64,000 nt of DNA from Sphingomonas morindae (GTDB lineage Bacteria; Pseudomonadota; Alphaproteobacteria; Sphingomonadales; Sphingomonadaceae). This document shows positions 1 through 64,000 of the stretch, piece after piece; the stretch's first letter is position 1, and each line of letters opens with the position of its first letter. Where the stretch lies: contig NZ_CP084930.1 in assembly GCF_023822065.1 (NCBI RefSeq), positions 434,001 to 498,000 on the forward strand, given 5' to 3'. Made by a program: the position numbers and the translations under genes. The notes beneath the pieces were generated by a model. It searched no databases, was not told the origin of the DNA, and worked only from the letters and a program-made list of their open reading frames with translations.

Positions 1-524
1 GGCGCCTGCAAGATCTGCACCACGCGCCGCGTCAGCCGCGCCGCCGCGTCCACCGGATCGTCCTGCGCGCGGCGCGGCAGCGTCGCCGGATCGAACAGGA
101 AGATGGGATCGATATCGGAGGAATAATTCAGCTCGCGGCTGCCATGTTTGCCCAGCGCCAGCGCCACCAGACCGGTGACCGGCGCGCCCGGAACGCGCTC
201 CTCGATCGCCGCCGCGATCGCCTGGGCGAGCGCGCGATCCGCGAAATCGGACAGGAGGCCCGTCACGCCGTCCAGATCGAGCAGGCCGGCAAGATCGGCG
301 ATCGCCACCGCCAGCGCCAGCCGCCGCCGCTCGCGCCGCAGCCGCACCGCCACCGTCTCGCCCGCCACCGCGCGGGTGAGCGCGAGCGCGCCGGCGAGAT
401 CGCCCGCGGCGAGCCGATCCACGAGTTCGGGTTCGCGCTGCATCGCCCGCCGCAGGAACGGCGCCTCCGCCTCGGCGCGGGCCAGCGCGGCGGAGAGGGA
501 CGCGGCATCGGCGCTGTTCGTCAT
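1..524 (-). CDS. glnE: Bifunctional glutamine synthetase adenylyltransferase/deadenylase, N-terminal part (truncated by window edge)
   Basis: GlnE attaches AMP to glutamine synthetase and removes it, tuning ammonia assimilation to nitrogen status. The frame opens with ATG at 524 (MTNSADAASL...) and stays open to base 1, giving about 174 residues of a protein that is usually 900-1000 long. Residues 123-142 carry the nucleotidyltransferase signature GKHGSRELNYSSDIDPIFLF, typical of the N-terminal deadenylylation domain. The 3' end lies outside the window, so integrity cannot be judged. It is divergent from the NepR-like gene at 589, with about 65 bp between the starts. Confidence 0.93.
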   Translation of the reverse strand, partial: MTNSADAASLSAALARAEAEAPFLRRAMQREPELVDRLAAGDLAGALALTRAVAGETVAVRLRRERRRLALAVAIADLAGLLDLDGVTGLLSDFADRALAQAIAAAIEERVPGAPVTGLVALALGKHGSRELNYSSDIDPIFLFDPATLPRRAQDDPVDAAARLTRRVVQILQA

Positions 525-555
525 CCGCCCTGCTTGTCCTTTGTGCAAGGCGATC

Positions 556-580
556 GCAACCGCGCGATCAGGCCCGCGTT
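556..580 (+). promoter_or_regulatory. Candidate EcfG-type promoter of the NepR-like gene (one mismatch)
   Basis: GCAAC at 556-560, a 16-nt spacer, then CGTT at 577-580. The EcfG consensus is GGAAC-N16/17-CGTT, so only the second base of the -35 differs. A start of transcription about 7 nt downstream (near 587) would almost coincide with the ATG at 589, implying a leaderless or nearly leaderless mRNA. Prediction by eye. Confidence 0.4.
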
Positions 581-588
581 GTTGCGAA

Positions 589-774
589 ATGATGGCGTCA
601 ACCGACTGGACCTATATGGGAGAAGAAAGCCGGCGCGGCGGCTCGGAGCCTTCGCATGTCGTCGAGACACCGCCGCCCAATCTCGGCATCCGCAATGCGC
701 TGCGCGGCGCCTTCCGGTGCAGCGCGGCGGATCTTCCGGAGGAGTTCCGCAGGCTGCTCGCGCGGCTGCGCTGA
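589..774 (+). CDS. NepR-like anti-sigma factor (second copy in the locus)
   Basis: A 61-residue protein. Its C-terminal half (about residues 33-61: ALRGAF...LPEEFRRLLARLR) matches the NepR pattern ALRxx[FY]...[IL]PxE[FL]xxLLx[KR]L seen in the NepR at 2813-2986, with one residue fewer between ALR and the conserved Pro. NepR proteins bind EcfG and, under stress, the PhyR sigma-like domain. The gene converges on ecfG (stop to stop about 46 bp) and may be promoted by the EcfG-like site at 556-580. In-frame ATGs occur at 589, 592 and 616, none with a good ribosome-binding site, so the start is uncertain. The terminal Arg replaces the acidic residue common in NepR. A dedicated regulatory role is inferred. 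Confidence 0.62.
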   Translation: MMASTDWTYMGEESRRGGSEPSHVVETPPPNLGIRNALRGAFRCSAADLPEEFRRLLARLR

Positions 775-781
775 GCCGAGA

Positions 782-808
782 GGCGCCACGGGCCGGAACC
801 GTGGCGCC
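782..808. terminator. Bidirectional hairpin between the NepR-like gene and ecfG
   Basis: Perfect 10-bp inverted repeat (GGCGCCACGG at 782-791, CCGTGGCGCC at 799-808) with a 7-nt loop, between two convergent stop codons. There is no strong T tract on either side, so termination may be partial. Confidence 0.55.
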
Positions 809-820
809 CCTCACGCCGCC

Positions 821-1468
821 TCAGTCGCGGCTCAGTTCGTCCACCTGGTCCATGATGGTCTGCAGGGCGGTGGTGTTGCTGTCGGTCTGATGCTCGCGGC
901 GCGAGGGCAGCTTGCCTTCGGTGAGCAGCGCCTCCAGCGCCACCCGGCCCCGCGCGACGCGGCTCTTGATCGTGCCGACCGCGCAGCCGCAAATCTCGGC
1001 CGCTTCCTCATAGGCGAAGCCGCCCGCCCCCACCAGGATCAGCGCCTCGCGCTGCGGCTGGGGCAGGTGCAGCAGGGCGCGCTGCATATCGCCAAGCTCG
1101 ACATGGCGATCCTGGCTCGCCGGCGCGGCGAGCAGCTTGGACGCGGTGATCTCGTCCCACTCGCCCTTGAAGCGCGCGCGCCGCATCTGGCTGAGGAAAA
1201 GATTGCGCAGGATGATGAAGGTCCAGGCGCGCATATTGGTGCCGGCCTGGAAGCGCTGCCGCGCCGCCCACGCCTTGAGCAAAGTTTCCTGCACGAGATC
1301 GTCGGCAAGATCGCGGTTGCCGGACAGGGATCGGCCGAAGGCGCGCAGATGGGGAATCACCTGAGCCAGCTGAACCTTGAAGTCCGCATCCGACAGCGGC
1401 GTGTGAGGAACAGGCGCCCCGCCCGCGGCCGCCCCCTCTTCCGCCATGGGCGGACTGGTCTTGGTCAT
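821..1468 (-). CDS. ecfG: ECF sigma factor EcfG (general stress response sigma)
   Basis: Sigma factor of the alphaproteobacterial general stress response, 215 residues. Region 2 spans about residues 35-105 (DDLVQETLLKAWAARQRF and a WTFIILRN helix). Region 4 spans about 130-182 (LPQPQREALILVGAGGF...GTIKSRVARGR). It would recognise GGAAC/CGTT promoters and is held inactive by NepR. The ATG at 1468 gives MTKTSPPMAEE and is preceded by a G-rich stretch. In many alphaproteobacteria ecfG follows nepR in an operon. Here it instead lies downstream of phyR on the minus strand, behind a 46-residue membrane protein gene (98 bp apart) whose perfect EcfG promoter could provide autoregulation. Confidence 0.95.
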   Translation of the reverse strand: MTKTSPPMAEEGAAAGGAPVPHTPLSDADFKVQLAQVIPHLRAFGRSLSGNRDLADDLVQETLLKAWAARQRFQAGTNMRAWTFIILRNLFLSQMRRARFKGEWDEITASKLLAAPASQDRHVELGDMQRALLHLPQPQREALILVGAGGFAYEEAAEICGCAVGTIKSRVARGRVALEALLTEGKLPSRREHQTDSNTTALQTIMDQVDELSRD

Positions 1469-1566
1469 GAAACCCCCAAGCTCCGTTGAGCGGGATACAT
1501 CCCCGCAGCCTGAATCAAGATAGGCGCGCCCGAGCGGCAACGCCAGTGCCCCCGCGTCGAGTGTCG

Positions 1567-1707
1567 TCAACGATAGACAATCAACAGGATGGCGAAGAGG
1601 ATGACGATGAGGACCAGCGAGGCGACCAGCACCTTGCGGCCCACGCCCGGGGTGGTGCCCGCGCGAAGCTCGTCTGTCGTCACGCGCGGTTCGCGTTCGT
1701 TCACCAT
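1567..1707 (-). CDS. Small single-pass membrane protein (46 aa) in the stress-response locus
   Basis: A 46-residue protein: a polar N-terminus (MVNEREPRVTTDELRAG, about residues 1-22), a GVGRKV basic collar, and one hydrophobic helix (about residues 26-45, VLVASLVLIVILFAILLIVY). The expected topology is N-in, C-out. The start at 1707 has a strong ribosome-binding site (GGGAGG, 5-6 nt upstream). A perfect GGAAC-N16-CGTT promoter at 1757-1733 places transcription start about 20 nt before the ATG. It lies between phyR and ecfG on the same strand, so it is probably an EcfG target co-transcribed with ecfG. I recognise no family and no function can be assigned. Confidence 0.75.
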   Translation of the reverse strand: MVNEREPRVTTDELRAGTTPGVGRKVLVASLVLIVILFAILLIVYR

Positions 1708-1732
1708 GGAATTCCTCCCGGCACTCTATGCT

Positions 1733-1757
1733 AACGTGAGGGGCCGGGAGGAGTTCC
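1733..1757 (-). promoter_or_regulatory. EcfG-dependent promoter (perfect consensus) for the 46-aa protein and ecfG
   Basis: On the minus strand, GGAAC (1757-1753), a 16-nt spacer, then CGTT (1736-1733). This matches the alphaproteobacterial EcfG consensus exactly. It sits just behind the phyR stop and 26 nt before the ATG at 1707. If transcripts run on they include ecfG, giving a positive feedback loop. Confidence 0.8.
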
Positions 1758-1767
1758 GTCGCACCGG

Positions 1768-2565
1768 TCAGGCGGGTACGGTCGCGCCGTCGAAGAACAG
1801 CGCCTGGCTGATCGCCGCCTTCACCGTGGAGCGCTGGAAGGGCTTGGTGATGAGGAAGGTCGGCTCGGGCCGCTCGCCGGTCAGCAGCCGCTCGGGGAAG
1901 GCGGTGATGAAGATCACCGGCACGTCGAACTGGGCGAGAATGTCCTTCACCGCGTCGATGCCCGAACTGTCGTCCGCCAGCTGGATATCGGCGAGGACGA
2001 GGCCGGGCCGGCGCGCCATGGCCTGGGCCACCGCCTCGTCGCGGGTCACCGCGACGCCCGTCACGCCATGGCCGAGATCGCGCACGATCGTCTCGAGATC
2101 CATCGCGATGATCGGCTCGTCCTCGATGATGAGCACCTCGGCCTGGGTCTGACGCTCGATTTCGGCGAGCGCCTCGGCGACCAGCGCGTCCACCTCGGCC
2201 GGGGTCACGCCGATCAGATAGGCGGTGTCCTCGGTGGTGAAGCCCTCCATCGCGGTCAGCAGCAGCGCCTGGCGCGAGCGCGGCGTGATCCGCGCCAGCC
2301 GCGCCTGGGCGATAGCTTCGGTGGGGCTGTTGTCCTGCCCACCATCGACCCCGGTATCCACCGAGGCGGACTGCCAGATCGCCTGGAAGGTACGGTAGAG
2401 ACCGAGGCGAGGATCGACGTCGCGCGGAAAATCCTCGGGCGCGGCGACGATCGCTTCCAGCGTCGCGCGCACATAGGTGTCGCCCTCTTTCTGGTTGCCG
2501 GTCAACGCCCGCGCATAGCGCCGCAGAAAGGGAAGGTGCGGCGCGAGTTCCTGGCCTAGTGGCAT
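1768..2565 (-). CDS. phyR: PhyR, sigma-mimic response regulator of the general stress response
   Basis: Anti-anti-sigma factor, 265 residues from the ATG at 2565. Residues 1 to about 135 form the sigma-like domain (LPFLRRYARALTG, TPRSRQALLLTAMEGF). Residues about 142-262 form a receiver with acidic pocket (IIEDEP), phospho-acceptor Asp193 (LADIQL), Thr221 and Lys241 (ITKPF). Phosphorylated PhyR binds NepR and so frees EcfG. I chose MPLGQELAPH as start because known PhyR proteins begin at this point. An upstream in-frame ATG at 2589 (MLRSLDTD) and others further up are alternatives. It is divergent from nepR, and I saw no clear EcfG promoter facing phyR. Confidence 0.95.
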   Translation of the reverse strand: MPLGQELAPHLPFLRRYARALTGNQKEGDTYVRATLEAIVAAPEDFPRDVDPRLGLYRTFQAIWQSASVDTGVDGGQDNSPTEAIAQARLARITPRSRQALLLTAMEGFTTEDTAYLIGVTPAEVDALVAEALAEIERQTQAEVLIIEDEPIIAMDLETIVRDLGHGVTGVAVTRDEAVAQAMARRPGLVLADIQLADDSSGIDAVKDILAQFDVPVIFITAFPERLLTGERPEPTFLITKPFQRSTVKAAISQALFFDGATVPA

Positions 2566-2679
2566 ATCCGTGTCCAAACTCCTGAGCATGTCCGTGATGC
2601 GAGGCGTTTGCTCGGCCATCCCCCGCGGAATGGCCACCCCCCGTGTCGCGGCGGCCGCGCGGGAGCGGCCGTCGGACAG

Positions 2680-2704
2680 GGAACCAACGGACCAGTTTTT
2701 TGTT
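2680..2704 (+). promoter_or_regulatory. EcfG-type promoter upstream of nepR (distal)
   Basis: GGAAC at 2680-2684, 16-nt spacer, TGTT at 2701-2704. One base off the CGTT consensus, correctly spaced, in the phyR-nepR intergenic region and reading into nepR about 110 nt further on. It suggests that EcfG drives its own anti-sigma factor. Confidence 0.65.
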
Positions 2705-2755
2705 TCCAAGGCCAGCCGGCAAATTGTGCGACGCCTATCCCTTGCACTATGGCTG

Positions 2756-2780
2756 GGAACGGTAACGCGGCTGGCGCGTC
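2756..2780 (+). promoter_or_regulatory. Possible second EcfG-type promoter upstream of nepR (proximal)
   Basis: GGAAC at 2756-2760, 16-nt spacer, CGTC at 2777-2780. One mismatch in the -10. Only 33 nt before the presumed nepR start, so a transcript from here would have a short leader. It may be a tandem promoter with the 2680 site, or chance. Confidence 0.4.
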
Positions 2781-2812
2781 TAGAGGCGGCATCGACATGG
2801 GGACGGGGCACA

Positions 2813-2986
2813 TTGGCGTTGAGCGACGATAAGACATCACGGAACGTCCCGGACCGCGAAACCTCGTCCGCCGGCCGCAAACAGGCCGATCGGGACGTTG
2901 GACATGCGCTGCGGTCGGTCTATGCATCGACCGTTAACGAGGAGATCCCAGCCGAGCTGATCGATCTGCTCGGCAAGCTCGACTGA
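2813..2986 (+). CDS. nepR: NepR anti-sigma factor
   Basis: The frame carries the NepR core VGHALRSVYASTVNEE followed by IPAELIDLLGKLD at its C-terminus. NepR binds EcfG under non-stress conditions and is titrated by phosphorylated PhyR. There is no ATG between the promoters and the core. TTG codons at 2813 and 2819 are the likely starts (57 or 55 residues), with GGGG runs 4-14 nt upstream, so the start is a choice rather than a certainty. The product is partnered on the same strand by the PhyP-like kinase homologue 35 bp downstream, not by ecfG. Confidence 0.85.
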   Translation: MALSDDKTSRNVPDRETSSAGRKQADRDVGHALRSVYASTVNEEIPAELIDLLGKLD

Positions 2987-3021
2987 TCCGTCGGGCGCAC
3001 CATCGCCCGAAGGCCGCGCTT

Positions 3022-4677
3022 ATGTCCAATGACGAACAGATCCGCGCGGGCTTCATCGCCTCCCGGTTCGCGCGCCTGTCGACCAGCGGTAAATTGCTGC
3101 TCATCCTCACGCTGGCGCTGCTGCCGCTGGGGCTGATCGCGTCGCTCGCCTCGATCGAGACGGCGCGCGCCAACCATGCCAATCGCGCCGCCGCGGCACG
3201 CCTGCTGGCGGGCGATTCGGCCGATCGGCTGAGCCTCTTCCTGGATCATGTCAGCGCGTCGCTCCGACTCGCCGGGCGCGGCGGCGGCGCCGGCGCGTGT
3301 CGCCGCGCGGCCGAGGAGATCAGCGTGGCGGGGGTGGAGAGCGCCCGCGTCGCGCTGTTCAATCCGGCCGGGCGGCTGATCTGCGCCAGCGCCAGCTTTC
3401 CCGGCACGCTGCCGCTGCGCGCGCCCGGCGTGGCGCCGCAACTGCTGCTGGATGGCAAGGGCGGCATGCTGCGCGTGATCCTCGGCACCGGCCAGAACTG
3501 GGCGCTGGCCGAATTGCCGCGCGCGCTGCTTGCCAAGGTGAGCCACCCCAATGCGGTGGACGGCAGCTATGATCTCCGCCTCGCCGACGGGCGCGGCGGC
3601 GTGATGCCGCTGGCGGCGATGCGCACCGTGGCGCTGGGGCGCGACATCGTCTCGCAACTGCCCGTCGCCCAGGGCCAGTTGCGGCTGGCGATGCGCGTCG
3701 AATCGCTGCCGCTCAGCGCCAACGAACTGCTCATCACCGCTCTGCCGCTGCTGATGTGGCTGGCGGCGGCGGCGATCGGATGGGTGGTCGCCAACCGGCT
3801 GATCCTGCGCCCGCTCGGCGAATTGCAGCGCGCGATCGAGACGGCGCGGGCGCGCGGCGGCGCGCTGGTGATGCCCGCCATGACCACGCCCGCGCAGGAA
3901 ATCCGCGATCTCGGCGATGCCCTGTCGGGCGCGATGGCGACGATCGCGCGGCACGAGGCGGAGCTTGAGGACGGCCTCGCCCGCCAGACCCGGCTGACGC
4001 GCGAAGTGCATCACCGCGTGAAGAACAATCTCCAGGTCGTCGCCAGCCTGCTCAACATCCATGCGCGCGGCGCCCGCACGCCCGAGGCGATCGCGGCCTA
4101 TGGCGCCATCCAGCGCCGCGTCGATGCGCTCGCGCTGGTGCATCGCAGCCATTATGCGGAGCTCGAGATCAATCGCGGCGTGGCGCTGCGCCCGTTGATC
4201 GGCGAACTGGCCGCCAATCTGCGCGGCTCCGCGCCGCCGGGCATGGCGCCGCCCCGGCTGGTGCTCGACACGCGTCTGTTCAGCGCCACGCAGGACGTGG
4301 CCGTGCCCGTCGCCTTCCTCATCACCGAGCTGGTCGAGCTGGCGATGTTCCGCTTGCCCGGCACCGAGATCCGCATCGGGCTGGATGGCGAGGGCCCGGA
4401 CCTCGAGCCCGGGCGCGCGCGCCTCTCCATCGTCTCGCCGGGCCTGGCCGATGCCGCCGCCCCGCGCGACGAAGCCTTTGTGCGGGGCGAGCGGGTGGTC
4501 GGCGGCCTCGCCCGACAGCTGCGCACCACGCTCGTCACCGATGCCGAGGCCGGCCGCTTCGCGCTGGACATCATCGTGATGGACGAAGGCCAGCCGCGCA
4601 TGGATGGCGCCGGCGGCCGTGATCTGGTGATGCAGCAGCGCGGCGGCGCGCTGCCGCCCGTCCATATGGGCGGCTGA
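3022..4677 (+). CDS. phyP: PhyP-like membrane HisKA_2 kinase homologue with degenerate ATPase domain
   Basis: 551 residues. Transmembrane helices at about 24-44 and 236-257 flank a periplasmic sensor region. A HAMP-like linker follows to about 310, then a HisKA_2 dimerisation helix with EVHHRVKNNLQVV (His331 in the acceptor position). The ATPase part is eroded. Where HATPase domains read ELVxNA, this protein has TELVELAMF (435-443), so the Mg-ATP Asn is Leu440, and no glycine-rich G boxes are visible. That combination matches sphingomonad PhyP, reported to act as a PhyR phosphatase and negative regulator rather than a kinase. It lies directly after nepR and is probably co-transcribed with it. 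Confidence 0.85.
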   Translation: MSNDEQIRAGFIASRFARLSTSGKLLLILTLALLPLGLIASLASIETARANHANRAAAARLLAGDSADRLSLFLDHVSASLRLAGRGGGAGACRRAAEEISVAGVESARVALFNPAGRLICASASFPGTLPLRAPGVAPQLLLDGKGGMLRVILGTGQNWALAELPRALLAKVSHPNAVDGSYDLRLADGRGGVMPLAAMRTVALGRDIVSQLPVAQGQLRLAMRVESLPLSANELLITALPLLMWLAAAAIGWVVANRLILRPLGELQRAIETARARGGALVMPAMTTPAQEIRDLGDALSGAMATIARHEAELEDGLARQTRLTREVHHRVKNNLQVVASLLNIHARGARTPEAIAAYGAIQRRVDALALVHRSHYAELEINRGVALRPLIGELAANLRGSAPPGMAPPRLVLDTRLFSATQDVAVPVAFLITELVELAMFRLPGTEIRIGLDGEGPDLEPGRARLSIVSPGLADAAAPRDEAFVRGERVVGGLARQLRTTLVTDAEAGRFALDIIVMDEGQPRMDGAGGRDLVMQQRGGALPPVHMGG

Positions 4678-4704
4678 GCGGCGGCATTTTTTTGGCGCGG
4701 GCCG

Positions 4705-4729
4705 GGAACCCCCTGGCGCAGGCGGCGTT
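4705..4729 (+). promoter_or_regulatory. EcfG-dependent promoter (perfect consensus) ahead of the predicted sRNA
   Basis: GGAAC at 4705-4709, 16-nt spacer, CGTT at 4726-4729: an exact match to the EcfG consensus, starting 27 bp after the phyP stop. The next ORF starts only at 4976, so the immediate product would be a non-coding transcript beginning near 4736. Confidence 0.8.
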
Positions 4730-4735
4730 CTACAG

Positions 4736-4830
4736 TCCGGATAGCGACCTTTTGCCCCCCCGCTCTCGCTATCCAGAACACACTGGGCCCGGACGCGCCG
4801 CCTTCCCCCCCGACGGCGCATCCGGGCCCT
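4736..4830 (+). ncRNA. Predicted stress-induced sRNA with two C-rich hairpin loops (GsrN-like)
   Basis: Starts about 7 nt after a perfect EcfG -10. Hairpin 1: GGATAGCGA (4739-4747) pairs perfectly with TCGCTATCC (4766-4774), and the 18-nt loop holds seven consecutive C (4755-4761). Hairpin 2: 16-nt arms at 4785-4800 and 4814-4829 with one mismatch (C4794/A4820). Its 13-nt loop again holds seven C (4805-4811) after CCTT. No ORF is plausible here. Caulobacter GsrN is a sigmaT (EcfG)-dependent sRNA whose C-rich loop pairs with mRNA leaders; similar architecture and location suggest an analogue, but the match is structural only. Hairpin 2 may serve as terminator, although the following TAAACTTG is a poor U tract. 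Confidence 0.6.
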
Positions 4831-4903
4831 AAACTTGTCCGCGCCTCAAGATGCGCGTCGTCCCCGGTCAAAGACGCCTGCTCCGCCGATCCATATCGGA
4901 CGT

Positions 4904-4928
4904 GGAACTAAAGTTTTGGGGGCGCATT
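4904..4928 (+). promoter_or_regulatory. Candidate EcfG-type promoter of the entericidin-like gene
   Basis: GGAAC at 4904-4908, 16-nt spacer, CATT at 4925-4928 (one mismatch to CGTT). Transcription from here would leave a leader of about 40 nt before the ATG at 4976. Confidence 0.55.
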
Positions 4929-4975
4929 TCCCCGGAGACAGTGCAGTGTGGCACGTCGAAAAAGGGAATAGACCT

Positions 4976-5113
4976 ATGGTCCGCAAGATCGTCACCGCCG
5001 GCCTCGTCGCCGGTGCGCTCCTCACCACCGCTTGCAACACTATCGCGGGCGCGGGCAAGGATGTCTCCTCGGTCGGCCACGCGACCACCGACGCCGCCAA
5101 CAAGACGAAGTAA
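4976..5113 (+). CDS. Entericidin A/B family small lipoprotein
   Basis: 45 residues. A lipoprotein signal peptide (MVRKIVTAGLVAGALLTTAC) has its lipobox Cys at position 20, followed by NTIAGAGKDVSSVG, the entericidin core, and a short TTDAANKTK tail. Entericidins are tiny envelope lipoproteins often induced by stress or stationary phase through general stress sigma factors. A ribosome-binding site (AAGGGA) lies about 7 nt before the ATG. The gene ends the GSR locus behind an EcfG-like site (4904-4928) and could also be reached by read-through from the 4705 promoter. It converges on tatC. Confidence 0.88.
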   Translation: MVRKIVTAGLVAGALLTTACNTIAGAGKDVSSVGHATTDAANKTK

Positions 5114-5136
5114 GCGTCGCTCTTCGTCGAGCAGCA

Positions 5137-5169
5137 AGGGCGTCGCCGGATCACCGGCGGCGCCCTTTG
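5137..5169. terminator. Bidirectional terminator between the entericidin gene and tatC
   Basis: 13-bp stem (5137-5149 with 5154-5166, one G-T pair) and an ATCA tetraloop, flanked by short T-containing runs on both strands. It lies between convergent genes. Confidence 0.65.
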
Positions 5170-5174
5170 CCTGT

Positions 5175-5933
5175 TCAGCCTTCCCTGGCCCGCCGCCGCT
5201 CGGTGAACCAGATCGCGATCAGCGCGAATTCGTAGAGCAGCACCAGCGGCACCGCGAGCAGCAGCATCGAGACAATATCGGGCGGGCTCAGCACCGCCGC
5301 GATCGCCGTCACCGCCACGATCGCATAGCGGCGGCCGGAGACGAGCTGCGCGCGGGTGACGATGCCGGCGCGCTCCAGCAGCATCAGCAGCACCGGCAGC
5401 AGAAAGGCGACACCGAAGCCGAACAGGAATTTGGTGACGAACGACAGGTAGTTGCCGATCGCCGGCAGGGCCTCCTGCTGGATCCCTCCGATATTGCCCT
5501 GGAAGCCGAGCAGAAAGTGCAGCGCCAGCGGCATCGCCATGTAATAGGCCAGCGCCGCGCCGGACAGGAAGAGCAGCGGTGTCAGCACCAGGAAGGGCCG
5601 GAGCGCGCGCTTCTCCTTGGTGTAGAGGCCGGGCGCCACGAACCGCCAGATCTGGTTCGCCACCACCGGGAAGCTGAGCATGATCGCGGCGAAGAAGGCC
5701 ACCTTCACCTTGGCGAAAAAGGCTTCGAACACGTCGGTGTAGATGAGCTTGCCCTGGCCCGCGCGCAGCAGCGGCTGGACCAGGAAGGCGAAGATCGTCT
5801 CGGCGAAATAATAGCAGGCGAGAAAGGCGATCAGCAGCGCCGAAAAGCTCCAGATCAGCCGCCGGCGCAGCTCGATGAGGTGATCGAGCAGGGGCGCGCG
5901 GCTGTCTTCCAGTTCGTCCTCGTCCATGATCAT
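5175..5933 (-). CDS. tatC: Sec-independent (Tat) translocase subunit TatC
   Basis: 252 residues with six predicted transmembrane segments, the normal TatC size. TatC is the inner-membrane receptor for twin-arginine signal peptides and forms the TatBC recognition complex. The N-terminal cytoplasmic motif HLIELRRRL (residues 18-26) and the first periplasmic loop FVAPGLYTKEKR are family hallmarks. It is the last gene of tatABC. The start at 5933 (MIMDEDELED, or the Met two codons in) lies 2 bp after the tatB stop, implying translational coupling. Confidence 0.96.
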   Translation of the reverse strand: MIMDEDELEDSRAPLLDHLIELRRRLIWSFSALLIAFLACYYFAETIFAFLVQPLLRAGQGKLIYTDVFEAFFAKVKVAFFAAIMLSFPVVANQIWRFVAPGLYTKEKRALRPFLVLTPLLFLSGAALAYYMAMPLALHFLLGFQGNIGGIQQEALPAIGNYLSFVTKFLFGFGVAFLLPVLLMLLERAGIVTRAQLVSGRRYAIVAVTAIAAVLSPPDIVSMLLLAVPLVLLYEFALIAIWFTERRRAREG

Positions 5934-5935
5934 GG

Positions 5936-6418
5936 TCAGGCCGGACGATGCGGCGCGAGTTCGATCCCGTCCGCCGCGTGGCGCGGCGCCTCGCCCCGGC
6001 CGGCATGATCCGCCTCGCGCGGTTCGGCCTGGGGAGCGACGGTGGCGGTCTCTGGCGGCGGCGCCAAAGGCCGGCCGGGCACGCCCTCGTCTTGCGCGGG
6101 GACCGCCGGATCGCCGGCCTCGGCGCCGTCGACAGCGGGAGCCGGCAGCGCGGCGGCGGAAGGCGCGAGCGGCGCGATCAGATCGGCATGTTCGCGCATG
6201 ATCCGCTCATTCTCCTCCTTCCACTTCTTCTCCATCTCCGCCAGCTCCGCCTCGCGCACCATCTCGTCCATGGCGGAGCGGAAATGGCGCGCCATCGACC
6301 GGCCCTTGCCGACCCATTGGCCGACGAAGCGCATGACGCGCGGCAGATCCTTGGGACCGATGAAGATGATCGCGACCAGCGCCACGACCAGCATCTCGGA
6401 CGGTGCGATATCGAACAT
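5936..6418 (-). CDS. tatB: Tat translocase subunit TatB
   Basis: 160 residues. One N-terminal transmembrane helix (about 5-21, EMLVVALVAIIFIGP) is followed by the conserved GPKDLPRVMR hinge, an amphipathic, then coiled and charged segment (to about 95), and a disordered Pro/Ala-rich tail. TatB partners TatC in signal-peptide binding. The tail is low complexity and likely free to drift. It sits between tatA (34 bp upstream) and tatC. Confidence 0.94.
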   Translation of the reverse strand: MFDIAPSEMLVVALVAIIFIGPKDLPRVMRFVGQWVGKGRSMARHFRSAMDEMVREAELAEMEKKWKEENERIMREHADLIAPLAPSAAALPAPAVDGAEAGDPAVPAQDEGVPGRPLAPPPETATVAPQAEPREADHAGRGEAPRHAADGIELAPHRPA

Positions 6419-6452
6419 CGAGCGCCGGCGCCGGACTAGGGATCAGGCGCGG

Positions 6453-6692
6453 TCAGTGGCGCGGCCGATCGTCCTGCATCGGCTGGAGATGCGGATCGGC
6501 ATTGGGCTCGAGCGGGGCCTGGGACTGGAGGCGTGGCGCCGGGCGCGCCGGCTCATCCTCCTCGGCCATGCCCTTCTTGAAATTCTTCACGCCCTTGGCG
6601 ACGTCGCCCATCATCGCCGAGAAGCGACCGCCGCCAAGCAGCAGCACCGCGACCACGGCAAGGAGCAGGATATGCGGCAACGACAAGCCCAT
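6453..6692 (-). CDS. tatA: Tat translocase pore subunit TatA
   Basis: 79 residues. The N-terminal membrane helix (MGLSLPHILLLAVVAVLLLG) is followed by GGGRFSAMMGDVAKGVKNFK, the classic TatA amphipathic helix. TatA polymerises to form the protein-conducting path. The ATG at 6692 has GGGAG about 8 nt upstream. The gene follows scpB by 26 bp and precedes tatB. Confidence 0.95.
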   Translation of the reverse strand: MGLSLPHILLLAVVAVLLLGGGRFSAMMGDVAKGVKNFKKGMAEEDEPARPAPRLQSQAPLEPNADPHLQPMQDDRPRH

Positions 6693-6718
6693 GATGAATC
6701 TCCCGAGAAGACCCCTAT

Positions 6719-7345
6719 CTAATCCTCTTCCCCGCCGCTTTCCACCTCCCCCGCGAACATCGCCGTTTCGAGCGCGAGATCGACCGGATCGAGCAGGCCG
6801 GCGGCGCGCAAATCGTCGATCCCGGGCAGGTCGCGCCGGCTCGACAGGCCGAAATGGCTGAGGAAGGCGGGTGTCGTGGCATAGATGAGCGGTCGGCCCG
6901 GCACCTCGCGCCGTCCGGCGGGCCGCACCCATCCGGCCTCCATCAGCACGTCGAGCGTGCCGCGGGAGATGGCGACGCCCCGGATCGCCTCGATCTCGGC
7001 GCGGCTCACGGGCTCGTGATAGGCGATGATCGCGAGCGTCTCGATCGCGGCGCGGCTCAGCTTGCGCGGTTCCTCGCGCGTTCGGCGCAGCAGATGCGCG
7101 AGATCGGGCGCGGTTTCGAAATGCCAGCGGCCGCCGCGCTCCACCGGGCGGATGCCCCGGCCCTCGTAGAGCCGCGCCAGCGCCGCCAGCGCCTCCGGCA
7201 CGGCCACCCGGCCTTCGGCGGCGGCGTCGATCTCCGCCACGCTCATCGGCGCCTCCGCCGCGAACAGGATCGCCTCGACGATCCGGCTGGCGGCGGCGAG
7301 CGCGGCCGGCTCCGCCCCCGGTTCCGACTCCACGACCCCGCTCAT
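6719..7345 (-). CDS. scpB: Segregation and condensation protein ScpB
   Basis: 208 residues. ScpB is the winged-helix kleisin partner that, with ScpA and SMC, forms the bacterial condensin that organises replicated chromosomes. Visible features are RIVEAILFAAEAPMSVAEI (first winged helix) and KLSRAAIETLAIIAYHEPVS, a signature of the family. The start ATG at 7345 overlaps the scpA stop (ATGA), so the two are translationally coupled. This is preferred over upstream in-frame Met codons. Confidence 0.95.
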   Translation of the reverse strand: MSGVVESEPGAEPAALAAASRIVEAILFAAEAPMSVAEIDAAAEGRVAVPEALAALARLYEGRGIRPVERGGRWHFETAPDLAHLLRRTREEPRKLSRAAIETLAIIAYHEPVSRAEIEAIRGVAISRGTLDVLMEAGWVRPAGRREVPGRPLIYATTPAFLSHFGLSSRRDLPGIDDLRAAGLLDPVDLALETAMFAGEVESGGEED

Positions 7346-8067
7346 GCCGCGCGCACCCACAGGGTCGCGAACGGCCCGTCCTGGCGCAGATCCAGCCGCC
7401 CCTGTTTGGCGAGTTCGAGCATGGCGAGGAAGCTCGAGGCGCGCGCCGAGCGGGCGAGGCCCGCATCGCCCGCCTCGGGCAGGAAGCGCTCCAGCGCGGT
7501 CCAGTCGATCGCCGCGCCGATCAGCCGCTCGACGCGGCGGATCGCCTCGTCCAGCGGCATCACCGCGCGCCGCTGCACGACATGCAGCACCGGCCGCGTC
7601 CGCACCTTCACCGCGCCATAGGCGGCGAGCAGCGCGTAGAGATCGGCCTGCCAGGCGGCCTTGCGCACCAGCCGCACGCCCTCGGGCGCGCCGCGCGCGA
7701 ACACGTCGCGGCCGAGCCGGTCGCGCGCCATTAGCCGCGCGCCCGCCTCGCGCATGGCATTGAGCCGCTGCAGCCGCAGATGGAGGCGCAGCGCCAATTC
7801 TTCAGGGCTCGGCTCGACCTCGGGATCGCGCGGCAGCAACAGGCCCGATTTGAGATAGGCGAGCCACGCCGCCATCACCAGATAATCGGCCGCCAGCTCC
7901 AGCTTGAGCGCGCGGGCATTGGCGATGAAGGCGAGATATTGCTCGACCAGCGCGAGGATGGAGAGTTCGCGCAAATCCACCTTCTGGTTGCGCGCCAGCG
8001 TCAGCAGCAGGTCCAGCGGCCCTTCCCAGCCATCGATCTCGATGGTCAGCGTGGCGTCCTCGCTCAT
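7342..8067 (-). CDS. scpA: Segregation and condensation protein ScpA (kleisin)
   Basis: 241 residues. ScpA bridges SMC heads in the condensin complex. The N-terminus shows the kleisin motif GWEGPLDLLLTLARNQKVDL (residues 14-33), followed by YLVMAAWLAYLKSGLLLP. The C-terminal winged helix contains SFLAMLELAKQGRLDL. The start ATG at 8067 overlaps the nagZ stop (ATGA), deciding the start against longer in-frame extensions. Confidence 0.95.
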   Translation of the reverse strand: MSEDATLTIEIDGWEGPLDLLLTLARNQKVDLRELSILALVEQYLAFIANARALKLELAADYLVMAAWLAYLKSGLLLPRDPEVEPSPEELALRLHLRLQRLNAMREAGARLMARDRLGRDVFARGAPEGVRLVRKAAWQADLYALLAAYGAVKVRTRPVLHVVQRRAVMPLDEAIRRVERLIGAAIDWTALERFLPEAGDAGLARSARASSFLAMLELAKQGRLDLRQDGPFATLWVRAA

Positions 8068-9071
8068 GCCAGGGCCAGCAGCGCATCCCGCTGGGCGGCA
8101 TAGGCCGCCGCCGTCTCGGCGGGGGCGAGCCCCGCCACGCTCGCCATGGCGCGGTCCAGCCGCGCGCGCGAGACAGGCGCGATCGATCCGAGCGCGCCCG
8201 CCACCGCCTCCATTTCGGCGCGCACGCCCGAGCAGTGCAGCGCGACGTCGCACCCGGCCGCCACCACGCCGGCGGCGCGCGCGCCATAGCCGCCGTCGAG
8301 CGCCTCCATGCCGAGATCGTCGGACATGAGCAGCCCGTCAAAGCCGATCCGGCCGCGGATCACCTCGCCGATCACCACCGGCGAGAGGCTGGCGCAGCGC
8401 TCGGCATCCCAGGCGGTGAAGATGATGTGCGCCGTCATCCCCATGGGCGCGTCGGCCAGCGCGGCGAAGGGACGGAGATCCTCCTCGAGCGCCGCCGCGT
8501 CGGCGGTGACGACGGGCAGGCTCTTGTGGCTGTCCACCAGGGCGCGGCCATGGCCGGGCATGTGCTTGATGACGCCGACCACGCCGCCCTCGCGCAGCCC
8601 GTCCAGCACCAGCCGGCCGAGCGCCGCCACCTGCGCCGGATCGGTGCCGAGCGCGCGATCGCCGATGATGGCATCGGCATCCGGCCGGCGCACGTCGAGC
8701 AGCGGCAGGAGGTCCACGGTGATGCCCACCTCGCGCAGCATCGCCGCGATCGACAGCGCGTTGAGCCGCGCCGCTTCCATCGCCGAGACGGGCGCCACCG
8801 CCCAGAGCTGCGCGAACCGCTCCGCCGGCGGCAGCGCCGGCCATTCCGGCGGCGCCATGCGCTGCACGCGGCCGCCCTCCTGATCGATCAGTATGGCGAG
8901 ATCGTCGCGCCCCGCCAGCGCCCGCAGCTCGGCGGTGAGCCGCGCCAGCTGGTCGCGGCTGACGCAATTGCGGCGGAACAGCACATAGCCCGCCGGCTCG
9001 GCATCGCGGAAGAAGGCGCGCTCCTCGGCGCTGAGATCGGGGCCGGCAAGGCCGAACATGGCAGGGATCAT
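8064..9071 (-). CDS. nagZ: Beta-N-acetylhexosaminidase NagZ (GH3)
   Basis: 335 residues. NagZ is a cytoplasmic enzyme that removes GlcNAc from anhydro-muropeptides during cell-wall recycling. The GH3 NagZ signature is present: IKHMPGHG (His170, His174) and the nucleophile region LMSDDLGMEAL. The substrate-binding IDQEGGRVQR loop is at 62-71. No signal peptide, as expected. It is 84 bp downstream of the SPOR protein gene and overlaps scpA by 4 bp. Confidence 0.95.
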   Translation of the reverse strand: MIPAMFGLAGPDLSAEERAFFRDAEPAGYVLFRRNCVSRDQLARLTAELRALAGRDDLAILIDQEGGRVQRMAPPEWPALPPAERFAQLWAVAPVSAMEAARLNALSIAAMLREVGITVDLLPLLDVRRPDADAIIGDRALGTDPAQVAALGRLVLDGLREGGVVGVIKHMPGHGRALVDSHKSLPVVTADAAALEEDLRPFAALADAPMGMTAHIIFTAWDAERCASLSPVVIGEVIRGRIGFDGLLMSDDLGMEALDGGYGARAAGVVAAGCDVALHCSGVRAEMEAVAGALGSIAPVSRARLDRAMASVAGLAPAETAAAYAAQRDALLALA

Positions 9072-9155
9072 CGCCCGCCTTCCTATGGTCTTTGCCGGCG
9101 CCCCGCAATGGTGGCGGCCCCGCGCGCCGCCGCCATCAGGCCGATGGTCGTATCG

Positions 9156-9983
9156 TCAGCCGATCACCAGGCAGGTCTCGCCCGCGACGCGCAGCTTGCC
9201 ACACACCTCGCCGGCCCGTCCTCCGGCGGCGGCGCGGAGCCGGTAGACGGTCTTGCCGTTGCTCTGGATCGGCTGGATCAGCGGCGACAGGCCGGACAGC
9301 GCCGCGAAGCGGCCGGACAGCGCCGTCCAGGCGGATTTGGCCTTGGCCTCGCTGGAGAAGGCGCCGAGCTGGATCTGGCCGCCACCGCCACCGCCACCGC
9401 TCGTCGCGGCGAGCGCGGGCGCCGGCTTCGGGGCCAGCGTCGGCTTGGGCGCCGGAGCGGGCGTGGCCGCGTGCGCCGGCGCCGGCTTGGCAGCGGGCGT
9501 CGCCACGGGCTTGGCGGGCGGCGCGGTCTGCGGCGCGGGCGTTTGCGCGGGAGCGGCCGCCGGCGCGGGCGTGGGCGCGACGGCCGGCGTCTTGGCCGGC
9601 TGCGGCTTGGTGAGCGGCGCCTCGGGCATGGCCGAGAGATCGATCTGGCCGTTCACGTCCACGCCCTCGCTCGCGGCATAGCTGGAATCGCCCTGCCCCG
9701 CGACCTGCATGCCGCCCGGCTCGCTCGGCCGGACCTTATAGGGGCCGGCGGGCGCCGCGATGGTGCGGGGATCGCCGAGCGCGACCTCGGGCTGGCGCCG
9801 CTGCTTCAGCCAATAGACGCCGCCCACCACCAGGCCGAGCGCGACGAGCGCCACCACCAGCCCGATGATGAGCCGCGCGGCGGAGACGCCATCGTCCAGC
9901 GGTTCCTCATCGACCGGCTCGAGCCAGGGGAGCCGATCCTCCTCGATGGCGCCGCGCCCGTCCCGCCCCGCATCCGACATCAT
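9156..9983 (-). CDS. Membrane-anchored SPOR-domain protein
   Basis: 275 residues. A short acidic cytoplasmic N-terminus, one transmembrane helix (about 38-58, LIIGLVVALVALGLVVGGVY), a long Pro/Ala/Lys-rich linker (about 120-195), a Gly run, and a C-terminal SPOR domain (about 200-275, IQLGAFSSEAKAKSAW...). SPOR domains bind glycan strands stripped of peptides at the division septum, so a cell-division or sporadic-peptidoglycan role is likely (FtsN/DedD-like), but the exact name is uncertain. The ATG at 9983 overlaps the argS stop by one base (TGATG), with GAGGAG upstream. Confidence 0.88.
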   Translation of the reverse strand: MMSDAGRDGRGAIEEDRLPWLEPVDEEPLDDGVSAARLIIGLVVALVALGLVVGGVYWLKQRRQPEVALGDPRTIAAPAGPYKVRPSEPGGMQVAGQGDSSYAASEGVDVNGQIDLSAMPEAPLTKPQPAKTPAVAPTPAPAAAPAQTPAPQTAPPAKPVATPAAKPAPAHAATPAPAPKPTLAPKPAPALAATSGGGGGGGQIQLGAFSSEAKAKSAWTALSGRFAALSGLSPLIQPIQSNGKTVYRLRAAAGGRAGEVCGKLRVAGETCLVIG

Positions 9984-11707
9984 CACATCTCCTCGGCGGC
10001 GACGACTCCCATGATCGTCAAGCCATTGCGAATGGTCTGCCCGATCGCTTCCCCGAGCGAAAGCCGAGCCCGGCTGATCGCGGGCTGGTCCTGCACCAGA
10101 AAGCGACGATCCACCTGATCGTTGCCGCGATTCCACAGTCCGTGGAAAGCGGCGGCAAGATCATAGAGATAGAAAGCCACACGGTGCGGCTCGCGGGTCG
10201 CGGCCGCCTGTTCGACGATGCGCGGAAATTGCGCCGCCAGCTTCACCAGCGCCAATTCCTCCGCGTCCAGCAGCGTCAGATCGGCCGCGCCCTGATCGAG
10301 CCCCATCTCCGCCGCCTTGCGCTTGAGCGAGGCGATCCGGGCATGGGCATATTGCACGTAGAAGACGGGATTGTCCTTGGACGCCTCGACCACCTTCGCG
10401 AAGTCGAAATCCATCTGCGCATCGGCCTTGCGGGTCAGCATGGTGAAGCGGACGACATCGCGGCCGACCTCGTTCACGACATCGGCGAGGGTGACGAAGG
10501 TGCCGGCGCGCTTGGACATTTTCACCGGCTCGCCGTTGCGCAGCAGCCGCACCATCTGGACCAGCTTGACATCGAAGCGGGTGCGCCCCTCGGTCAGCGC
10601 CGCCACCGCCGCCTGGATCCGCCGGACGGTGCCGGCATGGTCGGCGCCCCAGATGTCGATCAGCTCGTCCGCTTCGGCCGCCTTCTGCGCGTGATAGGCG
10701 AGATCGGTGCCGAAATAGGTAAGGCCGCCGTCCGATTTGCGCACCGGCCGGTCCTGATCGTCGCCGAACTGCGTGGCGCGGAACAGCGTCAGCTCCACCG
10801 GCTCCCAATCCTCGGGCGTCTCGCCCTTGGGGGCTTCGAGCACGCCCTCGTACAAAAGGCCGCGCGCGCGCAGCGTCGCGAAGGCGGCGTCGACCTTGCC
10901 GCTGTCCTGCACCTCGGCCTCCGAGGCGAAGACATCGTGATGGATGCCGAGCAGCGCGAGATCGGCGCGGATCATGTCCATCATCGCCGCCACCGCGCGG
11001 GTGCGGAACAGCGACAGCCACTCCTGCTCGGGCGCGTTGACGAAGCGATCGCCAAACTCGGCGGCCAGCGCGGCGCCGACCGGCTGCAGATAGGCGCCCG
11101 GATAAAAGCCTTCGGGGATCTCGCCGATCGCCTCGCCCAGCGCCTCGCGATAGCGCAGATGCGCCGAGCGGGCGAGCGTCTGCACCTGCGCGCCGGCATC
11201 GTTGACATAATATTCGCGCGTCACCGGATGGCCGGCAAAGGCGAGCAGATTGGCCAGCGCATCGCCCACCACCGCGCCCCGGCAATGGCCCATATGCATC
11301 GGCCCGGTCGGGTTGGCGGAGACATATTCCACGTTCACGCGATGGCCCGCGCCCGCCTGCGAGCGGCCATAGCGCGCGCCGTCGGCCAGGATCGTCGCCA
11401 GTTCGCCACGCCAGATTTCGGGCGCCAGCCGCAGGTTGAGAAAGCCGGGGCCGGCGATCTCCACCGCCGTCACGCCGTCGAGCGCGGCAAGGCGCGGCTG
11501 GAGCAGCTGGGCCAACGCGCGCGGATTGGTGCCGGCGGGCTTGGCCAGCACCATCGCCGCGTTGGTGGCGAGATCGCCATGCGCCGGATCGCGCGGCGGC
11601 TCGATCGCGATGGCGTGGCGCGGCAGGCCGGGCGCGAGCCGGCCCTCCGCCTCCAGCGCATCGAGGATCGAGCCGATTTCGGCGGCGAAGCGGGCGTAAA
11701 GCGTCAT
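9983..11707 (-). CDS. argS: Arginyl-tRNA synthetase
   Basis: 574 residues, class I synthetase charging tRNA-Arg. The HIGH-type motif occurs in [13 protein letters not shown] and the KMSK motif in [10 protein letters not shown]. An N-terminal Add1-type domain precedes the catalytic core, and a C-terminal DALR anticodon-binding domain follows ([17 protein letters not shown]). It starts at 11707, 70 bp after the dgt stop, and overlaps the SPOR gene downstream. Confidence 0.97.
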
Positions 11708-11777
11708 GGATCTGCCAGATAGCCGGAAATGGCGCGGCTGTAGCGCCTGTCCGCGCGCGGGGCAAATCGGCCCGGGC

Positions 11778-12941
11778 TCAGAAGCCTTCGGGCAACGCCA
11801 CCGGCCCGATCAGCTCCGCGTGGCGGCCGATGGCGTAGCGATCGGTCATGCCGGCGATGAAATCGGCGATGTGGCGCGTCCGCGCCGGCTCCGTCTCGGG
11901 TAGCGTCGCGCGCCAGGCCGCCGGCAGCCGGTCGGGCGCGGCGACATAGGCGGCGAACAGCCGCGCCACCAGCCCGCGCGCCACCGCCGCCACGGCCAGC
12001 TGCGAGGGGCTGTGATACAGGGTGGCGTACATGAAGCGCTTCAGCACGCGCTCGTCCTGCGCCATGGCATCGGAGAAGCCGATCAGCGGCTGGCCGGCGG
12101 CGCGCACCGCCTCGACACTGTCGACGCCGCTCGCGGCGATCCGCGCGCGGCTGGTCTCGATCAGATCGTTGACCATGGCGCCGATCTGATCCCGGATCAG
12201 CTCGCCCCGCAGCCGGTCCGGCGGCAGATCGGGATGGCGCGCCCGCACCGCCTCCCAGCGCGCGGCGACCAGCGGTACGGCGCAAAGCGCATCGAGATCG
12301 AGGATGCCGGCGCGCAGCCCGTCATCGATATCGTGATTGTCGTAGGCGATATCGTCGGCGAGCGCGGCGACCTGCGCCTCCAGGCTCGGCCAGGCGTCCA
12401 GCGCCAGCGGCAGCTCGGCATCCACCTCCGCCAGCGCCCAATTGGGCGCGGGCACGGGACCGTTATGCTTGGCCAGCCCTTCCAGCATGTCCCAGCTGAG
12501 ATTGAGCCCGCGCCAGCGCGGATAGGGGCTTTCCAGCCGCGTCAGCACGCGCAGCGTATGGGCATTGTGATCGAATCCGCCGGCCTCCGCCATGGCCTCG
12601 CGCAGCGCCTCCTCGCCGGCATGGCCGAAGGGCGGATGGCCGATATCGTGCGCGAGGCACAAAGCCTCGGTAAGATCCTCGTTGAGGCCGAGCGCGCGGG
12701 CGATGGTGCGCCCGATCTGCGCCACCTCGAGGCTGTGGGTGAGCCGCACGCGGAAATGATCGCCATCGGGCGCGACGAAGACCTGCGTCTTGTGGCGCAG
12801 CCGCCGAAAGGCGATGGCATGGACGATACGGTCGCGATCGCGCTGGAAGACATCGCGCGGGCCGCGCGTCTCGCCGCCCGGATCCGGATGCAGCCGGCCC
12901 CGGCTGCGCGCCGGATCGGCGGCATAGGGCGCGCGGCTCAT
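11778..12941 (-). CDS. dgt: Deoxyguanosinetriphosphate triphosphohydrolase-like protein
   Basis: 387 residues, HD-superfamily dNTP triphosphohydrolase, type-2 Dgt subgroup. Metal ligands are visible in [11 protein letters not shown] (first His) and [16 protein letters not shown] (HD pair). [14 protein letters not shown] supplies the distal Asp. It hydrolyses dNTPs to nucleosides and triphosphate, influencing dNTP pools. The start ATG at 12941 overlaps the stop of the upstream TPR/SPOR gene (ATGA). Confidence 0.92.
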
Positions 12942-15406
12942 CGATCGTCGCCGAGCGCGTCGGCCGTCTGGCCCTTCTCGCTGCGCACCACAAAGCCCGG
13001 CACGCCCTTGGCCGTGAGCTTGTTGACGAAGCCCTGCGCCTCCTCGGCCGTCTTGAACGGGCCGACGACCAGCCGATTGGTGGCGCGCACCGGGATGGTG
13101 GCGGGGCTGCGGCCCTTGAGCAGATCGGGCGCCTTCTTGCGCACGCTCTCCCACGCCTTGCCCATATCGTCGCGATTGGCGCCCCCGGCGACCTGCACAT
13201 AGACGCGCGCGGGCGCGCTCTTCTGCGCCTTGTCCGCCGTGCCGCGCCTGTCGCGCTGGCTGCCGCCCTCCGCCCTGGCGGCCTTGCCGCCTCGATCGGA
13301 CGTGTCGGCCTTGCCGCCCCGGGCGGACGCGTCGGCCTTGTCCGACTTGCCGGACGTGTCGGCCTTGTCCGACTTGCCGGACTTGTCCGATGCGCCGCCC
13401 GTGTCCGACTTGGCGCCTCGCGCGCCCTTGCCCGACTTGCCGCCCTTGGCCGGCGCGTCGGCCTCGTCCGAGGTCGCGGCGGCCTTCTCGGCCTTGCCGG
13501 ACGCGGCGCCGCGTTCGGCCTTGGTGCCCTTGCCGGCGCGGCTGGCTCGCGCGGGGGCGTCGCCGGCCTCGGCGTCGCCCTCCGCTGCACCGCTACGACC
13601 GGAACGGCCGGCCGCCGCCTGCGGCTCGCGCGGGGCGGCAGTGTCGGCCTTTGCGAGCCTGGCATCGCCGTGCGCACTCTTGGCCGACCGGGGGACCGGA
13701 ACGGCCTCCGCCGTTTCGACCTCGTCGGCGGTGTCGCGCGGGCGGCTCGTCCGGCTCGCGCCGGTGTCGCGGCCGCCGGTGGCGGCGCCATGCCCTGTGG
13801 CGGCATGATCGGCGCGCGCCGGGGTGGCCGCCGCCTCGGCCGCCGCCGCCGGCAGGGCGCGGGCCGCGCGCGGCGCGGGCTCGACCCGATCGAGCGCCGC
13901 GACGCGCGGCGCCAAGGGATGGCGCACCACCGGCACGCTCGCCGGCGCTCCCTCGGCCACCGCCACGGGCCTATGGACGGCGGCGGCGCGCGGCGCGGTC
14001 GCCGCCGGCGCGGCCGCCGGAGCCGGGCGCGTGATCATCGGCACCGGCGCCATCGCCGGCGCCGGGGTCGCGGCCGGCATCGACACGCTGCTCGACGGCG
14101 GCAGCGCCACCGTGGCGATCGCCGCCGGCGCGGCCGGGCGCGCCGGCACCGAGGCCGGCGGCGACGCGGCGACCGCCGGGGGTGCGGCATAGGTGTTGGT
14201 CGCAGGCACGGGCGACGCCGCCGCCACCGCCCCGGGCGCCGCCACGGCTGAGAGCGCGGTGGCGGCGGCCGCAGGCGCGGCGGTGGCCGAGCTGGGAGCC
14301 GCGACCGGGCTGCGCGGCGCGCGCGCGCTGGCCTGGGCCGCGCGCGGCACGGCGCGGCGCGCCACCACATCGTGCGGCCGGTCGAAATAGCCCTCCTGCC
14401 CGGTCGAGCCGATCGGCATGGGCGGGCTCGCGGCGGCGGCATAGGGCGCGGCGGCGGCGACCGGCGCGAGATCGGAGCGCGGCGCCGGCGCGGCGGCGGC
14501 GGATGACGGCGGGACGGCGGCCGGCGCCAGGTCCGATCGCGCGGCCGGCGCGGCGGCGCGGGGGCGCGGCGCGGCATAACTCGGCGCCGGTCCGATCGTC
14601 GCAAGCTGCGCCGGCGTGTAGTTGCGGCCGCCGGCGGGCATTTCGCCGAAATGCACCGCGCGCGCCTTGTCCGCCGGGCCGAGCGTGGCCAGCCGCTCTA
14701 GGAAGGGCTGGAGGCGCGCTTCCTGCTGCGGCAGCATGATCCGGGTGATGGCGTGCGCGCCCTCGGGATCGCCCGTCATCGCCAGCACGAAGGTCTGCGC
14801 GCGCCAGGCGGCGATGTCGCTCTTGCGGATCAGCGGATCGAGCGTGGCCAGCGCGGCCTTGCGATCGCCGCTGATCCCCTGCGACAAAGCGAGGCGGCGG
14901 CGGGTGAGATCATCCTCGGGATGCGCGCCGAGCGCGATCTTGTAATCGCGCTGCGCGCGGCTGGGATCGCCGGTGAGATCATAAGCGAGGCCCCGCTGCG
15001 CGGCGAGGCTGGCTTCGGGCGCGCCGAGTTCGACCGCCTTGTCGAACAGGCGCAGCGCCTCCTGCGGCCGCTCCAGCTGCACCAGCGCCGCGCCCAGCCC
15101 CGCCTTGACCCGCGCATCGCGCGGCGCCAGCCCGTCGGCATGGCCGAAAAAGCCGACGGCGGCGTTCGGATCGCCGAGCGTCAGCGCATTGTCGCCGGCC
15201 GCGATCAGCGCGGGCAGATCATCGGGGTTGGTGGCGAGCGTGCGCAGCGCGGCGGCGAGCTGCTCGCCGGCATCGCCCGGCTTGGGCAGCGCCTGCACCA
15301 CCGCCCCCGCCGGATATTGCGCCAGCGCGGCCGGCGCGGCGGCGAGCAGCAGCAGGGCGAAGGCGGCGCGGCGGCAGGCGGAAACGGGATTCGAAGGCAT
15401 GGACAT
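12938..15406 (-). CDS. Secreted TPR and SPOR-domain protein with long low-complexity middle
   Basis: 822 residues. A signal peptide ([30 protein letters not shown]) is followed by TPR-type helical repeats to about 230, then some 500 residues of Ala/Pro-rich and later Lys/Ser/Asp/Gly-rich disordered sequence. A C-terminal SPOR domain (about 745-815, [18 protein letters not shown]...) ends the protein. Probably a periplasmic septal peptidoglycan-binding protein. The disordered part contains short repeats (GKSDKADTS and variants) encoded by tandem DNA repeats. ATG codons at 15406 and 15400 are both possible. First gene of the long minus-strand run ending at tatC. Confidence 0.82.
13326..13379. 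repeat. 27-bp tandem repeat inside the TPR/SPOR gene
   Basis: Two adjacent 27-nt units (13326-13352 and 13353-13379) differing at one position, with degenerate copies on either side. They encode GKSDKADxS-type nonapeptides of the disordered region. Likely prone to copy-number change without frameshift. Confidence 0.75.
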
Positions 15407-15541
15407 GGCGCGCCGCTTCTGGCCGCCCGCGCCCGCCACGGCAAGCGCCGAAGCCGTCGCGCCGCGCCGGACGCACCGCCCGCCGCGTTCGGATGTTGGA
15501 CAGGCGCGCCACTGCTTCTATGCCTCGGAGCACCAGAGAGG

Positions 15542-16273
15542 ATGCGGGGGAGAGACACGATCGCCTGGGGATATCGCTCGGCGTCGCTCGCCGCGCTGCT
15601 GCTGGCGCTGGGCGGCTGCGCCCGCCAGCGTCCGGCACCTTCCGAAGCGCCCGCGCCGCCGCCGCCCGCCGCCTCGCCGCGCCCCGAGGTGCCGCCCGCC
15701 TATGCCGGCATTCTCGTGCCGCCCAAGAGCGCGGACGGGCGCTACGCCACCATCAATAGCGGGCTCGATCCGGTGGAGGCGCAATGGCATGTGCGGGCCG
15801 CGCTCAACGTGGCGGCGCTCAGCTGCCGCGCCCCCGCCCTGGTCGCGGATTATAACCGCCTGCTCGCCGTGCAGAAGGCACCGCTGCGCGCGGCCAATGC
15901 CGCGGCGATGCGCAACCATGGCGGCGGCGCCGCTTACGATGGCTTCATGACGCGGCTCTACAATTATTTCGCGCTGCCGGCCGCGAAGCCCAGCTTTTGC
16001 GCGGCGGCGGCACCGATTGCGGCGCAGGCGGCCGCGCTGGCGCCGGGCATGCTCGCATCCTTTGCGCCCAATGCGCTGGCGGCGCTGGAGCAGCCCTTCC
16101 TGTCGCTGTTCGCGCTGGTGGAGCAGAGCCGGGCAGAGGCCCAGGGGCAAACCCAATCGCAGCCGGAAGCCGGATCCGGAGCGGCGCAGGCCGGCCCGGC
16201 GCCCGTGCCCGCGGCGGGCGCCGTCAAGCCCGGGCCGCGCCTGCCCTATGACATAGGAACATTGCCGCACTAG
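15542..16273 (+). CDS. Hypothetical lipoprotein
   Basis: 243 residues. The N-terminal signal ends in a lipobox LGGC (Cys near residue 27), followed by a Pro/Ala-rich linker. The body (about 55-200) has paired cysteines (LSCRAP, PSFCAAAAP) and a Gln/Glu/Ala-rich tail. I do not recognise a family. It is divergent from the TPR/SPOR gene (135 bp apart) and converges on pal. The ATG at 15542 sits close behind AGAGAGG. Probably an envelope protein, to judge from the signal and its envelope-gene neighbours. Confidence 0.7.
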   Translation: MRGRDTIAWGYRSASLAALLLALGGCARQRPAPSEAPAPPPPAASPRPEVPPAYAGILVPPKSADGRYATINSGLDPVEAQWHVRAALNVAALSCRAPALVADYNRLLAVQKAPLRAANAAAMRNHGGGAAYDGFMTRLYNYFALPAAKPSFCAAAAPIAAQAAALAPGMLASFAPNALAALEQPFLSLFALVEQSRAEAQGQTQSQPEAGSGAAQAGPAPVPAAGAVKPGPRLPYDIGTLPH

Positions 16274-16300
16274 CGCCGCGCCCCTTCAGGAGCGCGGCGC
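16273..16300. terminator. GC hairpin between the lipoprotein gene and pal
   Basis: Perfect 9-bp stem GCGCCGCGC (16273-16281) / GCGCGGCGC (16292-16300) with a 10-nt loop, between convergent genes and touching the upstream stop codon. There is no clear T run, so efficiency is uncertain. Confidence 0.5.
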
Positions 16301-16307
16301 GCGTCGC

Positions 16308-16841
16308 TTATTGCGGGACGACGGTGACGGCGCGGCGGTTCTGCGCCCAGCTCGCCTCGTCGGAGCCGGTCGCCACCGGCCGCTCCTTGCCATAGCTGAT
16401 GACATTGATGCGATCGGCCGAGACGCCCGCCGCGACCAGCGCGTTCTTCGCCGAATTGGCGCGGCGCTCGCCCAGCGCGAGGTTATATTCGCGCGTGCCG
16501 CGCTCGTCGCAATGGCCTTCCAGCGTCACGCGCACCGAAGGATGCGCCACCAGCCAGCGCGCCTGCGCGGCGAGGATGCCCTGCGCCTCGCTGTCGACAT
16601 CCGAGCTGTCGGTGCCGAAATGCACCGTGTCGGTGCCCGCCTGCTGGAGGAATTCGGCGCGGCTGCCCGGCAGCACGCCCGTGCCGACGCCGGTGCCGGC
16701 GCCGGAGCCCGCGCCATTGTCGGACGCCGACGGCGCCGGCGGCGGGGGCGGCGGCAGCTCCGCCGGCTTCTTCTTGGCGCAGCCGGCCACGGCGAGCGCG
16801 GCGGCGATGGTGAGGAGCGAGGCGGAGCGAGCGATCTTCAT
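16308..16841 (-). CDS. pal: Peptidoglycan-associated lipoprotein Pal
   Basis: 177 residues. Lipobox at AVAGC (Cys21), a Pro-rich linker, then an OmpA-type peptidoglycan-binding domain (about 70-175) with [20 protein letters not shown] and RRA. Pal anchors the outer membrane to peptidoglycan and works with TolB in envelope constriction at division. Start at 16841 because GGGAGA lies 5-6 nt upstream. A Met five codons earlier lacks one. Last gene of the tol-pal cluster, 72 bp after tolB. Confidence 0.95.
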
Positions 16842-16913
16842 GGCGTTCTCCCTCATTGGGTGCGAAGTGAAGTGCGGACCCTGGACGGGACCGGGGGTAA
16901 CGACGGAACGCGA

Positions 16914-18272
16914 TCAGGGCAACAAAGGCGACCAGCTCGGATCGGACCCGTCAAGCGGGGTAGGAATTTTCCGCTCGTTCACCCCCGTAAGATCCACCGA
17001 GGAGAGATCGGCCCGGCCCGAGCCCTGGGCGGTGCGGAAGAACATGATGACGCGGCCATTGGGCGACCAGCTCGGCCCCTCGTCCTGCCAGCCATGGGTG
17101 AGGATCTTCTCGCCCGAGCCGTCCGGCGCCATCACGCCGATATTGAAGCGTCCGACCTTGGTGAAGGCGATGAGATCGCCGCGCGGGCTCCACACCGGCG
17201 TGGCGTAGCGGCCGCCGCCAAAGCTGATCCGGTGCTGGTTGGAGCCGTCCGCGTTCATCACATAGATTTGCTGGCCGCCGGACCGGTCGCTCTCGAACAC
17301 GATCTTGGAACCGTCGGGCGAATAGCTGGGCGCGGTATCGATGCCCGGCGCCGAGGTGAGCTGCTGCGGCGTGCCGCCTCCGGCCGGGACGCGATAGATA
17401 TTGGCGTTGCCCGCGCTCGACATGGAGAAGACGATGTAGCGGCCATCGGGCGAATAGCGCGGCGCGAAGGTGAGCGCGGCGCGATCCACCACCAGCCGCG
17501 TGCGGCCCGAGCCGATATCGTAGGTATAGATGCGCGGCCGGTTATTCTCATAGGACATGAAGACGATCGACTGCTGGTTGGGCGCGAAGCGCGGCGTCAG
17601 CACGATCGACTGGCCGTTGGTGAGGAAACGGTGGTTGGCGCCGTCCTGGTCCATGATCGCCAGCCGCTTGACGCGCCTGTTCTTCGGCCCCGTCTCCGAG
17701 ACATAGACGACGCGGCTGTCGAAATAGGGGCCCTCGCCGGTCAGCCGGGTATAGACGGTGTCGGCGCATTTGTGCGCGGCGCGGCGCCAATTCTGCGGCG
17801 AGACGACAAAGCCCTGCCGCGTCAGCTCGCTCTTGGCAAAGACATCGTAGAGATAGCAGCCCACCGTCAGCGTGCCGTCGCCATTGGCCTGGACAAAGCC
17901 CTGGACCAGCGCCTGCGCGCCCGTGTTCGTCCAGAAATCATAGGCGGGCGCGGTGACCTGGGGATAGGCGACCGGCTGGAGCTGGCCCGGCCCGAGCGGC
18001 TTGAACAGGCCCGATCCCTTGAGATCGTTGGTCACGATATCGGCCACCTGGCGGCCCAGCGCATCGGTTTGCCCGGCGGGGGTGGCGGCGGCCTGCGGCG
18101 TCGGCATCGCCGGGATGGCGATCGGCATCGGCGCCGAGATACCGCCGGTGATATCGACGCGGATCTGCGCCGCGCCCGGCGTCGCCGCCGCCAGCGCGAG
18201 CGGAAGCGCGGCGAGCGGCCAGGCGGACAGGCGGAGGCGGAAGCGGCGGCGTGCGGCGAAGGGCGTCGTCAT
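16914..18272 (-). CDS. tolB: Tol-Pal system periplasmic protein TolB
   Basis: About 452 residues. A signal peptide ends at GAAQ, followed by the N-terminal TolB domain and a six-bladed beta-propeller with the repeated phrases SPDGRYIVFSM, SPDGSKIVFESDRSG and SPRGDLIAFT. It shuttles between TolA and Pal in the periplasm. ATG codons at 18281 and 18272 are both possible; the latter has GAGG just upstream. It follows tolA with about 2-11 bp spacing. Confidence 0.95.
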   Translation of the reverse strand: MTTPFAARRRFRLRLSAWPLAALPLALAAATPGAAQIRVDITGGISAPMPIAIPAMPTPQAAATPAGQTDALGRQVADIVTNDLKGSGLFKPLGPGQLQPVAYPQVTAPAYDFWTNTGAQALVQGFVQANGDGTLTVGCYLYDVFAKSELTRQGFVVSPQNWRRAAHKCADTVYTRLTGEGPYFDSRVVYVSETGPKNRRVKRLAIMDQDGANHRFLTNGQSIVLTPRFAPNQQSIVFMSYENNRPRIYTYDIGSGRTRLVVDRAALTFAPRYSPDGRYIVFSMSSAGNANIYRVPAGGGTPQQLTSAPGIDTAPSYSPDGSKIVFESDRSGGQQIYVMNADGSNQHRISFGGGRYATPVWSPRGDLIAFTKVGRFNIGVMAPDGSGEKILTHGWQDEGPSWSPNGRVIMFFRTAQGSGRADLSSVDLTGVNERKIPTPLDGSDPSWSPLLP

Positions 18273-18283
18273 AATCCTCATCC

Positions 18284-19330
18284 TCAACCCATGGAGTCCG
18301 GGCGGAACACAAATTCGATATCTTCCCAACCACCCTGATACAGGTCGGCGGGCAGTTTGAGCGGCGCGCAGCGCAGCACCGCGCGCTTGGCGGCGTCGCC
18401 CATCTGACGGGCATAGGCCTGATTGGCGCCGGACACACCCGCCTGGTCGACGATCTGGGGCGGGCTCGCCACCGATCCGTCGGGCTTGAAGCGCAGACGC
18501 AAGGTGGTGACGATCGAGGCCGCGCTCGCGCCGCCCGCGGGCGGGCTGTAGCAGGGCTTGACCTGCGCGGCGATCAGCCCCGCCAGCCCGGCCATGGACC
18601 GCGCCGAGACCGCCGAGGCGCGCGGCTTGTCGCTCGTGGCATTCTTGTCGCTGCCCAGCCCCTTGAGGAAATCGGGGCCGAGCCGCGACCCCTTGGGCCG
18701 GGCGCTGCCGGCGCTCTTGCCCCGGCCCGGATCCTTGGGAAGATCCTTGAGGAAGTCCGAAGGCAGCCCCTCCGGCTTGGCGCTCGCCTTGGCGGGCGCG
18801 GCCTTGCTGGGGGCGGGCTTGGCGGGCTTTTCCGGCACGGGCTTGGCGGTATCGGGCTTGGCCTTTTCGGGCTTCGCCTTTTCCGGCTTGGGCGGCGCCG
18901 GCACGGGCTTGGGCGGCACGGGCTTGGGCTCGCGCTTCTCGATCGGCTTTTCCGGCGCGGGCTTGGGCGGCGCGGGCTTGGGCGGCGCGGGCTTGGGTGG
19001 CACCGGCTTGGGCGCGGGCTTGGGCGGCGCCGGCTTGGGCGGCGGCGGGGTCGGCCTGGGCGGCGGCGGCGCGGGCTCGGGCGCGGGCGGCGGCGGCGCC
19101 TCCTCCTCGGGCTTGCCCTGTTCGGGCGCTTCGGAGGCCTTGGGCGGGCTCGGCGACGCCTGCGGGGCGGCCGAGCGCAGCCCCACCGTGTCGGCCAGCG
19201 TCACCTCCATCGCATCGGCCACGGGCGGCTTGGGGACGCGCGCCGAGAACAGGCCGAGCGACAGCGCGGCGAACAGCAGGCCGTGCGCGACGGCGGCAAC
19301 GACCAGCCCCTGTTTCTCGGCGCGATCCAT
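18284..19330 (-). CDS. tolA: TolA-type protein with TonB-like C-terminal domain
   Basis: 348 residues. A cytoplasmic stub and one transmembrane helix (about 9-28), a very long Lys/Pro/Ala-rich periplasmic spacer (about 65-200, with repeated PPKPAP-type units), and a C-terminal domain (about 245-345) ending in the IEFVFRP strand. TolA links TolQR energy to TolB-Pal at the outer membrane. Its position between tolR and tolB settles the identity despite the weak sequence conservation typical of alphaproteobacterial TolA. Confidence 0.9.
   Translation of the reverse strand: MDRAEKQGLVVAAVAHGLLFAALSLGLFSARVPKPPVADAMEVTLADTVGLRSAAPQASPSPPKASEAPEQGKPEEEAPPPPAPEPAPPPPRPTPPPPKPAPPKPAPKPVPPKPAPPKPAPPKPAPEKPIEKREPKPVPPKPVPAPPKPEKAKPEKAKPDTAKPVPEKPAKPAPSKAAPAKASAKPEGLPSDFLKDLPKDPGRGKSAGSARPKGSRLGPDFLKGLGSDKNATSDKPRASAVSARSMAGLAGLIAAQVKPCYSPPAGGASAASIVTTLRLRFKPDGSVASPPQIVDQAGVSGANQAYARQMGDAAKRAVLRCAPLKLPADLYQGGWEDIEFVFRPDSMG
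18955..19080. repeat. Tandem 15-bp type repeats encoding the TolA Lys/Pro/Ala spacer
   Basis: Repeated units close to GGCGCGGGCTTGGGC on the + strand (KPAPP on the coding strand), with degenerate copies continuing toward 18820. In-frame length variation between strains would be expected. Confidence 0.7.
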
Positions 19331-19342
19331 CGCCCTATCCGT

Positions 19343-19780
19343 TCACTCGGCGGCCGGCGTCGAGACCAGCGCGACCTTGTTGAGGCCGGCGCGGTTAAGC
19401 TCGCCCATCACCTGCATGACCTTGCCATAATCGATGGCTCGGTCGGCGCGCAGGAAGATCTGGGTGGGATCGGCGCCCGCGCTTTGCTGGGCGATCTGCT
19501 CCAGCCGGGCGGCGAGCTGGGCGTCATCCACCGCCGCATCGTCGACATAGACGCGGCCCTGCGCGTCGATCGCGATCTGCACCGGCTTTTTCGGCTGCTC
19601 CAGCGCCTTGGCGCGGCTGTCCGGCAGGTTCACGGGCACGCCGGTCATCAGCAGCGGCGCGGTGATCATGAAGATGATCAGCAGCACCAGCATCACGTCC
19701 ACCAGCGGCGTGACGTTGATCTCGGCCATCGGCGCGCGTCCGCGCCCGCGACCGGAGGAAGGCAGCGGCCCCATCGCCAT
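19343..19780 (-). CDS. tolR: Biopolymer transport protein TolR (ExbD family)
   Basis: 145 residues. The [18 protein letters not shown] motif places the conserved membrane Asp (VDVMLVLL) at the start of the single transmembrane helix, and a periplasmic ExbD/TolR domain follows. With TolQ it forms the proton-driven motor for TolA. It starts 2 bp after the tolQ stop and is 12 bp before tolA. Confidence 0.96.
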
Positions 19781-19782
19781 GA

Positions 19783-20472
19783 TCAGTCCGTCTCCAGTTC
19801 GCGGCTCAGCGTGCCGTGAAAGGCATCGGCGAAGCGGTGCAGCCGCGCCTCGATCCGGTTCACGCCATGCGTCAGCCGGTTATAGGCGATCACGGCGGGA
19901 ATGGCGGCGAACAGGCCGAGCGCGGTGGCGAACAGCGCCTCGGCAATGCCCGGCGCGACCACGCCGAGGGACGTGTTCTGCTGCGCGGCGATGTTGGTGA
20001 AGGCGCGCATGATGCCCCACACCGTGCCGAACAGCCCCACAAAGGGCGCCACCGAGCCGACCGTGGCGAGGATGTTCAGCCGATCCGAAAGCCTGTCGAT
20101 CTCGGCGCCGGCGGCGGTGGCCATGGCCGCCGCGAGCCGCGAGCGCGTGCCCTCGCGATCGATCGTGCGCCCCGAGGTGGAGCGCCGCCACTCGCCCACG
20201 CCCGCGCCCAGCACCTTCGCGATCGGGAGATCGGACTGGCGGTGGGCGGTGTAGAAATTGTCGATATCCTCCGCGGCCTTGAAGTCCTTCTCGAAGGTCT
20301 TGCTGCGGCTCTGGATGCGGCGCAGCCGGCCGCCATGGACGAGGATGATCGACCAGGTCCAGACCGAGGCGGCGATCAGGCCGATCATCACGATCTTCAC
20401 CACAATGTCGGCCTGCAGGAACAGGGCGACCGGCGACATGGTGGCGGCGTCGGTGGCGAGAACGGGTGTCAT
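19783..20472 (-). CDS. tolQ: TolQ proton channel component (MotA/TolQ/ExbB family)
   Basis: 229 residues with three transmembrane segments (about 25-45, 130-155, 170-195). The conserved [15 protein letters not shown] and [23 protein letters not shown] stretches are visible. It forms the inner-membrane motor with TolR. The start at 20472 directly follows the ybgC stop, so translation is probably coupled. Confidence 0.96.
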
Positions 20473-20474
20473 GA

Positions 20475-20933
20475 TCAGGCAAATTCCCCTTGCAGACGCC
20501 GAAAGGCCGCGACCCAGGCCGCGGGTTGGCGACGCGGCCTGCCATCGGGTGACAGAAAGGCCGCAGTCACGTCCGCGTCGGCAAGTAACTCCTCGCCGCG
20601 CATGACTCTCTGATGAATGGCACAGGATGCGCCGCGCGCCGCCGTCACCCGGCTCTCCACCAGCAGCGCATCCTGGAGCCGCGCCGGCCGGCGATAGCGG
20701 ATGGCGAGATCGGTGATGGCGAACACCCCCGCCCCCGCCGCCCAGGCCTGATGCTGGTCAATCCCCGCCGCCGCCAGCATGTCGGATCGCGCGCGCTCCA
20801 TAAATCGCAGATAGTTGGCGTGATAGACGACGCCCGACAGATCCGTGTCCTCAAAATAGACGCGGATCGGGAAGCGGTGCGCGCCCGCGGCGAACCGGCC
20901 GGCGGCGGGCAGGTCGAGAAGCTCCTCAGCCAT
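20475..20933 (-). CDS. ybgC: Tol-Pal-associated acyl-CoA thioesterase YbgC
   Basis: 152 residues, hotdog-fold 4-hydroxybenzoyl-CoA thioesterase family. The catalytic motif YFEDTDLSGVVYHANYLRFM is at about residues 26-45. It is regularly the first gene of tol-pal clusters, as here, and hydrolyses acyl-CoA or acyl-ACP. Its link to Tol function is not well understood. Confidence 0.93.
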   Translation of the reverse strand: MAEELLDLPAAGRFAAGAHRFPIRVYFEDTDLSGVVYHANYLRFMERARSDMLAAAGIDQHQAWAAGAGVFAITDLAIRYRRPARLQDALLVESRVTAARGASCAIHQRVMRGEELLADADVTAAFLSPDGRPRRQPAAWVAAFRRLQGEFA

Positions 20934-20993
20934 GACAGGCCGATAGCGGCTGGCGCGGCGGTGGCAAGCGCCATCGCCACGCCCGCGGCCCGA

Positions 20994-21698
20994 TCAGGCG
21001 AAGAGTTCCGCCAGATAGTCGGTCAGACGCGCCCAGGCGCGGGTATCGGCCAGCGCGCGGTACATGTCGGGCCGGTTATAGTTGGTGAAGCCGTGACCGG
21101 TATGGCCATAGGCGACCAACTCCCACTCGGCCTGCTTCTCGGTCAGTTCGCGGGCCAGCGCGACGACCGCCTCGGGCGGCGCCAGATTATCGTCCCAGCC
21201 GTGCAGCGCCAGCACCTTGGCCGCGATGGTGGCCGCCACCGGCTGGGGCGGCGGATCGAAGATGCCGTGCAGGCTGGCGACACCGCGCAGCGCCCGCCCC
21301 GTCCGGGCGAGATCGAGCACCGCCTTGCCGCCCAGGCAGAAGCCGATCGCCGCCAGCCGATCGGGCGCGACCACCGGCAGCGCGGCCAGCTGATCGAGCG
21401 CGGCCGTCATGCGGCGGGCGAGCAGCACGCGATCCTCGTTGACCACCTTCATCGCCTCGCCGGCCTGCTCGAAGCTTTGCGGCTGCACCTCGACGCCGTA
21501 CAGGTCCATCGCGAAGCCGACATAGCCGAGCGCCGCCAGCTTTTCGGCCTTGTCCTCCTCGAAGGCGGACCGGTCCATGAAGGTCGGCGCGATCAGCACG
21601 CCCGGGCGCGGGCCGTCCTGCGCCGGATCCCACACGGCCAGCGCTTCGAACCAGAGCCCGTCCAGTTGATAGCGGACCGGCTGCTTCTCCATCGCCAT
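20994..21698 (-). CDS. Dienelactone hydrolase family protein
   Basis: 234 residues, alpha/beta hydrolase of the DLH type. The triad is visible: the nucleophile Cys in GFCLGG (about 118-123), Asp in LHGWDDNLAP and His in GHTGHGFTN. Members hydrolyse dienelactones in aromatic degradation, but many act on other esters, and no degradation genes lie nearby. It is monocistronic, with a start at 21698 (MAMEKQ) or two codons later. Confidence 0.88.
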   Translation of the reverse strand: MAMEKQPVRYQLDGLWFEALAVWDPAQDGPRPGVLIAPTFMDRSAFEEDKAEKLAALGYVGFAMDLYGVEVQPQSFEQAGEAMKVVNEDRVLLARRMTAALDQLAALPVVAPDRLAAIGFCLGGKAVLDLARTGRALRGVASLHGIFDPPPQPVAATIAAKVLALHGWDDNLAPPEAVVALARELTEKQAEWELVAYGHTGHGFTNYNRPDMYRALADTRAWARLTDYLAELFA

Positions 21699-21793
21699 GC
21701 ACGTCTCCTGTTTTTGCCGCCGCCGAGATGCGCCGGGGATGACGCCACGACAAGCCCCCGCTAAGCGGGGCGCACGCCATTCAGGGAGAATCT

Positions 21794-22480
21794 ATGCCGC
21801 GCCTCGTGCTGATCCGCCACGGCCAGTCCGCCTGGAATCTCGAAAACCGCTTCACCGGCTGGTGGGATGTCAACCTCACCGAACAGGGCGTCGCCGAAGC
21901 CCAGGCCGCCGGCGCGCTGATGGCCGAGAAAGGGCTGGATTTCGATCGCTGCTTCACCAGCGTGCAGACCCGCGCGATCAAGACGCTCAATCTCGCGCTC
22001 GAGGCGATGGGCCGGCTGTGGCTGCCCGTGACCAAGGATTGGCGCCTGAACGAGCGCCATTATGGCGGGCTGACCGGGCTCGACAAGGCGGAGACGGCGG
22101 CCCGCCACGGCGCCGAGCAGGTCCATGTCTGGCGGCGCAGCTTCGACGTGCCCCCGCCCCCGCTGGAGGCCGGCAGCCCCTTCGATCTCGGCCAGGATCG
22201 GCGCTATGCCGGCATCGCCATTCCCGCCACCGAGAGCCTGAAGGATACGATCGCGCGGGTGCTGCCCTATTGGGAAGCCGAGATCGCGCCGGCGCTGCGC
22301 GCGGGCGAGCGGGTGATCATCTCCGCCCATGGCAATTCGCTGCGCGCGCTGGTGAAGCATCTTTCGGGCATTTCCGACGCGGAGATCGCCGGCCTCGAGA
22401 TCCCGACGGGCCAGCCGCTCGTCTATGAGCTGACCGACGCGCTCACCCCCACCGACCGCTATTATCTGAGCGAACGCTAG
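21794..22480 (+). CDS. gpmA: 2,3-bisphosphoglycerate-dependent phosphoglycerate mutase
   Basis: 228 residues. Interconverts 3- and 2-phosphoglycerate in glycolysis and gluconeogenesis. The RHG motif ([20 protein letters not shown], starting at residue 6) carries the phospho-His. [17 protein letters not shown] and the distal [12 protein letters not shown] supply the other active-site residues. The ATG is preceded by GGGAGAATCT. Confidence 0.96.
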
Positions 22481-22571
22481 GCTAAGCACCGCGCGCTGGG
22501 CGCAAAAGGCCGATTGCCACGCCCCGCGCCGGCCGCTAAGCCGCCGCTTTCCCGCCGCGGCAGGACGAGAG

Positions 22572-23060
22572 ATGATGACGGACCAGCCGCGTGTCGGGCT
22601 GATCATGGGTAGCCGTTCCGACTGGGAAACGATGCGCCACGCCGCCGAGACGCTGACGACGCTCGGCGTGCCGCACGAGGCGCGGGTCGTCTCCGCCCAC
22701 CGCACGCCACAGCGTCTCTATGACTATGCCGCCACCGCCGAGGGACGCGGGCTGCGCGTGATCATCGCCGGCGCGGGCGGCGCCGCGCATCTGCCCGGCA
22801 TGGCCGCCGCGATGACCCCGCTGCCGGTGCTGGGCGTGCCGGTGGAATCCAAGGCGCTGAAGGGCATGGATAGCCTCTTGTCGATCGTGCAGATGCCGGC
22901 GGGCATTCCGGTCGGCACGCTGGCGATCGGCAAGGCGGGGGCGATCAACGCCGCGCTGCTCGCCGCCGCCATCCTCGCCGGCACCGAACCGGCGCTGGCG
23001 GAACGGCTCGCGGCCTGGCGCGCGCGGCAGACCGCCGAGGTCGCCGAAACGCCCGAATGA
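22572..23060 (+). CDS. purE: N5-carboxyaminoimidazole ribonucleotide mutase PurE
   Basis: 162 residues. Class I PurE converts N5-CAIR to CAIR in purine synthesis. Signature stretches are [28 protein letters not shown] (catalytic His in SAHRT) and [13 protein letters not shown]. The double ATG start leaves one or two Met. Its stop overlaps the purK ATG (ATGA). Confidence 0.96.
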
Positions 23061-24112
23061 GCGTTCCGCCGGGCTCCACCATCGGCATCGTCGGCGGCGG
23101 CCAGCTCGGCCGGATGCTGGCGATCGCCGCCGCCCAGCTCGGCTTCCGCAGCCATATCTATGCGCCCGAGGCGAGCGGCCCGGCCGCCGAAGTCGCCGCC
23201 TGGTGGACGCGCGGCGGCTATGACGATGCCGAGGCGCTCGCGCGGTTCGCCGCCCAGTGCGCGGTCGTCACCTATGAGTTCGAGAATCTGCCGGCCAATG
23301 CGCTCGCCGCCCTGCCCCGGCTGCGGCCGCCGGTGCGGGCGCTGGAAATCGCGCAGGACCGCGCGCAGGAGAAGCGCTTCGCCGCCGAACAGGGCCTCGC
23401 CACCGCGCCCTGGCGGCCGGTGGACAGCCGGGCCGAGCTGGACGCGGCGCTTGCCGCGATCGGCGCCCCCGCCATCCTCAAGACGCGGCGCTTCGGCTAT
23501 GATGGCAAGGGCCAGGCCCGGCTCGCCAGCCCGGCGGATGCGGACGCGGCCTGGGCGGCGATCGACGGCCAGCCGGCGGTGCTGGAAGGGCTGGTGCGGT
23601 TCGAGGCGGAATTCTCGGTGATCCTGGCACGTGGTCCGGATGGCGCCAGCGCCGCCTGGCCGCCCCCCACCAACCGCCACGAGGACGGGATTCTCGCCCG
23701 GTCCGAGGTGCCGCCCGGCGGCATCGTCGCGGCCCAGGCGGAGGCGGCGATCGGCCATGTCCGCCGAATGGCCGACGCGCTCGATTATTGCGGCGTGCTC
23801 GCGGTGGAATTCTTCGCCGGCGCCGATGGTCCGATCTTCAACGAAATGGCGCCGCGCGTGCACAATAGCGGCCATTGGACGATCGAAGGCGCGGTGGTTT
23901 CGCAGTTCGAGAACCATATCCGCGCCATTTGCGGCCTGCCGCTGGGCAGCACCGCGCTCACCGGCGCCGGCGTGACGATGGACAATCTGATCGGCGACCA
24001 GGCGCTCGCCTGGGACGCGATCCTCGCCGAGGGCGACGCGCATCTCCATCTCTACGGCAAGACCATCCGGCCCGGCCGCAAGATGGGCCACGTCACCCGC
24101 GTCCGGCGCTGA
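23057..24112 (+). CDS. purK: N5-carboxyaminoimidazole ribonucleotide synthetase PurK
   Basis: 351 residues, ATP-grasp enzyme making N5-CAIR from AIR, bicarbonate and ATP, and feeding PurE. The N-terminal [16 protein letters not shown] loop, the [14 protein letters not shown]-grasp loop and [15 protein letters not shown] are typical. Translationally coupled to purE by a 4-bp overlap. Confidence 0.96.
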
Positions 24113-24139
24113 GCGCCCCCCGGCTGGGCCGGGGAGCGC
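24113..24139. terminator. Hairpin between convergent purK and the 101-aa gene
   Basis: 12-nt arms (24113-24124, 24128-24139) with one mismatch and a 3-nt loop, directly after the purK stop. No long T run. Confidence 0.5.
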
Positions 24140-24142
24140 CGC

Positions 24143-24448
24143 TCAGCCGCGCCGCGTCGCGCGGAGCGGGAAGCGCCCAAAGGCGCCCGTATCCACTGTG
24201 CCCTCGATCCGATCATCGCCGATCAGCCGCGCCTCGCAATCCAGCGTCATCGGCATCGGCAAAGTGATCGCCATCTTGAAGCTGAGCTGATCGCCCAGCA
24301 CCTGGCCATTGGTGATCTCGACCGAGCCGAGCGGCCCGCTCGCCACGCCCGCAAAGCCCGTGCCGGACGCGGTGAGCGTCAGCAGGCTCTGCTGCTTGCC
24401 CATCGGCGAATCCACTTCGCAATCCCATTGGCCATCGATCTGCGCCAT
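24143..24448 (-). CDS. Conserved hypothetical protein (101 aa)
   Basis: A small soluble protein (MAQIDGQWDCEVDSPMGKQQ...) with alternating beta-strand character (LLTLTASGTGFAGVAS, VEITNGQVLGDQLSF, GTVDTGAFGRFPLRATR). It looks like a single small beta-barrel or sandwich domain. I know similar small proteins in sphingomonads but no function. The ATG at 24448 is preferred because AAGGAG is 9 nt upstream; a TTG three codons earlier would leave no spacing. Confidence 0.75.
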   Translation of the reverse strand: MAQIDGQWDCEVDSPMGKQQSLLTLTASGTGFAGVASGPLGSVEITNGQVLGDQLSFKMAITLPMPMTLDCEARLIGDDRIEGTVDTGAFGRFPLRATRRG

Positions 24449-24474
24449 GCCGCTCAACTCCTTATCCTATACTC

Positions 24475-27306
24475 TCAACGCGCGGTGGGCGTCGCCGTTT
24501 CGACCGGCAGCCCCAATGCCTCGAGCTGCGGGCGTACCGTGGCGGCATCGCCCACCACCAGCCAGAGCAGCTCGCCCGGCCGCAGCGCGCCCTTCAGCGC
24601 CGCCTGCATCTCGGCGGCGGTCAGCGCGCGGTAGCGGCCGGCGAGATGGACATAATAATCGTCCGGCCGCTTCAGCCGATCGTTCTTCTGCATCGCCGCC
24701 AGGATATCCCCGGCGGTGGCGAGCGCGCCGGGGAGCGCGCGCACATTGCTCGCCACCACCTTTTCGCGCTCGTCCTCGGTGATCGGCGCGCTGCCGAGCA
24801 GCGCGGTCATATCGTCAAGCGCGGCCTTGAGCGCGGGGCCGGTCTTGTCGGTCTGCACCGGGGCGACCAGCTTGAACGGCACGCGCCCGACATAGTCGCT
24901 AATCCCGCTCGCCACGCCATAGGACCAGTTGCGCGTCTCGCGCAGATCAGTGCTGAGCCGCGAGGTGATGCTGCCGCCCAGCGCCTCGTTGGCGGCGCGC
25001 AGCGCGAGCAGTTCGTCGGTGCCGTCCTGCGCCAGCACCTGCCCGGCGACGATCACCGATTGGGGCGAGCCCGGCCGGTCGAGCAGCACGATGCGGTTGC
25101 GCGGCGCGGGCACCGGGCGCGACAGATCCTTGGCGCCGGCCGGTGCCGCCGCCGCGCGCCAGCCGCCGAAGCGGGTCTCGAGCAGCGGCTGCACCTCGGC
25201 CAGCGGACGATCGCTGACGACGAAGATGGTCGCCTTGTCGGGCCGCACCCAGCGCGCCTTGAAGGCTTCGAGATCGGCCTTGCCGAGCTTTGCCACCGCC
25301 GCCGGATCGCCCGATCCGCTCGGCGGCACGCCATAGGCCGTGTCGCCATAGATCAGGCCCGGCAGGGTGCGGCTGGCCAGGCCGCTGGGATCCGCCAGCT
25401 CGGCCTTGATGCCGGTAAGCTGCTGAACGCGCACGCGCTCCAGATCGGCGAAGCTGGGGTTGAGCGTGACATCGGCGAGCAGATCGAGCCCGCCCGCGAG
25501 ATTGGCGCTGAGCCCCGCGAGCGTGATCAGGCTGCGGTCCATCGAGGCGCCGCTGTCGATCGAGATGCCGTAGCGCTCCTCGTCGGCGGCGAGATCGCCC
25601 GCGCTGCGCGTGGTCGTGCCCTGATCGAGCAGGTTGAGCATCAGCGCGTCCGTGCCCAGCGCGGCGCGCGGATCGGCGGCATGGCCGGCATCGAAGCTCA
25701 GCACCACGCGCGTCAGCGGCAGCGGCCCGCGCTGGGCGAAGACGATCGGGATGCCGTTGGACAGGCGCGCGCGCTGGATGGTGGGATAGGTCAGCGCGAC
25801 GATATCGCCCACCGCCGGCAGCGGCCGGGCCGGCTTGGCCGCCGGCGCGGCGCCGCTCGCCGCCGGCTGGGCGGCCGCCGCCGCCGCGCCCGGCTTGTCG
25901 GCATCGTCCTGCGTCGCCTTGGCCTGCTCCGCCGGCGGGCGCGGCCCGGGCGCGACGGTGAGCGCATAGGCCGGCCGGGTGAGCCAGCGCGCCGCCGCCG
26001 CGCGCACGCTCTCCGGCGTCGCCGCCGCATAGGCCTGGAGCTGGCGCGCGTAGAAGCCCGGATCCCCCGCGAACACCGCGCCCTGCGCCAGCGTGACCGC
26101 GCGGCCCGAAAAGCCGCCGACCGATTCCAGCGCGAACAGGCGCGACGAGACCTCGCGCGTCACGGCGCGGGCGAGTTCGTCCTGGCTGGGGCCCTTGGCG
26201 ATCAGATCGGCGAGGATGGCATCGATCCGGCGGTTCACGACCGAAGCGTCGGCGCCCGGCGCGAGATCGACCTGGATGCGGAAAATGCCCACCTTCTCCT
26301 GGCTTTCCAGCGAAGCGCTGGCGCCGACGGCGAGCTTGTCGCGGCGGACGAGCTGATCGTCGAAGCGCGAGCTGGCGAGGCCGCCCAACACGCTGCCGAA
26401 CAGATCGAGCGGCACCGTATCCGGCGCCGCCCAGCCCGGCACCACCCATTCGCGATAGAGGCGCGTCGTCGCCACCTGATCGTACAGCGTCTCGGCGCGC
26501 GGCGCGGGCAGGCTGGGCACCGAGACGGGCACCGGCGCGGGATCGGGCCCGCGCGGAATGTCGCCGAAATATTTCTGCGCGAGCCGCCGCGCGGTCGGCG
26601 CGTCGATATCGCCCGCCAGCACCAGCACCGCATTGTTCGGGCCATAATGGCTGCGGAACCAGCCGCGCACATCCTCAAGGCTGGCATGGCCGAGATCGTC
26701 CATCGAGCCGATCGTGCTGTGATGATAGGGATGATCCGCCGGGAAGAGCGCGTCCGCCTCGGCATATTGCACCAGGCCATAGGGCGCGTTGTCGCCCTGG
26801 CGCTTCTCGTTCATCACCACGCCGCGCTGGCGATCCAGCGTCTGCTGGCTGACCGCGCCGAGCAGATGGCCCATGCGATCGCTTTCCAGAAACAGCACCC
26901 GCTCCAGCGCCGGGGTCGGCACCGTCTCGAAATAATTGGTGCGATCATACCAGGTGGTGCCGTTCCAGTCGGTCGCGCCCATCGCCTCGAGATGCGGGAA
27001 GATGCCGCCCGGCACATTTTCGGAGCCGTAGAACATCAGATGCTCGAACAGATGGGCGAAGCCGGTCTTACCGGCGGGCTCGTCCTTGGAGCCGACATGG
27101 TACCAGATCGACGTCGCCACCACCGGCACGCTGCGATCGGTCGAGACGATCACGCGCAGGCCGTTGGCGAGGGTGAATTGCTCGAAGGGGATGCGCGCCT
27201 GGGCGGCGATGGCGGCGAGCGGCGCGGGCTTTGGCAGCGGCGCCGCCGCGGCAAGCGGGGACATCACGGTCGCGGCGAGAAGCAGGCCGAGGGCGCGCAG
27301 GCGCAT
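24475..27306 (-). CDS. M16 family zinc metallopeptidase, two-unit (pitrilysin-type) protein
   Basis: 943 residues with a signal peptide (MRLRALGLLLAATVMSPLAAAA), so periplasmic. The first M16 unit carries the inverted zinc motif HLFEH (85-89) and the distal Glu in VVMNEKRQGDNAPYG. A linker rich in Ala/Pro (about 465-500) joins a second M16-like unit (about 510-930) without the motif. Such fusions act as clamshell peptidases degrading small peptides, possibly including imported or misfolded peptides. Monocistronic, 26 bp after the 101-aa gene's start. Confidence 0.9.
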   Translation of the reverse strand: MRLRALGLLLAATVMSPLAAAAPLPKPAPLAAIAAQARIPFEQFTLANGLRVIVSTDRSVPVVATSIWYHVGSKDEPAGKTGFAHLFEHLMFYGSENVPGGIFPHLEAMGATDWNGTTWYDRTNYFETVPTPALERVLFLESDRMGHLLGAVSQQTLDRQRGVVMNEKRQGDNAPYGLVQYAEADALFPADHPYHHSTIGSMDDLGHASLEDVRGWFRSHYGPNNAVLVLAGDIDAPTARRLAQKYFGDIPRGPDPAPVPVSVPSLPAPRAETLYDQVATTRLYREWVVPGWAAPDTVPLDLFGSVLGGLASSRFDDQLVRRDKLAVGASASLESQEKVGIFRIQVDLAPGADASVVNRRIDAILADLIAKGPSQDELARAVTREVSSRLFALESVGGFSGRAVTLAQGAVFAGDPGFYARQLQAYAAATPESVRAAAARWLTRPAYALTVAPGPRPPAEQAKATQDDADKPGAAAAAAQPAASGAAPAAKPARPLPAVGDIVALTYPTIQRARLSNGIPIVFAQRGPLPLTRVVLSFDAGHAADPRAALGTDALMLNLLDQGTTTRSAGDLAADEERYGISIDSGASMDRSLITLAGLSANLAGGLDLLADVTLNPSFADLERVRVQQLTGIKAELADPSGLASRTLPGLIYGDTAYGVPPSGSGDPAAVAKLGKADLEAFKARWVRPDKATIFVVSDRPLAEVQPLLETRFGGWRAAAAPAGAKDLSRPVPAPRNRIVLLDRPGSPQSVIVAGQVLAQDGTDELLALRAANEALGGSITSRLSTDLRETRNWSYGVASGISDYVGRVPFKLVAPVQTDKTGPALKAALDDMTALLGSAPITEDEREKVVASNVRALPGALATAGDILAAMQKNDRLKRPDDYYVHLAGRYRALTAAEMQAALKGALRPGELLWLVVGDAATVRPQLEALGLPVETATPTAR

Positions 27307-27414
27307 CAGAAGGGCTCCGATGAAGAAGGGAGACGCGGAACGATCGCATTAGGCTTGGCGAAGCGGCGCGGGTTAGGCAAGCCTCGAGATCCGTACCCAA
27401 GCCGGAGTGTCCTT

Positions 27415-27924
27415 ATGCCCAAGCGCCCCGATTTGCCCGAGCTGGCGCTGCGCTATCTTCACAAGGAACCGCACGCGCTCGAACCGGAAGAACGCAAGGT
27501 TCTGACGAGCCTGGAGGAACGCCGCCCGATCAGCCGCGACGCGAGCGATCTGGAGGCCGCCGAGCTGGGCTTTGCCGACCGGCTTTCGGATCGGGTCGCG
27601 GCGATCGGCGGATCGTGGAGCTTCATTATCGGCTTTCTCGTCGCGCTGCTCGGCTGGATGGTGCTCAACAGCGGCGTGCTGGCGCATTGGAACCGGGCCT
27701 TCGATCCCTATCCCTATATCTTCCTCAACCTGATGATGTCGCTGATCGCCGCAATCCAGGCGCCGATCATCATGATGAGCCAGAACCGCCAGTCCGACCG
27801 CGATCGGGTCGCCGCCAGCCATGATTACGAGGTCAATCTCCGCGCCGAGCTGGAGATCATGCGGCTGCACGAGAAGATCGATCTCGTGCTGGCGCGGCTG
27901 GAGCGGCTGGAGCCGGCGTCGTGA
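27415..27924 (+). CDS. DUF1003 membrane protein
   Basis: 169 residues. A charged N-terminal region is followed by two transmembrane helices (about 65-85 and 100-125: SWSFIIGFLVALLGWMVLN, YIFLNLMMSLIAAIQAPIIMM), then SQNRQSDRDRVAASHDYEVNL and a C-terminal coiled coil. This matches DUF1003, whose function is unknown. The ATG at 27415 has GGAG 7 nt upstream. It is divergent from the M16 gene and upstream of clpB. Confidence 0.85.
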   Translation: MPKRPDLPELALRYLHKEPHALEPEERKVLTSLEERRPISRDASDLEAAELGFADRLSDRVAAIGGSWSFIIGFLVALLGWMVLNSGVLAHWNRAFDPYPYIFLNLMMSLIAAIQAPIIMMSQNRQSDRDRVAASHDYEVNLRAELEIMRLHEKIDLVLARLERLEPAS

Positions 27925-27962
27925 GGACGATCATGGCACCGCGCGGGCACGGTGCCTGACCT

Positions 27963-27990
27963 CTTGTGTTGCATTTGGGCCACACCATAT
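27963..27990 (+). promoter_or_regulatory. Probable RpoH (sigma-32) heat-shock promoter of clpB
   Basis: CTTG at 27963-27966, 18 nt, then CCATAT at 27985-27990 within CACCATATGA, fitting the alphaproteobacterial RpoH pattern (CTTG and a C-rich TAT -10). The leader to the clpB ATG at 28017 would be about 20 nt and includes GAGGGGAG. Confidence 0.6.
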
Positions 27991-28016
27991 GAGGCCCGAA
28001 CATCGAGGGGAGACCC

Positions 28017-30599
<2,583 letters not shown>

Positions 30600-30607
30600 C
30601 CGACGCG

Positions 30608-30633
30608 GCGGGGCGGCACCGGCGCCGCCCCGC
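30608..30633. terminator. Hairpin between convergent clpB and TonB receptor gene
   Basis: Perfect 10-bp stem (GCGGGGCGGC 30608-30617, GCCGCCCCGC 30624-30633) with a 6-nt loop, eight bases after the clpB stop. Confidence 0.6.
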
Positions 30634-30642
30634 TGCCCGGGA

Positions 30643-33531
30643 TCAGAAGCGGAAATTCAGCGCGACGAAGAAATCGCGCCCGAGCGCATCGTACACGCTC
30701 GGATAGGTGTTGGACTGTTCCTGATTGTCGCCCATGATCGGCGGCGTCCGGTCCAGCAGATTGTTGACGCCGAGCGTGATGTTCGTGCCCTCGCGCAGCT
30801 TGTACATCAGCGCGAGATCGAAATAGTCCACCGCGCCGACCCGCTCGACGACATAGGTGTTGGCGGGATCGTCGTCGCGCACCTGGCTCAGATGGCGCCA
30901 GGCGGTGCTGAGCAGCACCGGCCCGTCGCTATAGCTGATCCGCATCGTGCTCTTGAAAGTGGATTGCGGCTGGCCGGTGGGTAAGGCCGCCTTGCACAGC
31001 GCGCCGAACTTGCCCGCGCAGTTCAGCCGGGTGGTGCCGGGGCCGAAATAGGCTTCCAGCTTGGTCGTCCAGCTCCCGGCGAAGGTGGCGCTGATCTTCG
31101 ACTGGCCGGCGCCGGTAAGGCTGAAGTTCAGCGCGCGGCCGTAGTCCGCCTGAACATCGACGCCCCGGACGACGAAGGAGCCGATATTGGCCTTCCTCGT
31201 GTCCAGAACATACACCGTGCCGTCCGGGCCGAGGCTGCCGTCGAGCGATCCGGTGCGTGGATTGCGATGGATCGCGCGACAATAGGGGCTGCCCGCATCC
31301 TGGATGACCAGATAGCATTGGGCGAAGACATTGCCCGCGCCGCCGCCAAAGTCGGCGATCGCGTCCTTCACCTCGATCGCGTAATAATCGGCCGTCACAT
31401 GAAAGCCGGGCACGGCGCGCGGCGAGAAAATGCCGCCGATCGTGTAGCTGGTGGAAGTTTCCGCCGAAAGATTCGGATTGCCCCCGGTCGTGGCAGGAAT
31501 CTGCACATTAGGCTGCACCGTCGGCTGGCCGAGCGACGCCGCCGGCACCCCGGTGGCGATACAGACATCGCGGAGCTTGCCGGGCGCCAGGGCGGCGGCG
31601 GTGGCGCACGGATCGGTCAGGCTCGGATTGTCATCGCCCACGCCGCCGTAGAGATTCTCGACATTGGGCGCGCGGATGGCGCGCTGAAATTGGCCGCGCA
31701 CCGTAAAATTCTCGACCGGGGACCATTTGAAATCGCCCGCATAGGTCCAGACCGCGCCGATGCCTTTGACCGAATAGGTTGAATAGCGGGCGGCGCCGTG
31801 CAGCTCCACGAGCTTGAGCAGGGGCTGATCCGCGACGACCGGGATGTTCAATTCGGTGAAGCCCTCGGTCACGTCATAGCCGCCCTCGGTCGGTTTGCCC
31901 GCGTTGAAGCCGAGCACATCGCCCGACGAGAGCGCGGTATCGGGGATGAAGCGGCTGCTCACGCTGCGGCGCTCCACGCCGGCGGCGAAGCCGATCGGGG
32001 CGGCGCCGAGGCCGAGGCCGAACAATTCGCCGCTGACCGTCGCCGTCGCCACCTGAAGCTGCGACATGGTCTGGTTCTGGGCGAGGATGCTGATCTTCTC
32101 GAGCGAGTCCTTGCTGATCGTGCCGGGCCCGAAAATATTCATCGATCCATCGAGCAGCGCGGCCTGGAAGGCTTTGTGGCTGATATTGCCCTCCTGCATG
32201 TTGGCGTTGCGGGTGCGTGCGAAGCTGTAATAGGCATCATAGTGCAGCCGATCGGTCAGATCGCCGCGAATGCCCGCCAGCAGGCGATAGGCGTTGCGCT
32301 CGTCCAGGCTCTTGCGCAGCCCCGTCTCGACGATGCGACGCCCGATGTTCAACTTGACCTGGCCGGCGCTGACCCCGCCATTCGCCAATTGACGCGCGGC
32401 GATCGTCTCGACCGCAAGCTGGTCCGCGGCGGCAAGGACGGTGTTCGCCTTCGCGACATCGAACACAAAGGCGCCGGTAACCGGCGTGGGCGCAAGCGCG
32501 GCGGCGACCTGGTTGTTGACGTAGGAGAATTCGCCATAGACGGTCGCCCCGTCATTCAGCTGATAGTCGGCATAGCCGCCAATCAGCCAGCGCTCCTGCG
32601 GCAACATCAGAAAGTTGACGGGCGCATAATTATAGGAGTCGGTGGCTTTGTTGAATGGGCGTGACGGATCGCCCGGCTTGTCGAAAATGGCGCCCAGCCC
32701 CGCGAAGTTGGTGCCGGCGCCGTCGGGCGTGAAGAACCGGCCCTGGGGTATGGTGCGCGAACCGCCCGGCGCGAAATAACCGCGCCCCTGATCGTCAAAG
32801 GCATCGGTGAACGTGGTTCTCGAAAAATCCCGATCGCCCTGGAATACCGAGGCGCGCCGGTAATATTCGCCGAACAGCGTCACATGGCCCCGTCCCTCGG
32901 CGAAGGCGCCGCCGACGGCGCCGTGGATCTCGTAGCGGCGACCATCGCCCCGGCCGGTGAGGCCATATTGCCCGCCGACCTCGAAGCCGTTGACCGACTT
33001 GCGCAGCTTGAAGTTCACCACGCCGGCGACCGCATCCGATCCATAGACGGCGGAGGCGCCGCCGGTAGTTGTCTCCACGCTTTCGATGAGGAAGGCGGGG
33101 ATGGTGTTTAGATCGACGATCTGGCCGGTATCGTAGAACATCCAGCGCCGGCCATTGAGGAGCACCAGCGTCCGCGAGGCGCCGAGGTTGCGCAGCGACA
33201 GCGTCACCGCGCCATCGCCCGGATTGTTGGAAAAGGCCGTGGTGCCGGACACAACCTGCGGCAGGCTGTTCAGCACCGTCTCGACATTCACCGCGCCGCG
33301 CAGCGCGAAATCCTGGGCGGTCACCACCGTGATGGGCGCGGCCGAGGTGAGATCGGCGCGGGCGATACGCGAACCGGTGACGATGATCGCGCCCGGTTGC
33401 GCGGCGGCATTGTCCGCCGCCGCCTCGGGCGCGAGCGGCGCCTCCGCCTGCGCCCAGGCGGTGCCGGCACTCAAGGCCGTCAGAAGCACGGTTGACCCCA
33501 ATAGGCGGGTCACTTTTTCCGAAAAACGCAT
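30643..33531 (-). CDS. TonB-dependent outer-membrane receptor
   Basis: 962 residues. Signal peptide (cleavage after AWAQ), TonB-box-like GAIIVTGSRIARADL, plug domain (LVLLNGRRWMFYDTGQ, ASAVYGSDAVAGVVNFKL) and a C-terminal beta-barrel ending in VALNFRF with the terminal Phe expected of an outer-membrane protein. Substrate unknown. This Oar-like or sphingomonad receptor group is mostly uncharacterised. The ATG at 33531 has AGAGGGGGG upstream. It is divergent from a second, related receptor at 34341, and an AT-richer leader region lies upstream. Confidence 0.93.
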   Translation of the reverse strand: MRFSEKVTRLLGSTVLLTALSAGTAWAQAEAPLAPEAAADNAAAQPGAIIVTGSRIARADLTSAAPITVVTAQDFALRGAVNVETVLNSLPQVVSGTTAFSNNPGDGAVTLSLRNLGASRTLVLLNGRRWMFYDTGQIVDLNTIPAFLIESVETTTGGASAVYGSDAVAGVVNFKLRKSVNGFEVGGQYGLTGRGDGRRYEIHGAVGGAFAEGRGHVTLFGEYYRRASVFQGDRDFSRTTFTDAFDDQGRGYFAPGGSRTIPQGRFFTPDGAGTNFAGLGAIFDKPGDPSRPFNKATDSYNYAPVNFLMLPQERWLIGGYADYQLNDGATVYGEFSYVNNQVAAALAPTPVTGAFVFDVAKANTVLAAADQLAVETIAARQLANGGVSAGQVKLNIGRRIVETGLRKSLDERNAYRLLAGIRGDLTDRLHYDAYYSFARTRNANMQEGNISHKAFQAALLDGSMNIFGPGTISKDSLEKISILAQNQTMSQLQVATATVSGELFGLGLGAAPIGFAAGVERRSVSSRFIPDTALSSGDVLGFNAGKPTEGGYDVTEGFTELNIPVVADQPLLKLVELHGAARYSTYSVKGIGAVWTYAGDFKWSPVENFTVRGQFQRAIRAPNVENLYGGVGDDNPSLTDPCATAAALAPGKLRDVCIATGVPAASLGQPTVQPNVQIPATTGGNPNLSAETSTSYTIGGIFSPRAVPGFHVTADYYAIEVKDAIADFGGGAGNVFAQCYLVIQDAGSPYCRAIHRNPRTGSLDGSLGPDGTVYVLDTRKANIGSFVVRGVDVQADYGRALNFSLTGAGQSKISATFAGSWTTKLEAYFGPGTTRLNCAGKFGALCKAALPTGQPQSTFKSTMRISYSDGPVLLSTAWRHLSQVRDDDPANTYVVERVGAVDYFDLALMYKLREGTNITLGVNNLLDRTPPIMGDNQEQSNTYPSVYDALGRDFFVALNFRF

Positions 33532-34340
33532 GCTGTTCCCCCCTCTTAAAGCGGCGGTCGCCAGGCGCTGTGCGAAGGGTCGCCGGGATCCAACGCAGCA
33601 CAAGCGACTGCACTCAAGAGCAGCAGAGTCGTTGAGGCTGTAAAGCTAGGGAATCACAACAGTCAGAGTCATTAAGTTATTCTGTCACAAACAGGCAACA
33701 GGATATTTCTCTAGGTGTTATTACGAGGTTTTTGGTAAGTTCGTGATTGTAATAGGTTTTGCTATCCGCAGGCGCCACGGGCATGACTTGCCGCGCCCAT
33801 TTCCTTCTGCATTAATCGGATGAGGTGCGCGTGCCGGATTTCGGCTTCGCCTTTCACGAGGCCGCGCGCGCGCCATCTCCTGCCGGCGCCGGTTCGCGCA
33901 CGCGCGTCGGCCCAAATGTCGCGCGATCGCCCGCGCGCGAAACCGCACGAGCGCGAGCACGGCACGGCATCCGCGCACCTAGCCTGACAGCCGCGCGAGC
34001 CCGGCGCCTCGCCCCATCCGCTTGAGCCAGAATCAGTCTGGTGCGGGCACGGCCGCGCCGGATGCGGGCGGTACGAGGCCATCCGGCGTGTCGCTCGATT
34101 TGGGTAGCCCGCGACACAGTCGGGAAGCCGATCGGTATCCCAACGAAATCATATTGCGACATCTATGCCATTGGTGCGTCAGACGTGTGGCAAAATTGCT
34201 ACGGTGTGAACTCGAAAGGTCCTCCGCAGCACACTCGAGTTGCCGGTACGGAGTTTCTGTTCCTAGAAACGCTTATTCGGCACGGGAGCCGAGCAATGCG
34301 GGCGACGCCTAAAGGCCGCCTCTGAAGGGGACGAGTTTTC
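33532..34340. other. Long intergenic region between divergent TonB receptors
   Basis: About 800 bp. Bases near 33600-33790 are clearly less GC-rich than the rest of the window and include short palindromic pieces (such as CTGTCACAAACAG), so promoter and operator sites for the minus-strand receptor are likely here. Bases about 33800-34330 have several short open frames on both strands, none with a convincing start signal or a known domain. I see no tRNA and no riboswitch I can support. Confidence 0.6.
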
Positions 34341-37300
34341 ATGACTAGCAAGTCAATCGCCAGGCGATTGCTGGGCACGACGTTCATCGCCGGTGTCGTG
34401 CTGACCTGCGCGCCCGCCTTCGCCCAGACGGCGCCGGCTTCCTCGGCAACCCCAGCCGGCTCCGATCCGGGCGCCAGCATCACCCCGGCAGGCGTGAATG
34501 GCGGCGATCAGACCGGCAACAACGCGATCGTCGTCACCGGCTCGCGCATTCCGCAGCCCAACCTCACCTCGGCCAGCCCGGTCACGGTGCTGAACAGCCA
34601 GGCCGCCAAGCTGCAGGGCACGACCCGCATCGAGGATCTGATCAACACGCTGCCGCAGGCCTTCGCCTCGCAGGGCAGCGCCGTGTCGAACGGCTCCAGC
34701 GGCACCGCCACCGTCAACCTCCGCAATCTCGGCGACCAGCGCACGCTGGTGCTGGTGAACGGCCGCCGGCTGATGCCGGGCGACCCCACCTCGCCGACCG
34801 CCGACCTCAACTTCATCCCCACCGCGCTGGTGAAGCGCGTCGACGTGCTGACCGGCGGCGCCTCTTCGGTCTATGGTTCGGACGCGGTCGCGGGCGTCGT
34901 CAACTTCATCCTCGATACCGACTTCACCGGCTTCGGCGTCGACACGCAATATGGCCTCTACCAGCACGACAATCGCGATCGCTATTCGCAGCAGCTGAAC
35001 GCCGCCGCCGGCTATTCGGCGCCGTCGGGCAATTCGGCCAACGGCCACACCATCGACGCCAACGTCAAGCTGGGTGCCGGCTTCGACGATAATCGCGGCC
35101 ATGTCGTCGCCTATTTCGGCTATCGCAAGATCTCCGCGGTCGACCAGAGCACGCGCGACTACAGCAATTGCGGCCTCTCGGCGCTCTCGACCGGCGGCTA
35201 TACCTGCAGCGGCTCCGCCACCTCCTTCCCGGCGGTGCTGAACCTCGTTTCGGGCGGCCGTTATCAGGTGGCGCCGAACGGCGGCCTGACGCGCAATGTG
35301 GCGCTGTTCAACGCCAACCCCTATAACTATTACCAGCGCCCCGACGAGCGCTATACGGCGGGCTTCTTCGGCCATTATGACGTGGCCGACTTCTTCAAGC
35401 CCTATGCCGAGTTCGGCTTCATGGCCGATCACACCAATGCCGTCATCGCTCCCTCGGGCGATTTCAGCAACACCACCACCATCAACTGCAACAATCCCTA
35501 TCTGTCGGCCACGCAGTCGGCGGTGCTCTGCGCCCCCGGCAATCTGGTGCTCAACGATCCGTCCAACAACGCCAGCGGCGCCGCAACCTTCCGCAATCCG
35601 GACGGCACGCTCTACAACAAGGCGAATGTCGCGATCGGTCGCCGTAACGTCGAGGGCGGCGGGCGCGATGCGGACATCCGTCACACCGACTTCCGGATCG
35701 TGCTCGGCACCAAGGGCGATGTCGCCAAGGGTCTCAGCTACGATGCATATTTCCAATATGGTGAGACCCAGTACAATCTCATCTATCGCAACGAGTTCTC
35801 GGTTTCGCGCCTGAACAACGCGATCGACGTGATCTCGGATGCCAATGGCAATCCGGCGTGCCGCGCCGCGATCACCGGTGCCGATGCGAACTGCGTTCCC
35901 GTAAACTTCTTCTCCAGCGATCCGCTCAGCGCCGCGGCGCTCAACTATCTCCAGGTCCCGGGCTTCCAGAACGGCGACAACAAGGAGACGGTGGTCAACG
36001 CCTCGCTCACCTTCCTCGGTGACGAATATGGCCTGCGGTCGCCCTTCGCCGATCACGGCCTCGGCCTGAACTTCGGCGCCGAGTATCGCCGCGAGTCGCT
36101 CCGCCTCGAGGTCGACAACGAGTTCGCCACCGGCGATCTCGCCGGCCAGGGCGGCCCGACCCTGCCGCTTTCGGGCGCGTTCAACGTCCGCGAAGTGTTC
36201 GTCGAGGCGCAGCTTCCGCTCGTCGAGGACAAGCCCTTCTTCCACTCACTCTCGGTGGACGGCGGCTTCCGCTATTCCGACTACAGCACCTCGGGCTCGG
36301 TGGAATCCTATAAGGGCCAGCTGACCTGGGCGCCGATCCGCGACATCACCTTCCGCGGCGGCTACAACCGCGCCGTCCGCGCGGCCAATGTCCAGGAACT
36401 GTTCCAGGCCCAGTCGGTGCAGATCGACGGTTCGACCGATCCCTGCGCGGGCACCAACCCGACCTTCTCGGCGGCGCAGTGCGTCAATCTCGGCGTGCCC
36501 ACCAGCCGCTATGGGTCGATCCTGGACAATCCGTCGCAGCAGTATAACGGCCTGGTCGGCGGCAACCCGCAGCTGAAGCCGGAGACGGCCGACACCTACA
36601 CCGTCGGCGTGATCCTGCAGCCGAGCTTCCTCCGCGGCTTCAGCGCCTCGGTGGACGCCTTCTCGATCAAGGTGAAGAACCTGATCGGCACGGTCGGTGC
36701 CGACGTGATCCTGCAGCAGTGCGGCCTCACCGGCGCGGCCGAGTTCTGCAACCGCGTGCATCGTGACCAGTTCGGCACGCTGTTCCTCACCTCGAACGGC
36801 TATGTCGAGGATACCAACCTCAACGCCGGCTTCCTCAAGACCCGCGGCATCGACACCAACGTGTCGTACAATTATCGCAGCAGCCGCTGGGGCACCTTCG
36901 GCCTGAGCATGGTCGGCACCTATCTCGACGAGTTCCGCCGCAACGTGGTTCCCGCCGATTACGACTGCGCCGGCTTCTTCGGCGGCACCTGCGGCACGCC
37001 GGCGCCCAAGTGGCGTCACACGGCGCGCCTGAGCTGGACGAGCCCGGCCGATATCGGCCTGTCGCTCAACTGGCGCTTCTTCGGCAAGGTGCGGTACGAC
37101 AAGACCAGCTCGCAGCCGGATCTCGCCGGCAGCTACGGCCCGTCCGACGCTCGTATCGGCGCGCAGAGCTATTTCGATCTGGTCGCCACGACCCGCGTCG
37201 GCGATCACCTCGACATGCGTCTGGGCGTGAACAACATCGCCGACAAGAAGCCGCCGATCCTCAGCCAGGCGGCCGCGCCGATCGGTTCGTTCGGCAACGG

Positions 37301-37370
37301 CAACACCTACCCGACCGTCTATGACGCGCTGGGCCGGTACATCTTCCTCGGCCTCTCGGTGAACTACTAA
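34341..37370 (+). CDS. TonB-dependent outer-membrane receptor
   Basis: 1009 residues. A signal peptide (MTSKSIARRLLGTTFIAGVV..., cleavage after AFAQ), NAIVVTGSRIPQPNL box, plug (LVLVNGRRLMPGDPTSPT, GASSVYGSDAVAGVVNFI) and a large barrel with several Cys-containing extracellular loops (TINCNNPYL, DPCAGTNPTFSAAQC, QQCGLTGAAEFCNRVH). The C-terminus FLGLSVNY ends in an aromatic residue. Codon choice is strongly C-ending, suggesting high expression. The substrate is unknown. Homologous in layout to the divergent receptor at 30643-33531, so perhaps an old duplication. Start supported by GAAGGGGACGAG upstream, and a strong terminator follows. Confidence 0.94.
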   Translation: MTSKSIARRLLGTTFIAGVVLTCAPAFAQTAPASSATPAGSDPGASITPAGVNGGDQTGNNAIVVTGSRIPQPNLTSASPVTVLNSQAAKLQGTTRIEDLINTLPQAFASQGSAVSNGSSGTATVNLRNLGDQRTLVLVNGRRLMPGDPTSPTADLNFIPTALVKRVDVLTGGASSVYGSDAVAGVVNFILDTDFTGFGVDTQYGLYQHDNRDRYSQQLNAAAGYSAPSGNSANGHTIDANVKLGAGFDDNRGHVVAYFGYRKISAVDQSTRDYSNCGLSALSTGGYTCSGSATSFPAVLNLVSGGRYQVAPNGGLTRNVALFNANPYNYYQRPDERYTAGFFGHYDVADFFKPYAEFGFMADHTNAVIAPSGDFSNTTTINCNNPYLSATQSAVLCAPGNLVLNDPSNNASGAATFRNPDGTLYNKANVAIGRRNVEGGGRDADIRHTDFRIVLGTKGDVAKGLSYDAYFQYGETQYNLIYRNEFSVSRLNNAIDVISDANGNPACRAAITGADANCVPVNFFSSDPLSAAALNYLQVPGFQNGDNKETVVNASLTFLGDEYGLRSPFADHGLGLNFGAEYRRESLRLEVDNEFATGDLAGQGGPTLPLSGAFNVREVFVEAQLPLVEDKPFFHSLSVDGGFRYSDYSTSGSVESYKGQLTWAPIRDITFRGGYNRAVRAANVQELFQAQSVQIDGSTDPCAGTNPTFSAAQCVNLGVPTSRYGSILDNPSQQYNGLVGGNPQLKPETADTYTVGVILQPSFLRGFSASVDAFSIKVKNLIGTVGADVILQQCGLTGAAEFCNRVHRDQFGTLFLTSNGYVEDTNLNAGFLKTRGIDTNVSYNYRSSRWGTFGLSMVGTYLDEFRRNVVPADYDCAGFFGGTCGTPAPKWRHTARLSWTSPADIGLSLNWRFFGKVRYDKTSSQPDLAGSYGPSDARIGAQSYFDLVATTRVGDHLDMRLGVNNIADKKPPILSQAAAPIGSFGNGNTYPTVYDALGRYIFLGLSVNY

Positions 37371-37417
37371 GACATGCCCGGTCGGCCTGGACAGGATCCG
37401 GGCCGACCTTCCTTTCC

Positions 37418-37459
37418 AGGCCCTGGACTCGCCCCGGCGACCCAGGGCCTTGTTTTTTT
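37418..37459 (+). terminator. Rho-independent terminator after the TonB receptor
   Basis: Perfect 9-bp stem AGGCCCTGG (37418-37426) / CCAGGGCCT (37442-37450), followed by TGTTTTTTT. It is the best intrinsic terminator in the window. A weaker hairpin (GGTCGGCC/GGCCGACC) precedes it. Confidence 0.9.
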
Positions 37460-37582
37460 CACGATCGCGCCGTCCACACCCGGACGCGGCCCGATCCGCT
37501 CCCTTCCGGCGCCGCTTGCGCCGGCGCGGCGAGCCGCTAAGGCTGCCGCGCGCCCCCCTCACCGCTCAGAAAGGCCCAGCGC

Positions 37583-38122
37583 TTGAAGAGGCTTCTCCTT
37601 GCCGCCGTGCTGCTCGCGCCCGCCGCCGCCACGCGCGCCGCGCCGCCGCCGACGGCGGCCGCGTTCGATAGCATGTTGCGCTGCCGCACCATCGCCGTCG
37701 CGACCGAACGGCTCGCCTGTTTTGATCAGGCCGCGACCGCGCTGGACCAGGCGCAGAGCCGCCATGACATCGTCGTCATGGATCGGCAGGAGATCCGCCA
37801 GACGCGGCGCTCGCTGTTCGGCTTCGCCCTGCCCGCCATTCCGCTCTTCGCGCATGACGAGGGGAGCGCCAAAGGCAAGGAGGCGCGGCACGAGGAAGAG
37901 GAGGACGCACAGATCAGCTCCACCATCCGCGAGGCGCATGAAGGCCCGGACGGCTGGGTGGTGACGCTGGAGGATGGCGCCGTGTGGCGGCAGACGGGTG
38001 GCGAGACGGTCGGTGCCACGCTCAAGCCGGGCATGGCGGTGATCGTGCGGCGCGGCGCGCTCGGCAGCTATTTCCTCAAGCCCGGCAATCGCCCCGGCTT
38101 CAAGGTGCGGCGGGAACGCTAA
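37583..38122 (+). CDS. Hypothetical secreted protein (179 aa)
   Basis: Signal peptide (MKRLLLAAVLLAPAAATRA), then a Cys-containing segment LRCRTIAVATERLACFDQA that resembles the short disulfide motif found in many uncharacterised proteobacterial periplasmic proteins. A charged stretch (KGKEARHEEEEDAQ, about 97-110) and a small C-terminal beta domain (WVVTLEDGAVWRQTGGETVG, VIVRRGALGSYFLK) follow. Function unknown. Its 3' end overlaps the convergent M23 peptidase gene by 23 bp. Confidence 0.8.
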   Translation: MKRLLLAAVLLAPAAATRAAPPPTAAAFDSMLRCRTIAVATERLACFDQAATALDQAQSRHDIVVMDRQEIRQTRRSLFGFALPAIPLFAHDEGSAKGKEARHEEEEDAQISSTIREAHEGPDGWVVTLEDGAVWRQTGGETVGATLKPGMAVIVRRGALGSYFLKPGNRPGFKVRRER

Positions 38123-39038
38123 GGCCGGGCATCGTCCCGGCGGGGGGCGGCGGCACCACCAGCAGCGGATCGAGCCGCTCGCCATGCCAGGTCAACGCCC
38201 AATGGAGGTGCGGGCCGGTGGCGCGGCCGGTCATCCCCACCTCGCCGATCTGCTCGCCCTGGCGCACCCGCTGGCCGGGGCGCACGAGAATGCGCGAGAG
38301 GTGGAGAAAGGCGCTGTCCAGCCCCATGCCGTGTCCGACCATCAGCAAATGGCCTTCCAGGCTGAAGACCTGGTCCGTCGCGGCGAGCAGCACCACCCCA
38401 TCGGCGGGCGCATAGACGGGCGATCCCTGCGGCCGGGCGATGTCGAGGCCGCTATGATAGGCGCCCTTCTCGCCCTGGTAGACACGTTGCGCGCCGAACA
38501 GGCCGCTGATCCGGCCGATCGCGGGCCAGGCCATGCGCTGCCGCCAGCCATCGCTCGCCACCGTGAGCGACGCCGTGCGCGCGGCGCGGATCTGCGCGAG
38601 TTCGGCGCTGCGCCGGGCTAGGAATTCGGGGCTGGGGCTGGTCCCGCGCGGGATCGGCAGCGCCTCGATCCGCCACGCGCGCGGGCGGATCGTCAGCGTC
38701 TGGCGCAGCGTCTGACCATCGACCAGCCGAGCGACCAGCTCCGCCGTGGGGCCATGATCGCGGCCGAAGCCGATCAGGAAGCGCCCGTCGGGCGCCAGCG
38801 CCACCGGCTCCGCATCGAGATGCAGCGCCACCGTGCCGGCTGGCGCGCGGCCCAGCACCATGCCGCCCTGGCTCATCGCGCCGTCCAGCTCGAACCGCGC
38901 GGCGGTTTGCGGCGGCGCGGGCGGCGGCGATGGCCGAGGCGGACGCGGCGCTTCGGCCGCCCCGCCCGCGCGCGGCGCCGGCGCGGTGCCCGCACAGGCG
39001 GCGGCGAGCAGCGCCAGCAGCGGCCCGGCGCGCCGCAT
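38100..39038 (-). CDS. M23 family peptidase (LytM domain), lipoprotein-like
   Basis: 312 residues. N-terminus MRRAGPLLALLAAACAGTA looks like a lipoprotein signal (Cys15). A Pro-rich linker and a beta region precede a complete LytM domain (about 195-300) with zinc ligands in YHSGLDIARP (His, Asp) and GPHLHW. It is thus probably an active peptidoglycan endopeptidase, acting in the periplasm. The ATG at 39038 overlaps the DUF2093 stop (TGATG), which decides the start, so the two genes are coupled. Confidence 0.9.
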   Translation of the reverse strand: MRRAGPLLALLAAACAGTAPAPRAGGAAEAPRPPRPSPPPAPPQTAARFELDGAMSQGGMVLGRAPAGTVALHLDAEPVALAPDGRFLIGFGRDHGPTAELVARLVDGQTLRQTLTIRPRAWRIEALPIPRGTSPSPEFLARRSAELAQIRAARTASLTVASDGWRQRMAWPAIGRISGLFGAQRVYQGEKGAYHSGLDIARPQGSPVYAPADGVVLLAATDQVFSLEGHLLMVGHGMGLDSAFLHLSRILVRPGQRVRQGEQIGEVGMTGRATGPHLHWALTWHGERLDPLLVVPPPPAGTMPGLSVPAAP

Positions 39039-39238
39039 CAGCCGCGCAACGCCGCCTCGGTGGCGGCCCGGGCGGAGGCATAGGCTTCCTGCCGCGCCAC
39101 GCTCCAGTAGCGCAGCCGATCGAGCGCGATGGATTCGCCGGTGATCGCGCACCGCACATGATCCCCCGGCACCAGCACGCGGAAACTATTGGCGAGATAG
39201 CGCAGGCGCGCCTCGCGCCCACCCTGGGACATCAGCAT
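39038..39238 (-). CDS. DUF2093 family small protein
   Basis: 66 residues (MLMSQGGREARLRYLANSFR...). The segments VPGDHVRCAITGESIALDRL and RYWSVARQEAYAS are characteristic of DUF2093, an alphaproteobacterial family without known function. The ATG at 39238 is chosen because AAGGAG lies 5 nt upstream; a GTG two codons earlier is less likely. It lies between xseA and the M23 gene on the same strand. Confidence 0.85.
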   Translation of the reverse strand: MLMSQGGREARLRYLANSFRVLVPGDHVRCAITGESIALDRLRYWSVARQEAYASARAATEAALRG

Positions 39239-39259
39239 GGCCACTCCTTCGCGCTCCTT

Positions 39260-40924
39260 CTACAGAAGGCGGGGCTGAAGGGAAGCATCGCCCTTGGCGC
39301 GCCGCGGGGCGGCGGCGGGCTCGGGTGCAGGCGCAGGCGGAGAGGCGCCGGCCTCGGGCCGCACCGTCACCCGGCCATCGGCGAAGACGAGCTCCAGCGC
39401 CGCCGCCGCGCGCGCGGCGGACGCGCTGGAAACAAGCTTTCCGCCCTGCTCCACCCGCGCATAGCCGCGCGCCAGCACGCGATCGGGATTGAGGCTTTCG
39501 GCGATGCGCCACAGCGCCTCCAGCCGTGCCTGCTGGCGGGCGAGCGGCACCGCCACCAGCGCCGGCCGCAACCGCGCCTCGCCCAGCCGCCGCCGCGCCT
39601 GGTCCAGCGGCCGCGCGGCGGCGCGGTCGAGATCGCGGCCAAGCCGCGTCAGCCGCATCGCCTCGCGCGCCAGCATCGCCTGCACCAGCGGCGGACGGAG
39701 CCGCGCCTGATCCAGCCGTCGCCGCGCGCGATCCAGCGGCTGCCCCGCCGCGCGGACAAGATCGCGCCCGGCCCCGTCCAGCCGCACGCGCTCGCGCGCC
39801 AACCGCGTCGTGAGCAGCCCCGGCCGCAGCGCGCCGGCGGCATGGGCGAGATCGCCCCGCGCCTCGGCCAGAAGCCGGGCGAGCGCGCGCGGCAGCCGAT
39901 CGGCCGCATCGTCGAACCGCTGGCGCTGGGGGGCGAGCAGCGCGTCGGCGCGCGGCAGGCGCCGCGCCACCGCCTGGAACCGCTCGCCCGCGCGATCGGC
40001 GCCGCGCCGCGTGCAGCCGGTCGCGCGCTGGCCCAGCGTGCCGACCAGCGCGAGCAGCTCGCCGCGCACCGGCACCGCCATCTCGGCGGCGGCGGTGGGC
40101 GTGGGGGCGCGGCGATCGGCGGCGAAATCGCACAGGCTCGTGTCGGTCTCGTGCCCCACCGCCGAGATCAGCGGGATGCGGCAGGCGGCGACCGCGCGCA
40201 CCACCACCTCCTCGTTAAAGGCCCAGAGATCCTCGATCGAGCCGCCGCCGCGCGCCACGATCAGCAGATCGGGGCGCGGCACCGCGCCGCCCGGCGCTAG
40301 CGCGTCGAAACCGGCGATCGCCGCCGCCACGCGCTCGGCCGCGCCCTCGCCCTGCACCGGCACCGGCCACACCAGAACGCGGCTGGGAAAGCGGTCCGCC
40401 AGCCGGTGCAGAATGTCGCGGATCACCGCGCCGGTGGGCGAGGTGATGACGCCGATCACCCCGGGCAGAAAGGGCAAGGGCCGCTTGCGCGCCTCGTCGA
40501 ACAGGCCCTCGGCCGCCAGCTGGCGCCGGCGCTTGTCCAGCAGCGCCATCAGCGCGCCCTGGCCCGCCAGCTCCATCCGCTCGATCACGATCTGATATTT
40601 GGAGCGGCCCGGATAGGTGGTGAGCCGGCCGGTGGCGATCACCTCCGCGCCATCCTCGGGGCGGAAGCGCAACCCGGCCGCCTGCCCCTTCCACACCACG
40701 CCATCGATACAGGCCTTGTCGTCCTTGAGCGTGAGATAGCAATGGCCCGAGACATGGCGCTTGAAGCCGGAAATCTCGCCGCGCACCCGCACATGGCCGA
40801 AGCGGTCCTCCACCGTGCGCTTGAGCGCGCCGGACAGCTCCGACACGGACAGAGCGGGCGAATTGTCGCCCGGGGCCGCGTCGGCTAGGAGCCCGCCAGA
40901 TACGGAATCAAAAGGGGTGGCCAT
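39260..40924 (-). CDS. xseA: Exodeoxyribonuclease VII large subunit
   Basis: 554 residues. The OB-fold N-terminus ([28 protein letters not shown]) and catalytic core ([51 protein letters not shown]) are intact. A long, unusually Arg/Ala-rich coiled region (about 330-480) contains imperfect repeats. It degrades single-stranded DNA with XseB. The start ATG at 40924 overlaps the divergent purD ATG (40923), the two sharing the palindrome CATG. Confidence 0.94.
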
Positions 40925-42209
40925 GAACGTCCTGCTGCTCGGCTCGGGAGGCCGCGAACATGCGCTCGCATGGAAGCTCGCGCAATCGCCGCGCCTTACC
41001 CGGCTCTTCGCCGCGCCGGGCAATCCGGGCATCGCGGCGCACGCCGAGCTGGCGCCGCTCGCGCTCGACGATGCCGACGCCATCCTCGGCTTCGCGCGCG
41101 AACGCAAGATCGATCTTGTCGTGATCGGGCCGGAACAGCCGCTGGTCGCCGGATTGGCGGATCGGCTGCGCGACGCCGGGGTGGCGGTGTTCGGCCCCTC
41201 GGCGGCGGCGGCGCGCCTGGAAGGCTCCAAGGCCTTCACCAAGGCGCTGTGCGATCGCGCCAATGTGCCGACCGCGCGCTATGTCCGCTGCGAATCGGCG
41301 GAGCGCGCCAAGGCCGCGCTCGCGCATTTCGGCCTGCCCGTGGTGATCAAGGCGGACGGGCTGGCCGCCGGCAAGGGCGTGGTGATCGCCACCAGCGCGG
41401 CCGAGGCCGAGGACGCGATCGACGCCATGCTCGGTGGCCGGTTCGGCAGCGCCGGCCGCAGCCTGGTGATCGAGGAGCATCTCGAGGGCGAGGAAGTCTC
41501 CTTCTTCGCGCTGTCGGACGGGCAGACGGTGGTGCCGCTCGGCTCGGCCCAGGATCACAAGCGTGTCGGCGACGGCGATACCGGTCCCAATACCGGCGGC
41601 ATGGGCGCCTACAGCCCGGCGCGCGTGCTGACCCCGGCGCTCGAGGCGCAGGTGATGGCGCATATCGTCGAGCCATCGGTGGCGGCCATGGCGGCGGCGG
41701 GCACGCCCTTTGCCGGCGTGCTCTTCGCCGGGCTGATGCTGACGGCGGAGGGGCCCAAGCTCATCGAATATAATGTCCGCTTCGGCGATCCCGAATGCCA
41801 GGTGCTGATGCTGCGGCTGGACGAGGATCTGCTGACCCTGCTCGAGTCCGCCGCGCGCGGCACGCTCGCCGCGCGTCCGGTGCGCTGGCGCGACGAGGCG
41901 GCGCTGACGGTGGTGATGGCGGCGAGCGGCTATCCCGACGCGCCCCGCACCGGCGGCGCGATCGACGGGATCGCCGAGGCCGAGGCCGAGGGCGCGCACG
42001 TCTTCCACGCCGGCACCCGGCTGGAGGGGGCGCAGCTGGTCGCCGCCGGCGGTCGCGTGCTCGCGGTGACGGCGCGTGGCGCCACCGTGGCGGACGCGCA
42101 GGCCGCCGCCTATCGCGCGGTCGACGCGGTGCGTTTCCCATCCGGCTTCTGCCGCCGCGACATCGGCTGGCGCGAGATCGCGCGCGCCGATGCCGAGGCG
42201 CGGCCCTGA
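40923..42209 (+). CDS. purD: Phosphoribosylamine-glycine ligase (GAR synthetase)
   Basis: 428 residues, ATP-grasp enzyme of purine synthesis converting phosphoribosylamine and glycine to [23 protein letters not shown] is the usual PurD N-terminus. [13 protein letters not shown] and [11 protein letters not shown] are family motifs. The AGGGG ribosome-binding site lies 6 nt before the ATG and within the xseA start region on the other strand. Confidence 0.97.
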
Positions 42210-42237
42210 TCCCAGCCCTTCGTTCCGGAGCCCTTGA

Positions 42238-42699
42238 ATGACCGATACCACGCTCCTGCTCATCGGCGCGGCGGTGCTCGCGCTGGCGCTGCTGCTGTTC
42301 CTGCTCGCGCGCAGCGGCCGCAAGCCGCCGGAAGGCCCGGCCGAGACCGGCGCCGCCTTCACCCCGGTGCTGCCCGACCAGCCCCTGCCCGATCCCACGC
42401 TGGCCGCCGCCCTGCCCGAGCTGGACGCGACGCCGGCCATCCCCGTGGCCGAAGGGCCGGCCGATGATCTCACCCGGATCAAGGGGCTGGGGCCCAAGGC
42501 TCAGACGCGGCTGAACGCGCTCGGCATCACCCGCTACGATCAGCTGGCGGCGCTGGACGGCGACGAGGTGGCGCGGATCGATGCGCAGATGGGGCCATTC
42601 GCCGGCCGCTTCGCGCGCGATCGCTGGGTGGAGCAGGCGCGGTTCCTGGCGGCGGACGATCGCCCTGGCTTCGAGGCGATCTTCGGCAAGCTGGGCTGA
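42238..42699 (+). CDS. Membrane-anchored helix-hairpin-helix protein
   Basis: 153 residues. One N-terminal transmembrane helix (about 5-24, TLLLIGAAVLALALLLFLLA), an acidic Pro-rich linker, then an HhH-type domain (about 80-150) starting LTRIKGLGPKAQTRLNALGI, similar to the C-terminal helical modules attached to some ribosomal L21-like and NADH-dehydrogenase-associated proteins. A DNA-binding or assembly role is possible but unproven. It starts 28 bp after purD and is probably co-transcribed with it. Confidence 0.82.
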   Translation: MTDTTLLLIGAAVLALALLLFLLARSGRKPPEGPAETGAAFTPVLPDQPLPDPTLAAALPELDATPAIPVAEGPADDLTRIKGLGPKAQTRLNALGITRYDQLAALDGDEVARIDAQMGPFAGRFARDRWVEQARFLAADDRPGFEAIFGKLG

Positions 42700-42737
42700 T
42701 CGGGCGGGCGCGGCGCGGCGCCGGCCGTACCGCGCGT

Positions 42738-44051
42738 TCAGGACGCGGAGGGCGCCGGCGCGACGAGCAGCTTGTCGACCCGGCGGCCGTCCATATCGAC
42801 CACCTCGATCCGCCAGCCGCCCATCTCGAAATGGTCGCCGGTGTCGGGAATGCGGCGCAGCGCCGCCAGCACCAGCCCGGCGACCGTCGCATAATCCCGG
42901 TCCTCGGGCAAAGTCAGCCCGATCCGCTCGGCCAGCGCATCGGCGGAGAGCGCGCCCGAGACGAGCAGGCTGCCATCCTCGCGCTCGACCAGCTCGGGAT
43001 CATCGCCCGATTCGCGATCCGAGGCGAACACGCCGGCGATCGCGGCGAGCAGGCTGGCGGGCGTCACCAGCCCGTCGAGATGGCCATATTCATCGTGCAC
43101 CAGCGCGAGCGGAACGGGCGCGTCGCGCAGCACCGTCAGCGCGTCCATCGCATCCATGCGATCGGGAATGGCGGGTACGGGCTGCGCCATGGCGCGCAGA
43201 TCCACCGGCCGTCCCTCCAGCATCGCCCCCAATATGTCGCGCAGCGAGACGACGCCGAGGATCGCGTCGACCGAGCCTTCCGCCACCGGCAGGCGGCTGT
43301 GCGGGCTTTCCAGTACCGCCTCGCGAACCTCTTCGAGGCTGGCGTCGGCATCGATCCAATAGACTTCGGGCCGCGGCGTCATCACCTCGCGCACCGGCCG
43401 GTCGGCCAGCCGCACCACGCCCGAGATGATCGCGCGCTCGCTTTCCTCGATCACGCCGGCGGACGAGGCCTCGGCCACGATCAGCTGCAGCTCCTCGGCG
43501 GTGACATGGCTTTCCACGTCGCGTTGCAGGCGGAGCAGGCGGAACACCAGCGCGCTGGTCTGGTCGAGCAGCCACACCACCGGCGCGGTCGCGCGCGCCA
43601 GCCACGCCATGATCGGCGCCGCCACCGTGGCGATGCTTTCCGGCGCCCGCAGCGCCAGCTGCTTGGGGACAAGCTCGCCCGCGATCAGGGAGACATAGGT
43701 GGTGGCGGCGATGACGAGCGCGAGCCCGGCCTCGCCGGCATGGCGCGCCGGCACGCCAAGCAGCGCGAGTCGCTCCGCCACCGGGCCGCCCAGCGCCTCG
43801 CCCGAATAGGCGCCCGACAGGATCGCGATCAGGGTGATGCCGATCTGCACCGTCGAGAGGAACTTGCCCGGATCCTCGCGCAGCAGCAGCGCCGTCGCCG
43901 CGCCGCGCCGGCCGGTACGGGCCAGCGCCTCCAGCCGCGCCGTGCGCGCCGAGACGATCGCCAATTCACTCATCGCGAACAGGCCGTTGAGCACGACGAG
44001 CGCGAGGATGATGAGGACATCGATCCAGGGAAAGGGCGCGGGCGGGGGCAT
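42738..44051 (-). CDS. CNNM/CorC family membrane protein (hemolysin-like, CBS domains)
   Basis: 437 residues. A DUF21/CNNM membrane domain with four helices (about 8-150, starting IDVLIILALVVLNGLFAMSELA), a tandem CBS pair (about 205-330, PRPEVYWIDADASLEEV..., LVHDEYGHLDGLVT) and a C-terminal CorC_HlyC domain. Family members are implicated in Mg2+/Co2+ efflux or homeostasis. The hemolysin label is historical. Monocistronic and convergent with the HhH gene. Confidence 0.92.
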   Translation of the reverse strand: MPPPAPFPWIDVLIILALVVLNGLFAMSELAIVSARTARLEALARTGRRGAATALLLREDPGKFLSTVQIGITLIAILSGAYSGEALGGPVAERLALLGVPARHAGEAGLALVIAATTYVSLIAGELVPKQLALRAPESIATVAAPIMAWLARATAPVVWLLDQTSALVFRLLRLQRDVESHVTAEELQLIVAEASSAGVIEESERAIISGVVRLADRPVREVMTPRPEVYWIDADASLEEVREAVLESPHSRLPVAEGSVDAILGVVSLRDILGAMLEGRPVDLRAMAQPVPAIPDRMDAMDALTVLRDAPVPLALVHDEYGHLDGLVTPASLLAAIAGVFASDRESGDDPELVEREDGSLLVSGALSADALAERIGLTLPEDRDYATVAGLVLAALRRIPDTGDHFEMGGWRIEVVDMDGRRVDKLLVAPAPSAS

Positions 44052-44196
44052 GGCGTCGCCCCCCCATCGCCCAAATCGCGCGCCGCCACAACCTTGATGG
44101 TCAGCCTCGGTTCAGCCGCGCGCGCAAACAGGGGGCCGGCGGCCGCCCGGCCGCGCACCGCACCCGCTTTCGTCCGCCTATTCAGAGGAGTGATCC

Positions 44197-44883
44197 ATGG
44201 CCCTGCCCCGTTCGCTCGGCACCGCCGCCGCGACGCTCGCGCTGCTCGCCACCGCCGGCTGCGTCACCGATCCCAATACCGGCGAGCGCACCATGTCCAA
44301 GACCGGCATCGGCGCGCTGGGTGGCGCGGCGGGCGGCGCGGTGCTGGGCGCGCTGGTCGGCGGCCGCCACAGCCAGACGGAAACGCTGCTCGGCGCCGGC
44401 ATCGGCGCGCTCGCGGGCACGGCGGTCGGTTCCTATATGGACCAGCAGGAGCGCCGGCTCCGCGCGCAGACGGCGGGCTCGGGCATCGCGGTCGAGCGGC
44501 GCGGCGACGAGCTGACGCTGCGCATGCCCTCCTCGATCACCTTCGACACCAATTCCTATCTCATCCAGCCGCGCTTCCAGGCGACGCTGGACCGGGTGGC
44601 GCAGACGCTCGCCGCCTATCCGCAGACCTTCGTCGATGTCTATGGCTATACCGACAGCACCGGCGGCGACGCGATCAACGTGCCGCTCTCGCAGAACCGC
44701 GCGCGGGCGGTGGCGGATTATCTCGCCGGCCATGGCGTGGTGCCGCCGAGGATCGGCGTGCGCGGCATGGGCGCGCAAATGCCCATCGCCTCCAACGACA
44801 CGCCCGATGGCCGGCAGCAGAACCGCCGCGTCGAGATCAAGCTCACGCCGGTGACGCAGGACGACCGGAGCGGCGCTTCCTAA
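44197..44883 (+). CDS. OmpA-family lipoprotein with glycine zipper
   Basis: 228 residues. Lipobox at ATAGC (Cys22), a glycine-zipper membrane-associated segment (about 37-82, GIGALGGAAGGAVLGALVGG...GAGIGALAGTAVGSYM), then an OmpA-type peptidoglycan-binding domain (about 105-222, DVYGYTDSTGGDAINVPLSQNRA). Similar to YiaD-type proteins. It would link the outer membrane to peptidoglycan. GAGGAG precedes the ATG. Confidence 0.9.
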   Translation: MALPRSLGTAAATLALLATAGCVTDPNTGERTMSKTGIGALGGAAGGAVLGALVGGRHSQTETLLGAGIGALAGTAVGSYMDQQERRLRAQTAGSGIAVERRGDELTLRMPSSITFDTNSYLIQPRFQATLDRVAQTLAAYPQTFVDVYGYTDSTGGDAINVPLSQNRARAVADYLAGHGVVPPRIGVRGMGAQMPIASNDTPDGRQQNRRVEIKLTPVTQDDRSGAS

Positions 44884-44895
44884 GGACAAGCCGCC

Positions 44896-44915
44896 AGGCG
44901 GGCCGCGCCCCGCCT
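44896..44915. terminator. Nested hairpin between convergent OmpA-like and PPIase genes
   Basis: Inner stem AGGCGGG/CCCGCCT (44896-44902 with 44909-44915), enclosed by a GCCGCC/GGCGGC outer pairing. GC-rich, without a T run. Confidence 0.45.
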
Positions 44916-44925
44916 TCTCCGGCGG

Positions 44926-45822
44926 CTAATGCGGCGATCCCGCGCCCGCCGGCCGCGTCGGCACCGGCGCCGCGCAGAGATCGAGCGCGTTGGCGGGGCG
45001 GACGAAGAAGGCGTCGCGGCGGTTCGTCTTGGCGGCGAGATAGGTGGCGAAGCTCGGGCTCGCCACGTCCATCTCCTCATAATGCGGGCGCTCGGCCGGC
45101 GGCATGTCGGAGGCGAGGCGCGCGCGCAGGATAGGGCTGTTTTCCGCCGGGCTGGCATAGAAGCCGAGCGCCGCGCCCCCGCGCGGCAGCGCCGCCAGCC
45201 TCTCCATGCCGTCGATCACGCGGCCGACCAGCGCGATGTTGCGATCGAGATGGCGGGGCGCCTGGCCGATCACCGCGTACAGCTCGCTGCCGTCGCCCGT
45301 GTCGGGCGGCATGTCGCGGCCCACCCCCACCATGGCGTAGCAATGGGCGAGCCAGGCGGTGCGGCCGTCGCTCGCCACCGGGAAGCCGCCGACAAAGCCG
45401 GTCTGCGCCGCATAGACATCGCGGCCCGGGAGCGCGCGCAGCGCGAGGCCCGCGCGCGGCCGCTCATATTCGGCCGGCGGATGCGCGACGAGGCTCTTGG
45501 GCCGCATCCGGCCCGGCGCGGGTGCCCCGCCCCATTGCACGACATAATTGTCCTGCACGCGGACGATGGCGTTGCCGTCGAACCAGCCGGCACGGACCAG
45601 CGCGACGATATTGGCGACATGGGCGGGCGCGAAGCCGGGCGCGAGCGCGATCACCGCGCGGCCGCCCTGCGCGAGATCCAGCACGAGCAGGGTCGCCGGA
45701 TCGATGGCGCGCCACGCCGAGGCGGGCGCGGCGGCGACGATCTCGGTGGGGCTGAGCGGGGCCGGCGCCGGCGCGGCGGCGGCGAGCGACAGGGCGGCGA
45801 GCGGGAGGAGCAGCGGGCGCAT
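44926..45822 (-). CDS. Cyclophilin-type peptidyl-prolyl isomerase, periplasmic
   Basis: 298 residues with a signal peptide ([19 protein letters not shown]). The cyclophilin fold is recognised from [42 protein letters not shown] (split over about 60-100) and GELYAVIG-like [14 protein letters not shown]. It probably assists folding of secreted proteins. The family is divergent from E. coli PpiA. Start at 45822, chosen for the signal peptide. Confidence 0.82.
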
Positions 45823-45922
45823 GGCGGCGATGCTGCCACGGCGGCCGGCCCGCGTCACGCCCCCGCTACGCTTCCCGCTACGCCGATGCGGGCACCCGCC
45901 GCCTCCGCCCGTGCGGCATGGC

Positions 45923-47767
45923 TCAGGCGCCGCCGGTCACGATCGCGAGCCGGGCCTCGAGCGCGCGTTGCTCGGCCCGGAGCGCCTCCGGCAGACTGTC
46001 GCCGAAGCGCGCGAGATCCTCGCCCGCGCGGCGCGCCTCCTCGTTCCACAGCCGGGGATCGACCCCGCGCAGCGTATCGAGCGCGCCGGGCGCCAGCGCC
46101 AGGCCCGACAGGTCCAGCGCGTCCGCCGCCGGCACGCGCCCGATCGGCGTATCCTCCGCCGCCGCCCGGCCCTCGATCCGCTCGACGATCCACTTGAGCA
46201 CGCGCGCATTGTCGCCAAAGCCGGGCCAGAGGAAGCGGCCCTGCGGATCCTTGCGGAACCAGTTGACCAGATAAATTCCCGGCAGCGTGGCGCCGGCCGC
46301 CGCCGCCGCTTCGCCCAGGCGCAGCCAATGGCCGAAATAGGCGCCCATGTCATAGCCGCAAAAGGGCAGCATGGCGAAGGGATCGCGGCGCAACGCGCCG
46401 ATCTCGCCCTCGGCGGCGGCGGTCGCCTCGGAGGCGATGCTGGCGGCGAGATACACGCCCTGCGCCCAATCATAGGCCTCGGTCACCAGCGGTACCGCGC
46501 TGGCGCGCCGCCCGCCGAACAGCAGCGCCGAAATCGGCACCCCCGCCGAATCCTGCCATTCCCGCGCGATCGAGGGGCATTGCGCGGCGGGCGCCGTGAA
46601 GCGCGCATTGGGGTGCGCGGCGGGCTCGCCCGAGCGTGGATCGTGGCGACGGCCGCGCCAGTCGATCAGCCCCGGCGGCGGCGTCTCGCTCAGCCCCTCC
46701 CACCAGACATCGCCGTCCGCCGTCAGCGCGGTGTTGGTGAAGAGGCAATTGGCGTGGAGCGTGGCGACCGCGTTGCGGTTGGTGGCGGGGCCGTTGCCGG
46801 GCGCGACCCCGAAAAAGCCCGCCTCGGGATTGATGGCGTAGAGCCGGCCATCGGCGCCGAAGCGCATCCAGGCGATATCGTCGCCGATCGTCTCCGCCGT
46901 CCAGCCGGGCAGCGCCGGCTCCAGCATCGCCATGTTGGTCTTGCCGCAGGCGCTGGGAAAGGCGGCGGCGATATAGTGCACGGCGCCGTCCGGCGCGGTG
47001 AGCTTGAGGATCAGCATATGTTCGGCGAGCCAGCCCTCGTCGCGCGCCATGGCCGAGGCGATGCGCAGCGCCAGACATTTTTTCCCGAGCAGCGCATTGC
47101 CGCCATAGCCCGAGCCGTAGGACCAGATCTCGCGCGTCTCGGGATAATGGACGATATATTTCTCGTCGGCGCAGGGCCAGGCGCTGTCGCGCGCGCCGGG
47201 GGCGAGCGGCGCGCCGACGCTGTGGACGCAGCGGACAAAGGCGCCGGCGCTGCCCAGCCTGTCGAGCGCGGCCGTGCCCATACGCGTCATGATCCGCATC
47301 GACAGGACGACATAGGCGCTGTCGGTCAGCTCCACCCCGATCACGCTGTGCGGCGAGTCGATCGGCCCCATACAGAACGGCACCACATAGAGGGTCCGCC
47401 CGCGCATCGCGCCCTCGAACAGCGGCGTCAGCGTCGCGCGCATCGCCTCGGGCGCGCGCCAATTGTTGGTCGGCCCGGCGTCCGCCTCGCGCTCCGAACA
47501 GATGAAGGTGCGGCTCTCCACCCGCGCCACGTCGCGCGGATCCGAGCGCGCGTAGAAGCTGTTCGGCCGCTTGGCGGGATCGAGCGGGATCAGCGTTCCC
47601 GCCGCGACCAGCGCGTCCGCCAGCGCCGCCGCCTCGGCCTCCGATCCGTCGCACCAATGCACCCGGTCGGGCTTCGTCAGCGCCGCCACCTCGGCGACAA
47701 AGGCCAGCAGGCCGGGATGGCGGGTCGGCGCCACCGGCGGCGCGCCATGATCGATAGCGGTGGCCAT
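45923..47767 (-). CDS. pckG: Phosphoenolpyruvate carboxykinase (GTP)
   Basis: 614 residues. Converts oxaloacetate and GTP to PEP and CO2, the committing step of gluconeogenesis. GTP-type hallmarks are the P-loop/reactive-Cys segment [13 protein letters not shown], the upstream [20 protein letters not shown] and the downstream [15 protein letters not shown]. The ATG at 47767 ([11 protein letters not shown]) has GGGAGAC upstream. Many alphaproteobacteria use the unrelated ATP-type PckA, so the GTP type is a useful lineage marker. Confidence 0.95.
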
Positions 47768-47937
47768 GTTCCGTCTCCCTCGCTCGTCTTCTGCGCGGAG
47801 TGAACAGGAAGGGGCGTCGCGCGCCAAGTCGAACCGGCGGAATGACAGCGCGATCACGATACAAAGCCGATAAAGGGAGGGGCCGCCGAGACAAAGCAGC
47901 GCTTGCCCCGCGCCCCGGAGCCGATAAAGCGGCGATC

Positions 47938-48651
47938 ATGACAACGCTGAACATGCTCGTGACCGGCTCCAGCCGGGGAATTGGCGCCGCCATTGTCGAG
48001 GCGCTTGTCGCGCAGGGCCACAATTGTGTGGGCCATGGCACCCGCGCCGCGCCCGGCCGAGTCGCGGCGGATCTCGCCGAGACCGGCGCCGCCGCCCGGC
48101 TCTGGGCGGAGGCGATCGAGCGGCTCGACGGCCGCGTCGACGTGCTGATCAACAATGCCGGCGTGTTCGAGGCCGCGCCGCTCGACGGCGCCGACGAGGC
48201 GTGGCTCGCCGCCTGGGAGCGCACGCTGCGCATCAACCTCACCGCCGCCGCCGAACTGAGCCGGCTGGCGGTGCAGCATTTCCAGCGGCGGGGCGGCGGC
48301 GGCCGCATCGTCAATGTCGCGAGCCGCGCCGCGTATCGCGGCGATTCGCCCGCGCATTGGCATTATGCCGCCGCCAAGGCGGGCATGGTGGGCATGACCA
48401 AGACGATCGCGCGCGGCTATGGGCGCGAGGGCATCCTCGCCTTTGCCGTCTGCCCCGGCTTCACCATGACGGGCATGGCGGAGGAGTATATCGCCAGCCG
48501 GGGCGGCCCCGGCCTGCTCGCCGATATTCCGCTCGGCCGCGTCGCCATGCCCGAGGAAGTGGCCGAGACGGTGCGCTGGCTGGCGACCACCGCCCCCGCC
48601 TCCGCCACCGGCAGCGTGATCGACGTCAACGGGGCCAGCTATGTCCGCTGA
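47938..48651 (+). CDS. Short-chain dehydrogenase/reductase
   Basis: 237 residues, classical SDR: cofactor loop TGSSRGIG (residues 9-16), NNAG (INNAGVFEAAP), catalytic Ser in NVASRAAY and YxxxK in HYAAAKAG. The C-terminus ends PASATGSVIDVNGASYVR, typical of 3-oxoacyl-ACP-reductase-like SDRs. The substrate cannot be told. Its end overlaps prmA by 11 bp, so both are expressed together. Confidence 0.9.
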   Translation: MTTLNMLVTGSSRGIGAAIVEALVAQGHNCVGHGTRAAPGRVAADLAETGAAARLWAEAIERLDGRVDVLINNAGVFEAAPLDGADEAWLAAWERTLRINLTAAAELSRLAVQHFQRRGGGGRIVNVASRAAYRGDSPAHWHYAAAKAGMVGMTKTIARGYGREGILAFAVCPGFTMTGMAEEYIASRGGPGLLADIPLGRVAMPEEVAETVRWLATTAPASATGSVIDVNGASYVR

Positions 48652-49570
48652 GGCGACGAGCTGGAAGATCGTGCTGCCCTGCACCCGCGCCGAGGCCGAG
48701 GCGCTCGCGTTGGCGACCGATCCCTTTCCCGACCTGGACACCCCGCCCGTGCTCAACACGCTCGAGCCGGACGAGACGCAGCCCGAGGCCTGGCTGCTCG
48801 AGGCCTATGTCGAGGGCGAGCCGGACGCGGCGACGATCGCGGCGGTGCGCGCGCTGGTCGCCTCCACCGAGGCGCCGCGCGTCGAGCCCGTGCCCGATCA
48901 GGATTGGGTGACGCTGAGCCAGGCCGGGCTCGAGCCGATCCATGCCGGCCGCTTCTTCGTCCACACCGCGGCGCATGCCGATGTCGCACCGCCGCCGGGC
49001 GCCGTGCCCTTTCTGATCGATGCCGGCCAGGCCTTCGGCACCGGCCATCATTATACCACCGCCGGCTGCCTGGAGGTGCTGGACGGGCTCAAGCGCGCGG
49101 GCCGACGCTTCGAGGCGATCGCCGATGTCGGCACCGGCACCGGCCTGCTCGCCTTCGCCGCGCTGGCGCTGTGGCCGCGCGCCCGCGCGCTCGCCACCGA
49201 TATCGATCCCGTCTCGGTGCGCGTGACGCTGGACAATGCCGAAGCCAATGGCGTGCGCATCGGCGGCGGCCGCGGCGCGCTGGTGGTGGCCGAGGCCGAA
49301 GGCGTGGCGCATCCGCTCTACGACGCCTTCGGGCCCTTCGATCTGGTGATCGCCAACATCCTCGCCCAGCCGCTGATCGAACTCGCGCCCAGCATCGGCG
49401 CGGTGGTGGCGCCCGGCGGCACCCTGCTGCTCGCCGGGCTGCTCGACAGCCAGGCCGATGCCGTGGCCGCCGCCTATCGCCGGCGCGGCTTCCGCCTCGC
49501 CGCCAGCCACCAGCGCGGTGACTGGCCCGTGCTCACCCTGCGCAAGCGCCGCACCTGGCTGCGCGACTGA
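48641..49570 (+). CDS. prmA: Ribosomal protein L11 methyltransferase
   Basis: 309 residues. The SAM-binding motif IADVGTGTGLLAFAALAL, acidic LATDIDPVSV and motif IV VIANILAQPLIELAP identify PrmA, which trimethylates L11. The start (MSAEATSWK) lies inside the last codons of the SDR in another frame. Confidence 0.92.
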   Translation: MSAEATSWKIVLPCTRAEAEALALATDPFPDLDTPPVLNTLEPDETQPEAWLLEAYVEGEPDAATIAAVRALVASTEAPRVEPVPDQDWVTLSQAGLEPIHAGRFFVHTAAHADVAPPPGAVPFLIDAGQAFGTGHHYTTAGCLEVLDGLKRAGRRFEAIADVGTGTGLLAFAALALWPRARALATDIDPVSVRVTLDNAEANGVRIGGGRGALVVAEAEGVAHPLYDAFGPFDLVIANILAQPLIELAPSIGAVVAPGGTLLLAGLLDSQADAVAAAYRRRGFRLAASHQRGDWPVLTLRKRRTWLRD

Positions 49571-49589
49571 TCGGGGCGGCCCCCGGTGC

Positions 49590-50465
49590 CTAGAGGGGCG
49601 CGCGCCCGGCGCGGCCCCGCGCATGCGCCTGGGTGCCGCGCGTGATCACCGCGTCGCCCGGCAGGAGATCGGCGGGATCATGGTCGCTCGCGCCCTCGAG
49701 GCGCGCGTAAAGCGGGGCGAAGTCCGTCTCCACCGTCTGGCGGAGCAGATCCTCGAAACTGTCGATCACGAAATAGCTCTGCTGATAATCGTCGATCCGG
49801 TAGCGGGTGCGCATCACCCGCTCGAGATCGAAGCCGATGCGGTTGGGGCTGTCATCCTCCAGCGCGAAGCGGCTCTCGCCATGGCTGGAGACGATGCCCG
49901 CGCCGAACAGGCGCAGGCCGCCGGCCTCGCGCACCAGCCCGAACTCCACCGTATACCAGTAGAGCCGCGCCAGCTTGTGGAGCGCGCCGAACGAGAGGCT
50001 GCGCAGCCCGCCCTCGCCATAGGCCTGCATATAATCCGCGAAGACCGGGTCGGCGAGCAGCGGAACATGGCCGAACACGTCGTGGAACACGTCCGGCTCT
50101 TCCAGATAATCGAGCTGGTCGGGCCGGCGGATGAAATTGCCCGCGACGAAGCGGCGATTGGCGAGGTGATCGAAGAAGACGGCATCGGGCACCAGCCCCG
50201 GCACCGCCACCACTCGCCAGCCGGTCAGCTTCGCCAGCCGGTCCGACAATTCCTCGAAATCGGGAATGCCCGGCTTGGACAGGCGCAGCACGTCCAGCCC
50301 GCGCAGAAAGGCCTCGGCGGCGCGGCCCGGCAGCTGCGCCGATTGCCGGCGGAACAGCAGATCCCAGGTCGCATGGGCCTGGGCCGAATAGGCGGCCCAA
50401 TCCTGCGGAATGGTCCAATCGGCGGCGGCGCCCTCCGGCGGGCGATCCAGGACATGCTCGGCCAT
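49590..50465 (-). CDS. phhA: Phenylalanine 4-monooxygenase
   Basis: 291 residues. Non-haem iron enzyme hydroxylating phenylalanine to tyrosine with a pterin cofactor. Iron ligands His128 and His133 in FHDVFGHVPLL and Glu174 in YTVEFGLVREAGG are all present. Size matches the bacterial catalytic-domain-only enzyme. It lies 31 bp downstream of ligA on the same strand. No pterin dehydratase (phhB) is adjacent. Confidence 0.95.
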   Translation of the reverse strand: MAEHVLDRPPEGAAADWTIPQDWAAYSAQAHATWDLLFRRQSAQLPGRAAEAFLRGLDVLRLSKPGIPDFEELSDRLAKLTGWRVVAVPGLVPDAVFFDHLANRRFVAGNFIRRPDQLDYLEEPDVFHDVFGHVPLLADPVFADYMQAYGEGGLRSLSFGALHKLARLYWYTVEFGLVREAGGLRLFGAGIVSSHGESRFALEDDSPNRIGFDLERVMRTRYRIDDYQQSYFVIDSFEDLLRQTVETDFAPLYARLEGASDHDPADLLPGDAVITRGTQAHARGRAGRAPL

Positions 50466-50496
50466 GGCGGGATGGTAACAGAAGATACGGCTTCTG

Positions 50497-53411
<2,915 letters not shown>

Positions 53412-53434
53412 AGCCGGCCTCGCCGGGCAATGCA

Positions 53435-53890
53435 TCATCCACGCCGCGCCGCGAAGAAGGTGCGCAGCAGCGCCGCCGCCTCGCCCTCGCCGATGCCGGG
53501 ATAGATGTCCGGACGGTGATGGCAGGTCGGCTGGCCGAAGAAGCGCGGGCCGTGCGCCACCGCGCCGCCCTTCTCGTCGGCGGCGCCGTAATAGAGCGTC
53601 TCGACCCGGGCATGGGCGATCGCCCCCGCGCACATCGCGCAGGGTTCCAGCGTCACCCAGAGCGCGCAGCCATCCAGCCGGCCCGTGCCAAGCGTCGCCG
53701 CCGCCAGCCGGATCGCCTCCATCTCGGCATGGGCGGTAGGATCGCCGCTGGCGCGCATCCGATTGGGGGCGACCGCCACCACCGCCCCCGCCCGGGTCAC
53801 CACCGCGCCGACGGGCACCTCGCCGGCGCGACCGGCCGCCGCCGCCGCGTCGAGCGCGAGCCGCATCGGCGCCGGCAGCGGGAAGGCCAT
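53435..53890 (-). CDS. tadA: tRNA-specific adenosine deaminase TadA
   Basis: 151 residues. Makes inosine at the wobble position of tRNA-Arg(ACG). Zinc ligands and catalytic Glu: H54-A-E56 (THAHAE-type, here TAHAEMEAI) and PCAMC (Cys84, Cys87). It starts one base after the stop of the YqaE-like gene. Confidence 0.94.
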   Translation of the reverse strand: MAFPLPAPMRLALDAAAAAGRAGEVPVGAVVTRAGAVVAVAPNRMRASGDPTAHAEMEAIRLAAATLGTGRLDGCALWVTLEPCAMCAGAIAHARVETLYYGAADEKGGAVAHGPRFFGQPTCHHRPDIYPGIGEGEAAALLRTFFAARRG

Positions 53891-53891
53891 G

Positions 53892-54083
53892 TCAGAGCGA
53901 CGAACGGCCGAGCAGACCGGGCCGCAGCACCACCACCAGCGAGAAGATCATGCCGGGGACATAGGCGAGCAGCGTCAGCAGCAGCGACAGCCAGAAGGCC
54001 GGGCCGATGCCGCGCGCCAGCCACACCCCCACGGGCGGCAGCAGCACCGCGAGGATGATCGCCAGGATCGAGGGCCGGTCCAT
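53892..54083 (-). CDS. YqaE/Pmp3 family small membrane protein
   Basis: 63 residues with two hydrophobic helices: ILAIILAVLLPPVGVWLARG (containing the family PPVGV motif) and FWLSLLLTLLAYVPGMIFSL. Pmp3/YqaE proteins are stress-linked membrane proteins of unclear mechanism. It is packed between a 72-aa protein (3 bp) and tadA (1 bp). Confidence 0.9.
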   Translation of the reverse strand: MDRPSILAIILAVLLPPVGVWLARGIGPAFWLSLLLTLLAYVPGMIFSLVVVLRPGLLGRSSL

Positions 54084-54086
54084 GGC

Positions 54087-54305
54087 TCAGCGCGGCTTCT
54101 TCACGTCGACCGTCGGCACCTGCACCGTCTCGTTATGGACGCTGACATTGGCGGTCTGCACGTCGAACGCCGGCGCCTGCCCGCCCTTCACCTCAATCTT
54201 GGGCAGCGCCGCCTGGCGCGTCTGATCGACATTGATATAGCCCGTCGCCACCAGGGCGATGGCGACGACGACGAGGATGATCAGCAGAACCAGGATCGCG
54301 CGCAT
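54087..54305 (-). CDS. Small membrane-anchored hypothetical protein (72 aa)
   Basis: MRAILVLLIILVVVAIALVATG forms one N-terminal membrane helix, followed by a periplasmic segment rich in Val/Gln (YINVDQTRQAALPKIEVKGG, VSVHNETVQVPTVDV). I recognise no function; comparable small proteins precede YqaE-type genes in sphingomonads. A weak EcfG-like site (GAAAC-N16-CGTT, 54374-54350 minus) lies upstream. Start at 54305 rather than at the earlier in-frame Met at 54323, since it gives a clean signal anchor with AGAGAGA upstream. Confidence 0.75.
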   Translation of the reverse strand: MRAILVLLIILVVVAIALVATGYINVDQTRQAALPKIEVKGGQAPAFDVQTANVSVHNETVQVPTVDVKKPR

Positions 54306-54372
54306 CGTCTCTCTCTCCCGCAAGCCATGATCGGTATCAAGTCCGCATCAACGTCGCGGGGGCGTCACGGTT

Positions 54373-54651
54373 TCAGGGGAGGACATGGCGCCATTCGCAC
54401 ACCTCGAGCGAGGCGAACAGCCCGGCCTCGGCATAGGGATCGCCCGCCGCGAACGCGCGCGCCGCGTCCAGCCCGTCGAACTCGGCAAGGATCAGCGAGC
54501 CTTGCGGCGCGCCCGCCGGATCCAGCAGCGGCCCGGCGCGGAGGATGCGCTCCCCCAGCGTCTTGAGATAGGCGAGGTGCCGGGGCCGCGTCTCGGCCCG
54601 CAGCGTGCCGGCGTCGGCGTGATCGCGTGCGAGGATCATGAACGGCTTCAT
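54373..54651 (-). CDS. YciI family protein
   Basis: 92 residues (MKPFMILARDHADAGTLRAE...), with RPRHLAYLKTLGERILRAGPL and FAAGDPYAEAGLFASLEVCEW typical of YciI-like ferredoxin-fold proteins. These resemble muconolactone isomerase-like enzymes, but few have a known reaction. Longer in-frame upstream sequence lacks a plausible start. Confidence 0.88.
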   Translation of the reverse strand: MKPFMILARDHADAGTLRAETRPRHLAYLKTLGERILRAGPLLDPAGAPQGSLILAEFDGLDAARAFAAGDPYAEAGLFASLEVCEWRHVLP

Positions 54652-54756
54652 GGCGTCTCCTTCCGGGCCTTGCGCGCGCTTCGGCTTGACCGCGCGCCCC
54701 CGGTGCCTTAGGGACGCCGGCTTTCCGGGCAATAGATTCTTTCGGGATTTGAGATC

Positions 54757-55050
54757 ATGTCGCGCATTTGCGAGCTGACGGGCAAGGGTCGCCAGATCGG
54801 CCACAACGTGTCCCACGCCAATAACAAGACCAAGCGGACCTTTCTGCCGAACCTGCAGAATGTGACGCTGATCTCCGACGCGCTCGGCCAGTCGGTGCGC
54901 CTGCGCGTTTCGACGCACGGCCTGCGCTCGGTGGAGCATGTCGGCGGCCTCGACAATTGGCTGACCAAGACCAACGACGATCAGCTGAGCCTGCGCGCGC
55001 GCCGGTTGAAGCGCGAGATCGCCAAGAAGAAGGCGGCCGTCGCCGCCTGA
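54757..55050 (+). CDS. rpmB: 50S ribosomal protein L28
   Basis: 97 residues. [20 protein letters not shown] and [18 protein letters not shown] are hallmarks of L28. Normal alphaproteobacterial length. Followed by an intrinsic terminator. Confidence 0.97.
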
Positions 55051-55088
55051 TTCGCGGTCGGCGGGCCTGCCCGCCGCCGTGCCGCAAG

Positions 55089-55118
55089 GGCCCGCCGGCT
55101 GCGCCGCGCGGGCCTTTT
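55089..55118 (+). terminator. Terminator downstream of rpmB
   Basis: Stem GGCCCGC (55089-55095) / GCGGGCC (55108-55114), which can extend with one bulge, followed by TTTT. Confidence 0.7.
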
Positions 55119-55144
55119 GCCGTTCGGCCGGCCGATTCCGCGGC

Positions 55145-56119
55145 CTAGTCGCGCAGCTCGAAGCACAGCAGCAGCGTGCGCTGGAGCGCGAGGAAATTAT
55201 CGTCCGAGGCGATCCAGACGAGCAGCCGCCCGTCGCGTGGCTCCACCGCCAGCGCCTCCATATTGTCCACCGTCAGCGGCGGCGCGAGCCGCGCCACGGG
55301 CGCGGCGGCGAGATCGTCGCCCGCCTTGGCCGCGCGCGGATCGATGATCGCCAGCGCGGCGGAAAAGCCGAGCGTGCCGCTCAGCAGCCCCGCGCCGATC
55401 TGGAAGCGCCGCAGCAGCACCAGCACGCGCCCGTCGGGCAGTTCGGCGGCATCGGTCGGCGCGAAGCCATCGGGCGCACGGAAGCTCAGCCGCGCGGGCA
55501 CCGCGCCCTCCACGGGATCGCCGGGGAAGAGCAGCAGCAGCGCATGGCCGTTGGGCGCGTGCATCGTCTCGGCGAAGACGAGGAAGCGGCCGTCGTGCAA
55601 CCGCACCATCGCCTCGGCGCCCTCATTGGCCGGCCAGTCCGCCATGGCGGGGGGCGTGGCATGGCCATCGGCGGCGGCGAAGCCGCGGGTGTAGCGCCAG
55701 ATCGCGTTGCGCGTCTCGAACCCCGCCCAGACATGGCCGCTCGCCGGATCGAAGGTCGAGGATTCGCTGTCGCGGTTCACCTTGCGCAGCGGCGTGCCGG
55801 GGCCGTCGGGCAGCGGGAAGAGCCGGTATTCGCGCTGCGGCCCGCTGCCCGAGAAGCGGAACTGGGTGACGGTGCCGGTATCGCTCAACAAGGTGAAGCG
55901 GCCGTCCTGAATCGTCATGGAGGAGATGCCGCCAAAGCCGCGGTCGCTGCCGTGCAGCACCCAGCCGCCGCGATAGCGGAGCCGGCCCACCTGGACCCGC
56001 CCCGGATCGGTGGGATCGAGCGGCACCGCCACCGCGCGCAGCTGCCCATGTGGCGCGGTGAAGGCGAGCGGCAGCGGTGCCAGCGCCACCAGCGCGGCGA
56101 GAAGGGCGAGTTTGGCCAT
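55145..56119 (-). CDS. Esterase-like / phytase-like beta-propeller protein, secreted
   Basis: 324 residues with a signal peptide (MAKLALLAALVALAPLPLAF). The body matches the esterase-like activity of phytase family: GGISSMTIQDGRFTLLSDTG, ESSTFDPASGHVWAGFETRN, NEGAEAMVRLHDGRFLVFAE and a DNMEALAVE strand. The reaction on natural substrate is unknown. The ATG at 56119 has AGGAGG upstream, deciding against the longer frame. Convergent with rpmB. Confidence 0.85.
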   Translation of the reverse strand: MAKLALLAALVALAPLPLAFTAPHGQLRAVAVPLDPTDPGRVQVGRLRYRGGWVLHGSDRGFGGISSMTIQDGRFTLLSDTGTVTQFRFSGSGPQREYRLFPLPDGPGTPLRKVNRDSESSTFDPASGHVWAGFETRNAIWRYTRGFAAADGHATPPAMADWPANEGAEAMVRLHDGRFLVFAETMHAPNGHALLLLFPGDPVEGAVPARLSFRAPDGFAPTDAAELPDGRVLVLLRRFQIGAGLLSGTLGFSAALAIIDPRAAKAGDDLAAAPVARLAPPLTVDNMEALAVEPRDGRLLVWIASDDNFLALQRTLLLCFELRD

Positions 56120-56253
56120 GGCCCCTCCTAGAGCGGATCGCCGCCGGGTGGAATTGCCCAGGCGCCCGCTCATTCAGCCAGCACTCACCCTGGCCGTGCC
56201 AAAGCCCGCGCCTGGCGGCGCCGCGCGCGCCGCGGGGTCCGAGGAGATCGTCC

Positions 56254-56619
56254 ATGCGCCGGATAAGACGGCCCGCTCTGGCGGTGGCCATTCTCCTGGC
56301 CGGGTGCGTGCTGCCCGGCGCCGGCGGCGCGCAATATCGCCACGCCCCGCCCCCCGGCCATGGCCGCGACGATGACCGCTATGATCGCGACGATCCCCGC
56401 GATCGCGATGACCGCGACCAGCGCGAGGATCGTCGCCCGCCGCGCCGGCCGCCCGGGCGCCCCTGCCGCGATGCGGGCACCGGCGGCACCATCATCGGCG
56501 CCATTGCGGGCGGGCTGCTCGGCAACGGCATCGCCGGCCATGGCGATCGCGCGGCCGGCACGCTGCTCGGCGGCGGGCTCGGCGCGCTCGCGGGCCGCGC
56601 GATCGATCGGGATTGCTGA
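56254..56619 (+). CDS. Glycine-zipper secreted protein with Asp/Arg-rich repeat
   Basis: 121 residues. A signal peptide with a possible lipobox (LLAGC, Cys near 18), a strongly charged DRYDRDDPRDRDDRDQRED-type tract (about 40-60), then a glycine zipper (GTIIGAIAGGLLGNGIAGHG...GGGLGALAGRA). Likely an envelope protein. GAGGAG precedes the ATG. Function unknown. Confidence 0.82.
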   Translation: MRRIRRPALAVAILLAGCVLPGAGGAQYRHAPPPGHGRDDDRYDRDDPRDRDDRDQREDRRPPRRPPGRPCRDAGTGGTIIGAIAGGLLGNGIAGHGDRAAGTLLGGGLGALAGRAIDRDC

Positions 56620-56728
56620 GGTTCATCTCGCGCCCGCTACGGCCGTTCCGCCCGCGTAGCGTTTGGGCGCCTCGTGTCGCGTAGGAGGCAGGGCCGGGCC
56701 GCGCGCGGTCCGGCCCAAGCCTCCCGCG

Positions 56729-58561
56729 TCAGGGATCGTCGAACAGATCGGCGAGCTGCCCCACCATGGTGCCGCCCAGCTGCTCGGCATCCATGATCGT
56801 CACCGCCCGCGCATAATAGCGGGTGACATCATGCCCGATGCCGATCGCCACCAGCTGCACCGGCGAGCGCGTCTCGATCCATTGGATCACCTGGCGCAGA
56901 TGCCGCTCCAGATAGGCGCCGCTGTTCACCGAGAGCGTCGAATCGTCGACCGGCGCGCCGTCCGAGATCACCATCAGCACGCGCCGCTCCTCGGGCCGCG
57001 CGATCAGCCGCTGATGCGCCCAGAGCAGCGCCTCGCCGTCGATATTCTCCTTGAGCAGCCCCTCGCGCATCATCAGCCCCAGATTGCGGCGCGCCCGCCG
57101 CCAGGGCTCATCGGCTTCCTTGTAGACGATGTGGCGGAGATCGTTGAGCCGCCCCGGCATGGGCGGGCGGCCGGCCGCGAGCCACGCCTCGCGCGATTGG
57201 CCGCCCTTCCAGGCGCGGGTGGTGAAGCCGAGTATCTCGGTCTTCACGCCGCACCGCTCCAGCGTGCGCGCGAGAATATCGGCCGAGATGGCCGCGATCG
57301 AGATCGGCCGCCCGCGCATCGAACCGCTATTGTCGATCAGCAGCGTCACCACCGTGTCGCGGAACGCGGTATCGCGCTCGACCTTGTACGACAGCGACTG
57401 GCCCGGCGTGACGACCACCCGCGCCAGCCGCGCCGCATCCAGCAGCCCCTCCTCCTGATCGAAATCCCAGGAGCGGGATTGCTGCGCCATCAGGCGTCGC
57501 TGCAGCCGGTTGGCGAGCTTGGTGACGGCGCCCTGCAAATGGGTGAGCTGCTGGTCGAGATAGGCGCGCAGCCGTGTCAGCTCATCCTCGTCGCACAAGG
57601 TCGCGGCATAGGCGATCTCGTCGAAGCGGGTGGTGTAGGCGGCATAGTCGAAACGCGGCGTGCCATCGTCATTGGCGCGGTTGGGCCGCGCCGGCGCGGC
57701 GCTCTCATCGCCCTCGTCGCCTTCGCCGCCTTCCTGATCGGCATCGGCCTCGCGATCCATGTCGAGCGTGTCGCCCTGGTCGCTCTCGCCGGCCTGGCTC
57801 TCGGAGCGCACCTCCATCTGCTCCTGCGGGCCGGCGCCGTCGCCTTCGCGCTCCTCGTCGCTCTCGCCCTCATTCTGATTCTCGCCCTCCTCCTCCTCGC
57901 CGCCCTCCTCGGGCTCGCTTTCGGGCGGGAGTTCGGGCGCGACCAGCTCGAGATCGCGCAGCAGCCGCGTCGCCAGCTCGGCGAAGGCGGACTGATCGTC
58001 GAGCGCGAGGCCCAGCGCGTCAAGCTCGGCGCCGGCCTTCTCCTCGATCCAGTCGCGCACCAGGGCGAGCCCGGGCGCGGCGCGATCGGGCGCGGCGCGG
58101 CCGGTCAGGCGCTCGCGCGCGATCAGCGCCACGGCGGTGGCGAGCGGCACCTCCTCGCGCGTGCGGGCGCGGGCGATCGGGTCGGAGCGCATCCGCGCCG
58201 CCAGGCCGCTGGCGAGATTGGCGGCGATGCCGTCCATCCCCCGCGCGCCCAGCGCCTCCACCCGGGCCTGCTCGATCGCGTCGAACACGGCGCGCGCGGT
58301 GACGTCCGCCGGCGCGCGGCGCTGGTGGAGCGCGGCATCGTGCAGCCGCAGCCGCAGCGCGAAGGCATCGGCCGCGCCGCGCGCCTCGGCCACCTGCTCG
58401 GGCGGCAGGGTGCGGCCGGGAATCGGCACCTTGATCGTCTTGCCGCTCTGCACCGGGCTGTCGGCGGAATAGCCGAGTTCCACCTCGGGCTCGCCCGCCA
58501 GCGCCCGGGTCGCGCCGCCGAGCACCTGGCGGAAGGCTTCGAGCGGATTGTCTTCAGCCAT
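56729..58561 (-). CDS. cobT: CobT-like VWA protein (cobaltochelatase subunit family)
   Basis: 610 residues. An N-terminal helical domain, a strongly acidic middle (about 215-290), and a C-terminal von Willebrand A domain with a MIDAS motif DNSGSM at 410-415. In aerobic B12 synthesis CobT works with CobS and CobN to insert cobalt into hydrogenobyrinic acid diamide. No cobN or other cob gene is in the window, so a different MoxR/VWA-type role is possible. It follows cobS by 29 bp. Confidence 0.92.
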
Positions 58562-58590
58562 GCTTCACCCCCGCGGCGGCGATCACAGCG

Positions 58591-59592
58591 TCACCGCTTG
58601 GCCACGCTTTCGGGCAGATCCTTGCCGAACACGCGCTGATAATATTCCGCCACGAGCCCGCGCTCGGCCTCGTCGCACTTGTTGAGGAAGCTCATCCGGA
58701 ACGCCGTTCCGACATCGCCGAAGATCAGCGCGTTCTGCGCCCAGGAGATCACCGTGCGCGGGCTCATCACGGTCGAGATGTCGCCGGCGACGAAGCCGTT
58801 GCGGGTCAGCTCGGCGACCTTCACCATCCGCTCGACCGTCTGCTTGCCGTCGGGCTTGTCATATTCGCCGGACTTGGCGAGCACGATCCGCGCCTCGGTG
58901 GCGGCGGGCAGATAGTTGAGCGTGACGACGATGTTCCAGCGGTCCATCTGGCCCTGGTTGATCTGCTGGGTGCCGTGATACAGGCCCGTGGTATCGCCCA
59001 GGCCGACGGTGTTGGCGGTGGCGAACAGGCGGAACCAGGGATTGGCGCGCAGCACCCGGTTCTGATCCAGCAGGGTGAGCTTGCCCTCGGCCTCGAGCAC
59101 GCGCTGGATCACGAACATCACGTCCGGCCGGCCGGCGTCATATTCGTCGAACACCAGCGCGGTCGGCGTCTGCAGCGCCCAGGGCAGCAGGCCCTCGCGG
59201 AATTCGGTGATCTGCTGGCCGTCGCGCAGCACGATCGCATCGCGCCCGATCAGATCGATCCGGCTGACATGCGCGTCCAGATTGATGCGGATGCACGGCC
59301 AGTTGAGCCGCGCCGCCACCTGCTCGATATGCGAGGATTTGCCGGTGCCGTGATAGCCCTGCACCATCACCCGCCGATTGTGCGCGAACCCGGCCAGGAT
59401 GGCGATGGTCGTTTCCGGATCGAAGACATAGGCCGGATCGAGATCGGGCACGCGCTCATCGGCTTCGGAAAAGGCGGGCACTTCGAGATCGATGTCGATC
59501 CCGAACGTGTCGCGCACCGAAACCACCCGGTCGGGTGCGGACAGCAGCGTGGCCGAGCGCGCATCGGGCTGGGTATTGGCAATATCGGACAT
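58591..59592 (-). CDS. cobS: CobS-like AAA+ ATPase (cobaltochelatase subunit family)
   Basis: 333 residues. Walker A GYHGTGKS (79-86), Walker [11 protein letters not shown], and the MoxR-like sensor region [17 protein letters not shown]. CobS and CobT form the chaperone part of aerobic cobaltochelatase. Preceded by the DnaJ-like gene (17 bp), with which it forms a common alphaproteobacterial gene set. Confidence 0.94.
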
Positions 59593-59609
59593 TCTTGCGT
59601 CTTTCCGAG

Positions 59610-60209
59610 TCAGGCGAAGGCGGGAGCGGATTTGAGCTGCGTATAGGCCGCGATCACGTCCTGCAAAGCCTGTTCGTGGCTGCGGTCGCCCCCGTTGCGA
59701 TCGGGATGGTAGCGGCGGACAAGTTCGGCATAGCGGCTGCGCAACGCGCGGCGATCGGCATCGGGGCCGAGCCCCAGCGTCTCCAGCGACCGGCGATCCT
59801 CGCCCGAGAGCGGCTTGCCATCGGCGCGCGGCCGCTCGGCCGCGACCCGCGCCTTGAAGCGGGCGCCGATCGCATCCAGCGGATCGCTGAAATCGCCCCA
59901 GCGCGGCGGCAGATCGGCGCCGACATGGCTGAAGGCGCGGGTCTCGCGCTCCCAGCCGGCATAGGGCCGCTGCGCCTGGGCGATCGCATCGGGATCCATG
60001 CCCTCGAAGAAATTATAGCCGGCGTTGAACGCCCGCACATGATCCAGGCACAGCCAGCGCCACGCGCCGGGCTGATCCCGCTGGCCGCCGCGCACCGCCG
60101 GCGCCCTGAATTCGCCGGGCGCCTCGCACCCCGGCTCCTCGCACCGCCGGCCCGTCTCCACCCGCCCGTGGAAGCGCGGTCCGCTCCGTCTGCCGTCCCG
60201 TTCGCTCAA
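59610..60209 (-). CDS. DnaJ-domain protein (C-terminal J domain)
   Basis: 199 residues. The N-terminal half has two Cys pairs or singles ([14 protein letters not shown]) and [22 protein letters not shown]. The J domain is at the C-terminus (about 138-197), with the HPD motif in [11 protein letters not shown]. It may recruit DnaK to a client linked with cobS and cobT. It is divergent from bolA (40 bp). Confidence 0.9.
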
Positions 60210-60249
60210 GGAAGCTCCCCGTTTTCAGAAAGGGCTTTATATAGGGCGC

Positions 60250-60530
60250 ATGACCATCACCGCCACCGGACCGATCGCCCGCGAAATCACCGAGCGCCTG
60301 CAGAAAAGCCTGGCGCCGACACGGCTTGTCGTGCGCGACGAGAGCGAGAAGCATCGCGGCCATGCCGGCCATGACGCGCGCGGCGAAAGCCATTTCTTCG
60401 TGGAGATCGAGGCGCCGGGCTTCGCCGGCCTGTCGCGCGTGGCACGGCAGCGGCAGGTCAACGCCGCCCTCGCCGATCTTCTGGCCGAGCGCGTCCATGC
60501 GCTCGCCATCAAGGCGGTGGCGCCCGGCGA

Positions 60531-60534
<4 letters not shown>
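60250..60534 (+). CDS. bolA: BolA family protein
   Basis: 94 residues. The core (LVVRDESEKHRGHAGHD, SHFFVEIEAPGFAGLSRVAR) is typical of BolA proteins, which partner monothiol glutaredoxins in Fe-S handling and affect stress morphology. Stop overlaps the NUDIX gene start. Confidence 0.93.
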
Positions 60535-60965
<431 letters not shown>

Positions 60966-61003
60966 TTCTCGGTGCGGGGCGGCTCGCGGGGCGTTGGCAC
61001 GGC

Positions 61004-61705
61004 ATGACCTATGCGCTTTGGTACTGGTCCGAGATCCCGGGCCGTGGCGAATTCGTGCGGCTCGCGCTGGAAGCGGGACGGATCCCCTATGAGGACAAGG
61101 CGCTGGCGCGCGACGACGTGGCGCTGATGCGCGATAGGGGCGGCCGTCGGCCCGAGCCCTTCGCCCCGCCCTATCTCGTCGCCGGCGACCTGGTGATCGC
61201 GCAGGTCGCGGCGATCCTCCTCTATCTTGGCGAGAGCCACGGGCTCGCCCCGGCGGATCCGCGCGGGCGGCTTTTGGCGCATCAGATCCAGCTCACCATC
61301 GCCGATTGCGTGACCGAGGCGCACGATACCCACCATCCGGTGGCGATGGGCGCCTATTACGAAGACCAGATCGCCGAAGCGGCGCGCCGCGCCGATGATT
61401 TCCGCACCGAGCGTCTGCCGAAATTTCTGGGCTGGTTCGAGCGGATGCTCGCGCGGAGCGACGGCCCCTGGCTGCTCGGCGCGGACTGGAGCTATGCCGA
61501 TCTCTCGCTGTTCCAGCTGCTGGACGGGCTGCGCTTCGCCTTTCCGCTGCGCATGGAGCGGCTCGCCGGCGGGCATCCGCGGCTGACCGCGCTCCACGCC
61601 GCCGTGGCGGCGCTGCCGGTGCTCCAGCCTTATTTCAAATCGGGCCGCCGGCAGCCCTATGGCGACGGCATCTTCCGCCACTATCCCGAGCTAGACGCCG
61701 CCTGA
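61004..61705 (+). CDS. Glutathione S-transferase family protein
   Basis: 233 residues. The thioredoxin-like N-terminal domain (YALWYWSEIPGRGEFVRLAL; Tyr near the N-terminus as possible catalytic residue) and all-alpha C-terminal domain (WLLGADWSYADLSLFQLLDG) resemble sigma/pi-type GSTs. Substrate unknown. Convergent with rplT. Confidence 0.88.
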   Translation: MTYALWYWSEIPGRGEFVRLALEAGRIPYEDKALARDDVALMRDRGGRRPEPFAPPYLVAGDLVIAQVAAILLYLGESHGLAPADPRGRLLAHQIQLTIADCVTEAHDTHHPVAMGAYYEDQIAEAARRADDFRTERLPKFLGWFERMLARSDGPWLLGADWSYADLSLFQLLDGLRFAFPLRMERLAGGHPRLTALHAAVAALPVLQPYFKSGRRQPYGDGIFRHYPELDAA

Positions 61706-61715
61706 ACCCGCACGA

Positions 61716-61749
61716 AAAAGGGCGGCGGCCGCCTGGCCACCGCCCTTTT
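61716..61749. terminator. Bidirectional intrinsic terminator between GST gene and rplT
   Basis: 10-bp stem AAAAGGGCGG (61716-61725) / CCGCCCTTTT (61740-61749), giving a T run on both strands, between convergent genes. Confidence 0.85.
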
Positions 61750-61770
61750 CATCGCATCGCGACGCGCCGA

Positions 61771-62148
61771 TCAGGCGGCGACGCGGGCGTCCTCGGGCAG
61801 CGCGGCCTTGGCCTGCGCCACGATCGCCTTGAACACCTCGCCCTCATGCATCGCCATGTCGGCGAGCACCTTGCGGTCGAGATCGACACCGGCGAGCTTG
61901 AGGCCGTGCATGAACACGCCATAGGTCAGGCCCTCGGCGCGCACCGCGGCGTTGATGCGCTGGATCCAGAGCGCGCGGAACGAGCGCTTCTTCACCTTGC
62001 GATCGCGATAGGCGTATTGGCCGGCCTTCTCCACCGCCTGGCGGGCGATGCGGATGGTGTTCTTGCGGCGGCCATAATAGCCCTTGGCCGCATCCAGAAT
62101 CCGGTTGTGCTTGGCGCGGGTGGTCGTACCCCGCTTCACGCGTGCCAT
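61771..62148 (-). CDS. rplT: 50S ribosomal protein L20
   Basis: 125 residues. [20 protein letters not shown] and [20 protein letters not shown] are typical. It starts 14 bp after the rpmI stop. Ends in a shared terminator. Confidence 0.97.
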
Positions 62149-62162
62149 GTGCTAAGCCCTCC

Positions 62163-62366
62163 TCAGTTCAGGCCGTAGGGGGCCCAGAGCTTGACCCGGG
62201 CGGTATCGGCCTCGGCAAGCACGGTGGTGCCGCGATTGGTACGGATATACTTGGAATTGTGCGAGATCAGCCGGTGGCGCTTGCCGGCCACGCCATGCTT
62301 CACCTTGCCGGTGGCGGTGAGCTTGAAGCGCTTCTTGACGCCGCTCTTGGTCTTGAGCTTGGGCAT
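62163..62366 (-). CDS. rpmI: 50S ribosomal protein L35
   Basis: 67 residues ([20 protein letters not shown]...[19 protein letters not shown]). The ATG at 62366 is the normal L35 start, so longer in-frame sequence upstream is ignored. The usual infC neighbour upstream is absent. Confidence 0.97.
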
Positions 62367-62484
62367 TTTCGACTCCTTCATGATGTCGATTGCGGACCTG
62401 CCACGGCAGCCCATACTGGCCGGGCCATCCCTCGATCGAAGCGCGGGCCTATAGGGATGTCGGGGGCTCCGCGCAAGCCTTGTC

Positions 62485-62510
62485 GGAACCCCGGCGCGGC
62501 CGGCGCCGTT
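62485..62510 (+). promoter_or_regulatory. Candidate EcfG promoter ahead of the AsmA-family gene (N17 spacer)
   Basis: GGAAC at 62485-62489, 17-nt spacer, CGTT at 62507-62510: an exact consensus match with the longer permitted spacer. Transcription would start around 62517, only a few nt before the ATG at 62520, giving a nearly leaderless mRNA. About one perfect match could arise by chance in a window of this size, so support is moderate. Confidence 0.45.
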
Positions 62511-62519
62511 CATCCGGCC

Positions 62520-64000
62520 ATGGCCACAACCGCCCCCGCGCGCACGCCCGCGCCGCCGCCGCCCCCCGCCGCCCCCGCGCGCCGCTCCGGCGACGCGCCG
62601 ATCGGCGTCGGGCTCGGCGTGCTCGCCTGCCTGCTCGGGCTGTTGATGCTGGCCTGGGTGGTGCTGTTCGTCACCAAGGGCCGCTTCCTGAAGCCCACCG
62701 CCGAGCGGCTGGCGAGCCGAATGCTGCAGCGGCAGGTCCGGATCGCGGGCGACTTCCAGCTCTATCTGGCGCCGATCAACGTCAAGTTCGTCGCCGACGG
62801 CCTCACCATCTCCAATCCGGGCTGGGCCAGCCGGCCCAATTTCCTCGAGGCCGCGCATATCGACACGCGCGTCTCCACCATCCGGCTGCTGTTCGGCGAG
62901 CGCCATGCCCGCTGGCTCAATCTCGATCGTGCCGCGGTCGATACCGAGTGGGACCAGGCGCATCTCCGCAATACCTGGACCTTCGGCGATCCCAACAAGA
63001 AGGGTGCGCCCTTCCAATGGCCGGTGATCGACCGCGCGACCGTGACGGGCACGACGCTGCGCTACCGCGATCCGCAGATGCAGATCACCACGGACCAGCG
63101 CTTCGACACCGTCCACTCGTCCGACACGCATATCGACGAGGCGATCCGCTTCCAGGGCGGCGGCACGCTGCGCGGCCAGCGCTTCACCAATGCGGGTGCG
63201 CTGCTTTCGCCGAACTCCACCGTGCGGCTCGGGCGCAACCGGCTTGAACTCCATGCCGATGCCGGCCCCACCCATGTCGATCTCAATGGCGTGCTGCCGG
63301 CGGCGACGCAGATCGAGGGATCGGACCTGCACCTCAAGGCGCGCGGCCCCAACATGCGGCTGATGTTCGATCTGCTCGGCATCGTCATCCCCGATACGCG
63401 CGCCTTCCGCTTCACCTCCGATCTTACCAAGGTCGGCCCCGAATGGCGCTTCACGCGCCTGGCCGGCCGGTTCGGCGACAGCGATCTCGCCGGCCGCATG
63501 ACCGTGTCGGTGCCGGACGGCCGTCCGCGCATCAACGCGACGCTGGCGTCGCGCCAGGTCGACATTCTCGATGTCGGTCCGTTCATCGGCTATGCGCCCG
63601 AAACGCTGGCGAGCAAGGGCGCCACCGCCGCCGCCACCACACAATCGCGCCGCGATCATCCGCGCATCCTCCCCGATGCCCCGCTCCGCGCGGAGGCGCT
63701 CAAGCGCTTCGACGCGCATGTCGATTACAAGGTGGCGACGGTGCGCGCGCCCAATCTGCCCGTGTCGAACATCGCGCTCACGCTCGATCTCGACCATAAT
63801 CTGCTCGCCCTGTCGCCGTTGACCATGGATCTGGCGGGCGGCCACCTCGCCTCCGACATCGCGCTCGACGCGCGCCAGCCGGCGGTGCGCACCAGCTACG
63901 ACATCCGCCTCTCGCCGACACCGATGGGCCGGCTGCTGAAAGGCTTCGGCATCGATCAGCCGGGCACCACCGGCACCGTCAAGGCGCGGATCAAGATGGA
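62520..64000 (+). CDS. AsmA family protein (truncated by window end)
   Basis: At least 493 residues, open to the window end. A Pro/Ala-rich N-terminus and one transmembrane helix (about 34-52, [19 protein letters not shown]) precede a large periplasmic AsmA-type beta-rich region ([57 protein letters not shown]). AsmA-like proteins are thought to move phospholipids between membranes. No shorter ATG start keeps the anchor. A possible EcfG promoter lies at 62485-62510. Confidence 0.9.

Follow-up and report, generated by a model that had tools for sequence, protein, structure and literature searches.

Sphingomonads serve as model organisms for the general stress response (GSR) of Alphaproteobacteria, and RNAs with C-rich loops are known outside this group, for instance the actinobacterial 6C RNA, which has about six C in both of its loops. 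The available part of one source describes the C-rich loops of 6C RNA and cites a work whose title states that it binds multiple mRNAs via these loops without chaperones (PMC9569102). In Caulobacter crescentus, GsrN raises KatG, its C-rich loop pairing with the katG leader; according to the same paper, BLASTn finds GsrN homologues only in Caulobacteraceae, putative ones were added from Rhizobiaceae and other species, the gene lies typically near ecfG-nepR-phyR, and no gsrN-like gene is apparent in the sphingomonad Erythrobacter litoralis (PMC5869019). A trans-acting sphingomonad sRNA is also described, SuhB of Sphingopyxis granuli TFA, but it is 61 nt long and linked to growth rate and carbon catabolite repression, with no tie to EcfG mentioned in the excerpts available (PMC6563040). 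No description of the small RNA presented here was recognised in a literature search restricted to the available text of open-licence papers, which is weak evidence of absence, and a term search of two sphingomonad GSR papers, likewise available in part, returned no small RNA in the circuit, its single hit on an RNA term being the title of a cited work.

The element lies in the GSR locus of the analysed DNA (hereafter the window, i.e., the whole stretch of 64,000 nt). Judging from its sequence, it is probably a trans-acting, EcfG-driven, stress-induced sRNA of ~100 nt with C-rich loops that pair with G-rich mRNA (probability roughly 0.78), and its best reading is that of a GsrN analogue with two C-loops, a likeness of regulon, place and 5' C-loop that implies no claim of sequence homology. 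As far as GsrN is covered by the text available, both would share an EcfG (SigT) promoter of the form GGAAC...CGTT, a length of ~100 nt, a 3' terminator hairpin (predicted here) and a C-rich loop in the 5' half, with six tandem C in GsrN, whereas the 3' hairpin of the sphingomonad RNA also has a conserved C-run. The first-pass annotation had already proposed this analogy, which held for the EcfG box, the GSR locus and the exposed 5' C-loop, though not for katG as a target. KatG (TIGR00198) has no match in the window's genome (G000), where a katG target is thus impossible, and matches in 9 of the 9 other genomes searched; katG can therefore be no general target of the small RNA.

In layout, the 6C RNA (RF01066), with two hairpins and C-rich loops in its Rfam consensus, comes closer to the element than GsrN does, but it belongs to a different phylum (Actinobacteria). 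Its model scored 19.5 bits against a cut-off of 47, with hairpin 1 not placed on the model's first hairpin. We know of no counterpart of EcfG control for 6C RNA, and the resemblance is most likely convergent. Of the Rfam models, that of the Streptomyces sRNA Scr3202 (RF02833), whose terminal hairpin likewise has a C-rich loop, scored highest at the locus, with 26.9 bits (E 0.03) where the cut-off is 52. The sub-threshold alignments to both models cover mainly hairpin 2, and neither model appeared at E ≤ 1 in 20 homologue-bearing loci under a less sensitive search. Rfam 15 gave no match at gathering score in the 64,000 bases, and, by the sequence comparisons given below, the element represents a conserved RNA family that no Rfam model covers at its threshold. 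This kind of RNA is known already; what is new, within the literature searched, is the family and its breadth, the conservation of a C-loop on the second hairpin and the association with PhyP/PhyT. The RNA would join GsrN and 6C as another C-rich-loop RNA, distinct in sequence, and, as a predicted EcfG-driven and family-wide RNA, would be a candidate for post-transcriptional regulation.

Homologues, structure and promoter

Homologues were collected by BLASTn with a 171-base query in 60 genomes, including the window's own, which gave matches at E ≤ 0.1 in 36 genomes, many of them short. Thirteen were accepted, and together with the window they made up the 14 sequences from which the covariance model R1 was built. 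The locus set consisted of the 30 best R1 matches (with the window standing in for the match in its own genome), 40 loci chosen for genera or extra copies, and L017 and L021; it is not a random sample, and the genomes G004, G021 and G365 contribute to it more than once. On these 72 sources R1 produced 92 matches, 20 of which lay on the opposite strand, reflecting the self-complementary hairpins, and were dropped, leaving 72 sense copies. The 69 copies with E < 1e−6 formed the alignment A4 (the weak L069, L076 and L094 were left out), and a second model, R2, was built from 69 sequences. The features of the window copy and its surroundings are collected in Table 1.

Table 1. Coordinates of the predicted small RNA, its parts and the neighbouring genes in the window
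Feature	Position	Strand	Basis
ECF sigma factor, named ecfG for its position (start uncertain)	821..1549	-	PF04542, PF08281
phyR within mechanical ORF (start uncertain)	1768..2880	-	PF22029, PF22233, PF00072; NF006623 1.4e-112
nepR, anti-sigma factor (start uncertain)	2768..2986	+	PF18557 3.3e-8
HisKA_2/HWE histidine-kinase-like gene, called PhyP/PhyT by place	3022..4677	+	PF07568 3.7e-18, PF07536 1.5e-6
EcfG-type promoter GGAAC-N16-CGTT	4705..4729	+	pattern match
Predicted small RNA	4738..4839	+	covariance models R1 (107.0 bits), R2 (96 bits)
Hairpin 1: 9-bp stem, 18-nt loop CCTTTTGCCCCCCCGCTC; whole hairpin GGATAGCGA-CCTTTTGCCCCCCCGCTC-TCGCTATCC	4739..4774	+	fold and alignment
C7 run in loop 1, predicted to bind targets	4755..4761	+	at least 5 C in 68/69 copies
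Hairpin 2: long G+C-rich stem, C7 loop with CCTTCCCCCCC, 45 nt	4785..4829	+	fold and alignment
C7 run in loop 2, predicted to bind targets as a second site	4805..4811	+	at least 5 C in 67/69 copies
A/U-rich tail TAAACTTGTC	4830..4839	+	column counts over 69 copies
Entericidin-family lipoprotein, 45 aa, downstream	4976..5113	+	PF08085 1.6e-6, above cut-off
tatC, next gene downstream on other strand	5175..5933	-	PF00902 6.5e-72

Two hairpins with C7 loops next to CCTT or CTTTT had been claimed for the site; both hairpins and both exact C7 runs are there, but a G stands between TTTT and the first C7. Loop 1 is letter-identical in 36 of the 69 copies, and the mean unpaired probability over the 69 sequences was 0.89 for the first C-run and 0.97 for the second. 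We infer a 5' end at ~4736 and a 3' end at ~4839. The stem of hairpin 2 likely doubles as the terminator stem in this structural model, and the tail, which in relatives is A-rich and then U-rich after helix 2 (69 copies) and whose U-tract is weak in the window copy, is probably the U-tract of an intrinsic terminator, where termination is predicted. Positions 4736–4830 fold with −49 kcal/mol versus −28.3 ± 2.8 in 200 dinucleotide shuffles (z −7.3), but the opposite strand of the element also folds stably (z −6.27), so that folding alone is no guide to strand. At the paired positions of the 69-sequence alignment, 83 cells are G-U versus 13 A-C, which shows that selection acted on the plus-strand RNA. 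A mechanical ORF of 46 aa (4692–4832) runs across the element, and two plus-strand frames are stop-free in 60 and 54 of the 69 copies (raw counts without a baseline); the element is 74 to 95 nt long over the same copies, with all remainders modulo 3, and such lengths, out of codon phase, do not fit a conserved coding sequence.

A consensus box lies directly upstream of a non-coding structured element here, the arrangement of an EcfG-regulated sRNA, and the perfect EcfG promoter proposed for the site proved to be one that recurs in the homologues. In its loose form (GGAAC-N15-18-[CGT]GTT, 4–16 nt 5' of the element, outside the covariance model) the promoter precedes 64 of the 72 homologous copies, and in its strict form 53, with a background, sampled in the same loci at intervals of seven positions and including the true sites, of 160 loose and 91 strict matches among 61,864. 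Spacing is nearly constant: 55 of the 64 promoter-bearing copies combine a 16-nt spacer with a distance of exactly 8 nt from the end of the box to the model start. Among the first 14 homologues, GGAAC-N16/17-CGTT was present in 13, with TTGTT instead in G030. The loose form is absent in 8 of the 72 copies; one of them, L096, has GGAAC, but with AGTT, and five (L072, L073, L074, L101 and L076) have neither a promoter match nor any of the six neighbouring genes queried.

Within the 64-kb window, the pattern GGAACN{16,17}SGTT matches three times versus a shuffle mean of 0.69, a number reached by 3 of 100 shuffles. Another consensus EcfG box (1733–1757, minus strand) is located 5' of the ECF sigma gene and of a 46-aa ORF (1567–1707) whose product resembles a membrane protein, so placed that autoregulation is possible, and the third match to the pattern is found at 62485–62510 on the plus strand.

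Conservation, covariation and proposed function

The two hairpins are present in all 14 homologues of the first alignment. When these were aligned with MAFFT, unfitted to any model, both sides had changed at 15 of the 27 pairs and 94.1% of the cells were paired; the covariation score was reached by 0 of 500 shuffles and the count of further pair types by 2 of 500, with helix 1 nearly invariant and the covariation sitting in helix 2. In A4, changes on both sides with pairing kept were observed at 25 of the 27 pairs (9 of 9 in helix 1 and 16 of 18 in helix 2), 94.0% of 1803 cells were paired versus 79.8% in shuffles and 26–48% with slid partners, and none of 500 shuffles reached any of five covariation measures; A4 was fitted to the model and thereby favours the structure, a bias from which the MAFFT alignment of 14 is free. 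In addition, a 24-base pattern of hairpin 1 only was scanned through named genome contigs and occurred in at least 120 stretches. Among the matches listed, a loose promoter, its position not fixed, lies upstream in 118 of 120, and a second C-loop hairpin (≥10 bp, with a run of ≥5 C within or beside the loop) is found in 115 of 115 distinct downstream sequences versus 23 of 575 mononucleotide shuffles, counts that do not represent independent events since the stretches are related. The first-pass annotation had let its proposal depend on the two stems and C-runs being conserved in related genomes, and conserved they are. The element is very probably a functional RNA.

Under the proposed mechanism, PhyR would sequester NepR during stress and free EcfG, which would transcribe the ~100-nt RNA from its own promoter. 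The preformed 5' hairpin would present CCUUUUG-C7-GCUC and hairpin 2 a second C-run, and the C-loops would pair with short G-rich mRNA sites, by which translation or stability would be altered. Specificity would reside mainly in loop 1, whose flanks are fixed. Loop 2, whose flanks vary, would assist it or act as a second site, and its stem would also terminate transcription. The exposed C-runs, the position of loop 1 and stem 1 as the most conserved parts and the loop 1 kept by a second copy (L099, see below) fit a preformed seed loop.

How conservation is spread over the element bears on what its loops may bind. The majority share amounts to 0.90 in loop 1, 0.88–0.89 in stem 1, 0.80 in loop 2 and 0.71–0.73 in stem 2, the least conserved part. 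Titrating RNAs in general have repeated motifs in stable hairpins, and the element likewise repeats a motif in two of them and keeps the C-run of loop 2 while the flanks vary, which would suit a sponge that titrates an RNA-binding protein with its two C-rich hairpins, mRNA pairing being secondary. Such a role appears unlikely to us, as the whole of loop 1, flanks included, is as conserved as stem 1, which a protein binding the C-run would not need, and we know of no alphaproteobacterial protein that binds C7 hairpin loops. For an RNA that pairs with mRNA, as preferred here, the nearly fixed loop 1 and the covarying stems make loop swaps and compensatory target mutations easy to plan.

The prediction of targets for the C-loops among mRNA leaders, suggested along with the first description of the site, yielded no convincing target. 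Long complementarity to loop 1 was found at 73 sites in 8 genomes versus 81 in the reversed control, and 9 of the 73 were the RNA genes themselves. Two patterns with loop-1 complements before ATG gave 16 versus 3 and 67 versus 19 matches in 10 genomes, but the reversed control breaks the start-codon context, so that this excess in leaders is not specific. Comparing the predicted products of the leader sites all-against-all gave three pairs between G001 and G009, which are closely related, and a single weak one between G000 and G004 (31% identity, E 1e−5), beyond which no leader site was common to more than two close species. GGGGG is present within ~250 nt in two (L299 and L302) of the three katG leaders located by motif among 9 loci, and absent in L297.

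Genomic neighbourhood and the PhyP/PhyT association

The assignment of the site to the GSR locus was fully supported, with genes for NepR, PhyR, the ECF sigma factor and the HisKA_2/HWE kinase adjoining, all within 4 kb. As to the name of the kinase, the available text of one paper states that PhyT of S. melonis was formerly named PhyP (PMC6599016). Across the homologous loci, a PhyP-like tblastn match was obtained in 54 of 72, on the same strand and ending at most 150 nt upstream in 42, and on the other strand in L089. A TatC match was obtained in 57 of 72 loci, on the opposite strand in 57 of 57, and the element is often flanked by phyP/phyT on one side and tatC on the other. None of the six queried neighbours was found at seven of the 72 loci (L068, L072, L073, L074, L076, L099 and L101), and 31 of the 72 are only ~3 kb long, so that more distant genes are invisible there.

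An entericidin-like ORF, as recognised by a regular expression, occurs at most 700 nt downstream in 47 of the 72 copies, and this, with the terminator-like combination of hairpin 2 and a U-rich tail, could be taken to mean that the element is a cis-acting leader or attenuator of the entericidin gene whose hairpins control read-through. We regard this as quite improbable, given that the expression finds no such ORF in the other 25 copies, that in six of these 25 (L061, L083, L091, L095, L103 and L105) a TatC match on the opposite strand begins within 22–93 nt, leaving no room for a downstream gene, that the entericidin gene of the window has a GGAAC box of its own (4904–4908, by eye), and that the second copy L099 is situated elsewhere, near SRAP and IMS-family genes. 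A mere terminator or DNA-level inverted repeat 3' of phyP with no regulatory RNA function is highly improbable: the PhyP matches ending close upstream and the U-tailed hairpin 2 would accord with it, but the EcfG promoter at fixed distance, the conserved 18-nt loop and the first hairpin would all be unneeded and the G-U bias means selection on one RNA strand. As a separate observation, GGAAC ahead of the entericidin gene is followed by 16 nt and CATT (4904–4928, plus strand), with the same spacing in some relatives such as L012, L013 and L014 (by eye), and this sequence is perhaps a variant EcfG promoter.

The trans-acting sRNA, as we read it, and PhyP tend to occur together. In the 397 genomes of the window's family, 146 had both the RNA and PhyP (E ≤ 1e−20), 6 the RNA only, 13 PhyP only and 232 neither, with a Fisher p of 4e−84 that overstates the association because the genomes are not independent; HWE kinases of other kinds may account for weak PhyP matches in this count. 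Of the 13 genomes with PhyP only by R1, three (G140, G141 and G232) do match R2, and in G062, with PhyP at 3.5e−105, no such RNA followed the EcfG-like boxes in the stretch that was examined. The co-occurrence provides a specific hypothesis on stress-response control: if the tie is true, the RNA may set the output or the shut-off of the PhyP/PhyT-controlled stress response. We advance a broader proposal tentatively, with the odds somewhat against it, namely that this undescribed RNA family would be the post-transcriptional arm of the sphingomonad stress response, that the device of two C6-7 loops would have evolved independently in Alphaproteobacteria and Actinobacteria to read G-rich mRNA sites broadly, and that the RNA would be functionally tied to PhyP/PhyT.

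Distribution and additional copies

A covariation search across sphingomonads, also suggested at the outset, was productive: besides the covarying pairs described above, R1 at E ≤ 0.01 matched 152 of the 397 family genomes, in 42 of 96 genera, and had no match in 245. The hairpin-1 matches listed belong to Sphingomonas, Stakelama, Sphingosinicella, Sphingomicrobium, Allosphingosinicella, Parasphingopyxis and Sphingobium boeckii, and further ones to bins labelled Sphingomonadaceae, Sphingomonadales, Alphaproteobacteria or Proteobacteria. With R2, 92 of 296 genomes of the order matched, all 92 from the window's family (the 296 being counted without division by family), and 6 of 289 genomes of the class, i.e., the window's own, one more of the family and four weak matches elsewhere (L134–L137, E 1.6e−5 to 0.009), which have no normally spaced EcfG box in the 70 nt upstream. 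Within the genomes tested, the small RNA is, by these model matches, a family-level feature. The pattern of an EcfG box plus C6 occurred in 38 of the 289 class genomes with 51 matches versus 56 in the reversed control, on which no wider class of such RNAs can be claimed.

Among the weak matches, L134:1501–1595 (G672, from another family of the class) shows two C-loop hairpins and a U-rich end with no EcfG box, and is possibly a distant relative or a parallel invention. In genus g21, up to three copies with C-rich loops occur (L072, L073 and L074 in G365; L101 in G281). They show no promoter match, nor any of the neighbours queried, and are possibly a branch of the RNA family under other control. 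The second copy in G004 (L099:3450–3541, corresponding to G004:C1:2293349–2293440) has an unchanged 18-nt loop 1 on a different stem and an EcfG box of its own, and adjoins two SRAP genes and an IMS-family (ImuB/DinB-type) gene.
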